The notes: generated by a model from the letters alone, not told the origin. A DNA stretch of 64,000 nucleotides from an uncultured Gemmatimonadota bacterium (GCA_903882745.1 CAIRYG010000011.1:434001-498000); one strand, 5' to 3'. Positions 1 through 64,000 are shown, counted from the stretch's first letter. Program-made: numbers and translations.

Positions 1-1390
1 GAACCGCGACCACCTGAACCGCGACCACCTGAACCGCGATCTCGCCGTCCGCGAGTCGTTCGCCCGAGACGCGAGCGGCCTCTGGCGCGTCAGCGACGCG
101 ATTGCTCGCCCCTCTAGCGCCGCCGAAGTAGCGACCTTGCTCGCACAGGCGAATGCCGATCGCACCGCCGTCACGCCCGCGGGATCTCAGACCAGCACCA
201 CCGGCGCGAGCATTTGCGACCACGGCATGATCCTGTCAACCCGCTCGCTGACTGCGATCACCGACCTGGACACCCACGCGCGCACGGTACGCGTCGGCCC
301 AGGCGTTCTGCTGGGGGACCTCCAGCGCGCAATCGCAGCCGAGGGACTCTTCTTTGCCCCCGACCCGACCAGCGACCAAGAATGCACCGTTGGCGGTGCT
401 ATCGCCTGCAACGCGAGCGGCCCCCGCACCCTACGCTACGGCCCCACGCGTGCGCATGTGCGAAGCGTCACCGTCGCGCTTGCGGGTGGTCGCATCGAAC
501 GGTTCCAGCGCTCCGAGGTGGAGAAGAATACGGTTGGGCTCTTTCCTGCGCAGGACCCCGTAGACTGGTTCATCGGGAGTGAAGGAATCCTCGGCGTGAT
601 CGTGGAGGCTGAACTCGCGCTCCTCCCGAGACCGCAGACCGAAATCGGCCTAGCGATTCCCTTCCCCGATGAATCGCGCGCGCTCGCGGCGATCATCGCT
701 GCTCGGGAGTCTCGTAGTCTTTCCCCACGCTGTCTCGAGTACTTTGACGCGGAATGCTTTGCGATTGCGCGCGACGGACAGGGCGACACACACTGGGCGC
801 CCGAGGCAGGCGCTATGGTGTACACCGAAGCAACAGCCGACGGCGACGCGCTGCCCCCGCTCGACGAATGGCTCGCACTCGCCGAAGAGTACGGCGCACA
901 CGCGCAGGACGTGCGCGTCTTTGACGGTGATGCCGCCATTCGTGAGGCGCGGCGCCTGAGACACGGGGTACCCGCGACGATGCACGAGCGCGTCGCCCCG
1001 TACCTCAAGGACGGTGGGCGCCGCGTGTCCACCGACTGGGCGGTACCCTGGCGGCTCGCGCCGCACGCGGTAAAGCTTGCGCGCAGCCACGCGTTCGAGG
1101 CCGGGGTCGAGCCCGGGGTTGTGTATGGCCATCTGGGCAACGGACATCCCCACCAGAACTTCATCGCACGGAACCCCGATGAAGTGAAGCAGTTCGAACA
1201 GGTGGTCGAGCGCACGCTTCGCGACGTTATTGCGATGGGCGGAACGGTCGCCGCCGAACACGGCATCGGCAAAGTGAAGTCGCGTTGGCTGCCACTGCAG
1301 ATGCACGCGTCCCAGGTCACGCTGATGCGTGCGCTCAAAGCCGATCTTGACCCGCACGGCATTATGGCACCCGGGAACATCCTCGCGTGA
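1..1390 (+). CDS. FAD-linked oxidase (GlcD/D-lactate dehydrogenase type), 5' partial
   Basis: Predicted flavoprotein oxidising a 2-hydroxyacid such as glycolate or D-lactate. The reading frame (codons from base 2) is open to the left edge, so the true start lies outside the window; a TTG at 137 would cut into the conserved N-terminus (ESFARDASGLWR). The N-terminal FAD-binding type 4 (PCMH) domain shows PDPTS followed by a Gly/Ala-rich VGGAIACNASG segment. The C-terminal FAD-oxidase domain shows GHLGNGHPHQNF and AAEHGIGK, typical of the GlcD/DLD family. The next gene, a class V aminotransferase, starts 22 bp downstream. If the substrate is glycolate, the pair could convert glycolate via glyoxylate to glycine, but this pairing is inference. 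The substrate cannot be read from the sequence. Confidence 0.85.
   Translation, partial: NRDHLNRDHLNRDLAVRESFARDASGLWRVSDAIARPSSAAEVATLLAQANADRTAVTPAGSQTSTTGASICDHGMILSTRSLTAITDLDTHARTVRVGPGVLLGDLQRAIAAEGLFFAPDPTSDQECTVGGAIACNASGPRTLRYGPTRAHVRSVTVALAGGRIERFQRSEVEKNTVGLFPAQDPVDWFIGSEGILGVIVEAELALLPRPQTEIGLAIPFPDESRALAAIIAARESRSLSPRCLEYFDAECFAIARDGQGDTHWAPEAGAMVYTEATADGDALPPLDEWLALAEEYGAHAQDVRVFDGDAAIREARRLRHGVPATMHERVAPYLKDGGRRVSTDWAVPWRLAPHAVKLARSHAFEAGVEPGVVYGHLGNGHPHQNFIARNPDEVKQFEQVVERTLRDVIAMGGTVAAEHGIGKVKSRWLPLQMHASQVTLMRALKADLDPHGIMAPGNILA
2..43 (+). repeat. 15-bp tandem repeat in 5' part of FAD oxidase gene
   Basis: A 15-bp unit (AACCGCGACCACCTG) occurs twice perfectly (2-16, 17-31) and a third diverged copy begins at 32. 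In the oxidase frame it encodes NRDHL twice and then NRD. The array may continue left of the window. It lies just before the conserved start of the FAD-binding domain, so it probably only lengthens the N-terminus. Confidence 0.7.
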
Positions 1391-1412
1391 GCACCGAGTA
1401 AACGAAGCGCGA

Positions 1413-2516
1413 ATGACCTCGTTCGGCACCTTCTTCCTCCCCGGCCCCACCGAAGTCCGCGCCGACGTACTGCAGTCGATGACGCAGCCTATGATCGCGC
1501 ATCGCGGCGCGGCGTTTGAATCGCTGTTCTCAGAGCTCCAGACCGGACTGCGCGAACTGTTCCGCACCACACGCCCGGTCTATGTGAGTTCGAGTTCGGC
1601 CACCGGTCTCATGGAGGGCGCGATCCGCAACGCGCCGGCGGGTCCGATTCTCTCGCTGGTCAACGGCGCGTTCGCCGAACGCTTTGCCGACATCGCGCGC
1701 AGCTGCGACCGCGAGGTCCGGGTGCTTCGCGTTGCCGACGGCGACATCGTCTCCGTCGCGGCCGTTGCGCAGGCGCTGGCCGAGCGGTGGTACGCCGCCG
1801 TCACGGTGGTGCACTCCGAGACATCCACCGGTGCGCTGAGCGATATCGCGGCCGTGGCGCGTGCGGCACATGCGCACGGCGCCATGATCCTCGTCGACAG
1901 CGTGACTGGGGTCGGTGGCGCGCCAGTGCTCACCGATGCCTGGGATCTCGATTTTATTTTCACGGGATCGCAGAAAGCGTTGGCGCTCCCTCCAGGGCTC
2001 GCATTCGCCGTCGCGAGCGAGCGGTACCTGTTGCAGGCCGATTCGCTCAGCAACCGCGGCCGCTATTTCGATGTGGTGGAGTTCGAGAAGGCGGCACGGA
2101 AGCATCAGACACCGAACACGCCAGCCGTGTCGCTCCTCTACGCAACCCAGGTGCAGCTGCGCGCGATGCTCGCCGAAGGGATCGACGCGCGATGGGCTCG
2201 CCACGAGGCGATGCGTGTTGCCACCGAGCGGTGGGCCATGGAGCGAACCGCCGAAGGGCTGCTCACCGGAATCGCCGCGGCGCCCGGCGTTCGTTCACCA
2301 ACCGTAACAGCGCTCCAACTGCCCGCGCGGCTCCGCGACTCGGATGTCGTGCCCGCACTCGCGCGGCGGGGATTCACGATCGGCACAGGCTACGGCGCGC
2401 TCGTGGGCTCCACGGTGCGCGTCGGGCACATGGGCGACCACACGGTGCGTGGGCTCGCGCAGTGCCTCGACGCACTTACCGACACTCTGAAGGACGCACT
2501 CCGAACCGTTAGCTGA
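1413..2516 (+). CDS. class V aminotransferase (alanine/serine-glyoxylate aminotransferase type)
   Basis: Predicted PLP-dependent aminotransferase of 367 aa, close to the usual size of alanine-glyoxylate and serine-glyoxylate aminotransferases. It opens with FLPGPTEV, the family hallmark, and has MIAHRG near residue 27. DSVTGVGG precedes the Schiff-base lysine, Lys188, in TGSQKAL. The ATG at 1413 is chosen because family homology begins immediately; upstream in-frame starts would overlap the preceding oxidase. It lies 22 bp after the FAD oxidase and is probably co-transcribed with it, consistent with processing a 2-oxoacid or glyoxylate. A phosphoserine-type activity is possible. Its last 8 bp overlap the convergent SRPBCC gene. 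Confidence 0.85.
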   Translation: MTSFGTFFLPGPTEVRADVLQSMTQPMIAHRGAAFESLFSELQTGLRELFRTTRPVYVSSSSATGLMEGAIRNAPAGPILSLVNGAFAERFADIARSCDREVRVLRVADGDIVSVAAVAQALAERWYAAVTVVHSETSTGALSDIAAVARAAHAHGAMILVDSVTGVGGAPVLTDAWDLDFIFTGSQKALALPPGLAFAVASERYLLQADSLSNRGRYFDVVEFEKAARKHQTPNTPAVSLLYATQVQLRAMLAEGIDARWARHEAMRVATERWAMERTAEGLLTGIAAAPGVRSPTVTALQLPARLRDSDVVPALARRGFTIGTGYGALVGSTVRVGHMGDHTVRGLAQCLDALTDTLKDALRTVS

Positions 2517-3003
2517 TCACGACGGCGCTGTACGACGCCTCGCCAGCACGCGCACCAAGTAATAGGCGCGCCACTTCTTGGTTTCGGTAGGTGAAGATCC
2601 GCGTGAGCTGACGGCGCACAATCGGATGGGCCAAGTTCCCGAGCACGCCAAAGGGCAGCGCGTAGCGGACTTCGTCATCCATGCGCACGCCGCCCGGCAC
2701 CGAGTGGAACGTGTGCCGATGCACCCATTCCGCATACGGCCCCTTGAGCTGGACGTCGGTGAACTCCTGATTCGGCTGCCAGCTCTTGATGAGCGTGCGC
2801 CAGGTCATGGGAAGCCCGTGCAACCCAATCTTGTACTCGATGAGTGCCCCCTGCTGCATCGCGATCGGCTGCGGGGTGAGAATCGTAAACGACAGCTCGG
2901 GCGGCGTGATCCGGCCAAGATTGGCCGCATCCGCAAAGAAGGGGAATACCGCGTCGCGCTCTAACGGCAAGGTGAGCGACGTCGTCAGCAGGTGAACAGT
3001 CAT
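2509..3003 (-). CDS. SRPBCC-family protein (cyclase/dehydrase-like)
   Basis: A 164-aa single-domain protein resembling the START/polyketide-cyclase (SRPBCC) fold, a lipid- or hydrophobic-ligand-binding cup. The N-terminal half contains FPFFADAANLGRITPPEL, which is typical of the small CDP-type SRPBCC proteins. The middle has the WRTLI strand and the C-terminal helix is rich in Arg and Leu. There is no signal peptide, so it is cytoplasmic. It is convergent with the aminotransferase and overlaps its 3' end by 8 bp. Upstream on the same strand is the FAS1 gene, separated by a strong hairpin, so it may have its own promoter or depend on readthrough. The ligand is unknown. Confidence 0.75.
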   Translation of the reverse strand: MTVHLLTTSLTLPLERDAVFPFFADAANLGRITPPELSFTILTPQPIAMQQGALIEYKIGLHGLPMTWRTLIKSWQPNQEFTDVQLKGPYAEWVHRHTFHSVPGGVRMDDEVRYALPFGVLGNLAHPIVRRQLTRIFTYRNQEVARLLLGARAGEASYSAVVIS

Positions 3004-3026
3004 CGGTTCGAGAATGGTGGGAGAAA

Positions 3027-3067
3027 CGAGTGACGCGACCGGAGCGAAGCCCCGGTCGCGCCACTCG
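3027..3067 (-). terminator. long hairpin after the fasciclin gene
   Basis: A 16-bp inverted repeat (3027-3042 with 3052-3067, one A/C mismatch) with a 9-nt loop lies 16 bp beyond the stop codon of the fasciclin gene. On the minus strand it is followed within a few bases by TTTCTCCC, a weak T-tract. Probable transcription terminator separating the FAS1 gene from the downstream SRPBCC gene. Confidence 0.6.
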
Positions 3068-3082
3068 GTACACAGCTGCTGC

Positions 3083-3589
3083 TTACTTGCCCTTCGGGGG
3101 CATGATCACCGCGTCGATCACGTGGATGACGCCGTTCGAGGCGATGATGTCGGTCTTCACGACATTCGCGCCATCAACCATCACCTTGCCACCGTTGACC
3201 GTGATCTTGGCCGAGGCCCCGTTCACCGTCTTGGCTTCCTTGATCTTGACGACGTCAGCGGCCAGCACCTTGCCAGCGACGACATGGTAGGTCAGCACGG
3301 CGGCCAGCGCCTTCTTGTCCTTGAGCAGCGCGTCGAGCTGCGCCTTCGGGATCTTCGCGAACGCTTCGTCGGTCGGCGCGAACACCGTGAACGGACCCTT
3401 GCCCTTCAGCGTCTCGACCAGGCCGGCGGCCTGGAGGGCCGTGGCGAGCGTCTTGAACGAGCCCGCGGCAACCGCGGTCTCAACGATATCCTTGGTCGGC
3501 GCGGCGGCGGCGGCGGGAGCCTGGGCGGCGAGCGGCGAGGCAACAACGGCTGCAAAAACGGAAGCAGTGAACAGCGACTTGAACGACAT
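3083..3589 (-). CDS. secreted fasciclin (FAS1) domain protein
   Basis: A 168-aa exported protein made almost entirely of one FAS1 domain, an adhesion-type fold. A signal peptide ([20 protein letters not shown], cleavage near AQA) is followed by an Ala/Pro linker. The two conserved FAS1 motifs are present: H1 as [10 protein letters not shown] and H2 as [14 protein letters not shown], with the central YHVV. The ATG at 3589 is chosen because AGGAG sits 7 nt upstream. The gene is divergent from a MerR/B12 regulator across 156 bp carrying several TTGACA/TGTCAA elements, and a good -35/-10 pair reads towards this gene. Light or B12-dependent control is an inference from that context. Confidence 0.9.
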
Positions 3590-3636
3590 CGTGAAACTCC
3601 TGTGAGGCGATTGGTTTTCGTACGTTGTCCAGCTCA

Positions 3637-3722
3637 TGTCAAGGATATTACGCACATGTCGACCCTTTGTCAAGCATTTACCGGGGCATAACTTTGACAG
3701 AACATTGACATACGGGATACTA
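3637..3722. promoter_or_regulatory. divergent promoter/operator with four TTGACA half-sites
   Basis: TGTCAA occurs at 3637-3642 and 3668-3673, and TTGACA at 3694-3699 and 3705-3710. On the minus strand TTGACA (3673-3668), a 17-nt spacer and TAATAT (3650-3645) form a promoter for the fasciclin gene. On the plus strand TTGACA (3694-3699), a 16-nt spacer and GATACT (3716-3721) could serve the MerR/B12 gene. ATGTCAA at 3636-3642 and TTGACAT at 3705-3711 form a 7-bp inverted repeat. The extra half-sites may be operators for the adjacent MerR-type regulator. Confidence 0.55.
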
Positions 3723-3745
3723 GGCCGTAGCTTCTCATCAATCCA

Positions 3746-4687
3746 ATGTCTACCCCACCGACGCTCCACTTTCCGGTCCGCCTGGTCGTCCAACGCACCG
3801 GGCTCTCGGCCGACGTACTCCGCGCGTGGGAGCGCCGGTACGGCGCCGTCGTGCCGCATCGGACCCCCGGCGGACAGCGCGTCTATAGCACCGCCGACAT
3901 CGCACGCCTGACCACCCTCGCGCAGCTGGTCGACCGCGGGCACTCCATCGGACAAATCGCCCGCGCCTCTGATGAAGAGCTGCAGCGGATCGCGGAGCGC
4001 GACACACGCATCACGGCCCCGCTCCCGAGCGCGCCATCCGTCGCCACCGCCTCCGGTGACTCCCTCATCGCCGCTGCCCTCGACGCGACGGACCGCATGG
4101 ACGCCGATGAACTCGAGCGCCTCCTGCGCGGCGCGGCGCTCCGTATGGGCGGCGACGACATGATCGAACAGGTCCTCGCTCCGCTCCTCTTCACCATCGG
4201 CTCCCTCTGGCATCAAGGGGCACTGCGCCCAGCGCAGGAGCACATCGCCACCGCCGTTATCCGCAGCACCCTCGGCTGGATGATGGAGCTCGCGACCCCC
4301 TCTGCGAACGCGCCGCGCATCGTCGTCGGCACGCCCGCTGGTCAAATGCACGAAATGGGTGCGATGATCGCGTCCGCCGTCATCGCCTCACAGGGCGCTC
4401 GCGTGCTCTACCTCGGCGCCGATCTCCCGGCAGCTGACATCGCGGCCGCCGCGATTCACTCGGGAGCCGTCGCCGTTGCACTCAGCGTCATCTTCCCACG
4501 CGATGATGCACGACTCCCGCTCGAAATCGCAGAGCTCCGCGCCGCGCTACCGCCGCACGTGCAGATAATTGCCGGGGGCGCCGCCGCCTCGGCCTATGCC
4601 GATGCGTGGCGCCCCGCGAACGCGATCATGACCGCGTCGTTGGAAGACCTGCGCGACTACATCCGCGGCTTGCCGTCCATCTCCTGA
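3746..4687 (+). CDS. MerR-family regulator with cobalamin-binding domain (CarH/LitR-like)
   Basis: A 313-aa cytoplasmic regulator. Residues about 8-75 form a MerR winged helix ([20 protein letters not shown], then TPGGQRVY). Residues about 105-190 are a four-helix-bundle B12 cap carrying W-x9-EH (Trp155, Glu165, His166), the signature of CarH photoreceptors that senses the adenosyl group. The C-terminal Rossmann part has GQMHEMG with His202 as candidate cobalt ligand; the residue two before it is Gln rather than the usual acidic one. CarH/LitR proteins repress in the dark with adenosylcobalamin and release DNA in light. Here the likely targets are itself and the divergent fasciclin gene. Its 3' end overlaps the convergent dipeptidase by 31 bp. 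Confidence 0.85.
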
Positions 4688-5934
4688 ATCGTCTTGGTGC
4701 TCGGCGGGCGCTCCTTCTGTAAACGCTTCGCCACCTGCTCTGCCTTCGTCAGCGCACGCAACACGTTCTCGCCGGCCAGCTTCTTCAGTTCGGCATCGCT
4801 CCACCCGCGACGAATCAGCTCGGCAAAGAGCATCGGATAGTCCGCCTGCGACTGCAGGCCGTCCGGCAGTTCGTCGTCGACCCCATCAAAGTCGGAACCG
4901 ATCCCGATGTTGTCCGCACTCGCGGTCTTCTTGATGTAGTCCAGATGGTTCGCGACATCGGCAATGGAGGCATGCGGCGCCGGATGCGCGGCATCCCACC
5001 CCTTGAGTTCCTTGGCAATCGCGACGGTGTCCTTCCCGAGTCGCTTCGCAAGATCGGCACTCAGCTGCCCCCGCTCGAGCGAGTGCGCCCGCACCTTCGG
5101 AGAGTCAAAGCCGGGCACGAAGGTGACCATCACCACGCCACCGTTCTTGGGGAGTCGCTTGAGGATTGAGTCCGGCACATTGCGCGGATGATCGACCAGC
5201 GCCTTGGCTGAGGAGTGCGAAAAGATCACGGGCGAGGCCGCCACATCGAGCGCATTGCTCATCACGCCCGGTGACACGTGCGACAAATCCACGAGCATGC
5301 CCAGGCGATTCATCTCGCGCACCACTTCCTTCCCGAAATTCGTGAGCCCGCCGTGCGTGGGCTTATCGAGTGCGGCGTCGGCCCAGTCGAGCGTGACGTT
5401 GTGGGTGAGCGTCATGTAGCGCGCGCCCATGTCATAGTAGGTGCGGAGGGCGCCGAGTGAGTTTTCGATGGCATGCCCACCTTCCATGCCGAGCATGGAA
5501 CCCACCTTGCCGGCCTTGAAGGCGGCGCGCATGTCGGCTGCCGTGGAGGCCGCAACGAGTCGCTCAGGATACTTCTGAATGATGCGGCGCGCGATGTCGA
5601 TTTGCTCGAGTTGAATGCGCGCATACCCTGAGTCCTTCACTTCACCGGGTACATAGACGCTCCAGAACTGCCCGCCGAGCTGTCCGGCTTTCATTCGAGC
5701 CAAGTCGGTCTGGTGCGGCGTGGTTTTGCGGAGGTCGTAGGCGTCCACGTCGAGGGGAGCGGTCTTGCTCTCGCGGATCGCCCACGGGAGATCATTATGT
5801 CCGTCCACCAGCGGCGTGGTGGCGAGCAGGGCCTTGGCGTGCGCGAGCGCATCTGCCGAGGGCTTGGCGGCGGGAGCCTGCGCCTGAAGCGAGGCTGCGC
5901 ACGCAAGGAACAGCACTGAGCGTGAAAGGGTCAT
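4657..5934 (-). CDS. exported membrane dipeptidase (peptidase M19)
   Basis: A 425-aa zinc dipeptidase of the renal dipeptidase family, which hydrolyses dipeptides including D-residue substrates. The first zinc ligands are His46 and Asp48 in VDGHNDLPW. The bridging Glu is in LGMEGGHA. The remaining ligands are in LSHVSPG and FSHSSAK, and IGSDFDGVDD is the conserved C-terminal loop. The N-terminus is a signal peptide; Cys12 follows Leu-Ala, so a lipoprotein is possible, but cleavage after LQAQA is equally plausible. The ATG at 5934 is chosen because the signal peptide starts there; upstream in-frame codons overlap the divergent gene. The last 31 bp overlap the convergent MerR/B12 gene. Confidence 0.9.
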   Translation of the reverse strand: MTLSRSVLFLACAASLQAQAPAAKPSADALAHAKALLATTPLVDGHNDLPWAIRESKTAPLDVDAYDLRKTTPHQTDLARMKAGQLGGQFWSVYVPGEVKDSGYARIQLEQIDIARRIIQKYPERLVAASTAADMRAAFKAGKVGSMLGMEGGHAIENSLGALRTYYDMGARYMTLTHNVTLDWADAALDKPTHGGLTNFGKEVVREMNRLGMLVDLSHVSPGVMSNALDVAASPVIFSHSSAKALVDHPRNVPDSILKRLPKNGGVVMVTFVPGFDSPKVRAHSLERGQLSADLAKRLGKDTVAIAKELKGWDAAHPAPHASIADVANHLDYIKKTASADNIGIGSDFDGVDDELPDGLQSQADYPMLFAELIRRGWSDAELKKLAGENVLRALTKAEQVAKRLQKERPPSTKTIQEMDGKPRM

Positions 5935-5974
5935 ATTTACAGTATAGCGTTTTCCGGTCCAACTTGGAGGGGCG

Positions 5975-7081
5975 ATGCCGACTACCCGAACACTGTCCTC
6001 GCTCGCGCGCCGCGCGCGCCGCGCGCGCCGCGCGGGCTCCACGCTGGTTATCTCGCTGGTGATCTCGCTGGTGCTCACGGCGGGCGGTGCAACTGCGGAC
6101 GCGTTTGCCCAAGCCCCCAGTGCCCCAAATCTCGTGGGAAAAGTCACCGCCCCTGGTGGCCAGCCGCTCGAGAACGTGGAAGTGCGACTTCAAGGGACGA
6201 ACGCTACGACCCGGAGCAATGCCCAAGGGATGTTCGCGTTCGTCGGGGTGCCAGACGGCCCCGCACAGCTCCTGTTCCGCCGCGTGGGCTACATGCCAAC
6301 TGTGGTCGGCGTACCGATCCCGCAGGGGAAAGAGCTGCTCGACATCGCGCTCGCGCCGACGACGTCGCTCCTCGACACCGTGTCCGTGACGGCTGAGATA
6401 CAAGTGCTCGCGGGGGTGGTGGTGGACGAGAGCGGCGCGCGTCTGCCGGGGACGAACGTCGACCTCGTGGGAACGAAACGGGCGAGCACCACAACCAACG
6501 AGGACGGCTGGTTCACCTTCACCGCGCCGCACAGCGGCCCGGTGATGATTCGGGCGCGTCGCCAAGGCTATGGCGTCGGCACCTTCAGCGTGAATCTCGA
6601 CGGATGGCGCGGCGTGGTCCTCCGACTCGAGCGTCTCGACGCGACGCTCACCCAAACCAAGATGCTCGACAAGAGCGGGTTTGGCGTGGGCGCTGAGGTC
6701 GTGTGGGACGAGTCGAGCCGACGTATGACCCAGCGCTCCGCCCGCTCGGCGATCGTGCCCAGAGAGGAGCTCGCGGCGCGCAGTGGCATGACCCTGGGCC
6801 AAGCCCTCCGGTCGACGTCCAGCGGACGGCTGTCGGCGATGCAGCTCGACCTTTCGTCGAATCGTGCCTGCGTGCTCGAGGACGGTCGCCGTATGGTCGG
6901 GTTTGCGACCCTGGACCTGTATCGCGCGGACGACGTGGAGTTTGTTGAGCTGTATCCGCCGGGCACCGAGCCGTCGGGAACCGTCGCCCGCTATCTCAGG
7001 GGCGCGGGGTGCCCGTCTTCCACGTCGATCGGCGGTCGGTCCGCTCCGCCATTTTATGCCGTGATTTGGATGCGTAAATAG
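5975..7081 (+). CDS. secreted protein with two carboxypeptidase-regulatory-like domains and a Plug-like tail
   Basis: A 368-aa exported protein. After a long Arg-rich signal peptide, two CNA-B/carboxypeptidase-regulatory-like beta-sandwich domains follow (about 52-125, starting LVGKVTAPGGQPLENV, and about 136-220, starting LAGVVVDESGARLPGTNV). The remainder resembles the Plug segment of TonB-dependent receptors: GMTLGQALRS, CVLEDGRRM, DDVEFVELYPPG and RGAGCP. There is no beta-barrel, so it is not a complete receptor. The signal peptide contains two short tandem repeats (RRA units and LVIS units). It is divergent from the dipeptidase with 40 bp between starts, so promoters must overlap. A similar protein is at 41878-43284. 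The role is unknown; periplasmic or surface binding is inferred. Confidence 0.75.
   Translation: MPTTRTLSSLARRARRARRAGSTLVISLVISLVLTAGGATADAFAQAPSAPNLVGKVTAPGGQPLENVEVRLQGTNATTRSNAQGMFAFVGVPDGPAQLLFRRVGYMPTVVGVPIPQGKELLDIALAPTTSLLDTVSVTAEIQVLAGVVVDESGARLPGTNVDLVGTKRASTTTNEDGWFTFTAPHSGPVMIRARRQGYGVGTFSVNLDGWRGVVLRLERLDATLTQTKMLDKSGFGVGAEVVWDESSRRMTQRSARSAIVPREELAARSGMTLGQALRSTSSGRLSAMQLDLSSNRACVLEDGRRMVGFATLDLYRADDVEFVELYPPGTEPSGTVARYLRGAGCPSSTSIGGRSAPPFYAVIWMRK
6005..6079 (+). repeat. short tandem repeats encoding the signal peptide
   Basis: Two adjacent in-frame arrays. The first is three copies of a 9-bp GCG-CGC-CGC unit (6005-6031) encoding ARR in the basic n-region. The second is three diverged copies of a 12-bp CTGGTNATCTCG unit (6044-6079) encoding LVIS in the hydrophobic core. 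They lengthen the n- and h-regions without breaking the frame, as expected from slipped-strand duplication. Confidence 0.7.
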
Positions 7082-7122
7082 TTGGCGGAATGCGTAGGAC
7101 ACAAGCGAAGGGTACATATGCA

Positions 7123-7157
7123 ACGCGGGGCCGAGCGATGATCGCTCGGCCCCGCGT
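7123..7157. terminator. perfect 16-bp hairpin between convergent genes
   Basis: A perfect inverted repeat (7123-7138 with 7142-7157) with a 3-nt TGA loop lies between the ends of the convergent Plug-like protein and OmpA genes. On the plus strand it is followed by CGTTTG, with no real T-tract; the minus strand has none. Placement and stem strength suggest a bidirectional terminator. Confidence 0.65.
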
Positions 7158-7177
7158 CGTTTGTAGCAGGTCACATG

Positions 7178-8890
7178 TTACGGCTTCTTGGTGGCCACCG
7201 GAGCCTTGGCGGCCGGAGCCTTTGCTGCCGGAGCAGCCGCAGCGGGCGCCTTTGCAGCAGGCGCCTTGGCAGCGGGAGCCTTGGCAGCAGGAGCTGCCGG
7301 CTTTGCTGCCGGCTTCTTGGCAGCGGGCTTGGCCACTGGCTTCGCAGCCGGGGCCGGAGCTGCCGGCGCTGCGACGAGGTCATCGCCACCAGCCGTTACT
7401 TCGAACTCAACGCGGCGGTTCTTGGCCCAAGCTGCGGCCGTGTGCGCCGGGTCGATCGGACGGGTCTTGCCGTAGCTGATCGTCTCGATCCGCGCGGCAG
7501 CGACGCCCTTCGCAACGAGGTACTGCTTGACGACGTTGGCGCGGGTGAGCCCGAGCTTCATGTTCGTCGCGGCGGCACCACGTTCGTCGGTGTTGCCGGC
7601 GATACGGATCTTGACCGCAGCGTTGGCCTTCATGATATCAACCTTGGCGTTGAGCATCGCCTTCTGCTCGGCACTGAAGACCGCCGTGGCGGCAATCGGT
7701 GCGGTCAGCGCGTTGCGGACAACGGCGACAGCGGCGGCCTTAGCGCGACGCTCAGCTTCCAGCGCAGCGGCAGCGGCCTCGGCCTCGGCACGGCGAACAG
7801 TCGCGATGCTGTCAGCAGTCTTCTTCTCAGCAGCGGCACGGGCCGTCGCTTCAGCCACACGCTTCGCTTCTGCTTCGCGAGCGGCAACCATCGTACGACG
7901 CTCGTCTTCCGCCTTGGCGGCAGCTTCAGCCGCTGCCTGCGTTGCAGCCTGAGCGGCAAGCTGCTCAGCACTCAACCCAGTCGGGACGATCTGGGCGGCC
8001 GGACCAGCGACTGGCGCCGGCGCGATCGGGTTCAAGCGGAACGCAAAGCCGACGCCGAGCGTGAAGCGCATGCCGGTCTTCTTGATGCTGCCCGCCTTCT
8101 CGACAAGCCCGTTGTTCGACGCGCCTGTGATGTCAGCAATCGCCGGGGAGAGAACGAGCGGCAGATCCTTGAAAGGCACGAACGACAGGCCGAGGTTCAA
8201 ATCCTGGCCGGACCAATCGGCAATGACCGACATGCGATCAGAGGTACGCAGGGCGACCGACGAGAACACGCCCATGCCATCCTTGCCGCTGTTGAGATCG
8301 CTGGCGCTCTGGAACGCGCCGGTACCGACACCGCCCGACCAGGTCAGCGACTGGAACGCCTTGAGCGGCGTGCCATCGAGCTGCCAGACGTGCGTAACAA
8401 CGCCGTAGATGCTGGCCTTGTCGTCCGAGGCGGTACCAAGCTGGACTCCCTGGTAACCGAGGGCAGCGCCCCAGTTGTTGGGGAGAATCTTGTGCGCCTT
8501 GAAGCTCAAGCCCATACGATTGCCAACGCCGCTGCGGATGCTGGACAGTGCGTTCAGGGCGACTTCCAAGCCAACCGACTTGCTGGAGTTGCCGAGACCG
8601 AAGCCCATCGAGGCGCTGCCGTCAGCGTCGCCCGCTGCGCTGTAGCGCACTGCGGACTGCGCACCGAAGCCGACGAACGCGTCGTTCCAGTTTGCGCCGA
8701 AGGCGATTGGCGATCCGGAGCTGGTGCCCGGCGCGCCGCGTGGGAATCGGCCTTGCTCAGTTCCGAGCCCAATCTCGGGAACCGGCAGCATGAACTTCGC
8801 CCGCAGCGCATCAGCGCTCTGCGCCTGCAACGGCGTGGAGAGCGCGATGACCGCGAGCAGGAGGCCAGAAGAGAGAGACCGAATCTTCAT
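7178..8890 (-). CDS. OmpA-family outer membrane protein
   Basis: A 570-aa outer membrane protein. A signal peptide (MKIRSLSSGLLLAVIALSTP, cleavage after LQAQS) precedes a beta-barrel-like region to about residue 290. Next comes an Ala/Glu/Arg-rich, probably coiled-coil stretch of about 90 residues. An OmpA C-terminal peptidoglycan-binding domain follows (about 410-515), with the family motif seen as AGNTDERG, then LGLTRANVVKQYL and NRRVEFEV. The tail is an Ala/Pro/Lys-rich repeat built on PAAKA. It should tether the outer membrane to peptidoglycan. The ATG at 8890 starts the signal peptide, but there is no Shine-Dalgarno: CCTCCT lies directly before it, so initiation may be unusual. It ends at a shared hairpin with the convergent gene. 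Confidence 0.9.
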   Translation of the reverse strand: MKIRSLSSGLLLAVIALSTPLQAQSADALRAKFMLPVPEIGLGTEQGRFPRGAPGTSSGSPIAFGANWNDAFVGFGAQSAVRYSAAGDADGSASMGFGLGNSSKSVGLEVALNALSSIRSGVGNRMGLSFKAHKILPNNWGAALGYQGVQLGTASDDKASIYGVVTHVWQLDGTPLKAFQSLTWSGGVGTGAFQSASDLNSGKDGMGVFSSVALRTSDRMSVIADWSGQDLNLGLSFVPFKDLPLVLSPAIADITGASNNGLVEKAGSIKKTGMRFTLGVGFAFRLNPIAPAPVAGPAAQIVPTGLSAEQLAAQAATQAAAEAAAKAEDERRTMVAAREAEAKRVAEATARAAAEKKTADSIATVRRAEAEAAAAALEAERRAKAAAVAVVRNALTAPIAATAVFSAEQKAMLNAKVDIMKANAAVKIRIAGNTDERGAAATNMKLGLTRANVVKQYLVAKGVAAARIETISYGKTRPIDPAHTAAAWAKNRRVEFEVTAGGDDLVAAPAAPAPAAKPVAKPAAKKPAAKPAAPAAKAPAAKAPAAKAPAAAAPAAKAPAAKAPVATKKP

Positions 8891-9138
8891 AGGAGGGTTC
8901 CGGGGGAGCGTTAGGAGGAGCGACGAAGGGATGACATTCTTCTGACTAGAACATAGCACAATTGGTCCGGTGGCGATACCCGGGACCCTTTACGCCTATA
9001 AAGATATAGCGGTCAGGGCCGTTTCGCCTAGCCCCCCCTCCCCCCGCCCTTATACAGTGGCTGGATTGTTACCAACGAGACGCCCCGCCCGGGGACCCGG
9101 AACGGGACATCTCTGGCACGAGGGGCCGCCGAGGAAGC

Positions 9139-10656
9139 CTAGTAGCGGTACGCGTTCGGCTTGTACGGTCCTTCAACCGGCACGCCGATGTAATCCGCCT
9201 GCTCCTTGGAGAGCTCCGTGAGCTTCACGCCGATCTTCTCGAGGTGCAGACGAGCGACCTTCTCGTCGAGCTTCTTGGGGAGCGTGTAGACGGCGCGCTC
9301 GTTGTACACGGTGCCCGACACGGTCGGCAGGCCCTGTGCGGCGAGGTGGAGGTCGATCTGCGCCACCACCTGATTGGTGAACGAGCAGCTCATGACGAAG
9401 CTCGGGTGGCCGGTGGCGCAGCCGAGGTTAAGCAGACGGCCTTCGGCCAGGATCATGACGCTGTGTCCGTCGGGGAAGACGAACTCGTCGTACTGCGGCT
9501 TGATATTGATGCGCTCAACGCCCGGGTACGACTTGAGCCCGGCCATATCGATTTCGTTGTCGAAGTGGCCGATGTTCCCGACGATGGCCTTGTCCTTCAT
9601 CTTCGCCATATGCGCGACGGTGATGATGTCCTTGTTGCCCGTGGCGGTAATAAAGATGTCGGCGGTGGAGACGACGCTCTCGAGCGTGGTCACCTGATAG
9701 CCTTCCATCGCAGCCTGCAGTGCGCAGATCGGATCGATCTCGCAGATCACGACGCGAGCGCCCTGGCCCTTGAAGGCCTGCGCGCTGCCCTTGCCCACAT
9801 CGCCGTAGCCAAGCACCACGGCAACCTTGCCGGCGAGCATCACGTCGCTGGCGCGGAGGATCCCGTCGGTGAGCGAGTGACGGCAGCCGTACAGGTTGTC
9901 GAACTTGCTCTTGGTGACGGAGTCGTTGACGTTGATCGCCGGGAAGAGCAGCGAGCCCGCGTTCATCATTTCATAGAGGCGATGCACGCCAGTGGTGGTC
10001 TCTTCCGAGACACCCTTGATGGCGGCGGCCACATCGGTCCAGCGGCTCGGGGTTTCCTTGAGCGTCTTGCGGAGCAGGTCGAGGATGATGCCGTACTCCT
10101 CGCTGTCGGTCACTGGGTTGTGGTGCGGCACGGCCTTGGCCGCTTCGAACTCCACGCCCTTGTGAATGAGCAGGGTGGCGTCGCCGCCGTCGTCAAGAAT
10201 GAGGTTCGGGCCGGTGCCGTCGGGCCAGAGGAGCGCTTCGTCCGTGCACCACCAGTACTCCTCGAGCGTCTCCCCCTTCCAGGCGAACACCGGGGTGCCG
10301 CGCGGCGCGTCAACGGTGCCGTCCTTTCCGACGACCACGGCTGCGGCGGCGTGATCCTGCGTGGAGAAAATGTTGCAGCTCACCCAGCGCACGTCGGCGC
10401 CGAGTTCGGTGAGCGTCTCGATCAGCACGGCGGTCTGCACCGTCATGTGGAGCGAGCCCATGATCTTGGCGCCGGCAAGCGGCTTCTGGCCCTTGTACTC
10501 GGTGCGGAGTGCCATCAGGCCGGGCATCTCATACTCGGCCAAGCGGAGTTCCTTACGACCAAACTCAGCGAGGGTGATGTCCTTGACCTTGAACGGCGGA
10601 CGGCCAGCCGCGGTGGCGGCGTCGAATGCGTGAAGTGCGGGAGCTGCGGTAGCCAT
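9139..10656 (-). CDS. ahcY: S-adenosylhomocysteinase
   Basis: A 505-aa cytoplasmic enzyme that reversibly splits S-adenosylhomocysteine into adenosine and homocysteine, clearing the product inhibitor of methyltransferases. Visible hallmarks are [22 protein letters not shown], the substrate loop [18 protein letters not shown], the NAD-binding [21 protein letters not shown] and the C-terminal Lys/Tyr tail ending KPNAYRY. It carries the insertion with the [10 protein letters not shown] segment typical of longer bacterial enzymes; the N-terminus is about 25 residues longer than usual. It lies 102 bp downstream of an ArsR-methyltransferase regulator on the same strand, with a hairpin between them. 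That context suggests control by SAH or SAM levels. Confidence 0.97.
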
Positions 10657-10712
10657 TGGAGTCTGTGGCGGAGGGTGATGTAAAACGAAATGGTGGGAGC
10701 GCGGTGCTACGG

Positions 10713-10758
10713 AAAAAAACTCTTGGGAACTCGCGGGGCTGGTGGATCGTGCCCCGCG
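10713..10758 (-). terminator. hairpin plus T7 between ArsR-MT gene and ahcY
   Basis: On the minus strand, immediately after the regulator's stop codon, an 8-bp GC stem (10758-10751 with 10739-10732, 11-nt loop) is followed 12 nt later by seven Ts (10719-10713). The T-tract is too far from this stem for a textbook terminator, so it may be weak or act as an attenuator before ahcY. I could not fit it to the SAH riboswitch consensus. Confidence 0.4.
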
Positions 10759-11697
10759 TCAGGCTTTGATACAGGAGGCGACAAAGAGTGTCGGCCCCTT
10801 CGCGGTCGGTGCGGCGGGTAGTGCGTGCGCGCGGAAATCGACAAGTCCGGCATCCGTCGTCCAGCGGTCCAGCTGCTGGTGCGAGAACCCCTGCCAGAGG
10901 TGCCCCATGGTCTCGCGGTATTCCGAGCGATCGTGGGGCAGCATGTCCACCAGCAGCAGCTTGCCGCCGCGCTTCAACGCGCGGCTCACATTGATCAGTG
11001 CGACGGATGGTTCCGCGATGTAATGCAACACGAGCGAGAGCAACGCGACGTCGAGCTCGCCTTCATCAACGGGGAGCGCTTCCAGCGTCCCTTGGCGAAA
11101 ATCGACATTCTCGAACGCCACGAGTCGCGCACGCGCGGCTCGGAGCATCGCCGAGGACTCATCGACGGCAACCACGCGGGTCACGAACGGGGCCATCGCC
11201 TCGGCGAGATGCCCCGCACCGCAGCCTAGGTCGCCGACAACTGCGCGAGCGTCGAGGAGGCCGAGCAGCGGATAGAGCTCCGTGCGCGAACCGAAGAGTT
11301 CTTCGCGCAGGCGATCCCACTGCCCTGCACTGGAGGCGAAAAATCGTTGCGACGCCGTATGCCGCGCGGCAATAACACCGCGCACGCGCTCGACGTCGCG
11401 AGCGGCAGTCGCCATGGAACTGACGTCGTCGCGAATACTCAGCCAGAGCTTACGCGCACCCGGGTCGAGCTCGCGCGCGGTCATGCGGTAGCGATTGCTG
11501 GTGCCGTCCTCGCGGCTCACGACCCATCCACCATCGGCGAGCGCGCGCAGGTGGCGGCTGACCGTGGACTGTGGTAACTGGAGGGCCGCGCGCAGCTCGC
11601 CTACGGTCAGCTCGTGCCGCTCCAGAATCAGGAGCAGTCGCGCGCGGATCGGGTCGGCGAGGGCCGTGAGGCGGTCAAAGACTGGGCTTTGTTTCAT
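10759..11697 (-). CDS. ArsR-family regulator fused to a SAM-dependent methyltransferase domain (SahR-like)
   Basis: A 312-aa fusion. Residues about 5-80 are an ArsR winged helix (ADPIRARLLLILERHELTVGEL, then QSTVSRHLRALADGGWV). Residues about 130-312 are a class I methyltransferase fold with motif I VVGDLGCGAGHLAE, acidic VVAVDES and LSLVLHYIAEP. ArsR-methyltransferase fusions of this kind are known regulators of the SAM/SAH cycle (SahR), where the methyltransferase-like domain senses SAH. The location directly before ahcY supports that role. The start is set at the ATG at 11697, because an earlier in-frame ATG at 11721 would translate a perfect palindrome. The specific effector is inference. 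Confidence 0.8.
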   Translation of the reverse strand: MKQSPVFDRLTALADPIRARLLLILERHELTVGELRAALQLPQSTVSRHLRALADGGWVVSREDGTSNRYRMTARELDPGARKLWLSIRDDVSSMATAARDVERVRGVIAARHTASQRFFASSAGQWDRLREELFGSRTELYPLLGLLDARAVVGDLGCGAGHLAEAMAPFVTRVVAVDESSAMLRAARARLVAFENVDFRQGTLEALPVDEGELDVALLSLVLHYIAEPSVALINVSRALKRGGKLLLVDMLPHDRSEYRETMGHLWQGFSHQQLDRWTTDAGLVDFRAHALPAAPTAKGPTLFVASCIKA

Positions 11698-11742
11698 CCG
11701 TATATCCGGATGAAAGGTCATTCATCAAGCCGGCGATGTCAA
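11692..11742 (-). promoter_or_regulatory. promoter and 24-bp palindromic operator of the ArsR-MT gene
   Basis: A palindrome at 11692-11715 has two perfect 9-bp arms (TTTCATCCG and its complement) around a 6-bp TATATC spacer. It covers the proposed start codon (ATG at 11697-11695). Upstream on the minus strand is TTGACA (11742-11737); a 17-nt spacer gives GACCTT (11719-11714), a weak -10 overlapping the palindrome. This layout suits autorepression, with a very short or absent 5' leader. Confidence 0.6.
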
Positions 11743-11772
11743 GCCCCGCCGCATCGACGCGCGCGCATCGGA

Positions 11773-12381
11773 TTAGTCGGTGGAACGTTCCAGGGCGACG
11801 GTCATGGGTCGCAGCACCTCTCCCACCCAACAGTGCATGCCAACGCCGGTGAGTCCTGCCGCGCGAAAGGCGCGGCGATACTCCGCAGGAGAGCGGTGGT
11901 GCCAGGCACGACGATCGCCTTCGATCGCGTCCGCCGTGGTGTAGGCTTCGAGGTAAGTCACACCGCCGAGTCGCGCAGCGATGGCGGCAAGGCCGGGGGC
12001 GAGGTCGTCCTTGGAGATGTATTGAAGAACGTCGCAGCAGACGATGAGGTCAAAGGCGCCGCGGAGGCGAATGTCGCCCAGTGCACCGAAGGTGCCCAGC
12101 CGAATGTTGCGCGCGGCACCAAAGCGATCGACGACATAGGGGCTCGCATCGACACCCGTGTAGCGAATGCTGGGGCGGAGCTTTGTGAGCGCGATGCGCC
12201 ACGGGGCTTCGCCGCAGCCCACATCGAGCACGGAGCGCACGCGCCGTTGGAGGAGCGATTCCGCAATGCCTACGACCAACGCTGCTTTGCGCGCGACATC
12301 GGCGCTGGTCGCGACCCGATGCTTCGGGTCGCGATACCAGCGATCGAAGTACGCGCGATCGTAGTCCTTCGGTGTGGTCAC
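11773..12381 (-). CDS. class I SAM-dependent methyltransferase
   Basis: A 202-aa predicted methyltransferase. Motif I is SVLDVGCGEAPWR (residues about 50-62), the acidic motif II is YTGVDAS, and motif IV is FDLIVCCDVLQYI. The C-terminal part contains YLEAYTTADAIEGD and then a helix ending in the family-typical GF/GVGMHCWVG segment. The substrate is unknown; the small size and lack of extra domains suggest a small molecule. The start codon overlaps the stop of the upstream Tat/DsrE-like gene by 4 bp, so the two are translationally coupled. It is 75 bp upstream of the ArsR-methyltransferase gene on the same strand, placing three SAM/SAH-related genes in a row. Confidence 0.8.
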   Translation of the reverse strand: MTTPKDYDRAYFDRWYRDPKHRVATSADVARKAALVVGIAESLLQRRVRSVLDVGCGEAPWRIALTKLRPSIRYTGVDASPYVVDRFGAARNIRLGTFGALGDIRLRGAFDLIVCCDVLQYISKDDLAPGLAAIAARLGGVTYLEAYTTADAIEGDRRAWHHRSPAEYRRAFRAAGLTGVGMHCWVGEVLRPMTVALERSTD

Positions 12382-13115
12382 GTCGCGCGAATGAAGTGGC
12401 AGCCAGCTTCCTGCGCCCGCGCGACGGCAAAGATGCCGGAGGGCTGGCGGATGATGCCGGGGAGCACCGACGCCGCGACTTGCGCGCGTGCTTCGTCTTG
12501 TGAAATGCTCGCTTCTTTCGCGAGCTGGCCGGCAAACCGCATCAAGGCAAGGTTGCAGCAGAGGACCGTGACACCGCGCGAGATGAGCGTATCGATGCCG
12601 CCGTCGGCAAGGATCGCGGCAAACTTGTCGGTGGACTGAATCTTGGAGAACGGATTTCGCAGGGCCGATTCACCCGTGGTCGGATCCTTGAGCTTGGAGC
12701 GTTCACCGAGTTTGAATCGGCTCCACAGATCGTCGTTGACGGCGGCCGCAATGGCCTGATGGCGAATCACCACCACGCCTCCCATCTCGCTGTCGGCGGT
12801 TTTGTAGACATCGCTGTAGCCGCGCAACCAGGTGAGGGTGTTCGTGAAGGCCAGTCCGTCGGACATCTCCGGCATGTCGAAGATCATCCTATGCTTGGTC
12901 TTTTCGACCTTGTCGGCCCAGGTCATATCCCAACCACCCTGCGGCGTGGGGTATTCAGGAAAAGTGCGCGCCTGCCCAAGCAGTTCGCGTGCACTGAACC
13001 CTGTAGCGGCGACAGCGGCGGTGGTACCAGCGACAGCGGTCAGGAACTGACGGCGATTAGCGGTGGGCTTGGTCACGGGTTTGGTCACGGGCTCTCTCGG
13101 GCTGGAGAACGACAA
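12378..13115 (-). CDS. Tat-exported DsrE-like protein of unknown function
   Basis: A 245-aa protein with a twin-arginine signal (NRRQFLTAVAGT near residue 20, then an Ala-rich core). The mature part has features of the DsrE/DsrF sulfur-relay fold: VVVIRHQAIAAAVND, then ADGGIDTLISRGVTVLCCNLAL with adjacent cysteines, and a C-terminal SGIFAVARAQEAGCHFI. Similarity to DsrE-like proteins is suggested by this pattern but is not certain. Two repeats of VTKP in the n-region look like a small duplication. It is co-transcribed with the methyltransferase (4-bp overlap) and lies 24 bp after lspA on the same strand. No reaction can be assigned. Confidence 0.6.
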   Translation of the reverse strand: MSFSSPREPVTKPVTKPTANRRQFLTAVAGTTAAVAATGFSARELLGQARTFPEYPTPQGGWDMTWADKVEKTKHRMIFDMPEMSDGLAFTNTLTWLRGYSDVYKTADSEMGGVVVIRHQAIAAAVNDDLWSRFKLGERSKLKDPTTGESALRNPFSKIQSTDKFAAILADGGIDTLISRGVTVLCCNLALMRFAGQLAKEASISQDEARAQVAASVLPGIIRQPSGIFAVARAQEAGCHFIRAT

Positions 13116-13139
13116 GGGGACAGCGAGGAGGTCGAACGA

Positions 13140-13700
13140 TTACTCGGCCGGATCCGGGTACCGCCAGAGCAGGATGGCGAGCAGGATGGCGCCAACCGTC
13201 ACGAAGGAATCGGCGACGTTGAACGTATAGAAGCGACTGTCGCCGATGCCAACGTCGAGGAAGTCGACGACACCGCGAACGGAGCGAATGCGGTCCAGGA
13301 GATTCCCGACCGCTCCGGCGGCGACCAAGCCAAGGGCGATAGCCTGTGCGCGGTCGTCCTGGCGGGTCTCAAGCAGCATACGGAAGAGCACCACGAACAT
13401 CACGAACGCGATCACGCTGAAGACGATCCGCGACGAGGCCCCGAACGAAAGGTTCATCGCCGCACCGGGGTTGTAGATCAGTGTGAAGCGCAGCCAGTCG
13501 CCAATGACCCGTCGTGGCAGATGCGGCACAAGGGACGATTCGATCATCCGCTTACTGATGAAGTCGAGCGCGCCCCCTCCGAGGACCAGCGACCAGAACA
13601 GGACATCGCGCGGCCCCCGCAGGGGGGCGGTAATCGGCGGAGCCGCGGCGGCTGGCGGCGCGACCTCTGAAGCAAGCGTGGATTCGGAAGGATTTGTCAT
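13140..13700 (-). CDS. lspA: lipoprotein signal peptidase (signal peptidase II)
   Basis: A 186-aa inner-membrane aspartic protease that removes signal peptides from diacylglyceryl-modified prolipoproteins. Four transmembrane segments are apparent. The conserved boxes are YNPGAAMNL, GNLLDRI with the first catalytic Asp, GVVDFLDV, and FNVADSFVTVG with the second catalytic Asp. A 30-residue Ala/Pro-rich cytoplasmic extension precedes the first membrane helix, making it longer than the usual 160-170 aa. It is divergent from the helicase HrpB with 46 bp between start codons. It may head an operon with the Tat DsrE-like gene and the methyltransferase (24-bp gap). Confidence 0.95.
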   Translation of the reverse strand: MTNPSESTLASEVAPPAAAAPPITAPLRGPRDVLFWSLVLGGGALDFISKRMIESSLVPHLPRRVIGDWLRFTLIYNPGAAMNLSFGASSRIVFSVIAFVMFVVLFRMLLETRQDDRAQAIALGLVAAGAVGNLLDRIRSVRGVVDFLDVGIGDSRFYTFNVADSFVTVGAILLAILLWRYPDPAE

Positions 13701-13746
13701 GGTCGTGGATGATCGTACTCAGGAAAGATACCGCTAAGTTTCCTCT

Positions 13747-16278
13747 GTGCGACTCCCTCCCCTCCCAATCGATGCGGTCCTCCCGGAACTGCTCTCTGTT
13801 CTTGAGGGGGGGACTCGGGCGGTACTGCAGGCGCCGCCGGGCGCGGGCAAGACAACCCGAGTTCCCTTGGCACTCCTCGAGGCATCGTGGCGCGGCGAGG
13901 GTCGGATTGTCATGCTTGAGCCGCGCCGGCTCGCGACACGCGCCTCGGCTCGGCACATGGCACAGCTCCTCGGCGAGGCTGTTGGCGGAACGGTGGGCTA
14001 CCGCGTGCGCGGGGATTCGGCCGTCTCACGACGGACCCGCGTGGAGGTGGTGACCGAAGGGGTCCTGACGCGAATGTTGCAGGACGATCCGTCGCTTGAG
14101 GGTGTCGCGGCACTGTTGTTCGACGAATATCACGAGCGGAATCTCGTGGCCGACCTTGGCCTGGCACTCGCCTTACATAGCGCGGCGCTGGTGCGCCCGG
14201 ATTTGCGCATCGTGGTGATGTCGGCCACGCTGGACGGCGCTCGGGTCGCGGCGCTGCTGGATGGGGCGCCGATCGTGACCTCCGAAGGGCGGATGTTCCC
14301 TGTGGAGACGATTCACGTGGCGCGGCGTGAGGGACAACGTCTCGAAGGTGCGGTGACCGCCGTCGTTGAGCGTGCGCTGCGCGAGCAGGCCGGAGACGTC
14401 CTCGTCTTTCTGCCTGGCGCCGCAGAAATTCGGCGAACCAGCGCGCTGCTCGCCACGCGCGAGCTCCCCGCGACGGTCGATCTGTTTTCGCTCCAGGGCA
14501 CGATGCCGCCAGAGCAACAAGATCGCGCCATCGCGCCGAGTGTTTCGGGACGCCGCAAGGTGGTGCTGGCGACGTCCGTCGCGGAGACAAGTCTCACAAT
14601 CGAAGGGGTGCGCGTTGTGGTGGACAGCGGCGTGAGTCGGGTGCCGCGATTCTCACCGCGCACGGGAATGACGCGACTCGAGACAGTACGTGTCGCGCGC
14701 GACTCCGCCGACCAGCGGCGAGGACGCGCGGGGCGTGTAGCGCCCGGCGTCTGCTACCGGTGCTGGGACAGCGCCGATGACGCACAACTCCTCGCGCATC
14801 GCGCACCGGAGATTCTCGAGGCGGATCTCGCGCCGCTTGCGCTCGAGCTCGCGTCCGCTGGCATCAGCGATGCCGCCACGTTGCGCTGGCTCGATCTGCC
14901 GCCGGCTGGGGCTATGCGTCAAGCACGCACCGTGCTCGCGGCACTCGGCGCACTCGATCCCAAGGGACGACTCACGGCGCATGGCACCGCGATGGCCGCG
15001 ATGGGACTGCATCCGCGGCTCGCGCACTTGGTGATTGCAGCACAAGCGCGCGGTGCGGCGGCGGATGGTTGCGACCTTGCAGCACTCCTGGCGGACCGCG
15101 ACATCCTTCGACGTGACGACGCCGTGAGCGATCCTGACCTCCGCACCCGACTCGAACTTCTGCGACGCCCGAATGGCGGTTACGATCCGCGCGTGGAACG
15201 GGCTCGTTGGTTCCAGGTACGCGACGAGGCGCGGCGGCTGCGCGGGGAGGTCGGTGCTAAGGACCGCGCCACGGATCGCGCGCATGCCCCCACCCGGGAG
15301 CCACCGCTCGACAGCGACGCCGCCGCGATGCTGGCCGCACTTGCCTACCCCGATCGCGTCGCGCTGGCGCGCGAGGGGTCGCGCGGGCGATTTGTGATGC
15401 GCAACGGTGGTGCCGCACGAGTAGACGAGCGCTCGCCGCTCGCCGATGCCGAAGCCCTGTCGATCACAGAAACTGATGGCGCGCCCGGCGAAGCGCGCGT
15501 GTATCTCGCCGCCCCGCTCACGCAGCGCGACCTGGAAGCGCTGTTCGCCGACGACATCGTGCGCGAAGAACTGGTGGCGTACGACGCGCAGCACGACACC
15601 ATCCGGGCGGTGCGCCGCCGTACGCTCGGCGCGCTCGTCCTTGAGGAGCGTGCACTCCACGCTCCGGACCCCGCCCTTATTGGCGCGGCGTGGATTCCCG
15701 TGATTCGCGCCGCGGGATTGGCGAGCCTCCCGTGGACTGACAGTGCGAGCGCGCTCCGCGCCCGCGTGCGCTTTGCGCGAACGCTCGACGAGCGGTGGCC
15801 AGACTGGTCGGACGCGGCGTTGCTCGAGTCAATCGAACACTGGCTCGCGCCGTCGTTGGCGGGTGTGATGCGTCGCGCCGCTCTGGATCGCGTCGACCTG
15901 TACGATGCACTGCGGACCCAGCTCGACTGGAAGCAACTCGCTGACCTCGACCGGGTGGCGCCGACACATGTGGCAGTCCCCACCGGATCGCGGATTGCGG
16001 TGGACTACACGGACCCCTTGGCGCCCGTCCTCGCCGTCCGCCTGCAGGAGCTCTTCGGCACGAACGACACGCCACGCGTTGGGGGCGGACAGGTGCCGCT
16101 GACCCTCCACCTGCTCTCCCCCGCGCATCGACCGGTCCAAGTCACACGTGACCTCGCCGGTTTCTGGTCGGGCAGCTACTTCGCGGTCCGCAAAGACCTC
16201 CGGGGGCGGTATCCGCGGCATTCGTGGCCCGAGGACCCCCTGCACGCCGAGCCCACACGGCGGGCAAAGCCGCGGTAG
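13747..16278 (+). CDS. hrpB: ATP-dependent helicase HrpB
   Basis: An 843-aa DExH-box helicase, the normal length for HrpB. The Walker A motif APPGAGKTT includes Lys35. Walker B is DEYHER at 126-131, where the family norm is DEFHER, and motif III is MSATLDG. The second RecA domain carries LATSVAETSLTIEGV and QRRGRAGRV. The winged-helix/ratchet region and the HrpB C-terminal domain follow, ending near PRHSWPEDP, a conserved HrpB terminus. It starts with GTG at 13747; no clear Shine-Dalgarno is visible. Its cellular role in bacteria is poorly defined, probably in RNA metabolism. The following TamA-like gene starts 41 bp downstream. Confidence 0.95.
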   Translation: MRLPPLPIDAVLPELLSVLEGGTRAVLQAPPGAGKTTRVPLALLEASWRGEGRIVMLEPRRLATRASARHMAQLLGEAVGGTVGYRVRGDSAVSRRTRVEVVTEGVLTRMLQDDPSLEGVAALLFDEYHERNLVADLGLALALHSAALVRPDLRIVVMSATLDGARVAALLDGAPIVTSEGRMFPVETIHVARREGQRLEGAVTAVVERALREQAGDVLVFLPGAAEIRRTSALLATRELPATVDLFSLQGTMPPEQQDRAIAPSVSGRRKVVLATSVAETSLTIEGVRVVVDSGVSRVPRFSPRTGMTRLETVRVARDSADQRRGRAGRVAPGVCYRCWDSADDAQLLAHRAPEILEADLAPLALELASAGISDAATLRWLDLPPAGAMRQARTVLAALGALDPKGRLTAHGTAMAAMGLHPRLAHLVIAAQARGAAADGCDLAALLADRDILRRDDAVSDPDLRTRLELLRRPNGGYDPRVERARWFQVRDEARRLRGEVGAKDRATDRAHAPTREPPLDSDAAAMLAALAYPDRVALAREGSRGRFVMRNGGAARVDERSPLADAEALSITETDGAPGEARVYLAAPLTQRDLEALFADDIVREELVAYDAQHDTIRAVRRRTLGALVLEERALHAPDPALIGAAWIPVIRAAGLASLPWTDSASALRARVRFARTLDERWPDWSDAALLESIEHWLAPSLAGVMRRAALDRVDLYDALRTQLDWKQLADLDRVAPTHVAVPTGSRIAVDYTDPLAPVLAVRLQELFGTNDTPRVGGGQVPLTLHLLSPAHRPVQVTRDLAGFWSGSYFAVRKDLRGRYPRHSWPEDPLHAEPTRRAKPR

Positions 16279-16319
16279 CCATGTTCCGAGGACGCTGCCA
16301 CGGGATAACTTGCACTCAT

Positions 16320-18569
16320 ATGAGAGCCGGGATTGTGCGCCTCCTGCTCACTGCCGGGAGGATCGGGTGGTGTGTCGTGCTGGTCGCCTCCCTTGGAGTG
16401 CGATCAGCGGCCGCGCAACGCAATGGGGTGTGCACGCCGAGGCACCCAATGGTCGACGCCATCACCTTCACCGGCAACACCTCGCTCAGTACGGCCACCC
16501 TCGGCGCGATTATCGACGGCGAGAACACGAGCTGGCGCAGGCGCTGGTTTGGGCTCAGCAGCGGAACCCTCACGTGCTTGGACTCGACCTCGCTGAATGA
16601 AGACGCGCGGCGGATTGCAGACTACTATCGGGTTCGTGGGTATCCCGGCACCACCGCATCAGCAACGATTTCGCGCCGAGGCAGCGACCGGGCACAGGTC
16701 CGATTCACCGTCGCTGAAGCGGCAGCGATTCGTATCGATTCCGTTTCCATCGATTCCGTGCCGGCAGAGGCGGCGGATGTCGCGAAGCTCCGCCGGAAGC
16801 TGCTCGGCGCGGTCGCGGACTCGGTGCTGATTACGACCACCGTGGATTCTGTCCAGCGCCTGCTTCGCGTGGCCGGCTATGCAAATGCGGGCGCCCCGGA
16901 TACGGCGACGCGGATAGATCTCGCGACTCGACGCGCCCGTGTGACGATGACCTTTCATCCACGCGGTGTCGTGTACTTTGGCGCGGTGCGCATCGCGATC
17001 GATTCGTTGAATCGGAAAGCGGCACTCCGCGAACGCGATGTTCGCGCCCTGCTGCGCTTCAGCCCCGGCGATCGCTACAGCGAACGGAAAGTCGTCGCGA
17101 GTCAGCGGGAGTTGTTCGATCTGAATTTGTATCGCAGCGTCGGGGTGGTTCCCGACTCAACGGTGCCGGTGCTGGCCCGATCACCGCGTGCCAAGGATTC
17201 GCTCCCGATGTTGGTGCGCGTTGTTGAGGGCGAGCGGCAGTTGACGCGACTCGGCGGTGGCTGGGGCACCAACGATTGCTTCCGCGTGCAGGCGATGCAC
17301 GTAGAGCAAAGCCTGCTCGGCAACGGCGAACGTTTGCAGGGTGAGCTGCGATTCTCGAAACTCGGCGTCGCCCCACCGACCGGTGGCCTCGCATCACTGT
17401 GTCCGACAGTTCGCGACGACCCGTACAGCCAAAAGCTCAACTACTACGCCGGGGCGACACTCAATCTTCGCGGCGTGCTTGGCCGATCGCTGCAGCCTGA
17501 GTTTTCGCTCTTCAGCGAGCGCCGATCGCAGGTGAATGCCTACGAGCAGTCGACAGAAATCGGTGCCGTCGCGTCGATCGCGCGGGAGATTGCGCCGCAG
17601 CTGCGTATCACGTCGCAGTACCGCTACACCGTGTCGAGCACCATTTCTGACCTCGCCACCGCCTGTTTCCCATTTGGCTTTTGCCGAGTGGAGGATCTTC
17701 CGACATTTTTGATCGCGAGCCCGACGCACAGCCTTGGCTTCGCCATCGTGAAGAACCCACTCGTGCCGACCGCGAACCCTACCAGCGGGTCGCGGTGGCA
17801 GGCCGAGGTGAAGATTGCGCACGCCGATGTCGCGCGCCGAACACCGCTGAATTTCGCACGACTGATGGCCGAAGGCGCGCTCTACCAACCCATCGGATCG
17901 AGTTGGGTACTCGCCGTTCGTGCGCAAGCGGGCTATGTAGTGGCGCCATCGAACAGCCTGACCCTGCTCCCCCCGCCTGAGCGTTTCTACTCGGGCGGCC
18001 AGAGCAGCGTCCGCGGGTTCGACGAGAATAGCTTGGGCCCTGGTTCCTACATCGTGACGGCCTTTGACACCGTCGCCGGAACGCCGCGCGTTGGGCTCGC
18101 GCGTGCTGCGGCCGGGTTTAGCAGGATTGCGCCAACCGGCGGCAACGCGATGTGGTTGGGGAATGTGGAACTGCGCTCGCGCGTCGGGCTTGGGACTGAC
18201 CTGCTCACCTTCGTGCTGTTCGTGGACGCGGGGCGCGTCTGGAACACGACGGATGTGTTCACCGCGTTAGACGCCGGCGCGCGGGTGACGCCCGGCGCAG
18301 GGCTCCGCCTGCAAACACCCATCGGGCCGTTCCGCATTGACGTTGGCTACAACCCCTATGGGTATGAGCCTGGCGCCGCCTTCTTCTTGCAAACGCAGAA
18401 CAGTGCAGCCGGACAGGTGGGACGTGCCATCTGCGTGAGCGCAGGATCCGTCGACGCACTCACGTCCGCAACGACGATTGTCAGCTGTCCTGCAACATTT
18501 ACCCCGGTAAAAGGCAGCAGCGTCTTTTCGCATCTCAAGATTCAGTTCAGCATCGGAAACGCGTTTTGA
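16320..18569 (+). CDS. Omp85/BamA-family outer membrane protein (TamA-like)
   Basis: A 749-aa outer membrane protein. A signal peptide ends near RSAAAQ. POTRA-type repeats follow (about 40-310: VDAITFTGNTSLS, then YYRVRGYPGTTASATI and RFSPGDRYSERKV). A 16-strand surface-antigen barrel occupies about 330-749 and contains the lid motif SSVRGFDENSLGPG, the VRGF element diagnostic of Omp85 proteins. It ends in a phenylalanine (IGNAF), as expected for barrel recognition. The ATG at 16320 is chosen for its signal peptide; an ATG at 16281 is an alternative. The stop overlaps the start of a TamB-like gene (TTGA), so the pair is translationally coupled. This supports a TamA-type role in outer membrane assembly rather than BamA. 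Confidence 0.88.
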   Translation: MRAGIVRLLLTAGRIGWCVVLVASLGVRSAAAQRNGVCTPRHPMVDAITFTGNTSLSTATLGAIIDGENTSWRRRWFGLSSGTLTCLDSTSLNEDARRIADYYRVRGYPGTTASATISRRGSDRAQVRFTVAEAAAIRIDSVSIDSVPAEAADVAKLRRKLLGAVADSVLITTTVDSVQRLLRVAGYANAGAPDTATRIDLATRRARVTMTFHPRGVVYFGAVRIAIDSLNRKAALRERDVRALLRFSPGDRYSERKVVASQRELFDLNLYRSVGVVPDSTVPVLARSPRAKDSLPMLVRVVEGERQLTRLGGGWGTNDCFRVQAMHVEQSLLGNGERLQGELRFSKLGVAPPTGGLASLCPTVRDDPYSQKLNYYAGATLNLRGVLGRSLQPEFSLFSERRSQVNAYEQSTEIGAVASIAREIAPQLRITSQYRYTVSSTISDLATACFPFGFCRVEDLPTFLIASPTHSLGFAIVKNPLVPTANPTSGSRWQAEVKIAHADVARRTPLNFARLMAEGALYQPIGSSWVLAVRAQAGYVVAPSNSLTLLPPPERFYSGGQSSVRGFDENSLGPGSYIVTAFDTVAGTPRVGLARAAAGFSRIAPTGGNAMWLGNVELRSRVGLGTDLLTFVLFVDAGRVWNTTDVFTALDAGARVTPGAGLRLQTPIGPFRIDVGYNPYGYEPGAAFFLQTQNSAAGQVGRAICVSAGSVDALTSATTIVSCPATFTPVKGSSVFSHLKIQFSIGNAF

Positions 18570-21500
18570 GCAAGACGGCACGACTCGTCGCGCGCATCTC
18601 GGCGTGGACCGCTGGGGCGATGGTGGTGCTTGTCCTGGCCACCACCGGAACCCTCGCGTGGTTCCTGTCGCGAGACACCGGGCTGGAGCGGGTCCGCGCG
18701 ATCACGGTGGATCAGGTGAACCGCGCGCTCGCGGGGCGTGGAACGGTGACCGCCGCGCGGATCAGCGGCAGTGTATTCAGCGGACATCTGGTCTTTGACT
18801 CGGTCGCGCTGCGCGAGCGTTCCGGCGCTCCCGTGATTCGAATTGAGCGCTTGGAGGTGGACGGATCGTTTGGTGGAATCGCTCGCCGGCGGCTCGCATT
18901 CACGCGAATCGTCGTGCGCCATCCGGTGGTACGGCTCGAGCAAGGACGGGATTCCGTCTGGAACATTCAGCGGATTTTTCCAAAGCGTGCGACACCCGCC
19001 GCGCCGAATCGATGGGATGTGAGCATCGACAGCGGCATGATCGTCGATGGGGCACTCGAGGTGATCGGCCTTGATACACTCGCCACGCTTCCGCTCAAGA
19101 CGCGGCACTATGACGCACTCGCGTTGCGCGCGGCGGGCATCCGGGTGCTGCACCCTGACAGCGTCGGCGGACACGCATCATTACTCGCCCTGCGCTCGCA
19201 CATCTCCGCTCCCCCACTCGACCTCCGCGATGCCTCGGGGAGCATTCGATGGGGCCGAGACACCATTCAGCTCGATCTGCCTCACGCGCGGTTGCCGGGG
19301 ACGCACGCCTCGCTCAGTGGCACCATCGTACTGGGGAAAGGAGCGCCCCCTCGCCTCGATCTCGTAGTGCGCGCGGACACGCTCGACCTGCATGACATCG
19401 CTTGGGCGAGCACCTTGATCCCGAAGTCGGGCGGACACGGCGTAGCCACCATGACGGTGCGTTCCGAAATGGACACGCGTATCACTGCCTACGCGATCAC
19501 CGCGCTCGATGTGCAGGCGCGTCAGTCGCGTGTGACGGGGGGATTCACGGTGCTCGTCGGCCACGAGCCGATCGTGCACGACCTTGCGATCGGCCTCGTG
19601 CCGCTGGACCTGAACCTCGTGCGGGAACTCTTCGGCGACTCGGTACCGAAGCGGATTTGGCAGGGCGCAATCCGAGGAACAGTGCGTGGTGTGGGCGGCC
19701 CGGTCTCGGCGCTGCAATTCGACGAAATGCGACTGGCCTACGAAGATCGGCGCGTGCCGGGCGCTGGTGGGCAGTTCGTGATCCGTGGGGCAATGGACGC
19801 CAAAGCGAAGCCCGCACGACTGCGAAACTTTGCGGTGGACATCTCGGATCTCGATGTACGGACCGCAGGTGCGATTGCAAAAGTCGCCGATTCGCTAGGC
19901 GGAAATCTTAGCGGGCGGGTGATCCTCGACGGTCCGACGAACAACCTGACCTTTCACGACCTGCTCCTGCATCACGCCAACGGCGACGGACTTCGTACGC
20001 GTATTGCCGGAAACGGCCGCATCGCGAGCGACGTGAGCACACAGTGGCTCGAGGCGGACCTCGCGTTCGACACCATTGCGGTGCGCACCCTCGCACGCGG
20101 CCGCACCTCCCTTCCCGTGCGCGAGTCGCTCGCTGGCACGCTCTCCGTCCGAACGACGCGCGATACCATGGGGCTCGACCTCACCCTGCGCGCCGACAGC
20201 GGCACCGTTCGCTTTCAGGGCTACTCCCTCCTCGATGCGACGCGCAACGTTATTCACGGAGAAGCGCGCCTCGGGCGCCTCGATCCGCGAGCCTTGGTCG
20301 ACCGGAAAGAGCTCCCTCGACTGATTCTTGATGGCACCGCGACCGTGGCGATTGACATGGCGGCGGCGGACACCGATGCACACGTAACACTGCGACTGGA
20401 CAGCACGAGCGTGGTGGGTGATGAACAGCTGCGCTCGGGCGAGATTCGCGCCGGCATTGACCAGAGCGGCTTGCACGTCGATACCGCCGAGGTGCGCAGC
20501 CCCACCTGGCACCTGCAGGCGCGCGGCCGGCTCGCCCGCAGTGGCGTGACGCGCGACACGTTGAGCTTTATGGTGGAAGCAGACTCGTTGGCGCTCTTGC
20601 GCGCGCTCCTCCTGGATTCACTCGGTGCGCCGATGGCCGATTCCATCGGCGGACGACTTCGTGTCACCAACGGGCGCCTGATTGGGTCGCTCGACACCCT
20701 GCGACTCGAAGCGGACTTCGGCGCGGAACGGATCCAATGGAATGGAAGTGTTGTGCGGGAACTCGTTGGCGAGGCACGCGTCGGGGGGCTCCCCTCAGCC
20801 GCTACCGGGCGCGTGCATCTGGCGGCGAAGGGTGCCGGCAGCGGCTCGCTCCTCACGCGCCTCCTCACCGTCGACGGTGAGCTGACCGACGGCCGCCGCG
20901 CCACGGGATATGCCACGTTCATCGGCGATGGCGACCAAGACGGGGCCGTGGCTATTCGGGCGTTCCGCGATGCCGACAGCACGCATCTGGGCATTGATTC
21001 ATTGGCCGTTCGCCTCGGCGCGAACCATTGGACACTCGAGCAGCGCGCCGGCATCACCCTGCGGGGGCGCGACGTGCGCGTGGACTCGATGCGATTCGTG
21101 AGTACGGCTGGGGGATCGGCCACGTTGATGGGCGCCGTTCCCGACACGGGGACGATTCGCGCCCGTCTCGTCGTTGAGCGGCTCCCCGTCGAGGAACTCG
21201 CATTCACGGGGCGAGTGTCGCCGGACCTCACCGGGACCGCGCGTGCCGAACTCTCTATGTTCGGCACACGCGACGCGCCGGTCTTCACTTTTGCTGCGTC
21301 ATTTGATTCGGTGCAGTTTCGTGAGGGCGCGGTCCCGTCGCTCCGCGCCGATGCCCGGTATGCCAACCGGCAACTCGACGCCACCCTGATCGGGGGTGAT
21401 GCGCGAGAACTGTTCCGGGTGGAGGCGCGGCTTCCCGTGGACCTGGCGCTGCGCACGGTACGCGACCGCATGCTCGAGCTTCCGTTATTCGCCCGTGCGG

Positions 21501-22897
21501 TCGCTGATTCGGCACCCCTCTCGGGCTTTGGTGCGCTGGTGCCACAACTCAGTGAGTTCGCGGGAACGCTCACGGCTCAGCTCGATGTGGGCGGCACGTG
21601 GAATCGGCGTGAGATCACCGGAGCTGCGCACCTCAAGAACGGGGCGTTTCTCGTCACCAAGACCGGCACGGTCGCGCGCGCGCTGCGGCTCGATGCGTCC
21701 TTTGCGCACGACACGGTAACCATCGAAACACTGCGGCTGTCGGACGGCGACAATCTGCGCGACTCGATCTACGTGAAGGGGCAAATCTTTCAGCGTGACA
21801 GCAGCTGGCAGGTCGCATTGCACAGTGGGGCGACCAACTTCAAAGTCATGGACAATCCGCGCGTGGCATCCGTGGATGCGCAGTGGGATCTGCAGGTCGA
21901 CGGACTCCTCGCAGAGCCGCTGATTGGCGGAACGGTCACATTACCAAGCGCGACACTCCGCATCGGCGAGCAACGTCAGGTGCGGCGACTGCGCGATACG
22001 GCGCGCGCGGACGAAGGAACAATCAGCGCGGGGCCGCGCTTCCGTGCACTCAAGGTGAACCTTGGCAACGACGTGCGACTCCAGTCGAAGGATGCCAACG
22101 TGCAACTCACGGGAGCGCTCGAACTCGGCGGCGACCTGAAAGACCCCTATCTCTCCGGGGAAATTCTTGCGAATCGCGGCACCTACCGCGTAGACCTTGG
22201 TGCACTCAAGCGCACCTTCCGCGTGGACAGTGGCGTGGTGCGTGTGGCTGGGACCTTACCCATTGTCGCCGCGATGGATATCTGGACCTCGTACCTCGTG
22301 CGTCGGCCGGAACAGGATGACATCACGGTCGGCGCACACCTGACGGGCACGACGGAAGACTTGCGCCTCGACCTCTCGAGCAGCACCGGCGGCGTGACGC
22401 TCGCGCAGAGTGAAATTATCAGCTACCTGCTCTTCGGCGCGCCGAGTTTTGCGCTCGACGGCCAGAGCCAAACCACGCTTAAGTCCGCGACAGCCGCCGT
22501 GCTCCCCTCGCTCGGAAGCACTCTGGAATCTGCGCTGAGCGCGGTGTTCCCTTTCTTCAACAGTCTGCAGGTCAGCACGGTGGCTGGGAGCAACACCTAC
22601 GCGAGTTTGTCATCAAATCCACTCGACGCGGTGCTCAACAACTTGGCGATCACCGGAGGACGGCGTGTGGGGTCCGATGGTTTCCTGAATCTTTCGGCTG
22701 GGCTGTGTCGCGGTGCACGTACCTCAGCCGCCCAGAGCTCCTCGATGTGGTTCGGCGTCGCCGCCGAGTATCGACCCAAGCAAGGCATCGCAGCCATTGC
22801 GTCGATGGACCCAGGAACGAACCCGTGCGGGACCATCGGCACACTGAGCGCGAGCTACCAGTTCGGCATCGACTTCTTCCGCGAGTGGAAGCACTAG
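18566..22897 (+). CDS. TamB-like translocation/assembly module protein (AsmA/DUF490)
   Basis: A 1443-aa protein of the TamB family, similar in length to E. coli TamB (1259 aa) or longer. One N-terminal transmembrane helix (about residues 8-30, WTAGAMVVLVLATTGTLAWF) anchors it in the inner membrane. A very long repetitive beta-strand region then spans the periplasm, rich in RxDSxxxxG patterns. The C-terminal DUF490 domain shows LSGEILANRGTYRVDLGAL, AQSEIISYLLFG and a final YQFGIDFFREW. Family proteins form hydrophobic grooves for lipid transport or help insert outer membrane proteins with TamA. It starts at TTG 18566, overlapping the TamA-like stop by 4 bp. It is convergent with mscL. Confidence 0.88.
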   Translation: MSKTARLVARISAWTAGAMVVLVLATTGTLAWFLSRDTGLERVRAITVDQVNRALAGRGTVTAARISGSVFSGHLVFDSVALRERSGAPVIRIERLEVDGSFGGIARRRLAFTRIVVRHPVVRLEQGRDSVWNIQRIFPKRATPAAPNRWDVSIDSGMIVDGALEVIGLDTLATLPLKTRHYDALALRAAGIRVLHPDSVGGHASLLALRSHISAPPLDLRDASGSIRWGRDTIQLDLPHARLPGTHASLSGTIVLGKGAPPRLDLVVRADTLDLHDIAWASTLIPKSGGHGVATMTVRSEMDTRITAYAITALDVQARQSRVTGGFTVLVGHEPIVHDLAIGLVPLDLNLVRELFGDSVPKRIWQGAIRGTVRGVGGPVSALQFDEMRLAYEDRRVPGAGGQFVIRGAMDAKAKPARLRNFAVDISDLDVRTAGAIAKVADSLGGNLSGRVILDGPTNNLTFHDLLLHHANGDGLRTRIAGNGRIASDVSTQWLEADLAFDTIAVRTLARGRTSLPVRESLAGTLSVRTTRDTMGLDLTLRADSGTVRFQGYSLLDATRNVIHGEARLGRLDPRALVDRKELPRLILDGTATVAIDMAAADTDAHVTLRLDSTSVVGDEQLRSGEIRAGIDQSGLHVDTAEVRSPTWHLQARGRLARSGVTRDTLSFMVEADSLALLRALLLDSLGAPMADSIGGRLRVTNGRLIGSLDTLRLEADFGAERIQWNGSVVRELVGEARVGGLPSAATGRVHLAAKGAGSGSLLTRLLTVDGELTDGRRATGYATFIGDGDQDGAVAIRAFRDADSTHLGIDSLAVRLGANHWTLEQRAGITLRGRDVRVDSMRFVSTAGGSATLMGAVPDTGTIRARLVVERLPVEELAFTGRVSPDLTGTARAELSMFGTRDAPVFTFAASFDSVQFREGAVPSLRADARYANRQLDATLIGGDARELFRVEARLPVDLALRTVRDRMLELPLFARAVADSAPLSGFGALVPQLSEFAGTLTAQLDVGGTWNRREITGAAHLKNGAFLVTKTGTVARALRLDASFAHDTVTIETLRLSDGDNLRDSIYVKGQIFQRDSSWQVALHSGATNFKVMDNPRVASVDAQWDLQVDGLLAEPLIGGTVTLPSATLRIGEQRQVRRLRDTARADEGTISAGPRFRALKVNLGNDVRLQSKDANVQLTGALELGGDLKDPYLSGEILANRGTYRVDLGALKRTFRVDSGVVRVAGTLPIVAAMDIWTSYLVRRPEQDDITVGAHLTGTTEDLRLDLSSSTGGVTLAQSEIISYLLFGAPSFALDGQSQTTLKSATAAVLPSLGSTLESALSAVFPFFNSLQVSTVAGSNTYASLSSNPLDAVLNNLAITGGRRVGSDGFLNLSAGLCRGARTSAAQSSSMWFGVAAEYRPKQGIAAIASMDPGTNPCGTIGTLSASYQFGIDFFREWKH

Positions 22898-22914
22898 GCG
22901 ATTCGCCCGACTGG

Positions 22915-23211
22915 CTACTTCTTCGTGACGGTGTCTTCGCGCATGATCTTCTTCGCGATCCAGAAGACGACAAAGGCCACAATCACAAAGTCGATCGCAG
23001 CACCGGCCACGCGGCCGAGCTCAAAGGCTATCGGACCCGGGGTCGTGAAGCCACGCCAGTCTCCACCCGGAATCAGGGCTCCAATAAATGGCATCAGGAG
23101 ACCATCGACGACAGCTTTCACCAAGTCACCAAGCTTTCCGCCGATGATGACCGCGACGGCAAGGCCGATGACGCCATACTGCTTCAGGAAATCGGTAAAC
23201 TCCTTCATCAT
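22915..23211 (-). CDS. mscL: large-conductance mechanosensitive channel (MscL family), short form
   Basis: A 98-aa inner-membrane protein of the MscL family, a homopentameric emergency valve opened by membrane tension. It begins MMKEFTDFLKQYGVIGLAVA, with the amphipathic N-terminal helix and the pore helix (VIIGGKLGDLVKAVVDGLLMP). A short periplasmic loop is rich in Gly/Pro, and the second helix is AAIDFVIVAFVVFWIAKK. The cytoplasmic bundle is almost absent, making it shorter than the usual 120-140 aa. The ATG at 23211 is preferred because AGGAG lies 9 nt upstream. It is convergent with the TamB-like gene (17 bp apart) and divergent from the DUF481 porin. Confidence 0.85.
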   Translation of the reverse strand: MMKEFTDFLKQYGVIGLAVAVIIGGKLGDLVKAVVDGLLMPFIGALIPGGDWRGFTTPGPIAFELGRVAGAAIDFVIVAFVVFWIAKKIMREDTVTKK

Positions 23212-23399
23212 CGGATTACGCTCCTGCTGAGGGATGGGGACTGTTGCAACGTCAATATGGTACAAAATGCGGTCACCACCTTGGCTTGTCTACCGCACCC
23301 GAGTCCACGGTGGCGTCAGTTGTGGTGACGCGCCTTCTTTTGTAGACTCCTTCCGGGGCACCAGGCGCCCAATCCCCTTTTTATTCTCGGAGCCGCTCG

Positions 23400-24173
23400 A
23401 TGATGACGCCGCATCTCGGAGTGGTGACAGGCGCTCGGCCTGCTGGGGTGCTCTCCCTCGCATTGCTGGGAATGCTGGGTCTCGCACTGTCGGCGACGCC
23501 CGCCCTCGCGCAGAAGCCGAGCGTGAAGCGCACGAACTGGCAGGCTGACCTCGGCTATGTGAGCGCAACAGGAAACACCGACGTCACGACCGTCAGCATT
23601 GGCGATAAAATCGTTCGGACGGTGGATGCGTGGACGTTCACCCAGACGGGCGCTTACATCTACGGCCGCACCAAGGGGAAAGAGAGCGCCAATCAGCTTC
23701 GAGTCGGCGTGCGCGCTGATGCCGCGTTCAACGGATCGGTGGGTGCGTTTGCGGCCGTCGCCTACGAACGCAACGTGTACGCCGGCTTCAACCTTCGGTA
23801 CGACGAACTCCTCGGGATCCAGTGGCGGGTAATCCATAGCAAGCGGGACTCGCTGACGATTGACGGCGGCGGTGTGCTCACCGTGCAGGAGAATACGCTC
23901 GGCGAGCGGGCGCAGCTCCCCGCCGCACGGACGGCGGTCAACTACAAGCACGCGTTCACGACCAAGGCGACCGTGCAGCACCTGTCCGAGGTGATTCCCG
24001 ACGTAAAGGCGGGAGGGCATTTTCGCCTCAATAGCGAGACCGCGATGGTCGCGCCATTATCGGACCACATGAGCTTGAAGGTGCGGTGGGCCACGAGATT
24101 CAACAGCGCCCCGCCGACTGGCTTCGGTACGACCGACCGCGTGTTCACTGCCGGCGTCCAGTTCGCGTATTAG
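23400..24173 (+). CDS. DUF481-family outer membrane beta-barrel protein
   Basis: A 257-aa predicted outer membrane protein. A signal peptide ends at ATPALAQ. The mature protein is a series of alternating amphipathic strands beginning WQADLGYVSATGNTDVTTVSIGDK. The ATGNTD element and the SLTIDGGGVLTVQENTL strand resemble DUF481 (YdiY-type, salt-induced outer membrane protein). It ends in FAY, an aromatic C-terminus suited to barrel assembly. Two adjacent ATG codons mark the start at 23400. It is divergent from mscL, with 188 bp between the start codons, which is interesting given that DUF481 proteins have been linked to osmotic or acid stress. The transported substrate is unknown. Confidence 0.8.
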   Translation: MMTPHLGVVTGARPAGVLSLALLGMLGLALSATPALAQKPSVKRTNWQADLGYVSATGNTDVTTVSIGDKIVRTVDAWTFTQTGAYIYGRTKGKESANQLRVGVRADAAFNGSVGAFAAVAYERNVYAGFNLRYDELLGIQWRVIHSKRDSLTIDGGGVLTVQENTLGERAQLPAARTAVNYKHAFTTKATVQHLSEVIPDVKAGGHFRLNSETAMVAPLSDHMSLKVRWATRFNSAPPTGFGTTDRVFTAGVQFAY

Positions 24174-24218
24174 CGACTCCGGCCAGGCCTGGAAGACGTC
24201 CCTCGAGCCGCCAGAAGC

Positions 24219-24590
24219 TTAGGAGCCCTGCCCGAAGACTTCGACGAAAGTCAACGAGTTCCCGTCGACGTCGAGGACCACGAACTCCGTCGTCCCCCAC
24301 GGCTTGGCGGCAATATCGCCGTCTGGGTGAATGACGCCCCGCTCCCGATAGAGCGCATAGAGTTTTCGGATCTCGGTCACTTCGATCCGACAACTGGAAT
24401 TCGGCGGAAGATTGGGATCCTCGGTGCGCCAGAAGTGCACCTCGATGGCGTCCCGACGAACGCCGCCGTATTCCCCCGCATTGAAGTCATACTTGAACTC
24501 CAGCACATCGACAAAAAAATCGATGGCGCGTCGCACGTTTGCGACCGGGAGCATCGGAATTCCGCGAGCGAAGTACGGCTGGGCTGACAT
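24219..24590 (-). CDS. VOC-superfamily (glyoxalase/bleomycin resistance-like) protein
   Basis: A 123-aa single vicinal-oxygen-chelate domain. It shows the paired beta-alpha-beta-beta-beta modules: ARGIPMLPVANVRRAIDFFVDVLEFKY, then VHFWRTEDP. The second half contains EIRKLYALYRERGVI, then TTEFVVLDVDGNSLTFVE. The DVDGN-LTF-E ending is typical of bleomycin-resistance-type VOC proteins, which bind drugs or catalyse metal-dependent reactions on small molecules. There is no signal peptide. The ATG at 24590 gives a domain of normal length; longer in-frame starts read through the divergent DUF1080 region. The substrate cannot be predicted. Confidence 0.85.
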   Translation of the reverse strand: MSAQPYFARGIPMLPVANVRRAIDFFVDVLEFKYDFNAGEYGGVRRDAIEVHFWRTEDPNLPPNSSCRIEVTEIRKLYALYRERGVIHPDGDIAAKPWGTTEFVVLDVDGNSLTFVEVFGQGS

Positions 24591-24765
24591 ATGGACGGTC
24601 GTGCGAAGGGGGGTGGCCCGGAGGGTCGGTGTCACAGGCGTCTCCGTGAAGAAACGCAGTCGGCTGCCCGGAGGGAAGTCCCGTGGGGATTCCTCCTTTC
24701 GCTGGGACGGAGCAATAGGCATCTTCTGAAGGCGCGTTTCTGCCCTGTCCTCGACTGGAGCCCGT

Positions 24766-25503
24766 ATGACCGCCCGTACCACGTTCTCCTGCCTCGCTCT
24801 TGCCTCCCTCGCCTGGTCCTGCACCCCTGCTGCTGCAAGCAGCGGCGGCGGGGCGCCCCGCCCTGCCTCAGCCCCAGCGTCATCCGCTGTCGGTGCTCGC
24901 ACCGGCGACGGCTGGACCCCACTGTTTGACGGCAAGTCGCTCACCGGTTGGCGCGGGTACAAAGTCGACACCGTCCCGAGTGGATGGAAGGTGGTAGACG
25001 GCACGATCGCCAAGAGTCGCCCGGTCGAGGACATCGTCACCGTCAAAGAATACGGGGACTTTGAACTCGAAATCGATTGGAAGATCGGGCGGGCCGGCAA
25101 TAGCGGCATCTTCTATCGCGGCACCGAGGAATACGATCACATCTACTGGACCGCTCCCGAATACCAGTTACTCGACGACAGTCTCGCCAGCGACAACAAA
25201 ACCCGGTTCACCTGCGCTGGCGCGGCCTACGGTCTGTTTGCCTCCCCCGCTGGACACTTGAAGCCGGTCGGCGACTGGAACAGCACCAAGATTGTCGCTC
25301 GCGGAAATCATATCGAACATTGGCTGAACGGCTTCAAGCTGCTCGAGTATGAACTGAACAGCCCCGAGTGGCTTGCCCTGGTCAAGAAGAGCAAGTTCAA
25401 CGACTGGCCCAACTTCGGCCGCTACAAGAAAGGACACATCGCGCTGCAGGGTGACCACTTGGGGAGCCTCGCGTTCCGTAACATTCGAATTCGGGAGCTG
25501 TAA
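24766..25503 (+). CDS. exported DUF1080 (3-keto-disaccharide hydrolase) domain protein
   Basis: A 245-aa secreted protein. A signal peptide with a cysteine near residue 19 (LAWSC, an imperfect lipobox) precedes an Ala/Ser/Gly linker. A DUF1080 concanavalin-like domain follows: LFDGKSLTGWRG, GDFELEIDWKI, GNSGIFYRG, YQLLDD, IEHWLNGFKLLEYEL and GHIALQGDHLGSLAFRNIRIREL. The GNSGI and LQDHG-type strands are family hallmarks. DUF1080 proteins include hydrolases/lyases acting on 3-keto-glycosides made by Gfo/Idh oxidoreductases. It is directly followed, with no gap, by an NHS-type transporter, suggesting the released sugar or nucleoside is imported. That link is inference. Confidence 0.88.
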   Translation: MTARTTFSCLALASLAWSCTPAAASSGGGAPRPASAPASSAVGARTGDGWTPLFDGKSLTGWRGYKVDTVPSGWKVVDGTIAKSRPVEDIVTVKEYGDFELEIDWKIGRAGNSGIFYRGTEEYDHIYWTAPEYQLLDDSLASDNKTRFTCAGAAYGLFASPAGHLKPVGDWNSTKIVARGNHIEHWLNGFKLLEYELNSPEWLALVKKSKFNDWPNFGRYKKGHIALQGDHLGSLAFRNIRIREL

Positions 25504-26715
25504 ATGGGCACCGTCCGCACAAAACTCAGCATCATGATGTTCCTCCAGTTCTTCGTGTGGGGGAGCTGGTTCGTCACGATGGGCACGTATCTGGGTACGA
25601 CGCTGAAGTTCACCGATGCCCAGATCGGCCTCTCGTACGGCGCCACCGCGATTGCCGCGCTGATTGCTCCGTTCTTCATGGGGATCATTGCCGACCGGTT
25701 CTTCGCAAGCGAAAAGCTCTTGGCCATCCTCCACCTGCTTGGCGCCGTACTCATGTACTTCGTGAGCACGCGTACCACGTTCGGCGAGTTCTACCCGCTC
25801 GTGATTGCGTACGCGATCTGCTATATGCCGACGCTGTCGCTCACGAGTTCGATTTCGTTCCAGCATATCCCTGATCCCGCAAAAGACTTCCCACTGATTC
25901 GCGTGCTGGGCACCATCGGGTGGATTGTTGCAGGTACAGTGGTCGGCAAGATGCACGCCGAGACCTCCGCGCTGCCGATGCAACTCGCGGCAGGCGCGTC
26001 GGTGCTGCTGGGCGTCTTCTCGCTCCTGCTGCCGCATACGCCACCCAAGGCTGCTGGGGCGCCGTTCAGTGTGCGTGACGCGCTCGGACTCGACGCACTC
26101 GCGCTGCTCAAGAGCACTGACTTCCTGATCTTTGTCCTCGGGTCGTTTCTGCTCTGCGTGCCGCTCCAGTTTTACTACACCTTTGCCAACCCGTTCTTGA
26201 ACGAGATTGGCGCGCCGGAGCCAGCATTCATTCAGAGTTTTGGCCAGTGGAGTGAGATCGGCTTCATGGTGCTGCTCCCGTTCTTCCTGCGTCGCTTCGG
26301 CATCAAGGTCGTGATGCTCGGCGGCATGCTTGCGTGGGGCCTCCGCTACTTCGCCTTCGCGCATGGCAACACCAGCACGGGAATGTGGCTGCTCTGGGCC
26401 GGCATCCTGCTGCACGGCGTCTGCTACGACTTCTTCTTCGTGAGCGGGCAGATCTACACCGACCAGCGCGCCGGCGAGAAAATTCGCGGCGCTGCGCAGG
26501 GGTTTTATAACTTTGTGACCAACGGCCTCGGGTATTTTGTCGGGTCGTACGTGTCTGGCGCTGTGGTTGGTCGTCATGCGCTAACCGACGCCGCGGGCAA
26601 GACGACCCACGACTGGGCTGCCATCTGGCCGATCCCCGCGATGGGTGCACTCGCCGTCTTCGTGCTTTTCTTCCTGCTGTTCCGTCCCAAGGCCGCTACG
26701 CCCGCCACGGCGTAA
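25504..26715 (+). CDS. MFS transporter of the nucleoside:H+ symporter type
   Basis: A 403-aa inner-membrane protein with about 12 transmembrane helices. The opening [23 protein letters not shown] and [26 protein letters not shown] are characteristic of the NHS (NupG/XapB-like) family. Other markers are [47 protein letters not shown], and [18 protein letters not shown]. Family members import nucleosides or, in many environmental bacteria, probably sugar derivatives. The start codon follows the DUF1080 stop codon with no gap and cutC follows 13 bp later, so it belongs to the DUF1080-MFS-cutC-hydrolase run. The substrate is not determined by sequence. Confidence 0.9.
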
Positions 26716-26728
26716 CTCGGAGGCTCTC

Positions 26729-27379
26729 GTGCCCGTGATTGTCGAAGCTGCCGTTGATACGTTCATCGATGCGCTCGCTGCCCAAGGCGAGGGGGTGCAT
26801 CGTCTCGAACTCTGCGGCCCGCTGCATGACGGGGGCACCACGCCGAGCGCGGGGCTGATTGCCCGCTGCTCGGAAAAACTCTTGGTCTCGGTTCACGTGC
26901 TGATTCGTCCGCGAGCCGGCAGTTTCGTCTATTGCGACGATGAAATCGAAATCATGAAGAAGGACATCGCCGTTGCCAAAGAACTCGGGGCCGACGGCGT
27001 GGTGATTGGCGCACTGACGCCGGACGGTGACGTCGACGTCGAAGCCATGGCGCAGTTGATTTCCGTGGCATCCGGGGTACGGATTGGTTTTCACCGCGCC
27101 TTTGATCAGGTCCGCGATCAGGCTGAGGCGCTGGAGCTTCTGGTCTCCCTGCAGGTGGACCACATCCTCACCAGCGGCGCTGGCAAAACCGCCATGGAAG
27201 GGGCCGATCGGCTCCACGCGCTTGTCGATCGCGCTGGCGACCGGGTGGAGATCATCGCAGGGGGGTCGGTGACCGCAGAGAATGTCGTCGACCTCGTGGG
27301 ACGTACCGGCGTGCGGGCCGTCCACGGGCGTGCCTTCCGTGGGGTCCCCCAACGGCTACGTCCGGTCGATCACTCGTAG
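26729..27379 (+). CDS. cutC: copper homeostasis protein CutC family
   Basis: A 216-aa TIM-barrel protein of the CutC family, somewhat shorter than the E. coli protein (248 aa). Hallmarks are the N-terminal VEAAVDT and LELCGPLHDGGTTPSAGLI, LIRPRAGSFVYCDDE, GADGVVIGALTPDGDVD, FHRAFDQ, ILTSGAGKTAMEG and IIAGGSVTAENV. The family was named for copper tolerance, but its biochemical activity is uncertain. The GTG at 26729 is chosen because CGGAGG lies 6 nt upstream and homology begins there; an ATG further upstream overlaps the transporter gene. It is 13 bp after the MFS gene and 15 bp before the hydrolase. Confidence 0.92.
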   Translation: MPVIVEAAVDTFIDALAAQGEGVHRLELCGPLHDGGTTPSAGLIARCSEKLLVSVHVLIRPRAGSFVYCDDEIEIMKKDIAVAKELGADGVVIGALTPDGDVDVEAMAQLISVASGVRIGFHRAFDQVRDQAEALELLVSLQVDHILTSGAGKTAMEGADRLHALVDRAGDRVEIIAGGSVTAENVVDLVGRTGVRAVHGRAFRGVPQRLRPVDHS

Positions 27380-27394
27380 GACTCGGGAGCCGTC

Positions 27395-28345
27395 ATGGTG
27401 CGCAAATTTGTCGTACTGCTGGCCGCGCTGTTGCTGGCAGGCGCCGCGTTCGTCGCCGCAACGTGGGCGCCGGATAAGACCGTCGCCGAGCTGCAACCCA
27501 AGTGGGCTCCAGCCCCGTCGCGTTTCCTCTCCGTTCACGGCATGCAGGTGCACCTCCGCGACGAAGGGCCGCGCGAGGACGCCGAGCCGATTGTGATGCT
27601 GCACGGCACCTCGTCGAGCCTGCATACGTGGGATGGATGGGCCAACGAGCTGCGCACCACACGCCGCGTTATTCGCATGGACCTTCCAGGGTTCGGTCTC
27701 ACCGGGCCTGACCCAACGAACAACTACTCGATCGGCAGCTACGTACGCTTCGTGCAGGCCGTGCTGGACTCACTTGGCGTCACCCGTGCCGTGCTGATCG
27801 GCAACTCACTCGGCGGGCAGATTGCATGGAATCTGGCGCTCTCGGACAGCGCGCGGGTCGCGAAGCTCGTGCTTGTGGATGCCGCAGGGTTTCCGGTGAA
27901 CGCGACGTCGGTGCCGATAGGGTTTCGGCTTGCGCGGAGCGCCGTGGGTGGGCGCCTTATGCGGTACATCTTACCGCGATTCATCGTGGCCTCGAGCGTT
28001 CGCAACGTCTTCGGTGATCCCGCGAAGGTCACGCCGGAGCTTATTGATCGTTACTATGATCTGACGTTGCGCGAGGGGAATCGCGCGGCTGTCGTGGCTC
28101 GGTTCGTGCAATCCAGCGCCCCGTCCGCTGTTGACCGCTTGGGCGAGCTGCGGGTCCCAACGCTCATCATCTGGGGCGAGAAGGACCGGTTGATTGCCCC
28201 CGTGACGGCGGAGCTGTTCCGACAGTCGATCCCAGGGAGCCGGACGGTACAGTTCACGGCACTTGGACACATTCCACAAGAAGAAGACCCGGTATCGACG
28301 CTACGCCTCCTGCGTCCCTTCCTGGCGGAGCACGCCACGCGGTAA
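27395..28345 (+). CDS. membrane-anchored or exported alpha/beta hydrolase
   Basis: A 316-aa alpha/beta-hydrolase. One hydrophobic N-terminal helix (VVLLAALLLAGAAFVAATW) suggests a signal anchor. The fold shows the oxyanion motif MLHGTSSS, DLPGFGLTG, and the nucleophile elbow GNSLGG with Ser138. The acid is in WGEKDRL and the catalytic His in LGHIPQEE. A cap region lies at about 170-250. Such proteins include esterases, epoxide hydrolases and haloalkane dehalogenases; no subfamily can be fixed from motifs alone. It is the last gene of the tight DUF1080-MFS-cutC run (15-bp gap). Downstream 260 bp lack a clear gene but hold a short hairpin (28508-28524). Confidence 0.85.
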   Translation: MVRKFVVLLAALLLAGAAFVAATWAPDKTVAELQPKWAPAPSRFLSVHGMQVHLRDEGPREDAEPIVMLHGTSSSLHTWDGWANELRTTRRVIRMDLPGFGLTGPDPTNNYSIGSYVRFVQAVLDSLGVTRAVLIGNSLGGQIAWNLALSDSARVAKLVLVDAAGFPVNATSVPIGFRLARSAVGGRLMRYILPRFIVASSVRNVFGDPAKVTPELIDRYYDLTLREGNRAAVVARFVQSSAPSAVDRLGELRVPTLIIWGEKDRLIAPVTAELFRQSIPGSRTVQFTALGHIPQEEDPVSTLRLLRPFLAEHATR

Positions 28346-28564
28346 AACCACGGTACCACAGCGGTTGCACCGCGGTCGTCGGTCGGCGCAGCCGCGGGCG
28401 GCGCTGAGGGGGGGGTAATCAGCCCACCCAGCACACTAAAACTGATGGTCCTAAGACTTGCGATTGGTTCGTTTCTTGCAGTACAGGTCAAGGAACGGTA
28501 CCGTGTTCGGGCGCTCAACGCCCGGGCATCAAGGGCCAATAGCCACTCAAGTCATTCATTAGCA

Positions 28565-28609
28565 ATGCTTTACAGAATCTCCACATTCGCCAAGCGTATC
28601 CGCCCGTGA
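28565..28609 (+). other. possible 14-codon leader ORF
   Basis: A short ORF (MLYRISTFAKRIRP) starts at ATG 28565 and ends in TGA at 28607-28609. Its stop overlaps the GTG start proposed for the large fusion protein by the GTGA tetranucleotide. No Shine-Dalgarno precedes it. It could couple translation of the downstream gene, which itself lacks a good ribosome site, or be chance. It is basic (Arg/Lys-rich) and has no recognisable family. Confidence 0.3.
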
Positions 28610-30669
28610 CCCCCTACCTTCAGGATGTTTTGAGGGACGGTGGGCACATTGAGGCAGCGCCTCGGGATACCGCGACCGAAACTGCCCTTCGCGTTCAGTC
28701 ACGGCATATTCACGTCCTCTACTTCTCGGACCCCCTGTGCTCCGCCTGCCGAGTCGTGGACCCGTATCTCGCGGCCATGGTCGAGCTCTACCAAGGGCTG
28801 GTGAAGATCGACGTAAAGCTCGGGGGGATGGTGAAATCGTGGGACGAGCTCCCCGCGATGGACCCGACCTGCGAAAACGGAGAGTCGGTCGCGTGCCTGT
28901 GGGAGCGCCTGAGCTCCGAGCACCGCGTGCAAATGGACAGCGCCATCTGGCGTCGCCGGCCGGTGCGCTCGTCGTACCCGGCCTCGATCGCATATCACGC
29001 AGCGATGGCCCAGGACCCAAAGAACGGCTTCCGATTCCTGCAGATTGTCCGCGACCTGCTCTTTCTCGAAGGCAAGGACATCAGCGAGGAACGCATCTTG
29101 GTGACCGCCGCGATTCGCAGCGGCCTTGATGTGCCCCGCTTTCGTCAGTCCATGCAGGATGGCTCGGCTGCCGATGCGTTCGCCCGCGACATTCGCGACG
29201 CCGAAACGTGGAAGGTCCGGCGTTTCCCAACGCTGGTCTTCATCAACGACCAAGTCGATAGCGTCACCGACACGTCGTTCTTGAACCAAACAACGGCGGA
29301 CAAAGCGCTGGACCATTGGGCTGGGATCATCAACGAGCTCACCCACCTCGACGCGCCCGACGGAAAACTGCGCGCCGACATGATTGAACTCCTCGAGGAG
29401 TTCCCGGGACTCTCGTCCAGTGAGATCTCGATCCGGTGCGGAATTCCCCTGGACCGCGCCGAGGCACGACTGGCAACCCTCTGGAAGCACGGCCGCTTGA
29501 TCCGCGAAGACCTCCCGCACGCGGTGCACTGGCGATCAAACAGCACGCCGTACCGCATTCGGCGTGATCATGCGCCAGTCCGCACCGCGGCGATCATCGG
29601 CGGCGGCATCGCGGGCTACGCCGCGGCGCGGAGCCTCGCCCAGCAAGGCGTCGAGGTTCGCGTCTTCGACCGGCAACGGCGCTCCGCCAGCCAAGGCTTT
29701 GGGTTCCTCCTGCTCAAGAATGGAATCGACGCACTAGACTCGATGGGCCTTCGTTCGGACCTCCTCCGTCGCGGGAACCCCATCAATCGCTTTCGCGCCA
29801 TCCTGCCGAACGGCGGCGAGGTCTATCAACGTCAACTCGACGACTGCCTCAGCATGCGGCGCGAAGATCTCGTAGAAATGCTCCGCGCGTCGAGCGGGGC
29901 CACGGAAATCCGGCACGATGCGGCGTTCGCGGGCTTTCTGCACGCGGACGATGATCATATTTCGGGCGTGCGGTTCGTAGACGGCACAAGCATCGAGGCG
30001 GATATCGTTCTCGCCAGCGATGGCATTCGGTCGTCCGTGCGTCACGCGCTCTTTCCGCAGCACCGCCTCGTACCGGTCGGTGAACGGGAAATCGTCGGCA
30101 TGGTCTACCTCCCCGACCTCGAAGTGCCGCAGGACGAATTCGTCAAAGTCATCGACACCGCCGCAGGAAAATGCATGGGTATGATTCCCCTCGGCGATGG
30201 GTACTACATCTGGTTCCTGCAGTTCAATCATCTGGAAGATCCCCTCGACGATGGCTCGGGCGACTCGATGCGAGCCTTCCTCAAGAAGGTCACGCGCGAC
30301 TACCCAGACGCGTTTCAAGAGTTGGTGGCCAAGAACGATTTCTCCACGAGCTTCCTCTGGATTTCGGAGCGTATGGATCTCCTCCCAGCCTTTTCCTTCG
30401 GCTCGGTAGCGCTCCTTGGCGACGCGGCACATCCGCTCCTCGCATTTACGAGCCAGGGCGCAAACTCCGCGCTTGAAGACGCGGCCTGCCTGGCCGCACT
30501 GCTGTCGCGCAGGCAAGAAGAGGAACCGACATCTGAAGTGTTCCACCGGTACTACCGCAAGCGTGAGCCGAACATCCGACGCTATATCGCTGAGGGCGAC
30601 CAGCTCGTCGAGCAGTTCATGCACCTGAATCGCGACAAGAACTTTCAGTTGCCCCTTTCGCTCCACTGA
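28606..30669 (+). CDS. DsbA-like / winged-helix / FAD monooxygenase fusion protein
   Basis: A 687-aa cytoplasmic protein with three parts. Residues about 33-235 form a DsbA/FrnE-type thioredoxin fold with a CSAC redox motif (Cys45, Cys48) and the cis-proline loop RRFPTLVF. Residues 256-309 look like a winged helix (SSSEISIRCGIPLDRAEARL, then WKHGRLI). Residues about 326-675 are a class A flavin monooxygenase, with the Rossmann GGGIAG at 332-337, ASDGIRSSVR, and GDAAHPLLAFTSQGANSALED at about 605-625. Class A enzymes hydroxylate aromatic or polyketide substrates using FAD and NAD(P)H. I know of no described protein with this exact architecture. It starts with GTG and lacks a Shine-Dalgarno; TTG at 28630 is an alternative start. 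A PLP aminotransferase follows after 2 nt. Confidence 0.8.
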   Translation: MTPYLQDVLRDGGHIEAAPRDTATETALRVQSRHIHVLYFSDPLCSACRVVDPYLAAMVELYQGLVKIDVKLGGMVKSWDELPAMDPTCENGESVACLWERLSSEHRVQMDSAIWRRRPVRSSYPASIAYHAAMAQDPKNGFRFLQIVRDLLFLEGKDISEERILVTAAIRSGLDVPRFRQSMQDGSAADAFARDIRDAETWKVRRFPTLVFINDQVDSVTDTSFLNQTTADKALDHWAGIINELTHLDAPDGKLRADMIELLEEFPGLSSSEISIRCGIPLDRAEARLATLWKHGRLIREDLPHAVHWRSNSTPYRIRRDHAPVRTAAIIGGGIAGYAAARSLAQQGVEVRVFDRQRRSASQGFGFLLLKNGIDALDSMGLRSDLLRRGNPINRFRAILPNGGEVYQRQLDDCLSMRREDLVEMLRASSGATEIRHDAAFAGFLHADDDHISGVRFVDGTSIEADIVLASDGIRSSVRHALFPQHRLVPVGEREIVGMVYLPDLEVPQDEFVKVIDTAAGKCMGMIPLGDGYYIWFLQFNHLEDPLDDGSGDSMRAFLKKVTRDYPDAFQELVAKNDFSTSFLWISERMDLLPAFSFGSVALLGDAAHPLLAFTSQGANSALEDAACLAALLSRRQEEEPTSEVFHRYYRKREPNIRRYIAEGDQLVEQFMHLNRDKNFQLPLSLH

Positions 30670-30671
30670 CC

Positions 30672-31850
30672 GTGACTTTCTTCGACAACGACAGCGTTCG
30701 CCTCGACCTGCTGCGCCAGCGCGCCTACAACTATCGCTGGGCCGTGCATCCGACGGACGTGATTCCGCTGACGGCCGCCGACCCCGACTTCGCCGTCGCG
30801 CCACAGATCACCGAGGCGTTGGTGCGGCACGCCACCGATGGGTACCACTCGTATGGTCCGCCACGCGGGCTCCCCGAGTTTCGTGAGGCGATTGCCGACT
30901 GGTACACGCGAACGAAACTGTCGCCGACGGATGCTGCGCATGTGCTGCCCGTCAACAGTGCCGCCGGCGGCCTGTTCATCGCCGCGCGGGCAATCCTCGG
31001 CCCGGGCGACAACGCGATTATTCCGGACCCGGTCGACTTCCTCTTTCGCCGCTCCATTGAAGCGGCGGGAGGGACGGTTCGTACCTGCCCGCTCCCCGAA
31101 GATTCCGCCGAGTTCGATCTCGACGCGCTCACGTCGTTAATCGACGATCGCACCCGCGCCATCTTCATCTGCAATCCGCACAACCCGCGCGGGCGTATGC
31201 TCTCCGCAGCGCACCTTCGGGCCCTCCTGACACTCGCCGAGCGGCATGGGCTCTGGCTGATCAGCGACGAGATTTGGGCTGATATCTCGTACACCACGCC
31301 ATTCGTGAGCGTTCTGGACCGCGCCCTGCCTGTGTATCCCAAGACAATCGTCGTGTCGGGGCTCTCCAAGAACTTCGCCCTTGCCGCGATGCGCATCGGC
31401 TACCTCATTGCGCGCACCGCGGAAATCACCACGCAACTATTCGAGGCGTCGCAGCACGCGAGCACGGCCGCGGGGATCCCCGTGCTCTCGCAAGTCGCAG
31501 GCACCGCGGCGCTCACCTCGTGCGATGCCTGGCTCGGTGACTTCCGCGAGCATCTGGCGGCGCGGCGCGCGCAGACGTTGGCGTTCATTGCCCAGATGCC
31601 CTTCCTGGCTCCAGTCGACACGAACGCCACCTATTTAGCGTTCCCACGGCTCGTTGGCGTACAGGATTCCGCGGAGTCGTTTGTCGCGCGGGTGCTCGCC
31701 GAGAGTCGCGTGGCGCTGGTGCCCGGTGGCCGCGACTGGTTCGAGGCCGGCTCTGAAGGGCACCTACGGATCTGCTTCGCGACCTCTGAGGAAATCCTCA
31801 AGGTTGCCTTCGATCGCATCACCTGCGCGCTGCCCAAACTCGCCATCTAA
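30672..31850 (+). CDS. class I/II PLP aminotransferase (PatB/MalY-like)
   Basis: A 392-aa fold-type I PLP enzyme. The N-terminal DVIPLTAADPDFAVAP matches the aminotransferase/C-S-lyase pattern, with YGPPRGLPEFREAIADW following. The PLP-contact segment is CNPHNPRGRM, DEIWADI lies in the middle, and the Schiff-base Lys is in VSGLSKNFALAAMRIGY. The C-terminal Arg is in HLRICFAT. MalY/PatB enzymes cleave C-S bonds; close relatives are aminotransferases. It starts with GTG 2 nt after the fusion monooxygenase, so both are made together and probably act on one substrate. Candidates include amino-acid-derived aromatic compounds. It is convergent with proline dehydrogenase. Confidence 0.88.
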   Translation: MTFFDNDSVRLDLLRQRAYNYRWAVHPTDVIPLTAADPDFAVAPQITEALVRHATDGYHSYGPPRGLPEFREAIADWYTRTKLSPTDAAHVLPVNSAAGGLFIAARAILGPGDNAIIPDPVDFLFRRSIEAAGGTVRTCPLPEDSAEFDLDALTSLIDDRTRAIFICNPHNPRGRMLSAAHLRALLTLAERHGLWLISDEIWADISYTTPFVSVLDRALPVYPKTIVVSGLSKNFALAAMRIGYLIARTAEITTQLFEASQHASTAAGIPVLSQVAGTAALTSCDAWLGDFREHLAARRAQTLAFIAQMPFLAPVDTNATYLAFPRLVGVQDSAESFVARVLAESRVALVPGGRDWFEAGSEGHLRICFATSEEILKVAFDRITCALPKLAI

Positions 31851-31875
31851 GGCGCGCGCAGGAGCTACGCTCGGC

Positions 31876-32805
31876 TCACCCCGGCAACATCGAGCGCACC
31901 ACGAACCAGACATTCGCCGGCCGTTCGGCGAGTCGTCGCATGTACCACTTGTACCACGAGCTGCCGTAGCTGATCAGCGTCTTCACGGTGCGCCCGTCGC
32001 GCACGAGTCGCGCTTGATCTGCGTCGCGGATGCCGTACAACATGTGGATCTCATACTTGCCGTCGGCAACGCCGATCTCCTTGGCCGCGGCCACGATCCG
32101 ATCGACCAGCGGAATATCATGCGTTCCAAAAATTGGAAAGCAGTTCCCCTTGGCCGCATGCTGCAGCATAGTGACCGACACCTCGTAATACGCGCGATCG
32201 GTGTCGGCCTTCACCGGGAATGCAATGCTCGCCGGCTCGGCATACGCCCCCTTCACGAGTCGGATAATGGGCTGCACCGCCATCAAACGCTCGACATCCT
32301 GCGGCGTCCGTAGCAAGTACGCCTGAATCGCGAGGCCGCAGTTGGGATACGCCTTCTTGACGCCTTCGTAGAGCGCTAATGTCCGATCGACATAGCTCGA
32401 ATCCTCCATGTCGATCCAGAGAATCGAGCCGCTCTCGGCGGCCTTGGCCGCGAGGACGTGCACATGCTGCGCGCAGGTTTCGGGCGAAAGATCGAGGCCG
32501 AGTTGCGTTGGCTTCACCGACACATGCCCGTCGATGCCACGCGCCTTGATCATATCGTAGAACTTCAGATAGTGATCGCGCACGGCGTCGGCTTCATCGA
32601 GACGCGTGAGGTTCTCGCCGAGTTTTGTGAAGACAGTTCCACGCCCCGCCTTCCCCAATACCTGAGCGGCACCGAGCGCATCCTCGGGCGCTTCGCCCGG
32701 CATGAACTTCTTGACCGCGCGCTTCACGAACGTGCGATTCAGTGCCTGATCGTTCAGGAAGGCGCTCTTCGACATGGCGAGTAACACACTACGACCGATT
32801 CCCAT
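31876..32805 (-). CDS. proline dehydrogenase
   Basis: A 309-aa FAD enzyme oxidising proline to 1-pyrroline-5-carboxylate, the first step of proline catabolism, with electrons passed to quinone. It is the stand-alone PRODH barrel, as in Thermus and Deinococcus, not the bifunctional PutA. Hallmarks are VSVKPTQLGLDL, WIDMEDSSYVDRTL, AIQAYLLRT, RLVKGAYAEP, FGTHD and the C-terminal EIHMLYGIR with YGSSWYKWYMRRLAERP. The ATG at 32805 has GGAG 8 nt upstream. It is not next to a P5C dehydrogenase here. It is 65 bp downstream of a Gfo/Idh gene on the same strand. Confidence 0.95.
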   Translation of the reverse strand: MGIGRSVLLAMSKSAFLNDQALNRTFVKRAVKKFMPGEAPEDALGAAQVLGKAGRGTVFTKLGENLTRLDEADAVRDHYLKFYDMIKARGIDGHVSVKPTQLGLDLSPETCAQHVHVLAAKAAESGSILWIDMEDSSYVDRTLALYEGVKKAYPNCGLAIQAYLLRTPQDVERLMAVQPIIRLVKGAYAEPASIAFPVKADTDRAYYEVSVTMLQHAAKGNCFPIFGTHDIPLVDRIVAAAKEIGVADGKYEIHMLYGIRDADQARLVRDGRTVKTLISYGSSWYKWYMRRLAERPANVWFVVRSMLPG

Positions 32806-32870
32806 AGCTCAATCTCCAAGTGGCGCGCCCTGCACAGGCGCCAGTGCGTCCCACAGCTGCTGAGAACCGA

Positions 32871-34103
32871 TTACGGCTTCCAGGTACCCTTCGCGACGGC
32901 TGGCACGAACGTGCCGAGACCGCGCGGCGGAAATGCCAACGTCTTTTCTTGTTCGGCGCTCTGATAGGCCGCCATGAGCATCTTCACGACGTCGACGCCA
33001 TCATCCCACGTGAGCAGCGGCTTCTCTTTGCCCTGAAACACGCGCACGAAGTGGCGATCCTCGCCCGTGTAGCCGTAGGCATTGTACTCCTCGGGGACCA
33101 CCGGCATGACGCCCTGCTCGGCGTTCTGCTTTTCGACGAGATCCTCGCCCGCGCGGCCAGTCACCTCGCGGCTGAAGAACAGCTGCAGCCCGCTATCGAG
33201 GGAGTTCCATTTCATGGAATACTCCGGACCGAGCAACTCCGCGGAGAGCCGCAGACCGGCACCGACAAAGCTCCAGCTCGTGCTCGCCTCGCCAATCGCG
33301 CGGCCGCCCGGCGTGTCGAACTCAATCATCACGCTCGCAAAATCTTCGCTGGGTGTCTTGGCGTAATCCACCCCCATGCTCTTTTTGAGCTGCTTGGTGT
33401 AGTGCGGACGCGACCACTTGAGACTGGCAATGTGGCCGGTGACCTTCACCGGCTTCACGGTCGAGAGCGGCTCCCCTGGCTTGCAGAGGAGATAACGCAC
33501 GACGAGCGCCGAGTGGCACATCATGTCATTGAGCACTCCACCGCCCTGCAGGCGTCCATTCCAGAACCAGGGCATGTGCGGACCGCTGTGTTCTTCGGCA
33601 GCGCGGGCGAGATAGGGGCGCCCGGTGGTCGCCGCGCCGCGTGCCCAGAGCAAGGTCTTTCCGGCTTCCACATGCGGCGCCCAGAGCTGATTCTCGAGAT
33701 AGCCGTGCGCCAGCCCAACGCTCTTCACCAGTTTCGTGATGTACGCCGCCTCCGAGACGTTCCGGGCGAGCGGCTTTTCGCACGCGATTCCCTTGAGCGT
33801 TCCCTTGCCCTCGCGAATCGCGTGGACGATTTCTTCGACATTCTCAATGCGGGCTTGGTTCGGCCCCGTCAACCAGATCGCGTCGATCGCCGGGTCCGCG
33901 ACCATCGCTGTGATGCTCGTGTACGCCTTGGCCTGTCCAATATCGAGCGAGCGCGCGAGTGCGGCGGCTGACGCGGCGTTTTTGGCGTTCGGGCTCCACA
34001 CACCGAGCACGTCGGCGTCGCGAACTCCGCGCCAGCCGAGCATGTGAAACCGGGCATTGAAACCGGAGCCAATGAAGCCAACGCCGAGGCGGGAAGCGGA
34101 CAT
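32871..34103 (-). CDS. Gfo/Idh/MocA-family oxidoreductase
   Basis: A 410-aa NAD(P)-dependent oxidoreductase. The N-terminal Rossmann domain has VGFIGSGFNARFH, ADVLGVWSPN and IDAIWLTGPNQ. The key substrate Lys is in CEKPLARN. The C-terminal alpha/beta domain has GGGVLNDMMCHSALVVRYL, which holds the usual catalytic region of the family. Members oxidise or reduce sugars, inositols and their derivatives; the substrate is unknown. There is no signal peptide, unlike the second Gfo/Idh gene at 61221-62780. The next downstream gene is proline dehydrogenase (65 bp) and the upstream gene is an amidohydrolase 140 bp away on the same strand. Confidence 0.9.
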   Translation of the reverse strand: MSASRLGVGFIGSGFNARFHMLGWRGVRDADVLGVWSPNAKNAASAAALARSLDIGQAKAYTSITAMVADPAIDAIWLTGPNQARIENVEEIVHAIREGKGTLKGIACEKPLARNVSEAAYITKLVKSVGLAHGYLENQLWAPHVEAGKTLLWARGAATTGRPYLARAAEEHSGPHMPWFWNGRLQGGGVLNDMMCHSALVVRYLLCKPGEPLSTVKPVKVTGHIASLKWSRPHYTKQLKKSMGVDYAKTPSEDFASVMIEFDTPGGRAIGEASTSWSFVGAGLRLSAELLGPEYSMKWNSLDSGLQLFFSREVTGRAGEDLVEKQNAEQGVMPVVPEEYNAYGYTGEDRHFVRVFQGKEKPLLTWDDGVDVVKMLMAAYQSAEQEKTLAFPPRGLGTFVPAVAKGTWKP

Positions 34104-34243
34104 GGTCGTGAGTGCTCGTGGATGTGATGACTACTGCGCGAAAAATAGGAGGTGGGACGGACGGCTAAAAGAGCCCGACCTTTCCCTTCACCGAGGCAAT
34201 GAGCTTATCACCAATACGGCGCTCGAAAGCACGGCGCGGATGC

Positions 34244-35983
34244 TCAACCCTCGCTCTTGGGATACACGGTGCGGCCACCGGTCACGGTGCGCACCACCTT
34301 GATGTCCTTGATGGTATTCGGGTCCACATCGTGCGGATCTTTCTCGAGGATCACGAAATCGGCGACCTTCCCGGCCGTAATCGAGCCCTTGATCTTCTCT
34401 TCGAAGGAGGCGTGGGCACCATTCTGGGTCGCCACCATCAGCGCCTGATCCATCGTAATCTTTTGATTGGCGCCCCACTCGCGTCCGCGATAATCACGGC
34501 GCGTCACCATCGACTGGATCGCCATAAGCGGCTCAAAGGGGCCGGGGCCGTAATCGCTCGCGCCCGGCACAATGATGCCCGCGTCCAGGAACGACTTGTG
34601 CGCGAACATCCAACGCATCTTCTCGTCGCCGAACTCCGCCCATTTTTCGCCGTGATAGTACACGTAGGTCCAGAACGGTGTCGGAATGGCGCCAATCGCT
34701 TTGATACGGCTGATCAGTGACGCATTCACCAGCGAACAATGTTCGATCCGGTGCCGCCGATCAGGATGCGGCCACTTCCTAAGGGCACGCTCGTATGCGG
34801 TCAGCACCATGTCGATGGTGACATCGCCGTTCGCGTGGATCCCCACCTGCCAGCCGTGACTGTGCGCGTCGTCGACGGCCTCGTGGATCTCCTGCTGCGT
34901 CATGGTCAGGATGCCGTAGTCGTCGGTGCCGACGTAGGGCGTGCTCATACGCATGGTACGTTCAGATGCCGAACCGTCTGCCGCAAACTTCACGCCACCG
35001 ACTCGCACCCATTCGTCACCGAAGCCTGTGAACATCCCGGCATCGCGGAGCAGTGGAAAGGCGGCGCCGCGGATCATCATATACGCCCGATGCCGGAGAT
35101 TCCCCTCGGCGCGAATTTCCTCATATGCACGAATGTTCGGCACCGTGGCGCTGAGGTCGTGCACCGTCGTGAGCCCTGACGCCGTATACAGTTCCGAGAT
35201 GTAGGCCATACCCTTTCGCGCACGCTCCGCGACCTGCTCCGGCGTATAGCGAACCCGTTCACCTACGGTATTGAAGACGCGACGCGCCATCTCGGCGACC
35301 CGTCCATTCGGCGTGCCGTCCGGATCGCGGAAAAATCGGCCGTCCGCGGGGTCCTTGGTGTCTTTGGTGACATGCGCGAGTTCGAACGCCTTGGAGTTGT
35401 ACCAGCTCGTGTGTCCGCCGCGGTGGTTGACACTTACCGGGTGGTTTGGCGCCGCCTCATCAAGATCGCGCCGGTCGAGCATCCGGTTCTCGGCCAGCTT
35501 GGTGTCGTCGAACATGTAGGCATTCACCCACTGCCCCTGAGGAGTCTGCGACGCTTTCTTGGTGATGGCGGCTTTCAGCTCCGCGATGCTTCGCAGATTC
35601 CCATTCACCTCGAAGAGCTCATTCACCCCGCCCGGGTGATTGTGCGCGTCGATGAACCCCGGAGTCACCGTCATGCGTGCGGCGTCAATGACCTTGGTGC
35701 GTGCACTGCGAAGGTTCGCGATGTCCGCGTTGCTCCCGACTGCGAGGAAGCGGCCATCTTTCACCGCGAACGCCTCAGCGCGCGGCCGTGCGGGATCACT
35801 CGTCAGCACCCGCCCGTTGATGACGATGAGATCGGCATCGATACCGCTCCCCTTCTGCGGCATAGCAGGAAGCGCATCGGTGGCGCGGTTCATCGCAGCC
35901 GCCGCCATCGGCGGCGTTGCAGCAGCGCCAGCGAGCATGGCGCTCATCCCAAGAAAATCCTTCCGAGTCACCTTCTTGCTCAT
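34244..35983 (-). CDS. Tat-exported amidohydrolase family 3 protein (YtcJ-like)
   Basis: A 579-aa predicted metal-dependent hydrolase. The N-terminus has a basic TRKDF motif, similar to a Tat signal (one Arg replaced by Lys), followed by an Ala-rich segment. The amidohydrolase barrel shows VTPGFIDAHNHPGG with metal-binding His residues, then SVNHRGGHTSW, GIHANGDVTIDMVL and RHRIEHCSL. The C-terminal HASFEEKIKGSITAGKVADFVILEKDP is the typical small-domain ending. YtcJ-type proteins hydrolyse amides or carbamates; the substrate is unknown. The ATG at 35983 has GGAGG 7 nt upstream; a GTG one codon earlier is also possible. It belongs to a same-strand series of exported enzymes. Confidence 0.88.
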   Translation of the reverse strand: MSKKVTRKDFLGMSAMLAGAAATPPMAAAAMNRATDALPAMPQKGSGIDADLIVINGRVLTSDPARPRAEAFAVKDGRFLAVGSNADIANLRSARTKVIDAARMTVTPGFIDAHNHPGGVNELFEVNGNLRSIAELKAAITKKASQTPQGQWVNAYMFDDTKLAENRMLDRRDLDEAAPNHPVSVNHRGGHTSWYNSKAFELAHVTKDTKDPADGRFFRDPDGTPNGRVAEMARRVFNTVGERVRYTPEQVAERARKGMAYISELYTASGLTTVHDLSATVPNIRAYEEIRAEGNLRHRAYMMIRGAAFPLLRDAGMFTGFGDEWVRVGGVKFAADGSASERTMRMSTPYVGTDDYGILTMTQQEIHEAVDDAHSHGWQVGIHANGDVTIDMVLTAYERALRKWPHPDRRHRIEHCSLVNASLISRIKAIGAIPTPFWTYVYYHGEKWAEFGDEKMRWMFAHKSFLDAGIIVPGASDYGPGPFEPLMAIQSMVTRRDYRGREWGANQKITMDQALMVATQNGAHASFEEKIKGSITAGKVADFVILEKDPHDVDPNTIKDIKVVRTVTGGRTVYPKSEG

Positions 35984-36126
35984 CACCGTGCCTCCGCTGA
36001 GTTAGCGCCCTTCTGCCACGACTGCCGCGTACAGCGTATCAGGAAAACTGGCACGCATCTCCGTGCCGTGATTCGGCAGCTGCTACATCGCGGATCGATG
36101 CACCCTCATCGAGCACTCGCAGCGCC

Positions 36127-37017
36127 TCAGAACTCGAGCGCGCGCAAATACTGATAGCTCGCCGCGATGCTCGTGAACACGTCCTTCGGCTGGTCATGTT
36201 CGACGATATAATGCTGGAATCCCGCCTGCTTCGACTGGCGAAAGATCGCCTTCCAGTCGATGGTTCCCGCACCCACATCACGCATCTCGTGCTGGGGAGC
36301 ACCGCCGGAGTCTTTCACGTGCGCGAGCGTGAACCGCCCGGGATACTTCTTGAAGTACGTGAGCGGATCCTGGCCGGCGTTGGTGATCCAGTACAGATCC
36401 ATCTCAAAGTCCACAAGCGCGGGGTCGGTCTCGCCAAGCAGTACGTCGAGCGGCAACACGCTGCCCGTGGGCTCCACCACCGGCTTGAACTCGGCGTTGT
36501 GATTGTGATACGCAAAGCGCATCCCCGCATCTCGACAGCGTGCGCCGGCGTCATTGAACCGCTTCGCGAGGTCCTTGAGGCCGTCGAGTGAGGTGAGCGA
36601 TTTCCCTGGCACGGAGGCGACGATCACCCACTTATGGCCCAGTGCCTTCGCGGCGGCGGCCGTGGCCGTCCACTGCGCCTCCACCTGAGGCAGCCCGACG
36701 TGGCACGCGGGGGCGGTGAGCTTCAGTGCGTCGAGCGTGCCGCGCAGGGCAACCGGATCGCGGTTGAAATAGCCCGCAAACTCGACCTCGCGGTACCCAA
36801 CGGCGGCGACCTTTTCGAGAGTGGCCTCAACGTTCTTCGCCATCTCCGAACGTGCCGTATACAGCTGCAATCCCAGGCGGTCGAGTTTCGTCGCGTTGAG
36901 ATAAGAAGGAACAACGAGAGGGGCCGTAGCGGCGCGCAGGGCGCGAGGCATAAGGCCGACAGCTGCGGCCGAAGCTGCGGCGGCGGCGGTCGTGAGGAAG
37001 TCGCGGCGAGTGGTCAC
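36127..37017 (-). CDS. Tat-exported sugar phosphate isomerase/epimerase-like TIM barrel
   Basis: A 296-aa protein with a clear twin-arginine signal (TRRDFLTTAAAA, Ala-rich core). The mature part is a xylose-isomerase-like TIM barrel: LGLQLYTARSEM, VAAVGYREVEFAGYF, ACHVGL, FAYHNHNAEF with metal-binding His, DFEMDLYWITNAGQDP, FTLAHVKDSG, and a terminal HYIVEHDQP. These residues match the divalent-metal ligand pattern of the AP endonuclease 2/sugar isomerase superfamily. Tat export implies folding with metal in the cytoplasm and action in the periplasm, perhaps on keto sugars. It starts at GTG 37017 with GAGGT immediately before. The gene upstream is a Tat-exported M20 amidase, with a 12-bp tandem repeat between. 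Confidence 0.88.
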   Translation of the reverse strand: MTTRRDFLTTAAAAASAAAVGLMPRALRAATAPLVVPSYLNATKLDRLGLQLYTARSEMAKNVEATLEKVAAVGYREVEFAGYFNRDPVALRGTLDALKLTAPACHVGLPQVEAQWTATAAAAKALGHKWVIVASVPGKSLTSLDGLKDLAKRFNDAGARCRDAGMRFAYHNHNAEFKPVVEPTGSVLPLDVLLGETDPALVDFEMDLYWITNAGQDPLTYFKKYPGRFTLAHVKDSGGAPQHEMRDVGAGTIDWKAIFRQSKQAGFQHYIVEHDQPKDVFTSIAASYQYLRALEF

Positions 37018-37085
37018 CTCAAGAGATTGGCTTCGGGACCCCGACTTTGCAACTGTAAAGGGGCTAACCAGTGCCCCCGTCCCTC

Positions 37086-37169
37086 AGCACGCCGCCAAGC
37101 ACGCCGCTAAGCACGCCGCTAAGCACGCCGCCGAAAACGCCGCGTAGAACGCCGCCTAGAACGCCGCGT
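37086..37169. repeat. 12-bp tandem repeat, seven units
   Basis: Seven consecutive 12-bp units of the form AGCACGCCGCTA with substitutions occupy 84 bp. The last unit and part of the sixth fall inside the 3' end of the M20 amidase gene (encoding its final residues and stop codon); the rest lie in the gap before the sugar isomerase-like gene. The unit is not palindromic and there are no spacers, so it is a minisatellite rather than CRISPR. Confidence 0.85.
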
Positions 37170-38490
37170 CGACTTTCAGCAGGGTGTGCAGCAGGACATT
37201 CGCGCCGTTCGTGATATCCTCGGGAGCGGAATACTCGGCGGGCGCGTGACTGATCCCCTTCAGGCTCGGAACAAAGATCATCCCGACCGGGCAAATCTGG
37301 GCCAGATCTTGGGCGTCGTGCCCAGCACCGCTGGGAAGCGTGATGTGCGACAGCCCGAGCTCGCGAGCCGACGCAGCGACCATCGCCCGAATCCGGAGAT
37401 CGGTGGGCGCTGGGATGTTATCGGTGAACTGATGGAACTCAAACGCGGTGTCGTTCATCGCGCCGACCTTCGTGGACTCCGCCTTGATACGCGCAAACAT
37501 CGCGTCGATTTTCTTGCCGTCCAGATCACGGATTTCTAGCGTGAGCACAACTTTTCCGGGGATCACGTTCGGTGCACCCGGGAATGCCTGGATGCGTCCG
37601 ACCGTGCCGACCTGGCGCCCCGGCGTGGCACGAATCACTCGGTTCACCATCTCGGTGAACCGCGCGGCGGTCAGCATTGCGTCGCGCCGTTCGCCCATGG
37701 CGGTTGTTCCAGCATGGTTCGCGAAGCCCGTAATGGTGACTTCCCACTGTTTGATCCCGACAATCCCTTCCACCACGCCAATCTGCTGCTTCTGCTGATC
37801 GAGCGTTCCCCCTTGCTCGATATGCAACTCGAGATAGGCCGCCACCGAGCCCTTCGCACGACGCGTTCGCTCCAAATGCGCCGGATCGCCGCCGAGGAAT
37901 GTGATGCCCTCGCGAATCGTCTTGCCGCTGCGACTGACCGTGTTCAGTTCGGCCTCAGTCAGCACCGCCGTGGCGGCATGACTGCCCCAGAGTCCCCCTT
38001 CTTCGTTTTGCCAGATCACGACTTCAAGCGGATGGCGCGTCGTGATCCCGGCTTCACCCAAGGTCTGCGCGACCTCGATCGCGCCCATCGAGCCCACCTG
38101 GCCGTCGTAGTTCCCGCCCTCAGGCACAGAGTCGATGTGCGAGCCAATGATGATGCACGGGCGCGAGGGATCCGATCCCGCGCGGCGGCCGATGATGTTC
38201 CCTGCGGCATCAATCGAGACGTCAAGCTTGGCGTCGCGGAGCAGTTGCTGCACCAGCACCCGAGCATCGCGGTCGGCGTCGGTGTAGGCGACTCGAGAAA
38301 CACCGCCCTGAGGATTCTTGCCGAAGGCGTGCAACTGCTCGAGATGCGCATTGAGCCGCGCACCATTGACGTTCGGCAACGCCCACCTCGGCGCCGGCTG
38401 CGCATGCGCGAGGCGAGGCAGGAGCGACGCTCCGAAGATGCCAGCGACCGCGGTTCCAAACTCACGGCGAGACCACTGATGTGATGACAT
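37156..38490 (-). CDS. Tat-exported M20-family amidohydrolase (carbamoylase/allantoate amidohydrolase type)
   Basis: A 444-aa dinuclear zinc amidase. A Tat signal (SRREFGTAVAGIFGAS) precedes the catalytic domain. Zinc ligands sit in IIIGSHIDSVPEGGNYDGQVG, WQNEEGGLWGS and the C-terminal GAGHDAQDLAQ and PSLKGISHAPAE. The dimerisation domain has GFANHAGTTAMGERRDAM. These features place it with N-carbamoyl-L-amino acid hydrolases and allantoate amidohydrolases, which release ammonia and CO2 from ureido compounds. Export suggests scavenging of such compounds in the periplasm. The gene end runs into a 12-bp tandem repeat, so the C-terminus may vary between strains. It lies 66 bp downstream of the alcohol dehydrogenase gene on the same strand. 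Confidence 0.9.
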   Translation of the reverse strand: MSSHQWSRREFGTAVAGIFGASLLPRLAHAQPAPRWALPNVNGARLNAHLEQLHAFGKNPQGGVSRVAYTDADRDARVLVQQLLRDAKLDVSIDAAGNIIGRRAGSDPSRPCIIIGSHIDSVPEGGNYDGQVGSMGAIEVAQTLGEAGITTRHPLEVVIWQNEEGGLWGSHAATAVLTEAELNTVSRSGKTIREGITFLGGDPAHLERTRRAKGSVAAYLELHIEQGGTLDQQKQQIGVVEGIVGIKQWEVTITGFANHAGTTAMGERRDAMLTAARFTEMVNRVIRATPGRQVGTVGRIQAFPGAPNVIPGKVVLTLEIRDLDGKKIDAMFARIKAESTKVGAMNDTAFEFHQFTDNIPAPTDLRIRAMVAASARELGLSHITLPSGAGHDAQDLAQICPVGMIFVPSLKGISHAPAEYSAPEDITNGANVLLHTLLKVDAAF

Positions 38491-38556
38491 AGGGAGGAAC
38501 TCGGTGACGGGTAGTGTTCGAATCTCTCGACAGTGCGTGTGGAGCCGCGCTCGACC

Positions 38557-39642
38557 CTAGGGTACAATCAGCGCCTTCACCACGTCGCGATTTGCAACAG
38601 CGGCCAGCGCTTCGTTCGCCTGGTCCAACCCAAAACGCGCCGTGATTGAGTTGGCCCAGGGCAAACTTTGCCCCTGATGCGCCAGCACCTGCAGCGCGCG
38701 ATGCACGTGGGAGTAATCGCACCCCCAGCAGCCGCGGATGTCCACATGCTTGCGGTTGATCGCGAGGTGCGGATTGATGGTAACATCACCAGCGTTCGTG
38801 TACTGCCCGGCAATGACCACACGGCCCCCATCGCGCACGAGGTCGAGCGCCTGCGACACCGCACGCGGATCGCCCGCAGCCTCGATCACCACGTCCACGC
38901 CGCGTCCGCCCGTCCACGCTCGAACCTGCGCCGCGCGATCCGCCTCCGGCACGTCGAGACTGAGGGTGTGCGTGGCCCCCATCTGCGTGGCGAACTCGAG
39001 GCGCGAGGCCGGCGCACCAATCGCAATCACGGGATACGCGCCGCTCAACCGACTGAGTGCAATCGCCGCCTGCCCGACTGGCCCGGCGCCAAGCACCGCG
39101 ACGGAGTTGCCGAGGGCAACCTGCCCCCGCTCGACGGCATGCACCGAGGTCACCAGGCCGCAACCACCAGCGATGAACGTCGCGGGATCTACCCCCTGCG
39201 GAATGCGAAGCATCTTCACACCGGGCTTCATCCAGATGTGCGTCGCCCACCCGCCGAGCGGCCCGTCGTTCATGCCGTAGGTAATGCCGTAGACTTTGCG
39301 CTTGGGGCAGCGGGTCGTCTGCTTGGTCACCAAGCACTCGTAGCATCGTCCGCAGGTCTCGTGGACGTCGAGAAAGGTGACGAGGTCGCCTTCCTTGAAC
39401 GGCTCCCCTTCGATGTCGGTCACGACACCCCGGATTTCTTCGAGATGACCAATGGAGACGTGGCCCGGAATCAACGGATACGGCACCCCGCTGAGCTTCC
39501 CCTGCTGCAGATGGACATCCGTGCCGCAGACTTCGGAGTAGAGGGTGCGGAGGAGCGCCGCGCCTGGCTCAAGCACGGGGCGCGGCAGCTCCCGCAGTTC
39601 GACAGGAGCGCCCGGGCGGGGGATGACAGCGGCACGGATCAT
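38557..39642 (-). CDS. zinc-binding alcohol dehydrogenase (MDR family)
   Basis: A 361-aa medium-chain dehydrogenase. Catalytic zinc ligands are the Cys in SEVCGTDVH and the His in IPGHVSIGH. The structural zinc lobe is CGRCYECLVTKQTTRC. The Rossmann domain has VLGAGPVGQAAIAL. MDR enzymes interconvert alcohols or polyols with aldehydes or ketones using NAD(P); the substrate is unknown, and a threonine/sorbitol-type enzyme is possible. The ATG at 39642 overlaps the stop of msrA by 4 bp, so it is translationally coupled as the third gene of an msrB-msrA-adh operon. This may imply a role in oxidative or reactive-carbonyl stress, though that is inference. Confidence 0.92.
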   Translation of the reverse strand: MIRAAVIPRPGAPVELRELPRPVLEPGAALLRTLYSEVCGTDVHLQQGKLSGVPYPLIPGHVSIGHLEEIRGVVTDIEGEPFKEGDLVTFLDVHETCGRCYECLVTKQTTRCPKRKVYGITYGMNDGPLGGWATHIWMKPGVKMLRIPQGVDPATFIAGGCGLVTSVHAVERGQVALGNSVAVLGAGPVGQAAIALSRLSGAYPVIAIGAPASRLEFATQMGATHTLSLDVPEADRAAQVRAWTGGRGVDVVIEAAGDPRAVSQALDLVRDGGRVVIAGQYTNAGDVTINPHLAINRKHVDIRGCWGCDYSHVHRALQVLAHQGQSLPWANSITARFGLDQANEALAAVANRDVVKALIVP

Positions 39643-40193
39643 TGCGCGAGGAGGTCGAGGAATTTCTTGCGGAGCTTCGCAACCTTCGGTTCGATTGTCA
39701 CGGCACAATAGGCGTTCTGCGGATTTCTCGCATAGTAATCCTGATGGTACGCCTCCGCCGGAAAGTAGTTCACGATCGGCGTCACCTCCGTTACGATGGC
39801 TCCGCGCCAGGTGCCGGCCGCGGTAAAGTCCGCGATGGTCGCGAGTGCCACCGCCTGTTGCTCAGCAGAGTGGGTGAACACCGCCGATCGATACTGCGTC
39901 CCGACGTCGCCCCCCTGTCGATTGAGCGTCGTGGGATCGTGCACCGTGAAAAACACGTCGAGCAGTTGCCGGAAGGTGATCTGCGTGGGATCAAACTCCA
40001 CGCGAATCACCTCGGCGTGGCCCGAGACACCACTGCACACCTGCTCGTACGTCGGATTCGGCCGACGCCCGCCGCTGTAGCCGTTCTCAACGACATGCAC
40101 GCCGCGCAGGAGCCGGAAAACCGCCTCGATGCACCAGAAGCAGCCGCCAGCTAGGGTTGCGCTTTCGAGTGGGGGATTCGTCGGTGCCGTCAT
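39639..40193 (-). CDS. msrA: peptide-methionine (S)-S-oxide reductase
   Basis: A 184-aa cytoplasmic enzyme that repairs the S-epimer of methionine sulfoxide. The catalytic motif GCFWC places the nucleophile at Cys18, with Cys21 three residues on. Further hallmarks are [44 protein letters not shown] and [10 protein letters not shown] cysteine near the end (NAYCAV) and Cys54-type residues may serve in regeneration by thioredoxin. It overlaps msrB upstream and the alcohol dehydrogenase downstream by 4 bp each, forming a tight operon in which both sulfoxide epimers are repaired. Confidence 0.97.
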
Positions 40194-40642
40194 GTGCCCT
40201 TCCCCGCAAACAACGACAGATACTGCACATACCCCTCTGCCTCGAGCCGTGCGCGCGGGACAAACCGGAGCGACGCCGAGTTGATGCAGTAGCGAAGCCC
40301 CGTGGGACCAGGGCCGTCGGGAAAGAGATGCCCGAGATGTGAGTCCGCGCTCGTGGACCGCACCTCCACGCGCCGCATACCGTAGTTGTTGTCGCTGTGC
40401 TCCGTAATGTTCGCCGGCTCGATGGGACTCACAAAGCTCGGCCAGCCGGTCCCGCTGTCGAACTTGTGCACCGACGAGAAGAGCGCCTCACCCGACACGA
40501 TATCGACGTAAATCCCGTCCTCGTGGTGATTCCAAAATTCATTGTTGAACGGCGGCTCCGTGGCGCTGCATTGCGTGACCTGATACTGGGTCTCGTTGAG
40601 TCGCGCCTTCAGCTCTGGATTGTCTGGCTTGGACTTATTCAT
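40190..40642 (-). CDS. msrB: peptide-methionine (R)-S-oxide reductase, zinc-less form
   Basis: A 150-aa enzyme repairing the R-epimer of methionine sulfoxide. The nucleophile is Cys119 in [12 protein letters not shown], and [15 protein letters not shown] and SHLGHLF are the family motifs. The two CxxC zinc motifs of many MsrB proteins are absent. The usual resolving cysteine in SGCGWPSF is Thr here. The only other cysteine is Cys25 (VTQCSATE), which might act as an alternative resolving residue. The ATG at 40642 fits the family N-terminus. The gene overlaps msrA by 4 bp and heads the msrB-msrA-adh operon; its promoter should lie in the 232 bp shared with the divergent dehydratase. Confidence 0.95.
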
Positions 40643-40874
40643 GATGACCTGTGTCGTGAAGAGGACGCACCGCGCGACCTCGTGGTACTTAGCGTTCCTA
40701 CCGCGCAGGAGTTCCCGGATTCCCATCCACCCGAACGCCCTGCGACCCATTCCAAAGTTGTCTCGACGCACGCTCGCCGTCGAGTGACTATTGTACGGGG
40801 CATACGCTCCGTCCAGCCGCTCGACACTCGGTGACTCCCCAGTACGAACCCACGCGGATTCCCCCACCGGCCCC

Positions 40875-41852
40875 ATGATCGCCCCAGAACCGCTCGCTCC
40901 GCTCGCCCTTGCCGACATCGACGCCGCCGCCCAACGGATTGCGGGCACGGCAGTGCGCACGCCGCTGATCAGACTCTTTGCCGACACCGACGTGGAGCTG
41001 TGGCTCAAACTCGAGTCGCTCCAGCCGATTGGCTCCTTCAAGCTTCGCGGGGCGCTCAGCGCCATCCGCGCGCTCTCCCCAGCAGCACTCACCCAGGGAG
41101 TCCACACCACGAGCGCCGGCAACTTCGCCCAAGGGCTTGCGTGGGCCGCTCGCGAGGCGGGCGTCCCCTGTGCGGTCTACGCGCCCGACCACGCCCCGGC
41201 CACCAAGCTGGACGCGATCCGCCGACTCGGCGCCGAGGTCACCCTGGTGCCGTTCGCGCAATGGTGGCACTGGCTGCAGCAACATCACGTCGACGGCGCC
41301 CGCGGCGCTTTCATCCACCCAGGCGCCGACCCTCGCGTGATGGCAGGCAACGCGACCATCGGCCAGGAAATCTTCGCGCAGCTTCCAGACGCCGAGGCCG
41401 TACTGGTCCCGTACGGCAGCGGTGGTTTGGCCTGTGGAATCGCGTGCGCGAAGCGCCTGATTCGCCCCGAAGCCCGCGTCTTTCCTGTCGAGCGCACCGG
41501 CGTCGCCCCATTCAGCGCCGCACGCGCTGCAGGACACCCCGTGACTATTCCCTACACCGCAAGCTTCATCGACGGGATGGGCGGCACGACGGTCCTCCCC
41601 GAGATGTGGCCGCTGGCCAACACCCTGCTGTCCCATACACTCGAAGTCACTATTGATGAAGTCGCGAACGCGGTCCGGCTACTCGCGGAACGCAGTCGCG
41701 TGATCGCCGAGGGCGCGGGCGCCGCGCCGGTGGCAGCGGCGCTTCGACATGCGGCCTCGCTTGGCGTGCGACGGATTGTGTGCGTGGTATCTGGCGGCAA
41801 CATCGACACGAGCACTCTCAACCGAATTCTCGGCGGCGAGACCCCGGCCTGA
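40875..41852 (+). CDS. PLP-dependent serine/threonine dehydratase
   Basis: A 325-aa fold-type II PLP enzyme. The PLP-binding Lys lies in GSFKLRGAL, with LKLESLQP before it. The substrate-binding loop is [13 protein letters not shown], where many family members have S-S-G-N-H. The phosphate-binding glycine loop is [10 protein letters not shown], and VVSGGNID is near the C-terminus. It deaminates serine or threonine to 2-oxoacids, or could be a racemase-like relative. It lacks the C-terminal ACT domain of regulated biosynthetic enzymes, so it is the short catabolic type. The ATG at 40875 gives the normal N-terminus. It is divergent from msrB and convergent with the Plug-like protein. Confidence 0.9.
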
Positions 41853-41877
41853 ACGCGACGGCCGGGAGCATCAGGCG

Positions 41878-43284
41878 CTACGGATTCGCGAGACGCGTCT
41901 TCGTCCAGATCGCAATGGTCGGACAGACCACGGCATTCACGGTGAACTCCGTCGGGATCGAATTCAGCGCGGTGTAGGTCTCAATCGCGGCCACGATTTT
42001 CACGGGGAGCGCACGATCCAAATCACCGGACTCCATCTGCTCGAAGCGCTGGCGATCCACAAAGATGGTCACGCAGCCTGCGGTCGTCCCCGCGGCAGCG
42101 CGCGTCGACTCAATCACGCGGCCTGACGCTGCGGACGTGACCTTGAAACCCGGGAGTTGCCGGAGGAGATCGGTGACCATCAGGGGATGCGAATCCTCGA
42201 TCTCCTTGGGTCCCATAAAACGACTGCCCTGCGTGAGGCGCTTACGGTCGGTGAACCCCACACGATCGAGCCCCGCGTCGAACTCGCCCGCCACCTTCAC
42301 CGTGGGAAGCGCCTGCGCCGCGTCGGCCATGGCGACGGCCACGTCTGCGACCCGCTTCGGCGAGAGCTCCACCGGAAGCGAATAGACCGCAAAGCCGACC
42401 TTGCGCACCTGCAACATTTGCGTGCCCGGCGGCAATCCATCGAGCGCAAAGCGGCCGTCGCTATCGCTGGTGCCGCGCGCCGCGGTGCCGGTCACCGTCA
42501 CCTCGGCACCCACCACTGCGGCACCCGAGCGCGAGGTCACACGCCCCTTCACCGCCGCTACCGACGGCCCCGTCCCCACGACAAAGCGCACCGCCGCAAT
42601 GGGCGCGCTTTCCGCCGCGTGCTTCACCTGAATCTCGGCCTTCCCCACGATACCGTTGCTCGAGAAGGTCACTTCCAGAGATCCGGCCATCGCCTCCGGC
42701 AACCCACAGATGGTAAACGCCCCTTTCGCATTCGTCCGCGCCTGCCGCACCCGCTCGGGAGCGCTCGTGCCATTCGCCACGTCGCGATACACCAACGACA
42801 GCGCAGCATTCTCCATCGGCAGGTCGTTGTCGGCGTTGATCACCCGACCAAACACAATCGTCGGCCCCGCATTCGCGGCCGCACCACGGCTGCAATTCGA
42901 GAGACGGAACTCGGCGATCGTTGGTGTGGACGCGGACACATCCACCCGTTGCCCCGCAGGAAACTCGATCGGCGGACTAATCACGGCAAGCCCGAGGGAA
43001 TCCAAGAACGGATGCTCGATCGACACTTGATGCGAACCCGCCGGGACGCTGTCGAGCACGTACTGGCCGCGCATGTTCGTATAGGTCTCGCGCGTCGTGT
43101 TCACCACGCGCACGCGCGCGCCCGCCAACGGGCCGCCACGCAAGGAGTCCCCAATCACGCCAAACATCGTCGCAATCCGACGTCCCTGAGCGCCCGCGGT
43201 CAGATCCTGCGCCAGCAATGCGCGAGCGTCGCTGGTCAGCCCCAGCGCGATCGCAAGCAGTGCCCCCAGGATCCGCGTTCGCAT
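41878..43284 (-). CDS. secreted protein with carboxypeptidase-regulatory-like domains and Plug-like C-terminus
   Basis: A 468-aa exported protein. After a signal peptide (ILGALLAIALGLTSDARA) come CNA-fold units: about 37-105 (FGVIGDSLRGGPLAGARV), about 145-235 (VFGRVINADNDLPMENA) and about 250-320 (VKGRVTSRSGAAVVGAEV). The C-terminal third resembles a TonB-receptor Plug: RFMGPKEIEDSHPLMVTDLL, RQLPGF, CVTIFVDRQ, IVAAIETYTALNSIPTEF and CPTIAIWTK. No barrel follows. It is the second such protein here (see 5975-7081). Its ATG shares one base with the stop of the upstream SDR gene (TAATG), so it is coupled to the cupin-SDR run. The function is unknown. Confidence 0.78.
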   Translation of the reverse strand: MRTRILGALLAIALGLTSDARALLAQDLTAGAQGRRIATMFGVIGDSLRGGPLAGARVRVVNTTRETYTNMRGQYVLDSVPAGSHQVSIEHPFLDSLGLAVISPPIEFPAGQRVDVSASTPTIAEFRLSNCSRGAAANAGPTIVFGRVINADNDLPMENAALSLVYRDVANGTSAPERVRQARTNAKGAFTICGLPEAMAGSLEVTFSSNGIVGKAEIQVKHAAESAPIAAVRFVVGTGPSVAAVKGRVTSRSGAAVVGAEVTVTGTAARGTSDSDGRFALDGLPPGTQMLQVRKVGFAVYSLPVELSPKRVADVAVAMADAAQALPTVKVAGEFDAGLDRVGFTDRKRLTQGSRFMGPKEIEDSHPLMVTDLLRQLPGFKVTSAASGRVIESTRAAAGTTAGCVTIFVDRQRFEQMESGDLDRALPVKIVAAIETYTALNSIPTEFTVNAVVCPTIAIWTKTRLANP

Positions 43285-44075
43285 TAGAGGAGCGTGTTGG
43301 TCCACCCGCCATCGGCGGCAATCGCCTGCCCGGTGACGAATCCCGCACGATCGCTCGCAAGGAATGTGATCACCGCAGACACCTCGCACGGCTCGCCCAA
43401 TCGGCGCGCCGGGGTCTGCGCAGTCCAGTTCGCGTACACCGCATCGCGTGTGCCACCGGTCCGCACCACCGTGTCGTCGGCGAGCTGCTTGAGCCGATCG
43501 GTCGCAGTGTAGCCGGGCAATACGGTGTTCGCCGTCACGCCATCGGCCGCGATCTCATCAGCAAGCGACCGGAAGTAGCCCGTCACCGCCGCGCGCAGCG
43601 TATTCGACAACGCCAAATTGGTAATCGGACGCTTCACCGCCATCGAGGTGATGCCAATCACGCGTCCCCACTTCCGCGAGCGCATCCCAGGCACAAACGC
43701 CCGGCACAGCTCCACCGCGCTCCGTAGCAACAGCGCCGTCGCCTTCTCCCACTCTTCCCACGAATGCTGCGTGGCAGGACCAGGGGTCGGCCCGCCAGTG
43801 TTCGTGATCAAAATGTCCACGCGCCCGTCAAAGCGCTCCTGCATCACCCGAACCACCGTCGCAATACCTTCGGCAGTCGACACGTCCGCTGCAATCGTGC
43901 CCGCAACTCCACCAGCGGCGCGCAGCGACTCTTCGGCCTGCGCGAGCGACGCGGCGTCGCGTGCACAAATCACCACGCGCGCCCCCTCACGCACCAAGTC
44001 CTCTGCGGTTGCGAAGCCAATCCCCCGGCTTCCACCGCAGACCAACGCGATCTTGTCGCGAACGCCGAGTTCCAT
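43284..44075 (-). CDS. SDR-family protein with altered catalytic motif
   Basis: A 263-aa short-chain dehydrogenase/reductase-like protein. The nucleotide-binding GGSRGIG is intact (residues 14-20) and ITNTGG matches the NNAG region. Ser144 of the catalytic triad is present. The YxxxK motif is replaced by Ser157 and Arg161 (LSNTLRA). This substitution occurs in a known divergent SDR subgroup, so it may be a reductase with altered chemistry or a binding protein. The C-terminal ITFLASDRAGFVTGQAIAADGGW is typical of classical SDRs. It lies 1 nt after the cupin gene and overlaps the Plug-like gene start by 1 nt, so all three are co-translated. Confidence 0.88.
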   Translation of the reverse strand: MELGVRDKIALVCGGSRGIGFATAEDLVREGARVVICARDAASLAQAEESLRAAGGVAGTIAADVSTAEGIATVVRVMQERFDGRVDILITNTGGPTPGPATQHSWEEWEKATALLLRSAVELCRAFVPGMRSRKWGRVIGITSMAVKRPITNLALSNTLRAAVTGYFRSLADEIAADGVTANTVLPGYTATDRLKQLADDTVVRTGGTRDAVYANWTAQTPARRLGEPCEVSAVITFLASDRAGFVTGQAIAADGGWTNTLL

Positions 44076-44076
44076 C

Positions 44077-44463
44077 TTACTTCTGCTCGCGAATGTAGGC
44101 GTCCGAACCGTCGAGCCAATCAGCGCGCGGCGGCGTAAAGAAGTCGAGATCCAGCGTGTCTTCCAGGGCGTGCGCTTCGTGCCGCACGTTGCCTGGGATC
44201 AGCAATACTTCCCCGGCCCGCACATCCACGTAGGGCGCGTTCGGTGCTTTGTCGGCGTTCTCACCGAGCCAGAACCGCAACGCTCCCTCGAGGATATACG
44301 TCACCTGCTCGTTGTGGTGCTCATGTGCCTTTACAATCGACCCCTTTTTGAGGAAGACCTGCGCCACCATCGCGCGGTCGCCCGTCAGCACCTTGCGCGA
44401 CAGCAGCGGGGTGAGTTGCTCCAGACGGACATCGCTCCACGCGTGATGAGTGGCCTCGGCCAT
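44077..44463 (-). CDS. cupin-domain protein
   Basis: A 128-aa small beta-barrel. Cupin motif 1 is HEHHNEQVTYILEG, holding two metal-binding His and a Glu. Motif 2 is VRAGEVLLIPGNVRHEAHAL with the third His. These residues would bind Fe, Mn or Zn. Such cupins act as dioxygenases, isomerases or ligand binders; none can be chosen here. There is no signal peptide. It is the first gene of the run cupin-SDR-Plug-like protein on the minus strand (1-nt gap to SDR) and lies 42 bp from the RhlE-type helicase's 3' end. Confidence 0.88.
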   Translation of the reverse strand: MAEATHHAWSDVRLEQLTPLLSRKVLTGDRAMVAQVFLKKGSIVKAHEHHNEQVTYILEGALRFWLGENADKAPNAPYVDVRAGEVLLIPGNVRHEAHALEDTLDLDFFTPPRADWLDGSDAYIREQK

Positions 44464-44505
44464 ACGTTCCTCTAGTTCGAAAAAGGGTTATGCTGCGAAA
44501 TTAAC

Positions 44506-45891
44506 TTAACGGCTCCCGCTACGCGGACCCTTGGACCCGCCGCCCGCCCCACCGCTCCGACCACCGCTCCGGCCACCGCTCCGGCCACCGCTCCGACCAC
44601 CGGATCCGCCTGAGCTCGAGCGTCCAGACGCCGGACGCGATCCGCCGCCGCCACCCTGCTCACGGCGCTTCACCTTGTCCGCGGCTCGCGAGCGCTCCTG
44701 CGCCTTGCGCGCGCGAATCTCGGCAATGCGCTCGGCCAGCGGTACTTCCAACTTGCCGACCGGCTTTGCCTTGTAATCAAAATCGGGCACCGTCACACGG
44801 GGCAGGCGCTTACTGATCGCCTTCTCAATGTTGCGGAGGTCGTTTTCTTCGTCAGGCGCCACAAAGGTGAACGCTTCGCCCGTGAGTTCCGCGCGGGCCG
44901 TACGCCCCACACGGTGGATGTAGTCTTCCGGTGCCGCGGGCACGTCGAGATTCACAACGTGACCGAGCGCTTCCACGTCAATGCCGCGAGCGGCGATATC
45001 CGTCGCCACGAGCACGCGATACGTGCCATTCTTGAACCCCGCCAGCGCCGCCGTGCGCGCGCTCTGCGAGCGGTTGCCGTGGATGCGCTCGGCGTTAATG
45101 CCATGTGCCACGAGGTAGGCGGCCAACCGGTTCGCCCGATGCTTCGTACGGGTGAAGACCAGCGCCTCCTTCATGTCGCCGCGCTTGAGTAGTTCGAGCA
45201 AGAGCGCAGACTTCAGCTCACCAGCGACTGGATAGACCGCCTGCGTGATGCCAACGGCCGGCTGCGACTGCCGTTCCACATTGATCGTGGCTGGGTTCTG
45301 CAGCATCTCGCGCGAGAGCTGCGCGATCGCCGGGGGCATGGTCGCGCTAAAGAACATGGTCTGACGCTTCGCCGGAATGTGGCGGAGCACCCGACGAATA
45401 TCGGGAAGAAACCCCATATCCAGCATCCGGTCGGCTTCGTCGAGCACCAGATACTCGAGCTTGTCGAGCTTGGCGTAGGGCATCCGGAAGTGGTCGAGCA
45501 AACGGCCCGGAGTCGCCACCAGAATATCGACGCCGCTGCGGAAGGCGTGCTCCTGCGGCCCCATGCCAACGCCGCCATAGACGGCGGCTGCGGTCAGCGG
45601 GGTGTGCAGCGAAACTTCCTGAATGTTTGCGAGCACCTGCGCGGCCAGTTCACGCGTCGGGACCAGCACGAGCGCGCGTGTCGCGCCTCGCGAACCCGCC
45701 ATCAGGCGGTGAAGAATCGGGAGCGTAAAAGCGGCAGTCTTGCCGCTTCCGGTCATGGCGCAGGCGAGTACGTCGCGGCCAAGCATCGCCGGGGGGATTG
45801 CGTCCTGCTGAATTGGCGTCGGCTTCACATAGCCGACTTCCTTGACTCCACGCAACAAATCGGGGTGTAACGACAACTGGGAGAACGACAA
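44506..45891 (-). CDS. DEAD-box RNA helicase (RhlE type)
   Basis: A 461-aa ATP-dependent RNA helicase. All motifs are visible: the Q motif (PTPIQQDAIP), AMTGSGKT, PTRELAAQ, TPGRLLDH, DEADRMLDMGF, SAT, the second-domain ARGIDV and HRVGRTAR. It ends in a Gly/Arg/Ser tail with four 12-bp repeats encoding GGRS, a type of tail that helps RNA binding. RhlE-family enzymes work in ribosome assembly and RNA turnover, often in the cold. The start is uncertain: TTG at 45891 (GGAG 6 nt upstream, giving SFSQLSLHPDLL) is preferred; a GTG at 45981 would add 30 residues. Confidence 0.92.
   Translation of the reverse strand: MSFSQLSLHPDLLRGVKEVGYVKPTPIQQDAIPPAMLGRDVLACAMTGSGKTAAFTLPILHRLMAGSRGATRALVLVPTRELAAQVLANIQEVSLHTPLTAAAVYGGVGMGPQEHAFRSGVDILVATPGRLLDHFRMPYAKLDKLEYLVLDEADRMLDMGFLPDIRRVLRHIPAKRQTMFFSATMPPAIAQLSREMLQNPATINVERQSQPAVGITQAVYPVAGELKSALLLELLKRGDMKEALVFTRTKHRANRLAAYLVAHGINAERIHGNRSQSARTAALAGFKNGTYRVLVATDIAARGIDVEALGHVVNLDVPAAPEDYIHRVGRTARAELTGEAFTFVAPDEENDLRNIEKAISKRLPRVTVPDFDYKAKPVGKLEVPLAERIAEIRARKAQERSRAADKVKRREQGGGGGSRPASGRSSSGGSGGRSGGRSGGRSGGRSGGAGGGSKGPRSGSR
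44549..44596 (-). repeat. 12-bp tandem repeat encoding GGRS in helicase tail
   Basis: Four consecutive 12-bp units (CCACCGCTCCGG or ...CGA on the plus strand) encode four GGRS tetrapeptides in the C-terminal tail of the RhlE-type helicase. Copy-number change would lengthen or shorten the disordered RNA-binding tail in frame. Confidence 0.85.
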
Positions 45892-45983
45892 CGGCAACTC
45901 CGGTCCTGGGCGCTGACTTTCACAGGGAGGGGACCGCGGCGCCGCGCGGAATCCTCCTCCCTGAAGTATAGCCCCCTGCACTG

Positions 45984-46493
45984 CTACGGACGCGGCTCGC
46001 CTCGTGGCGGCGGACCCCCGCGTGGACCCCCGCGTGGCCCGCCCGGTGGTGGTCCATCGCGGGGCGGGCCGCCTAGGCCTCCCCGCCCCGCGGGCCCACC
46101 GCCGCCGCCGGGCCCGCCACGCCCCCCAGGACCAAAGGGATCGCCGAGTCGTCCCAACTCTTCAAGGCGCGCATTCTGCGCCGCATCAAGGTCGCCAGCA
46201 ATCCGCGCGCGCATCGAATCGAGTTCAATCCGCAGCCGATCGCGCGCGTCGCGCACAATGCTGTCGTTCCGCGCGGCCGTGCGCTCCAATGCCGGCAACA
46301 GCTTGTCGAGTTGCGCGGCATCACGCGGCTGAATCACATCACGCATGTGGTTCACAAAACCCGCGGGCCGACGCACGCCGCCGATCTCCGACTCGCGTCG
46401 TGTCGCCATTGCAGTCCTCGTGACGGCACCCAGCACCATGCCTAACACGAGGGTCAGCAAGAGAATTAATGCCGCCTTCCATTCAATCTTCAT
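45984..46493 (-). CDS. membrane-anchored protein with Gly/Pro/Arg-rich tail (third gene of ECF operon)
   Basis: A 169-aa protein of no firmly recognised family. A single N-terminal transmembrane segment (ALILLLTLVLGMVLGAVT) is followed by an Arg/Asp/Leu-rich helical region of about 90 residues, including DKLLPALERTAARNDSIVRDARDRL, which resembles the periplasmic helical hairpin of CpxP/Spy or heavy-metal-sensor proteins. The last 50 residues are a Gly/Pro/Arg tail with 12-bp repeats. It lies 12 bp after the anti-sigma gene, in the order sigma, anti-sigma, this gene. A role as periplasmic sensor for the ECF system is an attractive inference only. Confidence 0.65.
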   Translation of the reverse strand: MKIEWKAALILLLTLVLGMVLGAVTRTAMATRRESEIGGVRRPAGFVNHMRDVIQPRDAAQLDKLLPALERTAARNDSIVRDARDRLRIELDSMRARIAGDLDAAQNARLEELGRLGDPFGPGGRGGPGGGGGPAGRGGLGGPPRDGPPPGGPRGGPRGGPPPRGEPRP

Positions 46494-46505
46494 GGTCAGT
46501 TCCCG

Positions 46506-46823
46506 TTACCGCGACGCTGTCAGGTCGCTGTCGAGTTGATAAACGGCCGCGAGCGTAACCTGCGGCAATCCGAGCACACCGTCCACGCTCGTCGAACCGG
46601 TCGAGCGTATGTTCAGCACAGCCAGCACCAAGGTCGCCGCCAGCGCGAGGGGCGCCACCCACAGAAAGGCGCGTCCCAGTGATCGCTCAAGGCGAATCAC
46701 GGGGGCCGAACCCCTCGCCGCCATACGCGCCATCACGCGGTCTTCGAATCCACGTGCAAACCGATTCACACGCGCCGCCTGCAGCATGAGTGCCACCTCC
46801 CTGTCCCGCATGTCGTCCGTCAT
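46506..46823 (-). CDS. probable anti-sigma factor, single-pass membrane protein
   Basis: A 105-aa protein. The N-terminal cytoplasmic part (about 45 residues) is charged and helical. One transmembrane segment follows (AFLWVAPLALAATLVLAVLNI), then a short periplasmic tail ending in QLDSDLTASR. No zinc-binding HxxxCxxC motif is present. Its position, 2 nt after an ECF sigma factor gene on the same strand, is the classic anti-sigma arrangement, and the size and topology fit. The assignment relies mainly on context. The ATG at 46823 is next to the sigma stop; a longer upstream frame overlaps sigma codons and is rejected. Confidence 0.65.
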   Translation of the reverse strand: MTDDMRDREVALMLQAARVNRFARGFEDRVMARMAARGSAPVIRLERSLGRAFLWVAPLALAATLVLAVLNIRSTGSTSVDGVLGLPQVTLAAVYQLDSDLTASR

Positions 46824-46825
46824 GA

Positions 46826-47437
46826 TCAGCCCTCCACTGGGATCGCACCGCCGGCACGCGCCGGTGCCAGCAACCCCTGCAACTGTTTCATCGCTCGTGC
46901 GAGCCGCGAGAGGACCGTCCCCTCTGGAACCCCGAGCGCATCTGCCGTCTCTCGCGTCGAACATCCGTCAATCATCCGCAACACCACCACCGCACGATGT
47001 TTGGGCGGGAGCTGGTCGAGCGCCGCGTCCACGAGTTCCTTCGCGTCCTGCGCCCGTTGGGCGCGATGCTCCCCGCTGCTCGATAGGGCAAGGTCCAACG
47101 CGCCAGACTCGTGATCGTCAATGCTCACGAACCGCTGCGCCGATCGCTTCTGACGCTTGAGCGCATTCAGTGAGAGGTTCATCGCAATTCGCTGCAGATA
47201 CGTCTTCACCGACGCCTCGCCGCGAAACGACCCAACCGCGTCAAAGAATCGGATGAAGGTCTCTTGTCCCACATCGTCGGCATCGTCTCCTCGGCCTAAC
47301 ATCCCGATCACCGTCGAGGCGACCACTGGCTCGTAGCGCGCCACGAACTCGCGCAGCGCACGCGCGTCTCCCGCGCGCACGCGGTCCAGCAGCGCGCGTT
47401 CGTCGGCTCGTGGGTCACCACTAGGACTCAAGGTCAT
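46826..47437 (-). CDS. ECF-type RNA polymerase sigma factor
   Basis: A 203-aa sigma-70 family factor of the extracytoplasmic-function group, with only regions 2 and 4. Region 2 (about 20-85) has DDADDVGQETFIRFFDAVGSF, for -10 recognition and core binding. Region 4 (about 130-185) has LPPKHRAVVVLRMIDG and the helix-turn-helix STRETADALGVPEGTVLSRLARA, for -35 recognition. A 60-residue linker joins them. It heads a three-gene operon with a probable anti-sigma and a membrane protein, so activity is likely controlled by an envelope signal. The ATG at 47437 gives a normal N-terminus. Confidence 0.93.
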   Translation of the reverse strand: MTLSPSGDPRADERALLDRVRAGDARALREFVARYEPVVASTVIGMLGRGDDADDVGQETFIRFFDAVGSFRGEASVKTYLQRIAMNLSLNALKRQKRSAQRFVSIDDHESGALDLALSSSGEHRAQRAQDAKELVDAALDQLPPKHRAVVVLRMIDGCSTRETADALGVPEGTVLSRLARAMKQLQGLLAPARAGGAIPVEG

Positions 47438-47548
47438 GCCGCACCGAAAGGGTGTCAGAAGAGCGTGCTCGCTCCTATACAGAACATTAGACACCGCGAC
47501 ACGCCCAACCATTCCCTCCGGACGGGGGGAGTCACGCCCTCGACAGGG

Positions 47549-47656
47549 TCAGCTCCCCGCGCGCGCCGCCAGGAAGGGGTTCCAGAACCCAGGATCGATC
47601 CGAACACCCAGGATCGCGAGTTCGAGCACCGCAAGCCCAAAGAGCACGGCCAGCAT
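47549..47656 (-). CDS. possible 35-aa membrane peptide or truncated gene end
   Basis: A short frame starting at ATG 47656 with AGAGG 5 nt upstream. It encodes one hydrophobic segment (MLAVLFGLAVLELAILGV) followed by RIDPGFWNPFL and a short end. It could be a genuine small membrane protein. The frame also reads upstream (Arg/Ala-rich codons) to the presumed deletion junction at about 47711. It could therefore be the 3' end of a larger minus-strand gene whose 5' part was lost together with the hemL 5' part. Confidence 0.35.
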   Translation of the reverse strand: MLAVLFGLAVLELAILGVRIDPGFWNPFLAARAGS

Positions 47657-47710
47657 CGCCGCCTCTTGTCGCGCCGCTTCCGTCGGCGCACGGCGGGTTC
47701 GCCGCACACA

Positions 47711-48160
47711 GGCCGTCGCGACATTATGGCCGCCGTGGCACCGTCGGGGAAGATGTATCAGGCGGGCACGCTGTCGGGCAATCCGATTGCGATGGCGGCG
47801 GGAATCGCAACGCTGCAACAGTTACAGGCGCCGGAGTTCTACGCCACGCTCACCGCATCAGCGGAGCGGGTGGTGGAGATCGTGCGGACTGCCGCGGCGA
47901 AGCACGGTGTCGCAGTGACGGCGTCGAATGTTGGGAGCATGTGGGGGTTCTTTCTCTGCGAGGGGCCCGTGGCCGACTATGAGAGCGCCAAGCGGGCCGA
48001 CACGCAGAAATACGCCACGTTGTTCCATACCCTGCTCATGCATGGCGTGTATATCGCGCCGTCGCAGTTCGAGGCGGCGTTTATCAGCAGCTTGCATGGC
48101 GAGCGCGAGTTGTCAGTGACCGCCGCGGCCTTTGACGCGGCGTTCGCGGCGATCAGCTGA
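47711..48160 (+). pseudogene. hemL: 5'-truncated glutamate-1-semialdehyde aminomutase (hemL) remnant
   Basis: The last roughly 150 codons of a GSA aminomutase. Recognisable similarity begins at GRRDIM near 47711 and continues with APSGKMYQAGTLSGNPIAMAAG, a hallmark of HemL and related class III aminotransferases. It continues to the C-terminus (MHGVYIAPSQFEAAFIS). The N-terminal two-thirds, including the PLP lysine domain, is missing. The in-frame extension upstream to about 47465 is Arg-rich and unlike HemL. No promoter or ribosome site is seen. It is probably non-functional, and an intact copy must exist elsewhere if haem is made by the C5 route. The sequence is otherwise undamaged, so the truncation may be recent, or it could be an assembly join. 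Confidence 0.8.
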
Positions 48161-48193
48161 CGCTCGGGGAGGAGCTGTGGTGCGTGATCGCGG

Positions 48194-49654
48194 TTAGTTG
48201 ACGATCGGTCGCGCGAGGCTCTTGACCAAGCGGTACATGAACTCGTTGGCGTCGTAGAATCCGCGCTGCGGGATGTGTTCGTTCATTCCGTGCGCGTTGG
48301 ATTCGCCGTAGAACTGGCCGCTGACGCCGAACGTTGGGATCCCCGTATTGCGCAGGTACGAGCCATCGGTGGCACCGGTGCTCATCGTGGGGATCACGCC
48401 GACGCCGGGCCACATCTCCTGCGTGACGCGGTCGAGTTCGCGCATAAGCGCGGGCGACGCCATAGTGGCCGGGCTATTCCGCGCCTCGTTGCCAACCGTG
48501 ACGACGACCTTTGGATCGCCAATCACTTTGTTGATGGTCGCAATGACGTCTTTGGCATCGGCGTCGGGGAGGATGCGGCAGTTCACATTGGCCTTGGCAC
48601 GCTGCGGAAGCGCGTTCTTGGCGTGGCCGCCCTCGATCGTGGTGGCGACGCAGGTGGTGCGCATCGTCGAGTTGTAGCGTGGATCGGCGGCAAGCGCGGC
48701 CGCGGCGGCGACGTCCTTCTCGTTCTCGGCGATAGCGGTCATGGCCCAGCCGATTTTGGGATCGACGAGCGACGCCGAGCGACGGAAGTATTCGCGAGTG
48801 ATGTCGTTGAGGTGGACGGGGAAATCGAAGGCCCCGATTTTGACCAGCGCATCGGAGAGGTGCGTGATGGCGTTGTCCTTGACCGGCACCGAGCTGTGGC
48901 CGCCCGGGTTGGTGCTTTCGAGCGTGATGTTGAGGACCTTCTTTTCTGCTGCCTGAATGTCGTGCGAGACGAACTTGCCGTCCTTCACGCGGCCACCGCC
49001 CCCTTCATTGAGCGCGTATTCGGCGTCGAGGAGCTTCGGACGGTTCTTGAGGATCCAGTCGACGCCGTTGTTGGGGCCGCCTTCCTCGTCAGTCGTCAGG
49101 GCGACGATGATGTCGCGCTCGGGGACAAATCCCTCGGCCTTGAGCCGCATAATAAGGGCGAGGTTGATAGCGCCGTCGTCCTTGTCGTCGGAGACACCGC
49201 GGCCGTAGAAGGTGCTGTCCTTCTCGACAAAGGTGAAGGGTGGCAGGGTCCAGTCCTCGGGCTTGGCTTCGACCACGTCGATATGCGACAGCAACATGAT
49301 CGGCTTCTTGGTGGCCGGCTTGCCGTGCAGGCGGGCGATCAAATTGCCTTTCCGCGGGGCGTTTTCGACCACAACGACGTCGGAATCTGGAAAACCCGCC
49401 TTCTTGAGGTGCGCCGCCATCGCCTTGGCGGCGACCAGCGTGCTGCCGTTGCTCTCTTGCGTGTTGATCTCGATCAGTTCCTTGAACAGATCGTGGGCCA
49501 GGGTGTCCCACTTGGTCAGCACACGCTTGGACGCCGGTGCCTGGGCGCTCAGCGCTTGATGGAACGGCGCGGAGAGGGCGAGCGCGGCGACCAACACGGT
49601 GGCCAGAGCGAACAGCGAGCGGCAGATTGAGCGGCAGATTGAGCGGCGGCGCAT
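48194..49654 (-). CDS. exported M20-family metallopeptidase
   Basis: A 486-aa secreted peptidase. The signal peptide has an Arg/Ser/Ile/Cys-rich n-region made of 12-bp repeats, then a hydrophobic core ending near ALSAQAP. The dinuclear zinc site is visible: LLSHIDVVEA, GVSDDKDDGA (bridging Asp), the catalytic ALTTDEEGG pair and the final ligand in ESNAHGMNEHI. The dimerisation domain has STNPGGHSSVP. It resembles carboxypeptidase/dipeptidase-type M20 enzymes acting in the periplasm. It starts at ATG 49654. The hemL remnant is convergent with it (33 bp apart). Confidence 0.92.
   Translation of the reverse strand: MRRRSICRSICRSLFALATVLVAALALSAPFHQALSAQAPASKRVLTKWDTLAHDLFKELIEINTQESNGSTLVAAKAMAAHLKKAGFPDSDVVVVENAPRKGNLIARLHGKPATKKPIMLLSHIDVVEAKPEDWTLPPFTFVEKDSTFYGRGVSDDKDDGAINLALIMRLKAEGFVPERDIIVALTTDEEGGPNNGVDWILKNRPKLLDAEYALNEGGGGRVKDGKFVSHDIQAAEKKVLNITLESTNPGGHSSVPVKDNAITHLSDALVKIGAFDFPVHLNDITREYFRRSASLVDPKIGWAMTAIAENEKDVAAAAALAADPRYNSTMRTTCVATTIEGGHAKNALPQRAKANVNCRILPDADAKDVIATINKVIGDPKVVVTVGNEARNSPATMASPALMRELDRVTQEMWPGVGVIPTMSTGATDGSYLRNTGIPTFGVSGQFYGESNAHGMNEHIPQRGFYDANEFMYRLVKSLARPIVN
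49617..49650 (-). repeat. 12-bp tandem repeat in signal peptide of M20 peptidase
   Basis: Nearly three 12-bp units (GAGCGGCAGATT, third copy diverged) encode RSIC/RSIC/RS in the n-region of the signal peptide of the M20 peptidase. The in-frame duplication lengthens the basic n-region before the hydrophobic core. Confidence 0.8.
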
Positions 49655-49822
49655 CAGGGCGAACCTCGCAGGATGGGGAGCGGAGCAGCAGCGGGGAGGG
49701 CCGGCGTTCGCGCCGGGATGAGGCCGGCAGCCCGCCGGAGGCGTATATCAGCCAGCGAGCCGCCCTCTCAGCGCGTATCTTTTCGGACCTACCCTGCTCC
49801 GAAACCTAAGTGCTGCGAGCCG

Positions 49823-52306
49823 ATGCTTCAAACATCTGAGACGAACGCGACGCCCAATGCCGGGCGCTCCCTTCCGCTGTTGCTGCTCCTGTTCGTCGGG
49901 AGCGGGTGTGCAGCGCTCATCTATGAAATCGTCTGGTTCCAGCTGCTCCAGCTGGTGATCGGCTCATCGGCCTACTCCCTGGGGGTCCTCCTTGGGACCT
50001 TCATGGGGGGCATGTGCCTCGGCAGCCTGCTGCTGCCCCGATATGTCTCGCGGTCTGAGCATCCACTGCGGGTGTACGCCAAGCTGGAGCTCGGCATCGG
50101 CGCGCTGGGCGTGTTGGTGCTCCTCCTGGTGCCGCTGATCGGCCGCGTCTACATCGGCGCTTCCACCGGCGGGGCCGTGGAAATCCTGCTGCGCGCGATT
50201 GTGGCCGCGATTTGCCTGCTCCCCCCGACCCTGCTGATGGGCGCCACGCTGCCGGCGATTGCACGCTGGGTGGAGAGCACGCCCAAGGGCGTCTCGTGGC
50301 TCGGGTTCTTCTATGGCAGCAACATTGCGGGTGCCGTGTTCGGGTGCCTGCTGGCCGGGTTCTACCTGCTGCGCGTGACGGACATGCGTGTGACGACGTT
50401 CGTCGCCGTGGGGATTAACGTGGCGGTAGCGCTCGCGGCGCTGGCACTCGCGGGGAAGTCGTCGTACGTGGCGGCGCCTACGGAAACACCAACCAGCGCC
50501 TCCGCGGTCCCGATGGATCGCGCGGTTTTGGTGACGATTGCGCTCTCCGGCATGAGTGCGCTGGGCGCTGAGGTCGTGTGGACGCGCCTGCTCTCGCTGA
50601 TGCTCGGCGCGACGGTCTATACGTTCTCGATCATTTTGGCGGTGGTACTGCTCGGGCTTGGCATTGGGAGTAGCATTGGATCGGCCATTTCGCGCGGATC
50701 CATGCGGCCCAAAGTAGCGTTGGGGGTCGCACAGTTGTTGGTGGCCTTTGGCGTGACCTGGACGGCGTTGAACATCTCGGACTCGCTGCCGTTCTGGCCG
50801 GTGAACCCGTCGTTGCTCACCAACCCGTGGATCTTCTTCCAGTTTGACATTGCCCGCTGCGTGTGGGCGCTGTTACCGGCATGCATTCTGTGGGGCGCCA
50901 GCTTTCCGTTGGCACTGGCCGCTTCGGCGCGTCGCGGCGCGGATTCCGGCGCGCTTGTCGGCATGGTGTACGCGGCGAACACCGTTGGAGCGATTCTCGG
51001 GGCCCTGCTCTTCAGCATTGTGCTGATTCCGTGGCTCGGGACGCAGGTCGCGCAGCAGGCGATCATTGTGATTGCTGCGGTGTCGGCCTTGGTGGTGCTG
51101 ATCCCTGCCCTCTTTGGCGAGGGATCCCCTGCCGATGCGCCGAAGGCAGGCGCGATGAAGGGAACTGTTGCCGCGCGCCGTTCGTCGCCACTCGGTGGAC
51201 TCGCGCTCGGCGCCGGACTCCTGCTGGCGCTCCTCTGCGTGAAGAGCGTGCACAAGGTTCCCGATGGGCTCGTGGGCTACGGGCGTTACTTGCCGACGTA
51301 TTCGGTGCTTCCCTCGTTCTTGTACGTCGGCGAAGGAATCAACAGCACGGTGGCCGTATCCGAACTCACGAACGGTGACCGCAACTTCCACGTCGCGGGC
51401 AAGATCGAAGCCTCTACCGAACCGCAGGATATGCGCCTGCAGCGCATGCTCGGCCATCTCTCCGCGCTCGCGACGCCAAAGCCCAAGTCGGTGTTAATTG
51501 TCGGATTCGGCGCGGGTGTTACGGCGGGCTCTTTTGTGACGTATCCCGAGATTGAGCGGATCGTGATTTGTGAGCTCGAGCCACTGATTCCGACCAACGT
51601 CGGCCCGTACTTTGAGAAGCAGAACTACAATGTGGCGCACGACCCGCGCGTGCAGATCGTGTACGACGATGCGCGGCACTTCGTACTCACGACCCAAGAG
51701 AAGTTCGACGTCATCACGTCCGACCCGATCCATCCGTGGGTGAAGGGCGCCGCGACGCTCTACACCAAAGAATACTTCGAGATGGTGAAGGCCCACCTCA
51801 AGCCGGGTGGAGTGATTTCGCAGTGGGTGCCGATGTACGAGAGCCACTCGGCCGCTGTGGAAAGTCAGATTGCGACGTTCCTGGACGTCTTCCCGAACGG
51901 TACCGTGTGGGGGAACACACAGAACGGGCGCGGCTACGACCTCGTACTCCTCGGCACCAACGGACCGACGGTCATCGACATTGATTCGATGAACGTTCGC
52001 ATGGGGAATCCGGCGCACGCGCGGGCGATCGAATCGCTTCGCGAGGTCGGGTTTAGCTCGTCGCTGGATCTGTTCGGGACCTTCGCGGCACAGGGCTCCG
52101 ATCTCAAGAGCTGGCTCAAGAACTCACAGATCAACCGCGACGTGGACCTGCGCCTGCAGTACATCGCGGGACTCGGGAACAACGCGTACGAGAACGGCGA
52201 GATCTACGACGGCATCCTGCGCGCGCGGAAGTTCCCCGAGACGCTTTTTGTCGCAAAGCCGGAATGGAAGAATGCCCTGGCGTCGGTGCTGGGCGTTACG
52301 CGCTAG
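49823..52306 (+). CDS. MFS-like membrane domain fused to spermidine synthase domain
   Basis: An 827-aa membrane protein. About 12 hydrophobic helices fill residues 15-530, beginning LLLLLFVGSGCAALIYEIVWFQLL, a sequence typical of the MFS-spermidine synthase fusion family. The cytoplasmic C-terminal 280 residues resemble a spermidine synthase. They have motif I SVLIVGFGAGVTAGS, the acidic VICELEPLI, DPRVQIVYDDARHF, and DVITSDPIHPW in place of the usual catalytic DxxDP-type loop. Fusion proteins of this type are widespread but lack an assigned function; polyamine or other aminopropyl transfer coupled to transport has been suggested only from the domains. ATG 49823 is preferred. It ends 14 bp before a strong terminator. 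Confidence 0.85.
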   Translation: MLQTSETNATPNAGRSLPLLLLLFVGSGCAALIYEIVWFQLLQLVIGSSAYSLGVLLGTFMGGMCLGSLLLPRYVSRSEHPLRVYAKLELGIGALGVLVLLLVPLIGRVYIGASTGGAVEILLRAIVAAICLLPPTLLMGATLPAIARWVESTPKGVSWLGFFYGSNIAGAVFGCLLAGFYLLRVTDMRVTTFVAVGINVAVALAALALAGKSSYVAAPTETPTSASAVPMDRAVLVTIALSGMSALGAEVVWTRLLSLMLGATVYTFSIILAVVLLGLGIGSSIGSAISRGSMRPKVALGVAQLLVAFGVTWTALNISDSLPFWPVNPSLLTNPWIFFQFDIARCVWALLPACILWGASFPLALAASARRGADSGALVGMVYAANTVGAILGALLFSIVLIPWLGTQVAQQAIIVIAAVSALVVLIPALFGEGSPADAPKAGAMKGTVAARRSSPLGGLALGAGLLLALLCVKSVHKVPDGLVGYGRYLPTYSVLPSFLYVGEGINSTVAVSELTNGDRNFHVAGKIEASTEPQDMRLQRMLGHLSALATPKPKSVLIVGFGAGVTAGSFVTYPEIERIVICELEPLIPTNVGPYFEKQNYNVAHDPRVQIVYDDARHFVLTTQEKFDVITSDPIHPWVKGAATLYTKEYFEMVKAHLKPGGVISQWVPMYESHSAAVESQIATFLDVFPNGTVWGNTQNGRGYDLVLLGTNGPTVIDIDSMNVRMGNPAHARAIESLREVGFSSSLDLFGTFAAQGSDLKSWLKNSQINRDVDLRLQYIAGLGNNAYENGEIYDGILRARKFPETLFVAKPEWKNALASVLGVTR

Positions 52307-52319
52307 CAGCAGCTGACGA

Positions 52320-52371
52320 GAGGGGCGAGGGGCCTGAGATGATGCCTCAGGCTCCCCGCCCCTCTATTTTT
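52320..52371 (+). terminator. rho-independent terminator after MFS-spermidine synthase gene
   Basis: A 19-bp stem (52320-52338 with 52346-52364, one A/C mismatch and one G-U pair) and a 7-nt loop are followed by TATTTTT. It sits 13 bp after the stop codon and 5 bp before the next start, so that the next gene needs a promoter inside or upstream, or the terminator acts as attenuator. Confidence 0.85.
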
Positions 52372-52376
52372 CTGGC

Positions 52377-54125
52377 ATGACGATTTTCCGCGCCCTGCTT
52401 CCTCTGTTATTCGCGCCGCAGCTCGCCGTTGCGCAGTCTCAACCGCCACGCGCGGGAAGCGCGCGACCGGCCGACAGCGTGATTGTGCGCAATGCCAACG
52501 AATATTTCACGCGACTGGCTGCGCTTGGCCACAATGGCGGCGTGCTAATTATGCGCGACGGGCGTGTGCTGCTGCGCCGGAGTTATGGATTCGCTGACCG
52601 CGACAAGGGCATTCGAGCCGACAGCACCACGGTCTATAATCTTGGCTCGATCACTAAGCAGTTCACTGCCGCCGCCGTCCTGCGGCTGGCAGAGCTTGGG
52701 AAGCTTCGCGTGACCGATTCGATTGGTCGCTTTTTGCCGGATGTGCCGGGGGACAAGCGCGCTATTACCCTGCATCACTTGTTGACGCACACGGCGGGGC
52801 TGGAGTCTGATTTTTCGCCCACCGACTATGAACCGACGACCCGCGACGCCTACGTGCGGCGCGCGCTGACGTCGCGACTTCGGTCCGCGCCTGGCGCGAC
52901 GCACTTCTACGCGAACAGCGGCTATTCGCTGCTTGCTGCGATTATCGAGATTGTCACGGGAAAGGACTACGAGACCGCATTGACCGAACTCGTGTTGCGT
53001 CCCGCGGGGATGCTGGAGACCGGCTACAAGGCCCCGCGTTGGGCAGCGTCGCGCGTGGCTCATGGCTACCAGAACGGCCGCGACTGGGGCACAATCGTTG
53101 ATCGGATCGCTGAGCCGGGGGCGCCGTATTGGGCGCTTCGCGGGAATGGTGGCCTTGCGACCACGCTCGACGATGTCTCGCGCTGGGAGCAAGCGCTCAC
53201 GAGCAATCGTGTGCTCACCGATTCCAGTCGACGCACGTTTATGACGGGCTACGTGAACGAGGGTCCCGCGGGACTCTCGCAGTATGCGTACGGCTGGGCC
53301 GTCACCACGTCGTCGCGTGGGACGCGACTGGTGATGCACAACGGCGGGAACGGCGTGTATGTGGCGGAGTTCAATCGGTTCGTGGATGAAGGGGTGACGC
53401 TGTTCGTGACGTCGACGAATGCCGCACTCACCGCGACACCGATGATCAGCGCTCTGGAGCACATGGTATTTGGCGAACCGTATGCGCTGCCGCCCAGTAG
53501 TGTGGCGCTGTCCGCGGCGGCGCTGACCAGCGTGAGTGGGCGGTACCGACTCGCCGATGGATCAACCCTCGTGCTACGCAGCGGCGCGGGCGGACTCGTG
53601 GCAGAGGCCGTCGGCCAGCGTGCGTTTGTGCTGCTGAACAGCGGAGATACGGCGTCGAGTCGGGCGGCGGCCGCCTTCACTGCGCGAGCAGATACGATTG
53701 CCCGAGCGGTGATCGCCGGGAACGTTGGACCATTGGTACGTGCCATCGGCGAGGGGGACGATTCGACGAGCGTTGCGCAGCAAGAGCACGAGCTCATGGT
53801 GTCGCGCGTCGAACGATTCGGAACCTTTCGGTCGGTTGAGGTACTCGGGACTGTGCCCGTGGGGCGCGCGGAGCACCGGACCACCGTCCGACTCAATTTC
53901 GAGCGTGGCGCCGCCACGAACCTGTACACGTGGGGTCCGGCTGGCTTTCTCGTGGATATTGGGGCGCAACCCTTCGCACCAACGGCACTGATCGCGGTTT
54001 CCACCAGCGAGTTCCAGACCTTCGACCTGCGAAGCCGCTCCACCCTGCGACTGCGGCGTGAAGGCGACGACCTAGTCGCGAGCACGCCGCATGGCGATAT
54101 TCGGCTCGTGCGTCAGCGCGACTGA
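52377..54125 (+). CDS. exported serine hydrolase of the beta-lactamase (class C)/esterase family
   Basis: A 582-aa periplasmic protein. The signal peptide ends near LAVAQS. The beta-lactamase-type domain (about 35-370) has the catalytic SITK (Ser91, Lys94), YAN (Tyr178, Asn180) and HNG (His321) motifs of class C-like enzymes. The C-terminal 200 residues form a mostly beta region, as in many D-aminopeptidase or peptidase-S12 relatives. Family members include esterases, DD-peptidases and D-amino-acid peptidases; actual beta-lactamase activity is unlikely to be inferable. The start lies 5 bp after a strong terminator, so a promoter within the preceding gene or attenuation is needed. It is convergent with the cyclophilin gene. 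Confidence 0.88.
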   Translation: MTIFRALLPLLFAPQLAVAQSQPPRAGSARPADSVIVRNANEYFTRLAALGHNGGVLIMRDGRVLLRRSYGFADRDKGIRADSTTVYNLGSITKQFTAAAVLRLAELGKLRVTDSIGRFLPDVPGDKRAITLHHLLTHTAGLESDFSPTDYEPTTRDAYVRRALTSRLRSAPGATHFYANSGYSLLAAIIEIVTGKDYETALTELVLRPAGMLETGYKAPRWAASRVAHGYQNGRDWGTIVDRIAEPGAPYWALRGNGGLATTLDDVSRWEQALTSNRVLTDSSRRTFMTGYVNEGPAGLSQYAYGWAVTTSSRGTRLVMHNGGNGVYVAEFNRFVDEGVTLFVTSTNAALTATPMISALEHMVFGEPYALPPSSVALSAAALTSVSGRYRLADGSTLVLRSGAGGLVAEAVGQRAFVLLNSGDTASSRAAAAFTARADTIARAVIAGNVGPLVRAIGEGDDSTSVAQQEHELMVSRVERFGTFRSVEVLGTVPVGRAEHRTTVRLNFERGAATNLYTWGPAGFLVDIGAQPFAPTALIAVSTSEFQTFDLRSRSTLRLRREGDDLVASTPHGDIRLVRQRD

Positions 54126-54134
54126 CACGCCGCA

Positions 54135-54180
54135 GGAACGGCGCGGCGCGGGAACGGCGCGGCGCGGGAACGGTGCGCCG
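54135..54180. repeat. 16-bp tandem repeat between convergent genes
   Basis: Two perfect copies of a 16-bp unit (GGAACGGCGCGGCGCG at 54135-54150 and 54151-54166) and a third partial copy fill the 58-bp gap between the serine hydrolase and cyclophilin genes. The GGCGC/GCGCC content allows short hairpins, so it may also act in termination. Confidence 0.7.
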
Positions 54181-54183
54181 CCG

Positions 54184-54888
54184 TTACGGGCGAGCGCCCG
54201 GCACAATGCGCGCGCGGGTGATGAAATCGAGCTTGGGCCAGTTCGCGCTAAGCCAGGCGTTTCCACCCGCCTCGAGCGGACCCTGCTTTCCGGTGCGCAT
54301 GCCGCCACCGCTGTTCTCGTCGTATTCAGAGAAGATGCGGTCAGCGACATCCATCCCGTCAATCACACGGCCGAATGGCGCGAACCCCTCGGCGTCGAGT
54401 CGCGCGTTCTCGCCAGTCGAGATAAAGATTTGTGTTGATCGCGTGCCGGCGGTGGTAAAGGCGTAGGCGACGGTCCCACGCACGTTGCTTTGCATCCGCG
54501 GTTCGTCGGGGAGCACCGCATGCTTCCAGGCGGCGATCACCGTGGGATCGCCGTGGAGTCCCCACTGTACGATGAACGCTTTTCGTACGCGAAAGAAGCG
54601 TTGTTGGTCGTAGTAACCCGTGCGGACAAAGTTATAAAATCGATCCGCCCCGAGCGGAGCCCACGCGCGCGTTACCTCGATCGTGAAGGCGCCCGCACTC
54701 GTCTCGAACCGCGCAAGGAACTGTTCGGGCGCGCGCTGAGACATCTCGGCGGTTCCGGGATTCGCGTACGCGGCGCGCTGCGCGTGCGCTAAAAATGGGG
54801 CGCTTGCCACTGCAGCGATGTGTAGCACAGCGCCCGCCAGCACGGTGCACGCGAACCTCAGCGCGTGCGCCGTCATCCTCAGAACCAT
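54184..54888 (-). CDS. periplasmic cyclophilin-type peptidyl-prolyl isomerase
   Basis: A 234-aa exported PPIase. The signal peptide ends near APFLAHAQ. The cyclophilin domain (about 58-225) has the family elements TSAGAFTIEV, FYNFVRTGYYDQQRFFRV, GTVAYAFTTAGTRSTQIFIST and FGRVIDGMDVADRI. It has the compact bacterial sequence, with FRV in place of FHRV and QIFIS in place of QFFIN, so activity may be weaker. Its role is proline isomerisation during folding of exported proteins. The start at 54888 is preferred (AAGGA upstream) and overlaps the acyl-CoA dehydrogenase stop by 10 bp; ATG 54876 is an alternative. Confidence 0.88.
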   Translation of the reverse strand: MVLRMTAHALRFACTVLAGAVLHIAAVASAPFLAHAQRAAYANPGTAEMSQRAPEQFLARFETSAGAFTIEVTRAWAPLGADRFYNFVRTGYYDQQRFFRVRKAFIVQWGLHGDPTVIAAWKHAVLPDEPRMQSNVRGTVAYAFTTAGTRSTQIFISTGENARLDAEGFAPFGRVIDGMDVADRIFSEYDENSGGGMRTGKQGPLEAGGNAWLSANWPKLDFITRARIVPGARP

Positions 54889-56678
54889 TCGTCCTTCATA
54901 TCGAAGGGCACGGTGTCGATCCGCTGGAGCAACGCCGCGTCCGATTCCGTTTTGGGGAGCTCCCAGAGCATCTGATAGCGCGCGGCGTGCACTTTACCCC
55001 GGTAGAACGGCTCTTCGCGCATGCCGGCATCTGTCGCAAGCGCGCGATCGGCAATTGTCGCTTGGCGTAGCCAGAGCCAGCCATATACCGTGCGGCTCAC
55101 GAGATCCATGTAAATATTGGCGTTGGCCAGCGCGCGCGCTGGATCCGCCGGCATCGCGGCGACCAGTGCCTTGGTGGTGGCGACCATCCGCTCCACGCCC
55201 TTCGCAAATTCTGCGGCCAAGTCTGCGACACCCGTACCCTGCGCATCGGCAATCGCCTGCTGCATCTCGACCACGAGCGCTTTGAACGCCGCGCCTTTGT
55301 CCTGTGTGACTTTGCGGCCGAGGAGGTCGAGGGATTGGATGCCGTTGGTGCCCTCGTGAATCTGATTCAGGCGATTGTCGCGATAGAGCTGCTCCACCGG
55401 ATATTCGCGTGCGTAGCCGTAGCCTCCCATCACCTGTACCGCATTGGAAATTGCTTCTTGGCCGATGATTGAGGGCCAAGTTTTCGCGATCGGGGTGAGG
55501 ACTTCCAGCAAGAGCGTCGCATGTTCTCGTGCGGCAGCGTCTGGTGCGGTTTCCTGTTCATCGACCAAACGGGAGCACTGGAGAATCAGTGCCATCGACC
55601 CTTCGACCGCGGCCTTCCCGTGGAGGAGCATGCGGCGAATGTCGGCATGCTCGATGATGGCGACCGGCGGCTTGGAGGGGTCTTTCTCTCCTGGAATCCG
55701 GCCCTGACGTCGCGTACGGGCGTAGTCGACGCCGTGGAGATACGCGGCATAGCTCATGGCGGCCGCTGCGCGCCCAACACCGATGCGCGCTTCGTTCATC
55801 ATGTGAAACATGTAGGCGAGCCCCTTGTGCGGTTCGCCTACGAGATAGCCCACACACGGACCGTGCTCGCCGAAATTCAGCAGCGTGCTCGTGGTGCCAC
55901 GCCATCCCATTTTATGAATCAGGCCAGCCAGGGTGACGTTGTTGACGGCACCAACGGAGCCGTCGCCGTTGACGAGCTTCTTTGGCACAATGAACAACGA
56001 GATGCCCTTCACCCCCTCGGGGGCACCGGCGATGCGCGCGAGCACCAAGTGCACAATGTTCTCGCTGAGCTCATGATCGCCACCGGAGATCCAGATCTTG
56101 GTGCCCGAGATGTGAAAGCTACCGTCGACCTGCGGCGCCGCTGCGGTGCGCAGGTCCGCGAGTGCGGACCCCGCATCCGGCTCAGTGAGGGCCATGGTGC
56201 CCGTAAAGCGGCCGTTGAACATTGGCGGCAGCCACTGCTCTTTCTGCGCCTCCGAACCAAAGGCAGCAATCAAGTTCGCTGCGCCAGCGGTGAGCATCGG
56301 ATATGACGCGGTCCCGACATTCGCTGCTTCCATGTATCCGATCGAGGCCGAGGCGATCACATGTGGCAGCTGCATCCCGCCGCGACCAGCGTCCTGCGTT
56401 CCGCCAATAAACCCAGCCTCTGCCACCGCCTTCACCGTGGTCTTCACCTCGGGCACCATCACTACCACGCCATTCTCGACACGCGGTTCTTCCTGATCGT
56501 TGCGCGTGCGGTGCGGTGCGAAATGCTCCTCGGCGATTTGCCGCGCGGTCTGGATGACGGCGTCAAACGCTTCGCGGCTGTAGTCTGCAAACCGTTCGCG
56601 CTCTACGAGCTCCTCGGCGTGCAGCAGCTCGTAGAGCAGGAACGCGATGTCGCGGTCTTGAAAGAGTGTGGTCGGCAT
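54879..56678 (-). CDS. acyl-CoA dehydrogenase
   Basis: A 599-aa FAD enzyme for the first step of beta-oxidation, of the longer class (about 600 aa) that carries a C-terminal extension of about 130 residues. Hallmarks are MALTEPDAGSALADL, GTKIWISGGDHEL, LIHKMGWRGTTSTLLNF, EARIGVGRAAAAMSYAAYLHGVDYARTR, QVMGGYGYAREYPVEQLYRDNRLNQIHEGTNGIQ. The catalytic Glu is expected in the latter segment (EGTNGIQ), as in medium-/long-chain enzymes. The ATG at 56678 overlaps the upstream esterase stop by 1 nt and the stop overlaps the cyclophilin gene start, so the esterase, dehydrogenase and cyclophilin genes are probably one transcript. Confidence 0.95.
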   Translation of the reverse strand: MPTTLFQDRDIAFLLYELLHAEELVERERFADYSREAFDAVIQTARQIAEEHFAPHRTRNDQEEPRVENGVVVMVPEVKTTVKAVAEAGFIGGTQDAGRGGMQLPHVIASASIGYMEAANVGTASYPMLTAGAANLIAAFGSEAQKEQWLPPMFNGRFTGTMALTEPDAGSALADLRTAAAPQVDGSFHISGTKIWISGGDHELSENIVHLVLARIAGAPEGVKGISLFIVPKKLVNGDGSVGAVNNVTLAGLIHKMGWRGTTSTLLNFGEHGPCVGYLVGEPHKGLAYMFHMMNEARIGVGRAAAAMSYAAYLHGVDYARTRRQGRIPGEKDPSKPPVAIIEHADIRRMLLHGKAAVEGSMALILQCSRLVDEQETAPDAAAREHATLLLEVLTPIAKTWPSIIGQEAISNAVQVMGGYGYAREYPVEQLYRDNRLNQIHEGTNGIQSLDLLGRKVTQDKGAAFKALVVEMQQAIADAQGTGVADLAAEFAKGVERMVATTKALVAAMPADPARALANANIYMDLVSRTVYGWLWLRQATIADRALATDAGMREEPFYRGKVHAARYQMLWELPKTESDAALLQRIDTVPFDMKDEWF

Positions 56679-57631
56679 CAGGGGGCTCTCGACATAAGAC
56701 GGATGGCATTCAGGACTGCAGGCCAGTCGGCGGAGATTGGCGCCACCGGATCGAAGTGCGCCGAGTGCTCGAGGAGTACCAGCTGGGCGTCGTCGCCCGC
56801 TGCGGTCGCCTTCGCCACAAAACTCTTGGCTTGGCTCATGGGCACGGTCACGTCGAGCGCGCCCTGCACAATGCGGGATCGTACGCGCAGCGGCACCAAT
56901 TCACTGGGCGACATCAACGCGTACCGCTCGAGTTGTTGCGGGGGCATCCCGTCCATCAGCTGCGGCACGGCGGCATTGCACCCTGTGGTGCCTGCGTAGC
57001 CCGCGAGGTCCGTAATGCCGTCGATCGACACCACGCCGGTGATCGGCAGCGGCGCGGCGGTCGCGAGCGGATGTGATGCCTTGAGTGTCTTGCGAGCCGC
57101 GGTGAGGAGTACGAGCTGTCCGCCCGCGGAATGTCCCGCGAGCACAACCCGCGAGGTATCGATTGCATGCGTGCGGGCGATGTCGCGCACGAAATCCACC
57201 GCGCGCGCCACGTCGAGGAAGGTGCCGGGATAGCCGCCTCCCGGATTTCCGACACGTCGGAACTCCGGCGTCCAGACGGCGAAGCCGTCGGCCGCGAGCG
57301 CGGTAGCCATCGCGGCGACGTAATGCGCGTCGTATTGCGAGAGCCAGCATCCGCCGTGGATCAGCACCACCACCGGAAACGGCCCCTTCCCCTTTGGCAA
57401 TCGGAGTTCGCCGGTCCGGAGCGAATCTGGGCCGTAGGAGAGGCGTGCGTCGGCCGGTGGGGCTGGCAGTGCCGCGACCTGCGCGAATGTCAGTGGCTTG
57501 GATGCCGCCGACGGCGGCGACGGCGCTGTCCCCTGTGCGTGCAAAAGGGGCGCGAGGAGCGCGACGGGCGCGAGGAGCCCGAAGGCAACCAGCTGGAGCG
57601 CGGATAGGGCAAACCGAGGGGAATGCTTCAC
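56678..57631 (-). CDS. exported alpha/beta hydrolase (carboxylesterase-like)
   Basis: A 317-aa secreted esterase-like protein. The signal peptide ends near LLHAQG. The oxyanion motif is VVLIHGGCW, the nucleophile elbow VVLAGHSAGGQ contains the catalytic Ser, Asp lies in GALDVTVP and His in EHSAHFDP. It belongs to the BD-FAE/hormone-sensitive-lipase-like group that hydrolyses short acyl esters. The order esterase, acyl-CoA dehydrogenase, cyclophilin on the same strand with 1-nt and 10-nt overlaps suggests linkage to acyl breakdown, but cyclophilin may simply ride along. The start ATG at 57631 begins the signal peptide and GGAGG-like TTCCTCCTG is on the complementary strand (CAGGAGGAAG). Confidence 0.9.
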   Translation of the reverse strand: MKHSPRFALSALQLVAFGLLAPVALLAPLLHAQGTAPSPPSAASKPLTFAQVAALPAPPADARLSYGPDSLRTGELRLPKGKGPFPVVVLIHGGCWLSQYDAHYVAAMATALAADGFAVWTPEFRRVGNPGGGYPGTFLDVARAVDFVRDIARTHAIDTSRVVLAGHSAGGQLVLLTAARKTLKASHPLATAAPLPITGVVSIDGITDLAGYAGTTGCNAAVPQLMDGMPPQQLERYALMSPSELVPLRVRSRIVQGALDVTVPMSQAKSFVAKATAAGDDAQLVLLEHSAHFDPVAPISADWPAVLNAIRLMSRAP

Positions 57632-57716
57632 AGGAGGAAGTTTACCTTCGCGGGCCGTTCGGGGAAGGTGTGTCCCGGTGCCAGCCGGTGGCGCCCACCC
57701 GGGTGGGGGCCGAACG

Positions 57717-57754
57717 CACGACGGGGGGCAGCCGTCTGGCTGCCCCCCGTCGTG
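57717..57754. terminator. perfect 17-bp hairpin after the BNR-repeat gene
   Basis: A perfect inverted repeat (57717-57733 with 57738-57754) with a 4-nt loop lies 15 bp beyond the stop of the BNR-repeat gene, between it and the esterase gene. No T-tract follows on either strand. It probably terminates the BNR gene transcript and insulates the esterase operon. Confidence 0.6.
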
Positions 57755-57769
57755 GCCCCGCGTTCTCGC

Positions 57770-61045
<3,276 letters not shown>

Positions 61046-61145
61046 GGAGTTCCTGCGGATGGGGGTGGAACCGAACACCGACACGAATTACGGCGTGCCC
61101 CGCCCTCATGGGCGGTGGCAGCCGCGCTTAACAATAGGTGTACGA

Positions 61146-61184
61146 AGGGGCGTCGGCGAGCGTTGACCGCTCACCGACGCCCCT
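61146..61184 (-). terminator. 17-bp hairpin after the Tat Gfo/Idh gene
   Basis: An inverted repeat (61146-61162 with 61168-61184, one C/A mismatch) with a 5-nt loop lies 36 bp beyond the stop of the Gfo/Idh gene. No T-run follows on the minus strand (TTCGTACACC). It probably terminates that transcript before the BNR gene, 100 bp downstream. Confidence 0.6.
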
Positions 61185-61220
61185 CGGCTCCTGCGAATAA
61201 CGTGTAACCCGTTGCCCTGC

Positions 61221-62780
61221 TTAGACTTCCCAGCCCTTCCGGTAGTTGCGGGTCAGGTACTGATTGGCCTCAGGAATGTTCGTGACGGTCATGCTCGCGG
61301 CATCATACACGAGTTTCCGGCCGACGCCGGTCTTGAGCGCCACAATGCCAAGGCACATTGTCTCGGTCAGATTGGCCGCGTACTCGAAGGGCGAGCTCGT
61401 GGTTCCCTTCCCCTTCGCGGCATTCGCCCAGTTCACCTCGTGCGAGGTCTCAATACGCACAATCGACTTGGCGACCTTCGTGGCGGCCTGGGCCGCACTC
61501 TCTGGATAGATCTTGGGATTGTCACCATACGTCTCATGCATCAACACCCCCTTGGTCCCCACAAAGAGCACGCCCCCATCGGGGTTCATCTGCACGTTGT
61601 CGGGGAGCATTGCTGGACGCGGCGGGAGAATGCCGCCGTCGTACCAGTACATGCGTACGGCCGGCTTGTTGCCGCGTGCCGGGAAATCGTACGTGACCGT
61701 CGTCGCCATCGGATACGTGCACGGCTTGGTGGTCGGGCCCGAGGTGGGGCGCGGAACGATCGGCTCCGTACCCCACGGGCTCGCGCTCGCTTCGATGGCC
61801 GTGGGCTGCGTGAGCCCCAGCGCCCAGTACGGCTGGTCAATCAAATGGGCGCCCATGTCGCCGAGCGCGCCGACGCCGAAGTCGGTCCAGCCGCGCCAGT
61901 TGAACGGATGGTAGATCGGGTGATACGGCACGTCCTCGGGGACACCGCCGAGGTAGAGATCCCAGCGGAGTCCATCGGGGATGGAGTACTGCGCGGTGGC
62001 CAGCTGGTACGCCGTCACGTTGTTGATGGCGCCCTGCGAGAAGTTCTTGCCAAAGCCTGCGGGGACATTCGCGTTTGGCTGACGCGGCCGCGAGACGGCC
62101 TGCGGCCAGTAGCCAACGGGGCGATTGGTCCAGACGTGCACTTCTTTCACGTCGCCGAGCACGCCGGCCTGCACCCACTCGACGATGCTCCGCGTGCCGT
62201 CACGCGAATGGCCTTGGTTCCCCATCTGCGTGGCGAGTTTTGGGTTGTCCTTGGCGAGCTTGCCGAGCACGCGCGCCTCGTGCACCGAATAGGTGAGCGG
62301 CTTCTGCACGTAGACATGCTTCCCCGCCTGCATGGCGGCCTTGGCGATGACTGCGTGATTGTGATCGGCGGTCGCGATGATCACGGCGTCGATGTCTTTC
62401 GACTTGTCGAGCATCTCGCGGAAATCGGTGTACTTCTTGGCTTTATTGAACTGTTCGCGGAGCTTGACCCCGGGAGCGTTCGGCGAGCCGTCGCGGTTCT
62501 TTTCTTTGCTGGCGACGTTGCTGTCGGCGAAGGCAAGGTCAACATCGCAGACGGCGACCATGTTCTCGACTTGCGCGAGCACGTTGGCGTTGCCGGAGCC
62601 CATACCGCCAAAGCCGACGACCGCGAAGTTCAGCGTATCGCTCGGCGCTTGAAAGCCGGGGCCTCCGAGGACGTGTCGTGGAACGATGGACGGGAATTTC
62701 GGAGCCACAAACGCCGCGGCGAGCGCGGCCCTGGTGGTGTTCTCAACGAAATCGCGGCGGGTGACTTTCTTGTCGGCCAT
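61221..62780 (-). CDS. Tat-exported Gfo/Idh/MocA-family oxidoreductase
   Basis: A 519-aa oxidoreductase. A Tat signal (TRRDFVENTTRAALAAAF) precedes a Rossmann domain with VVGFGGMGSGN, VCDVD and DAVIIATADHNH. The family Lys is in YVQKPLTYSVHEAR. The C-terminal domain has GALGDMGAHLIDQPYWAL. The long form with a Tat signal is common in Bacteroidetes, Planctomycetes and Gemmatimonadota, where such enzymes oxidise sugars to 3-keto derivatives using tightly bound NAD in the periplasm. The ATG at 62780 is chosen for the Tat signal; an ATG 15 nt upstream is also in frame. It may work with exported DUF1080 and sugar-isomerase-like proteins encoded elsewhere in the window. Confidence 0.92.
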   Translation of the reverse strand: MADKKVTRRDFVENTTRAALAAAFVAPKFPSIVPRHVLGGPGFQAPSDTLNFAVVGFGGMGSGNANVLAQVENMVAVCDVDLAFADSNVASKEKNRDGSPNAPGVKLREQFNKAKKYTDFREMLDKSKDIDAVIIATADHNHAVIAKAAMQAGKHVYVQKPLTYSVHEARVLGKLAKDNPKLATQMGNQGHSRDGTRSIVEWVQAGVLGDVKEVHVWTNRPVGYWPQAVSRPRQPNANVPAGFGKNFSQGAINNVTAYQLATAQYSIPDGLRWDLYLGGVPEDVPYHPIYHPFNWRGWTDFGVGALGDMGAHLIDQPYWALGLTQPTAIEASASPWGTEPIVPRPTSGPTTKPCTYPMATTVTYDFPARGNKPAVRMYWYDGGILPPRPAMLPDNVQMNPDGGVLFVGTKGVLMHETYGDNPKIYPESAAQAATKVAKSIVRIETSHEVNWANAAKGKGTTSSPFEYAANLTETMCLGIVALKTGVGRKLVYDAASMTVTNIPEANQYLTRNYRKGWEV

Positions 62781-62902
62781 GGGGCGTCGGTCCACTTGAG
62801 GTCAGGAGGTGCGACGATGCATCCGGTATGCGATACTATACGAAGTGTACGCCCTCCGCACGAGGGTCCCCCCCGTTGGCGGGTCCAACCCTGAGGTACG
62901 CG

Positions 62903-64000
62903 ATGCCCAAAGTCATGCGGGTGGTGGTGCTCCTCACGTTCCTGATCGGAGCGGGGCTGACCTATCACCTCGGGGCATGGGGGTTCAACCGGCAGGTGTA
63001 TATCCACTTCGCCGAACTCCAGTTGGACGGATTCGACCCGTACCATCCTCCGGCAGACGCGGCGGCGATGGGCTACGAGCCGTCGCACGATCCGCAGTAT
63101 CTGGCCTACTCCGGACTCTCGCACGGGGTGTTCGTCACCGCGACCTGGCTCTGGCGGCGTACGGGGCTGAATGCGTTGGTGCTGTATTCACTGATGCTCT
63201 TGGGGCTGGTGCTGCTGGTCCTCGACCGGTTGCGGGAACAGGGGCAGATCAGTGACTCACAGTTCCGGTGGACTGCCCTGCTTGTGCTCTCGCCACCGAC
63301 GTGGGACTTTCTGTTCCGGTTGAGTTTTGAGGACAAGTTTCAGTGGCCACTCGCGGTGTTGCTCTTTGTGTTGTGGCGTGAGCGGCGCCCGCTTGCGGCA
63401 GCGGCAAGCGTTGGATTTTTCACGGCGTGGATTGGACTGCCGGCGCTCTTCGCACCGCTGCTGCTGATCGACGCCTGGCGGGTCGAGCGGGATCCCGTCG
63501 CGCGACGCAGCCGCGTCCTGCGCCTCGGCATCGTTGGCGGAGCCGCCTTCGCCGTGGCGATGCTCCCCTTCTTCCCGGCGAGTTTGCAGGGGTGGCACAT
63601 CCGTGCGGTGCTCGACGCAGGCCCGCCGCTGTGGGACTCGCCGTGGCGCGTCCTCGGGTCGCATTATGTGCCGGGGATGAACCGCGCCGCGTTGCTATTG
63701 ATCTCTGGACTCGCCTGGTGGCAGTACGCCGCTGATCGGTGGACGGCAACGGAAACCGCGCTGGCCCTCATGTGCGGATCATTCCTGACGTCAATTCTCG
63801 TTGGCACGCAGCACGTGGTGCCACTCGTCATGCTGACGCCTCTGGCCGTGCGATCCGCTCGTACGCGTGGCGCGGTGGCGCTGGCGATTTTATGCATCGA
63901 GCTCAGCTGGGACATCGGAGTTCGTCACTCCGGGGCGCTTGCGGTGATGCCACCCGCAGGACGGGGCGCAGCCCCAGAAGTCCTCTGGATCTGCGCCCCG
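62903..64000 (+). CDS. polytopic membrane protein, 3' partial
   Basis: An open frame from ATG 62903 to the right edge (366 codons, no stop). It encodes a multi-pass membrane protein with about 8-9 hydrophobic segments. The first is VVVLLTFLIGAGLTYHLG; others include ALVLYSLMLLGLVLLVL, WTALLVLSPPTWDFLF and AALLLISGLAWW. The Asp/Tyr/His-rich loop at about 45-70 (FDPYHPPADAAAMGYEPSHDPQYLAYSG) lies after the first helix, which fits a glycosyltransferase-type (GT-C) membrane enzyme, but no family is recognised. It is divergent from the Tat Gfo/Idh gene with 122 bp between starts. Confidence 0.75.
   Translation, partial: MPKVMRVVVLLTFLIGAGLTYHLGAWGFNRQVYIHFAELQLDGFDPYHPPADAAAMGYEPSHDPQYLAYSGLSHGVFVTATWLWRRTGLNALVLYSLMLLGLVLLVLDRLREQGQISDSQFRWTALLVLSPPTWDFLFRLSFEDKFQWPLAVLLFVLWRERRPLAAAASVGFFTAWIGLPALFAPLLLIDAWRVERDPVARRSRVLRLGIVGGAAFAVAMLPFFPASLQGWHIRAVLDAGPPLWDSPWRVLGSHYVPGMNRAALLLISGLAWWQYAADRWTATETALALMCGSFLTSILVGTQHVVPLVMLTPLAVRSARTRGAVALAILCIELSWDIGVRHSGALAVMPPAGRGAAPEVLWICAP

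Follow-up and report, generated by a model that had tools for sequence, protein, structure and literature searches.

The YjbH-type proteins (YjbH/SpxH) described so far are free-standing redox proteins and adaptors of the ClpXP protease, and many members of the family, but not all, carry a CXXC motif. The known member closest to the protein described here is GK0824 (PDB entries 6ghb/6gho), which we take to be the YjbH of Geobacillus and in which a CXXC-bearing DsbA-like domain is followed by a C-terminal domain that is presumably winged-helix-like. We know of few partners of YjbH-type proteins outside the Firmicutes. Several functions and phenotypes of Listeria YjbH, and its protein contacts, depend on the CXXC, whereas the cysteines of the B. 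subtilis and S. aureus proteins are dispensable for Spx degradation and adaptor function (PMC7253607), so a conserved CXXC is in itself no proof of redox activity. Class A flavin-dependent oxygenases work through a flavin hydroperoxide, and their typical targets are activated substrates, phenolic rings among them (PMC11110157).

Here, we describe a gene in which these two kinds of protein are joined, found in a 64,000-nucleotide stretch of DNA (the window) from an uncultured lake Gemmatimonadota bacterium (GCA_903882745.1, CAIRYG010000011.1:434001-498000; genome of 3.06 Mb in 14 contigs). Unlike the known members of YjbH/SpxH, which stand alone, the protein continues at the C-terminus of its YjbH-like part into a flavin monooxygenase. 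The gene starts with GTG and forms a single uninterrupted frame of 687 codons, and its TGA is separated by 2 nt from the GTG of a gene for a pyridoxal phosphate (PLP) enzyme (Table 1). The first-pass annotation had proposed exactly this arrangement, with DsbA-like, winged-helix and FAD monooxygenase parts in one frame and the PLP gene directly behind, and had held the key motifs to be intact. The Pfam matches, Thioredoxin_5/DSBA at residues 40-218 (108.5 bits for Thioredoxin_5 versus a cut-off of 27) and FAD_binding_3 at residues 328-660 (95.7 bits versus 22), all lie above their cut-offs. CSAC and the presumed cis-Pro are in place, as are the oxygenase motifs GGGIAG (GxGxxG, residues 332-337), SDG (DG, 471-473) and GDAAHP (GD, 605-610). 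Among the catalytic motifs of the flavin and PLP enzymes that were checked, the one exception is at Trp202 of the PLP enzyme. A literature search found no published description of a fusion between a YjbH-like protein and a flavin monooxygenase, in agreement with the earlier statement that no characterized protein has this architecture; the domain architecture is new, and the component families are known. No match to a defence system was returned by PADLOC and none to an Rfam family within the window.

Table 1. Positions of the fusion gene, its neighbor and their main features, counted from the first base of the window
Feature	Position	Strand	Details
Conserved upstream element TGGTTCGTTTCTTGCARTACAG	28465..28486	+	22 bases; sibling identical except at the R position
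Short hairpin GGGCG-CTCAA-CGCCC	about 28509-28524	+	common to window and sibling
Fusion gene, YjbH-like part (DsbA-like and winged helix) and class A FAD monooxygenase	28606..30669	+	687 aa
DsbA-like thioredoxin domain	28705..29340	+	residues 34-245; Thioredoxin_5 E 4.5e-31; GK0824 match
CSAC motif	28738-28749	+	residues 45-48
Presumed cis-Pro	29227-29229	+	within FPT, residues 207-209
Winged-helix-like segment, counterpart of the YjbH C-terminal domain	29377..29538	+	residues 258-311; 6ghb alignment
Predicted class A FAD-dependent monooxygenase domain	29587..30585	+	residues 328-660; FAD_binding_3 E 4.3e-27
PLP fold-type I enzyme	30672..31850	+	392 aa; Aminotran_1_2 E 1.3e-54; GTG start
Trp202 of the PLP enzyme	31275-31277	+	motif comparison
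Catalytic Lys233 of the PLP enzyme	31368-31370	+	in SGLSK

The likeness to YjbH extends over the whole N-terminal half. Residues 33-310 match chain B of 6ghb (GK0824) with an E-value of 8e-23 in phmmer, and a profile built from the window, a sibling species and two stand-alone Gemmatimonadota relatives aligns with the same chain from residue 20 to residue 292 of 298 (E 2.7e-52), thus taking in its C-terminal winged-helix-like domain. Taken singly, the winged helix (residues 260-296) is a weak match below the Pfam cut-off (HTH_24, E 0.078), and the segment has a helix-helix-helix-strand order in a low-confidence predicted model; AlphaFold2 with a two-sequence input gave a pLDDT of 31.5 for the fusion and 39 for its N-terminal part. 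Judged by these alignments, the N-terminal half is YjbH (SpxH)-like in both domains. Since both of its parts match the two-domain YjbH, we describe the whole as a fusion of a YjbH-like protein with a class A flavin monooxygenase. The DsbA-like domain and winged helix noted in the first pass are thus present, but their combination is not novel, since it is the two-domain architecture of YjbH/SpxH itself. No SpxH/YjbH model appeared among the NCBIfam matches, a library that may hold none.

Apart from the fusion, no Thioredoxin_5 protein was found in the genus. The other strong YjbH-like matches in the phylum are stand-alone proteins of two genomes (G346 and G081; loci L026 and L027), and in the 16 kb around each of them there is no oxygenase or PLP gene matching those of the window. 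A plasmid of Pontibacter actiniarum (L095, 2987-4759) has the gene for a YjbH-like DsbA protein 21 bases downstream of a manganese catalase gene, a further hint that such proteins are associated with oxidative-stress enzymes.

A sibling species of the same genus, a Gemmatimonadetes metagenome-assembled genome (MAG) from Lake Pavin, carries the fusion on an independent contig (JAPLKT010000050.1; L021/L022) at 84% identity and with no stop, keeping both the CSAC and the FPT motif. Its PLP gene is 90% identical and has the same TGA-CC-GTG junction, so that the fusion and its PLP neighbor, for which the first-pass annotation had proposed a search, are both conserved. Between the two species, dS of the fusion ranges from 0.7 to 2.8 by segment and dN/dS from 0.05 to 0.16 in every variable segment. 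The seam between the YjbH-like part and the oxygenase (residues 311-327) is identical despite a dS of 0.66 there, and is therefore held by selection. The recurrence of the same fusion and junction in an independent MAG, together with the low dN/dS, means that the gene is neither an assembly error nor in decay, and the sibling contig likewise rules out a frameshift. The earlier description of clean seams and an undecayed gene is borne out by these values. As evidence against a true fusion, the first pass had named an assembly error or homologues that are always separate; the sibling carries the two parts joined, and a more distant oxygenase, that of Persicobacter described below, is separate.

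The oxygenase domain is a class A flavoprotein monooxygenase with predicted catalytic activity. Its best sequence match in the PDB is TrlE (8RQH; E 3.8e-23). Like TrlE, 6-hydroxynicotinate 3-monooxygenase and HpxO, it has the GxGxxG, DG and GD motifs of single-chain FAD enzymes; it differs from TrlE-type class A enzymes in its low overall similarity, in having SQG for the usual GQG and in its N-terminal fusion. Tropolone chemistry, considered on account of the TrlE match, was rejected because the similarity is too low for such a prediction; TrlE is unrelated to TdaE (PMC11110157). In a tree with nearby relatives, which is a small sample, the oxygenases of the window, the sibling and Persicobacter form one clade (support 100/99). 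All three have SQG, and most of the sampled relatives with a readable motif have GQG.

The PLP enzyme resembles MalY/PatB lyases and class I/II aminotransferases in having PLP fold type I with the catalytic Lys (SGLSK, Lys233), Asp, Asn and a carboxylate-binding Arg (HLR, Arg366), but it lies outside both and has motifs of its own. It belongs to a clade of four (support 99/97), made up of the enzymes of the window, the sibling, Persicobacter and one further genome (G310), whose members have in common DPVDFLF, DEIWxDI and an insertion of 2 residues following VPG. Trp202 is present in all four, at a position where the sampled aminotransferases have Tyr (Tyr225 in aspartate aminotransferase) and most MalY/PatB lyases have His. 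In an unrooted tree of a small sample, the clade is split from all 17 sampled aminotransferases (100/98) and stands beside, but separate from, the MalY/PatB clade; being unrooted, the tree shows just that the enzyme falls within neither sampled group. The best NCBIfam models are those of GntC, a PLP-dependent gamma-hydroxyarginine cyclodehydratase (200 bits, far below the cut-off of 415), PRK06108 and PatB (176 bits versus 340), none of them near its cut-off. The name aminotransferase, given to the enzyme in the first pass, is supported by the PLP fold and the conserved Lys and Arg but not by its placement outside the sampled group or by Trp in place of Tyr, and on this comparison it cannot be applied with confidence.

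Genome searches extended over the phylum of the window, GTDB genomes (by a single pattern scan) and plasmid records. The scan of GTDB genome contigs returned the sibling and one weak archaeal thioredoxin match (L023). Among 72,556 plasmid records, the lowest E-value for the fusion among the matches listed was that of an oxygenase on plasmid pPP3 of Persicobacter psychrovividus (3e-20), a member of the Bacteroidota, and the best match of the PLP enzyme (4e-80, 39%) was the adjoining gene on the same plasmid. This pair (NZ_AP025295.1, AABK40_RS20425/RS20420), whose genes overlap by 8 bases, consists of the two enzymes seen in the window, in an unchanged gene order and each in the clade described above, but its oxygenase lacks the fused YjbH-like part. 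It is the one instance of the pair found outside the lineage of the window. From the shared clades and gene order, the oxygenase and the PLP enzyme appear to be an older pair of two phyla, to which the YjbH-like part was apparently added in the two Gemmatimonadota species only. In G310, the gene for the relative of the PLP enzyme (43-44%; contig 133, L080, 6110-10263) immediately follows one for a sodium:solute symporter, and a search of this 83% complete genome with the Persicobacter oxygenase gave no match; the two enzymes are therefore not an obligate pair. The same gene also precedes a tyrosine recombinase, which on visual inspection looks like an integron integrase. Viral contigs scanned for relatives of the PLP enzyme and the oxygenase contained none.

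Within the genus, the unit is found in 2 of 18 genomes. In three others (G015, G009 and G003), the genes for CutC and proline dehydrogenase (ProDH) are convergent neighbors, too close together for a gene to fit in between, and in the window and the sibling the fusion and PLP genes sit inside this junction. A junction that is empty in relatives and filled in two species indicates that the unit was probably gained once, in their common ancestor, and we regard the two-gene unit as probably horizontally acquired and mobile. An integron-cassette origin was considered because of the tyrosine recombinase next to the G310 gene, and was rejected: no attC-like end was seen by eye in the 26-bp gap that separates the PLP gene from ProDH, and no long flanking repeats were found. 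The content of this insertion site differs between the two species: an alpha/beta hydrolase gene located between the CutC and fusion genes of the window (27395-28345) is missing from the sibling contig L021. In another genome, G016, the junction is filled by about 7.4 kb of other sequence (L087, 3.2-10.6 kb), so it may be a recurrent insertion site. The 22-base element upstream of the fusion occurs once each in the window and sibling genomes (G000 and G014) and nowhere else with up to 3 mismatches; together with the short hairpin, it defines a stretch 5' of the unit that is conserved between the two species and has a putative function.

The reading we prefer, to which we give a probability of about one half, is a two-gene metabolic unit in which the oxygenase and the PLP enzyme act on one molecule and the YjbH-like half serves as a thiol-redox and docking module. 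The class A monooxygenase would use NAD(P)H and O2 to oxygenate a small molecule, probably aromatic or resembling an amino acid. The PLP enzyme would handle the substrate or the product of oxygenation by transamination or beta-elimination; the conserved pairing suggests a shared small molecule for the two enzymes. The YjbH-like half is most likely a thiol-redox and protein-docking module, whose CSAC could form a disulfide with itself or with a partner and in this way tie the activity, stability or location of the oxygenase to the thiol state of the cell. We infer a shared pathway for both enzymes, the chemistry set out here and the redox-module role. Since the CXXC is needed in Listeria but dispensable in B. 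subtilis and S. aureus, redox coupling is no more than plausible, and so is the first-pass idea of a redox-regulated oxygenase.

The foremost alternatives to this reading concern protein degradation and sulfur chemistry. In the first, the fusion could be a protease adaptor as in Bacillus, the YjbH-like half docking to ClpXP and delivering the fused oxygenase or a bound protein for degradation, in which case oxygenase levels would follow oxidative stress. The match to YjbH spans both domains of a protein with an established Spx/ClpXP role (PMC7253607), and the nearest plasmid relative of the YjbH-like part, from Spirosoma, is annotated as 'ClpXP adapter SpxH family protein'. However, YjbH acts on Spx, and the window genome has one protein that can be placed in the ArsC/Spx family at large; an adaptor tethered to one of the enzymes of a two-gene unit would be out of the ordinary, and CSAC is kept here even though the B. 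subtilis and S. aureus proteins can act as Spx adaptors without their cysteines. We consider this explanation unlikely. We also hold it improbable that the unit performs sulfur chemistry, with the PLP enzyme a C-S lyase, the oxygenase oxidizing an S-conjugate or a ring, and the thioredoxin-like domain holding or reducing the sulfur. This would supply a reason for fusing a thiol domain, the PLP clade lies outside the sampled aminotransferases, and for two of its four members the PatB C-S lyase model is the top-scoring one (194.7 and 193 bits). Yet the window's enzyme stays well under the PatB cut-off, the His of MalY/PatB is replaced by Trp, and sulfur is rarely a target of class A oxygenases. 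A more specific version, in which the flavin monooxygenase and a PLP enzyme that cleaves C-S bonds and represents a new lineage form a dedicated system for one sulfur metabolite and the YjbH-like domain carries, reduces or senses the sulfur, is very doubtful.

If the N-terminal part were instead an accidental read-through without function, only the oxygenase and the PLP enzyme would matter. The Persicobacter pair does manage without this part, and the fusion occurs in two species only, but the YjbH-like part, measured on its DsbA-like domain, is selected as strongly as the oxygenase (dN/dS 0.06 versus 0.08) and its CSAC and FPT motifs are kept, which makes read-through quite unlikely. The analogy drawn in the first pass to a kynurenine-type pathway, in which kynurenine or a similar metabolite of tryptophan would be hydroxylated by the oxygenase and transaminated by the PLP enzyme, is hardly credible: structures of KMO and KAT are among the matches, but TrlE, CtdE and 3rp8 outscore KMO and aspartate aminotransferases outscore KAT, no NCBIfam equivalog cut-off, that of KMO included, is reached by the oxygenase, and the PLP enzyme falls outside the sampled aminotransferases.

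Returning to the two-gene metabolic unit, the natural fusion indicates a partner of a YjbH-like protein, namely, a flavin oxygenase, and offers a specific example, open to experimental test, of such a module joined to a metabolic enzyme. Should the sulfur-handling reading prove true, it would represent a new route coupling thiol redox chemistry to flavin oxygenation. The fusion also draws attention to an uncharacterized pair of an oxygenase and a PLP enzyme that is present in two phyla.
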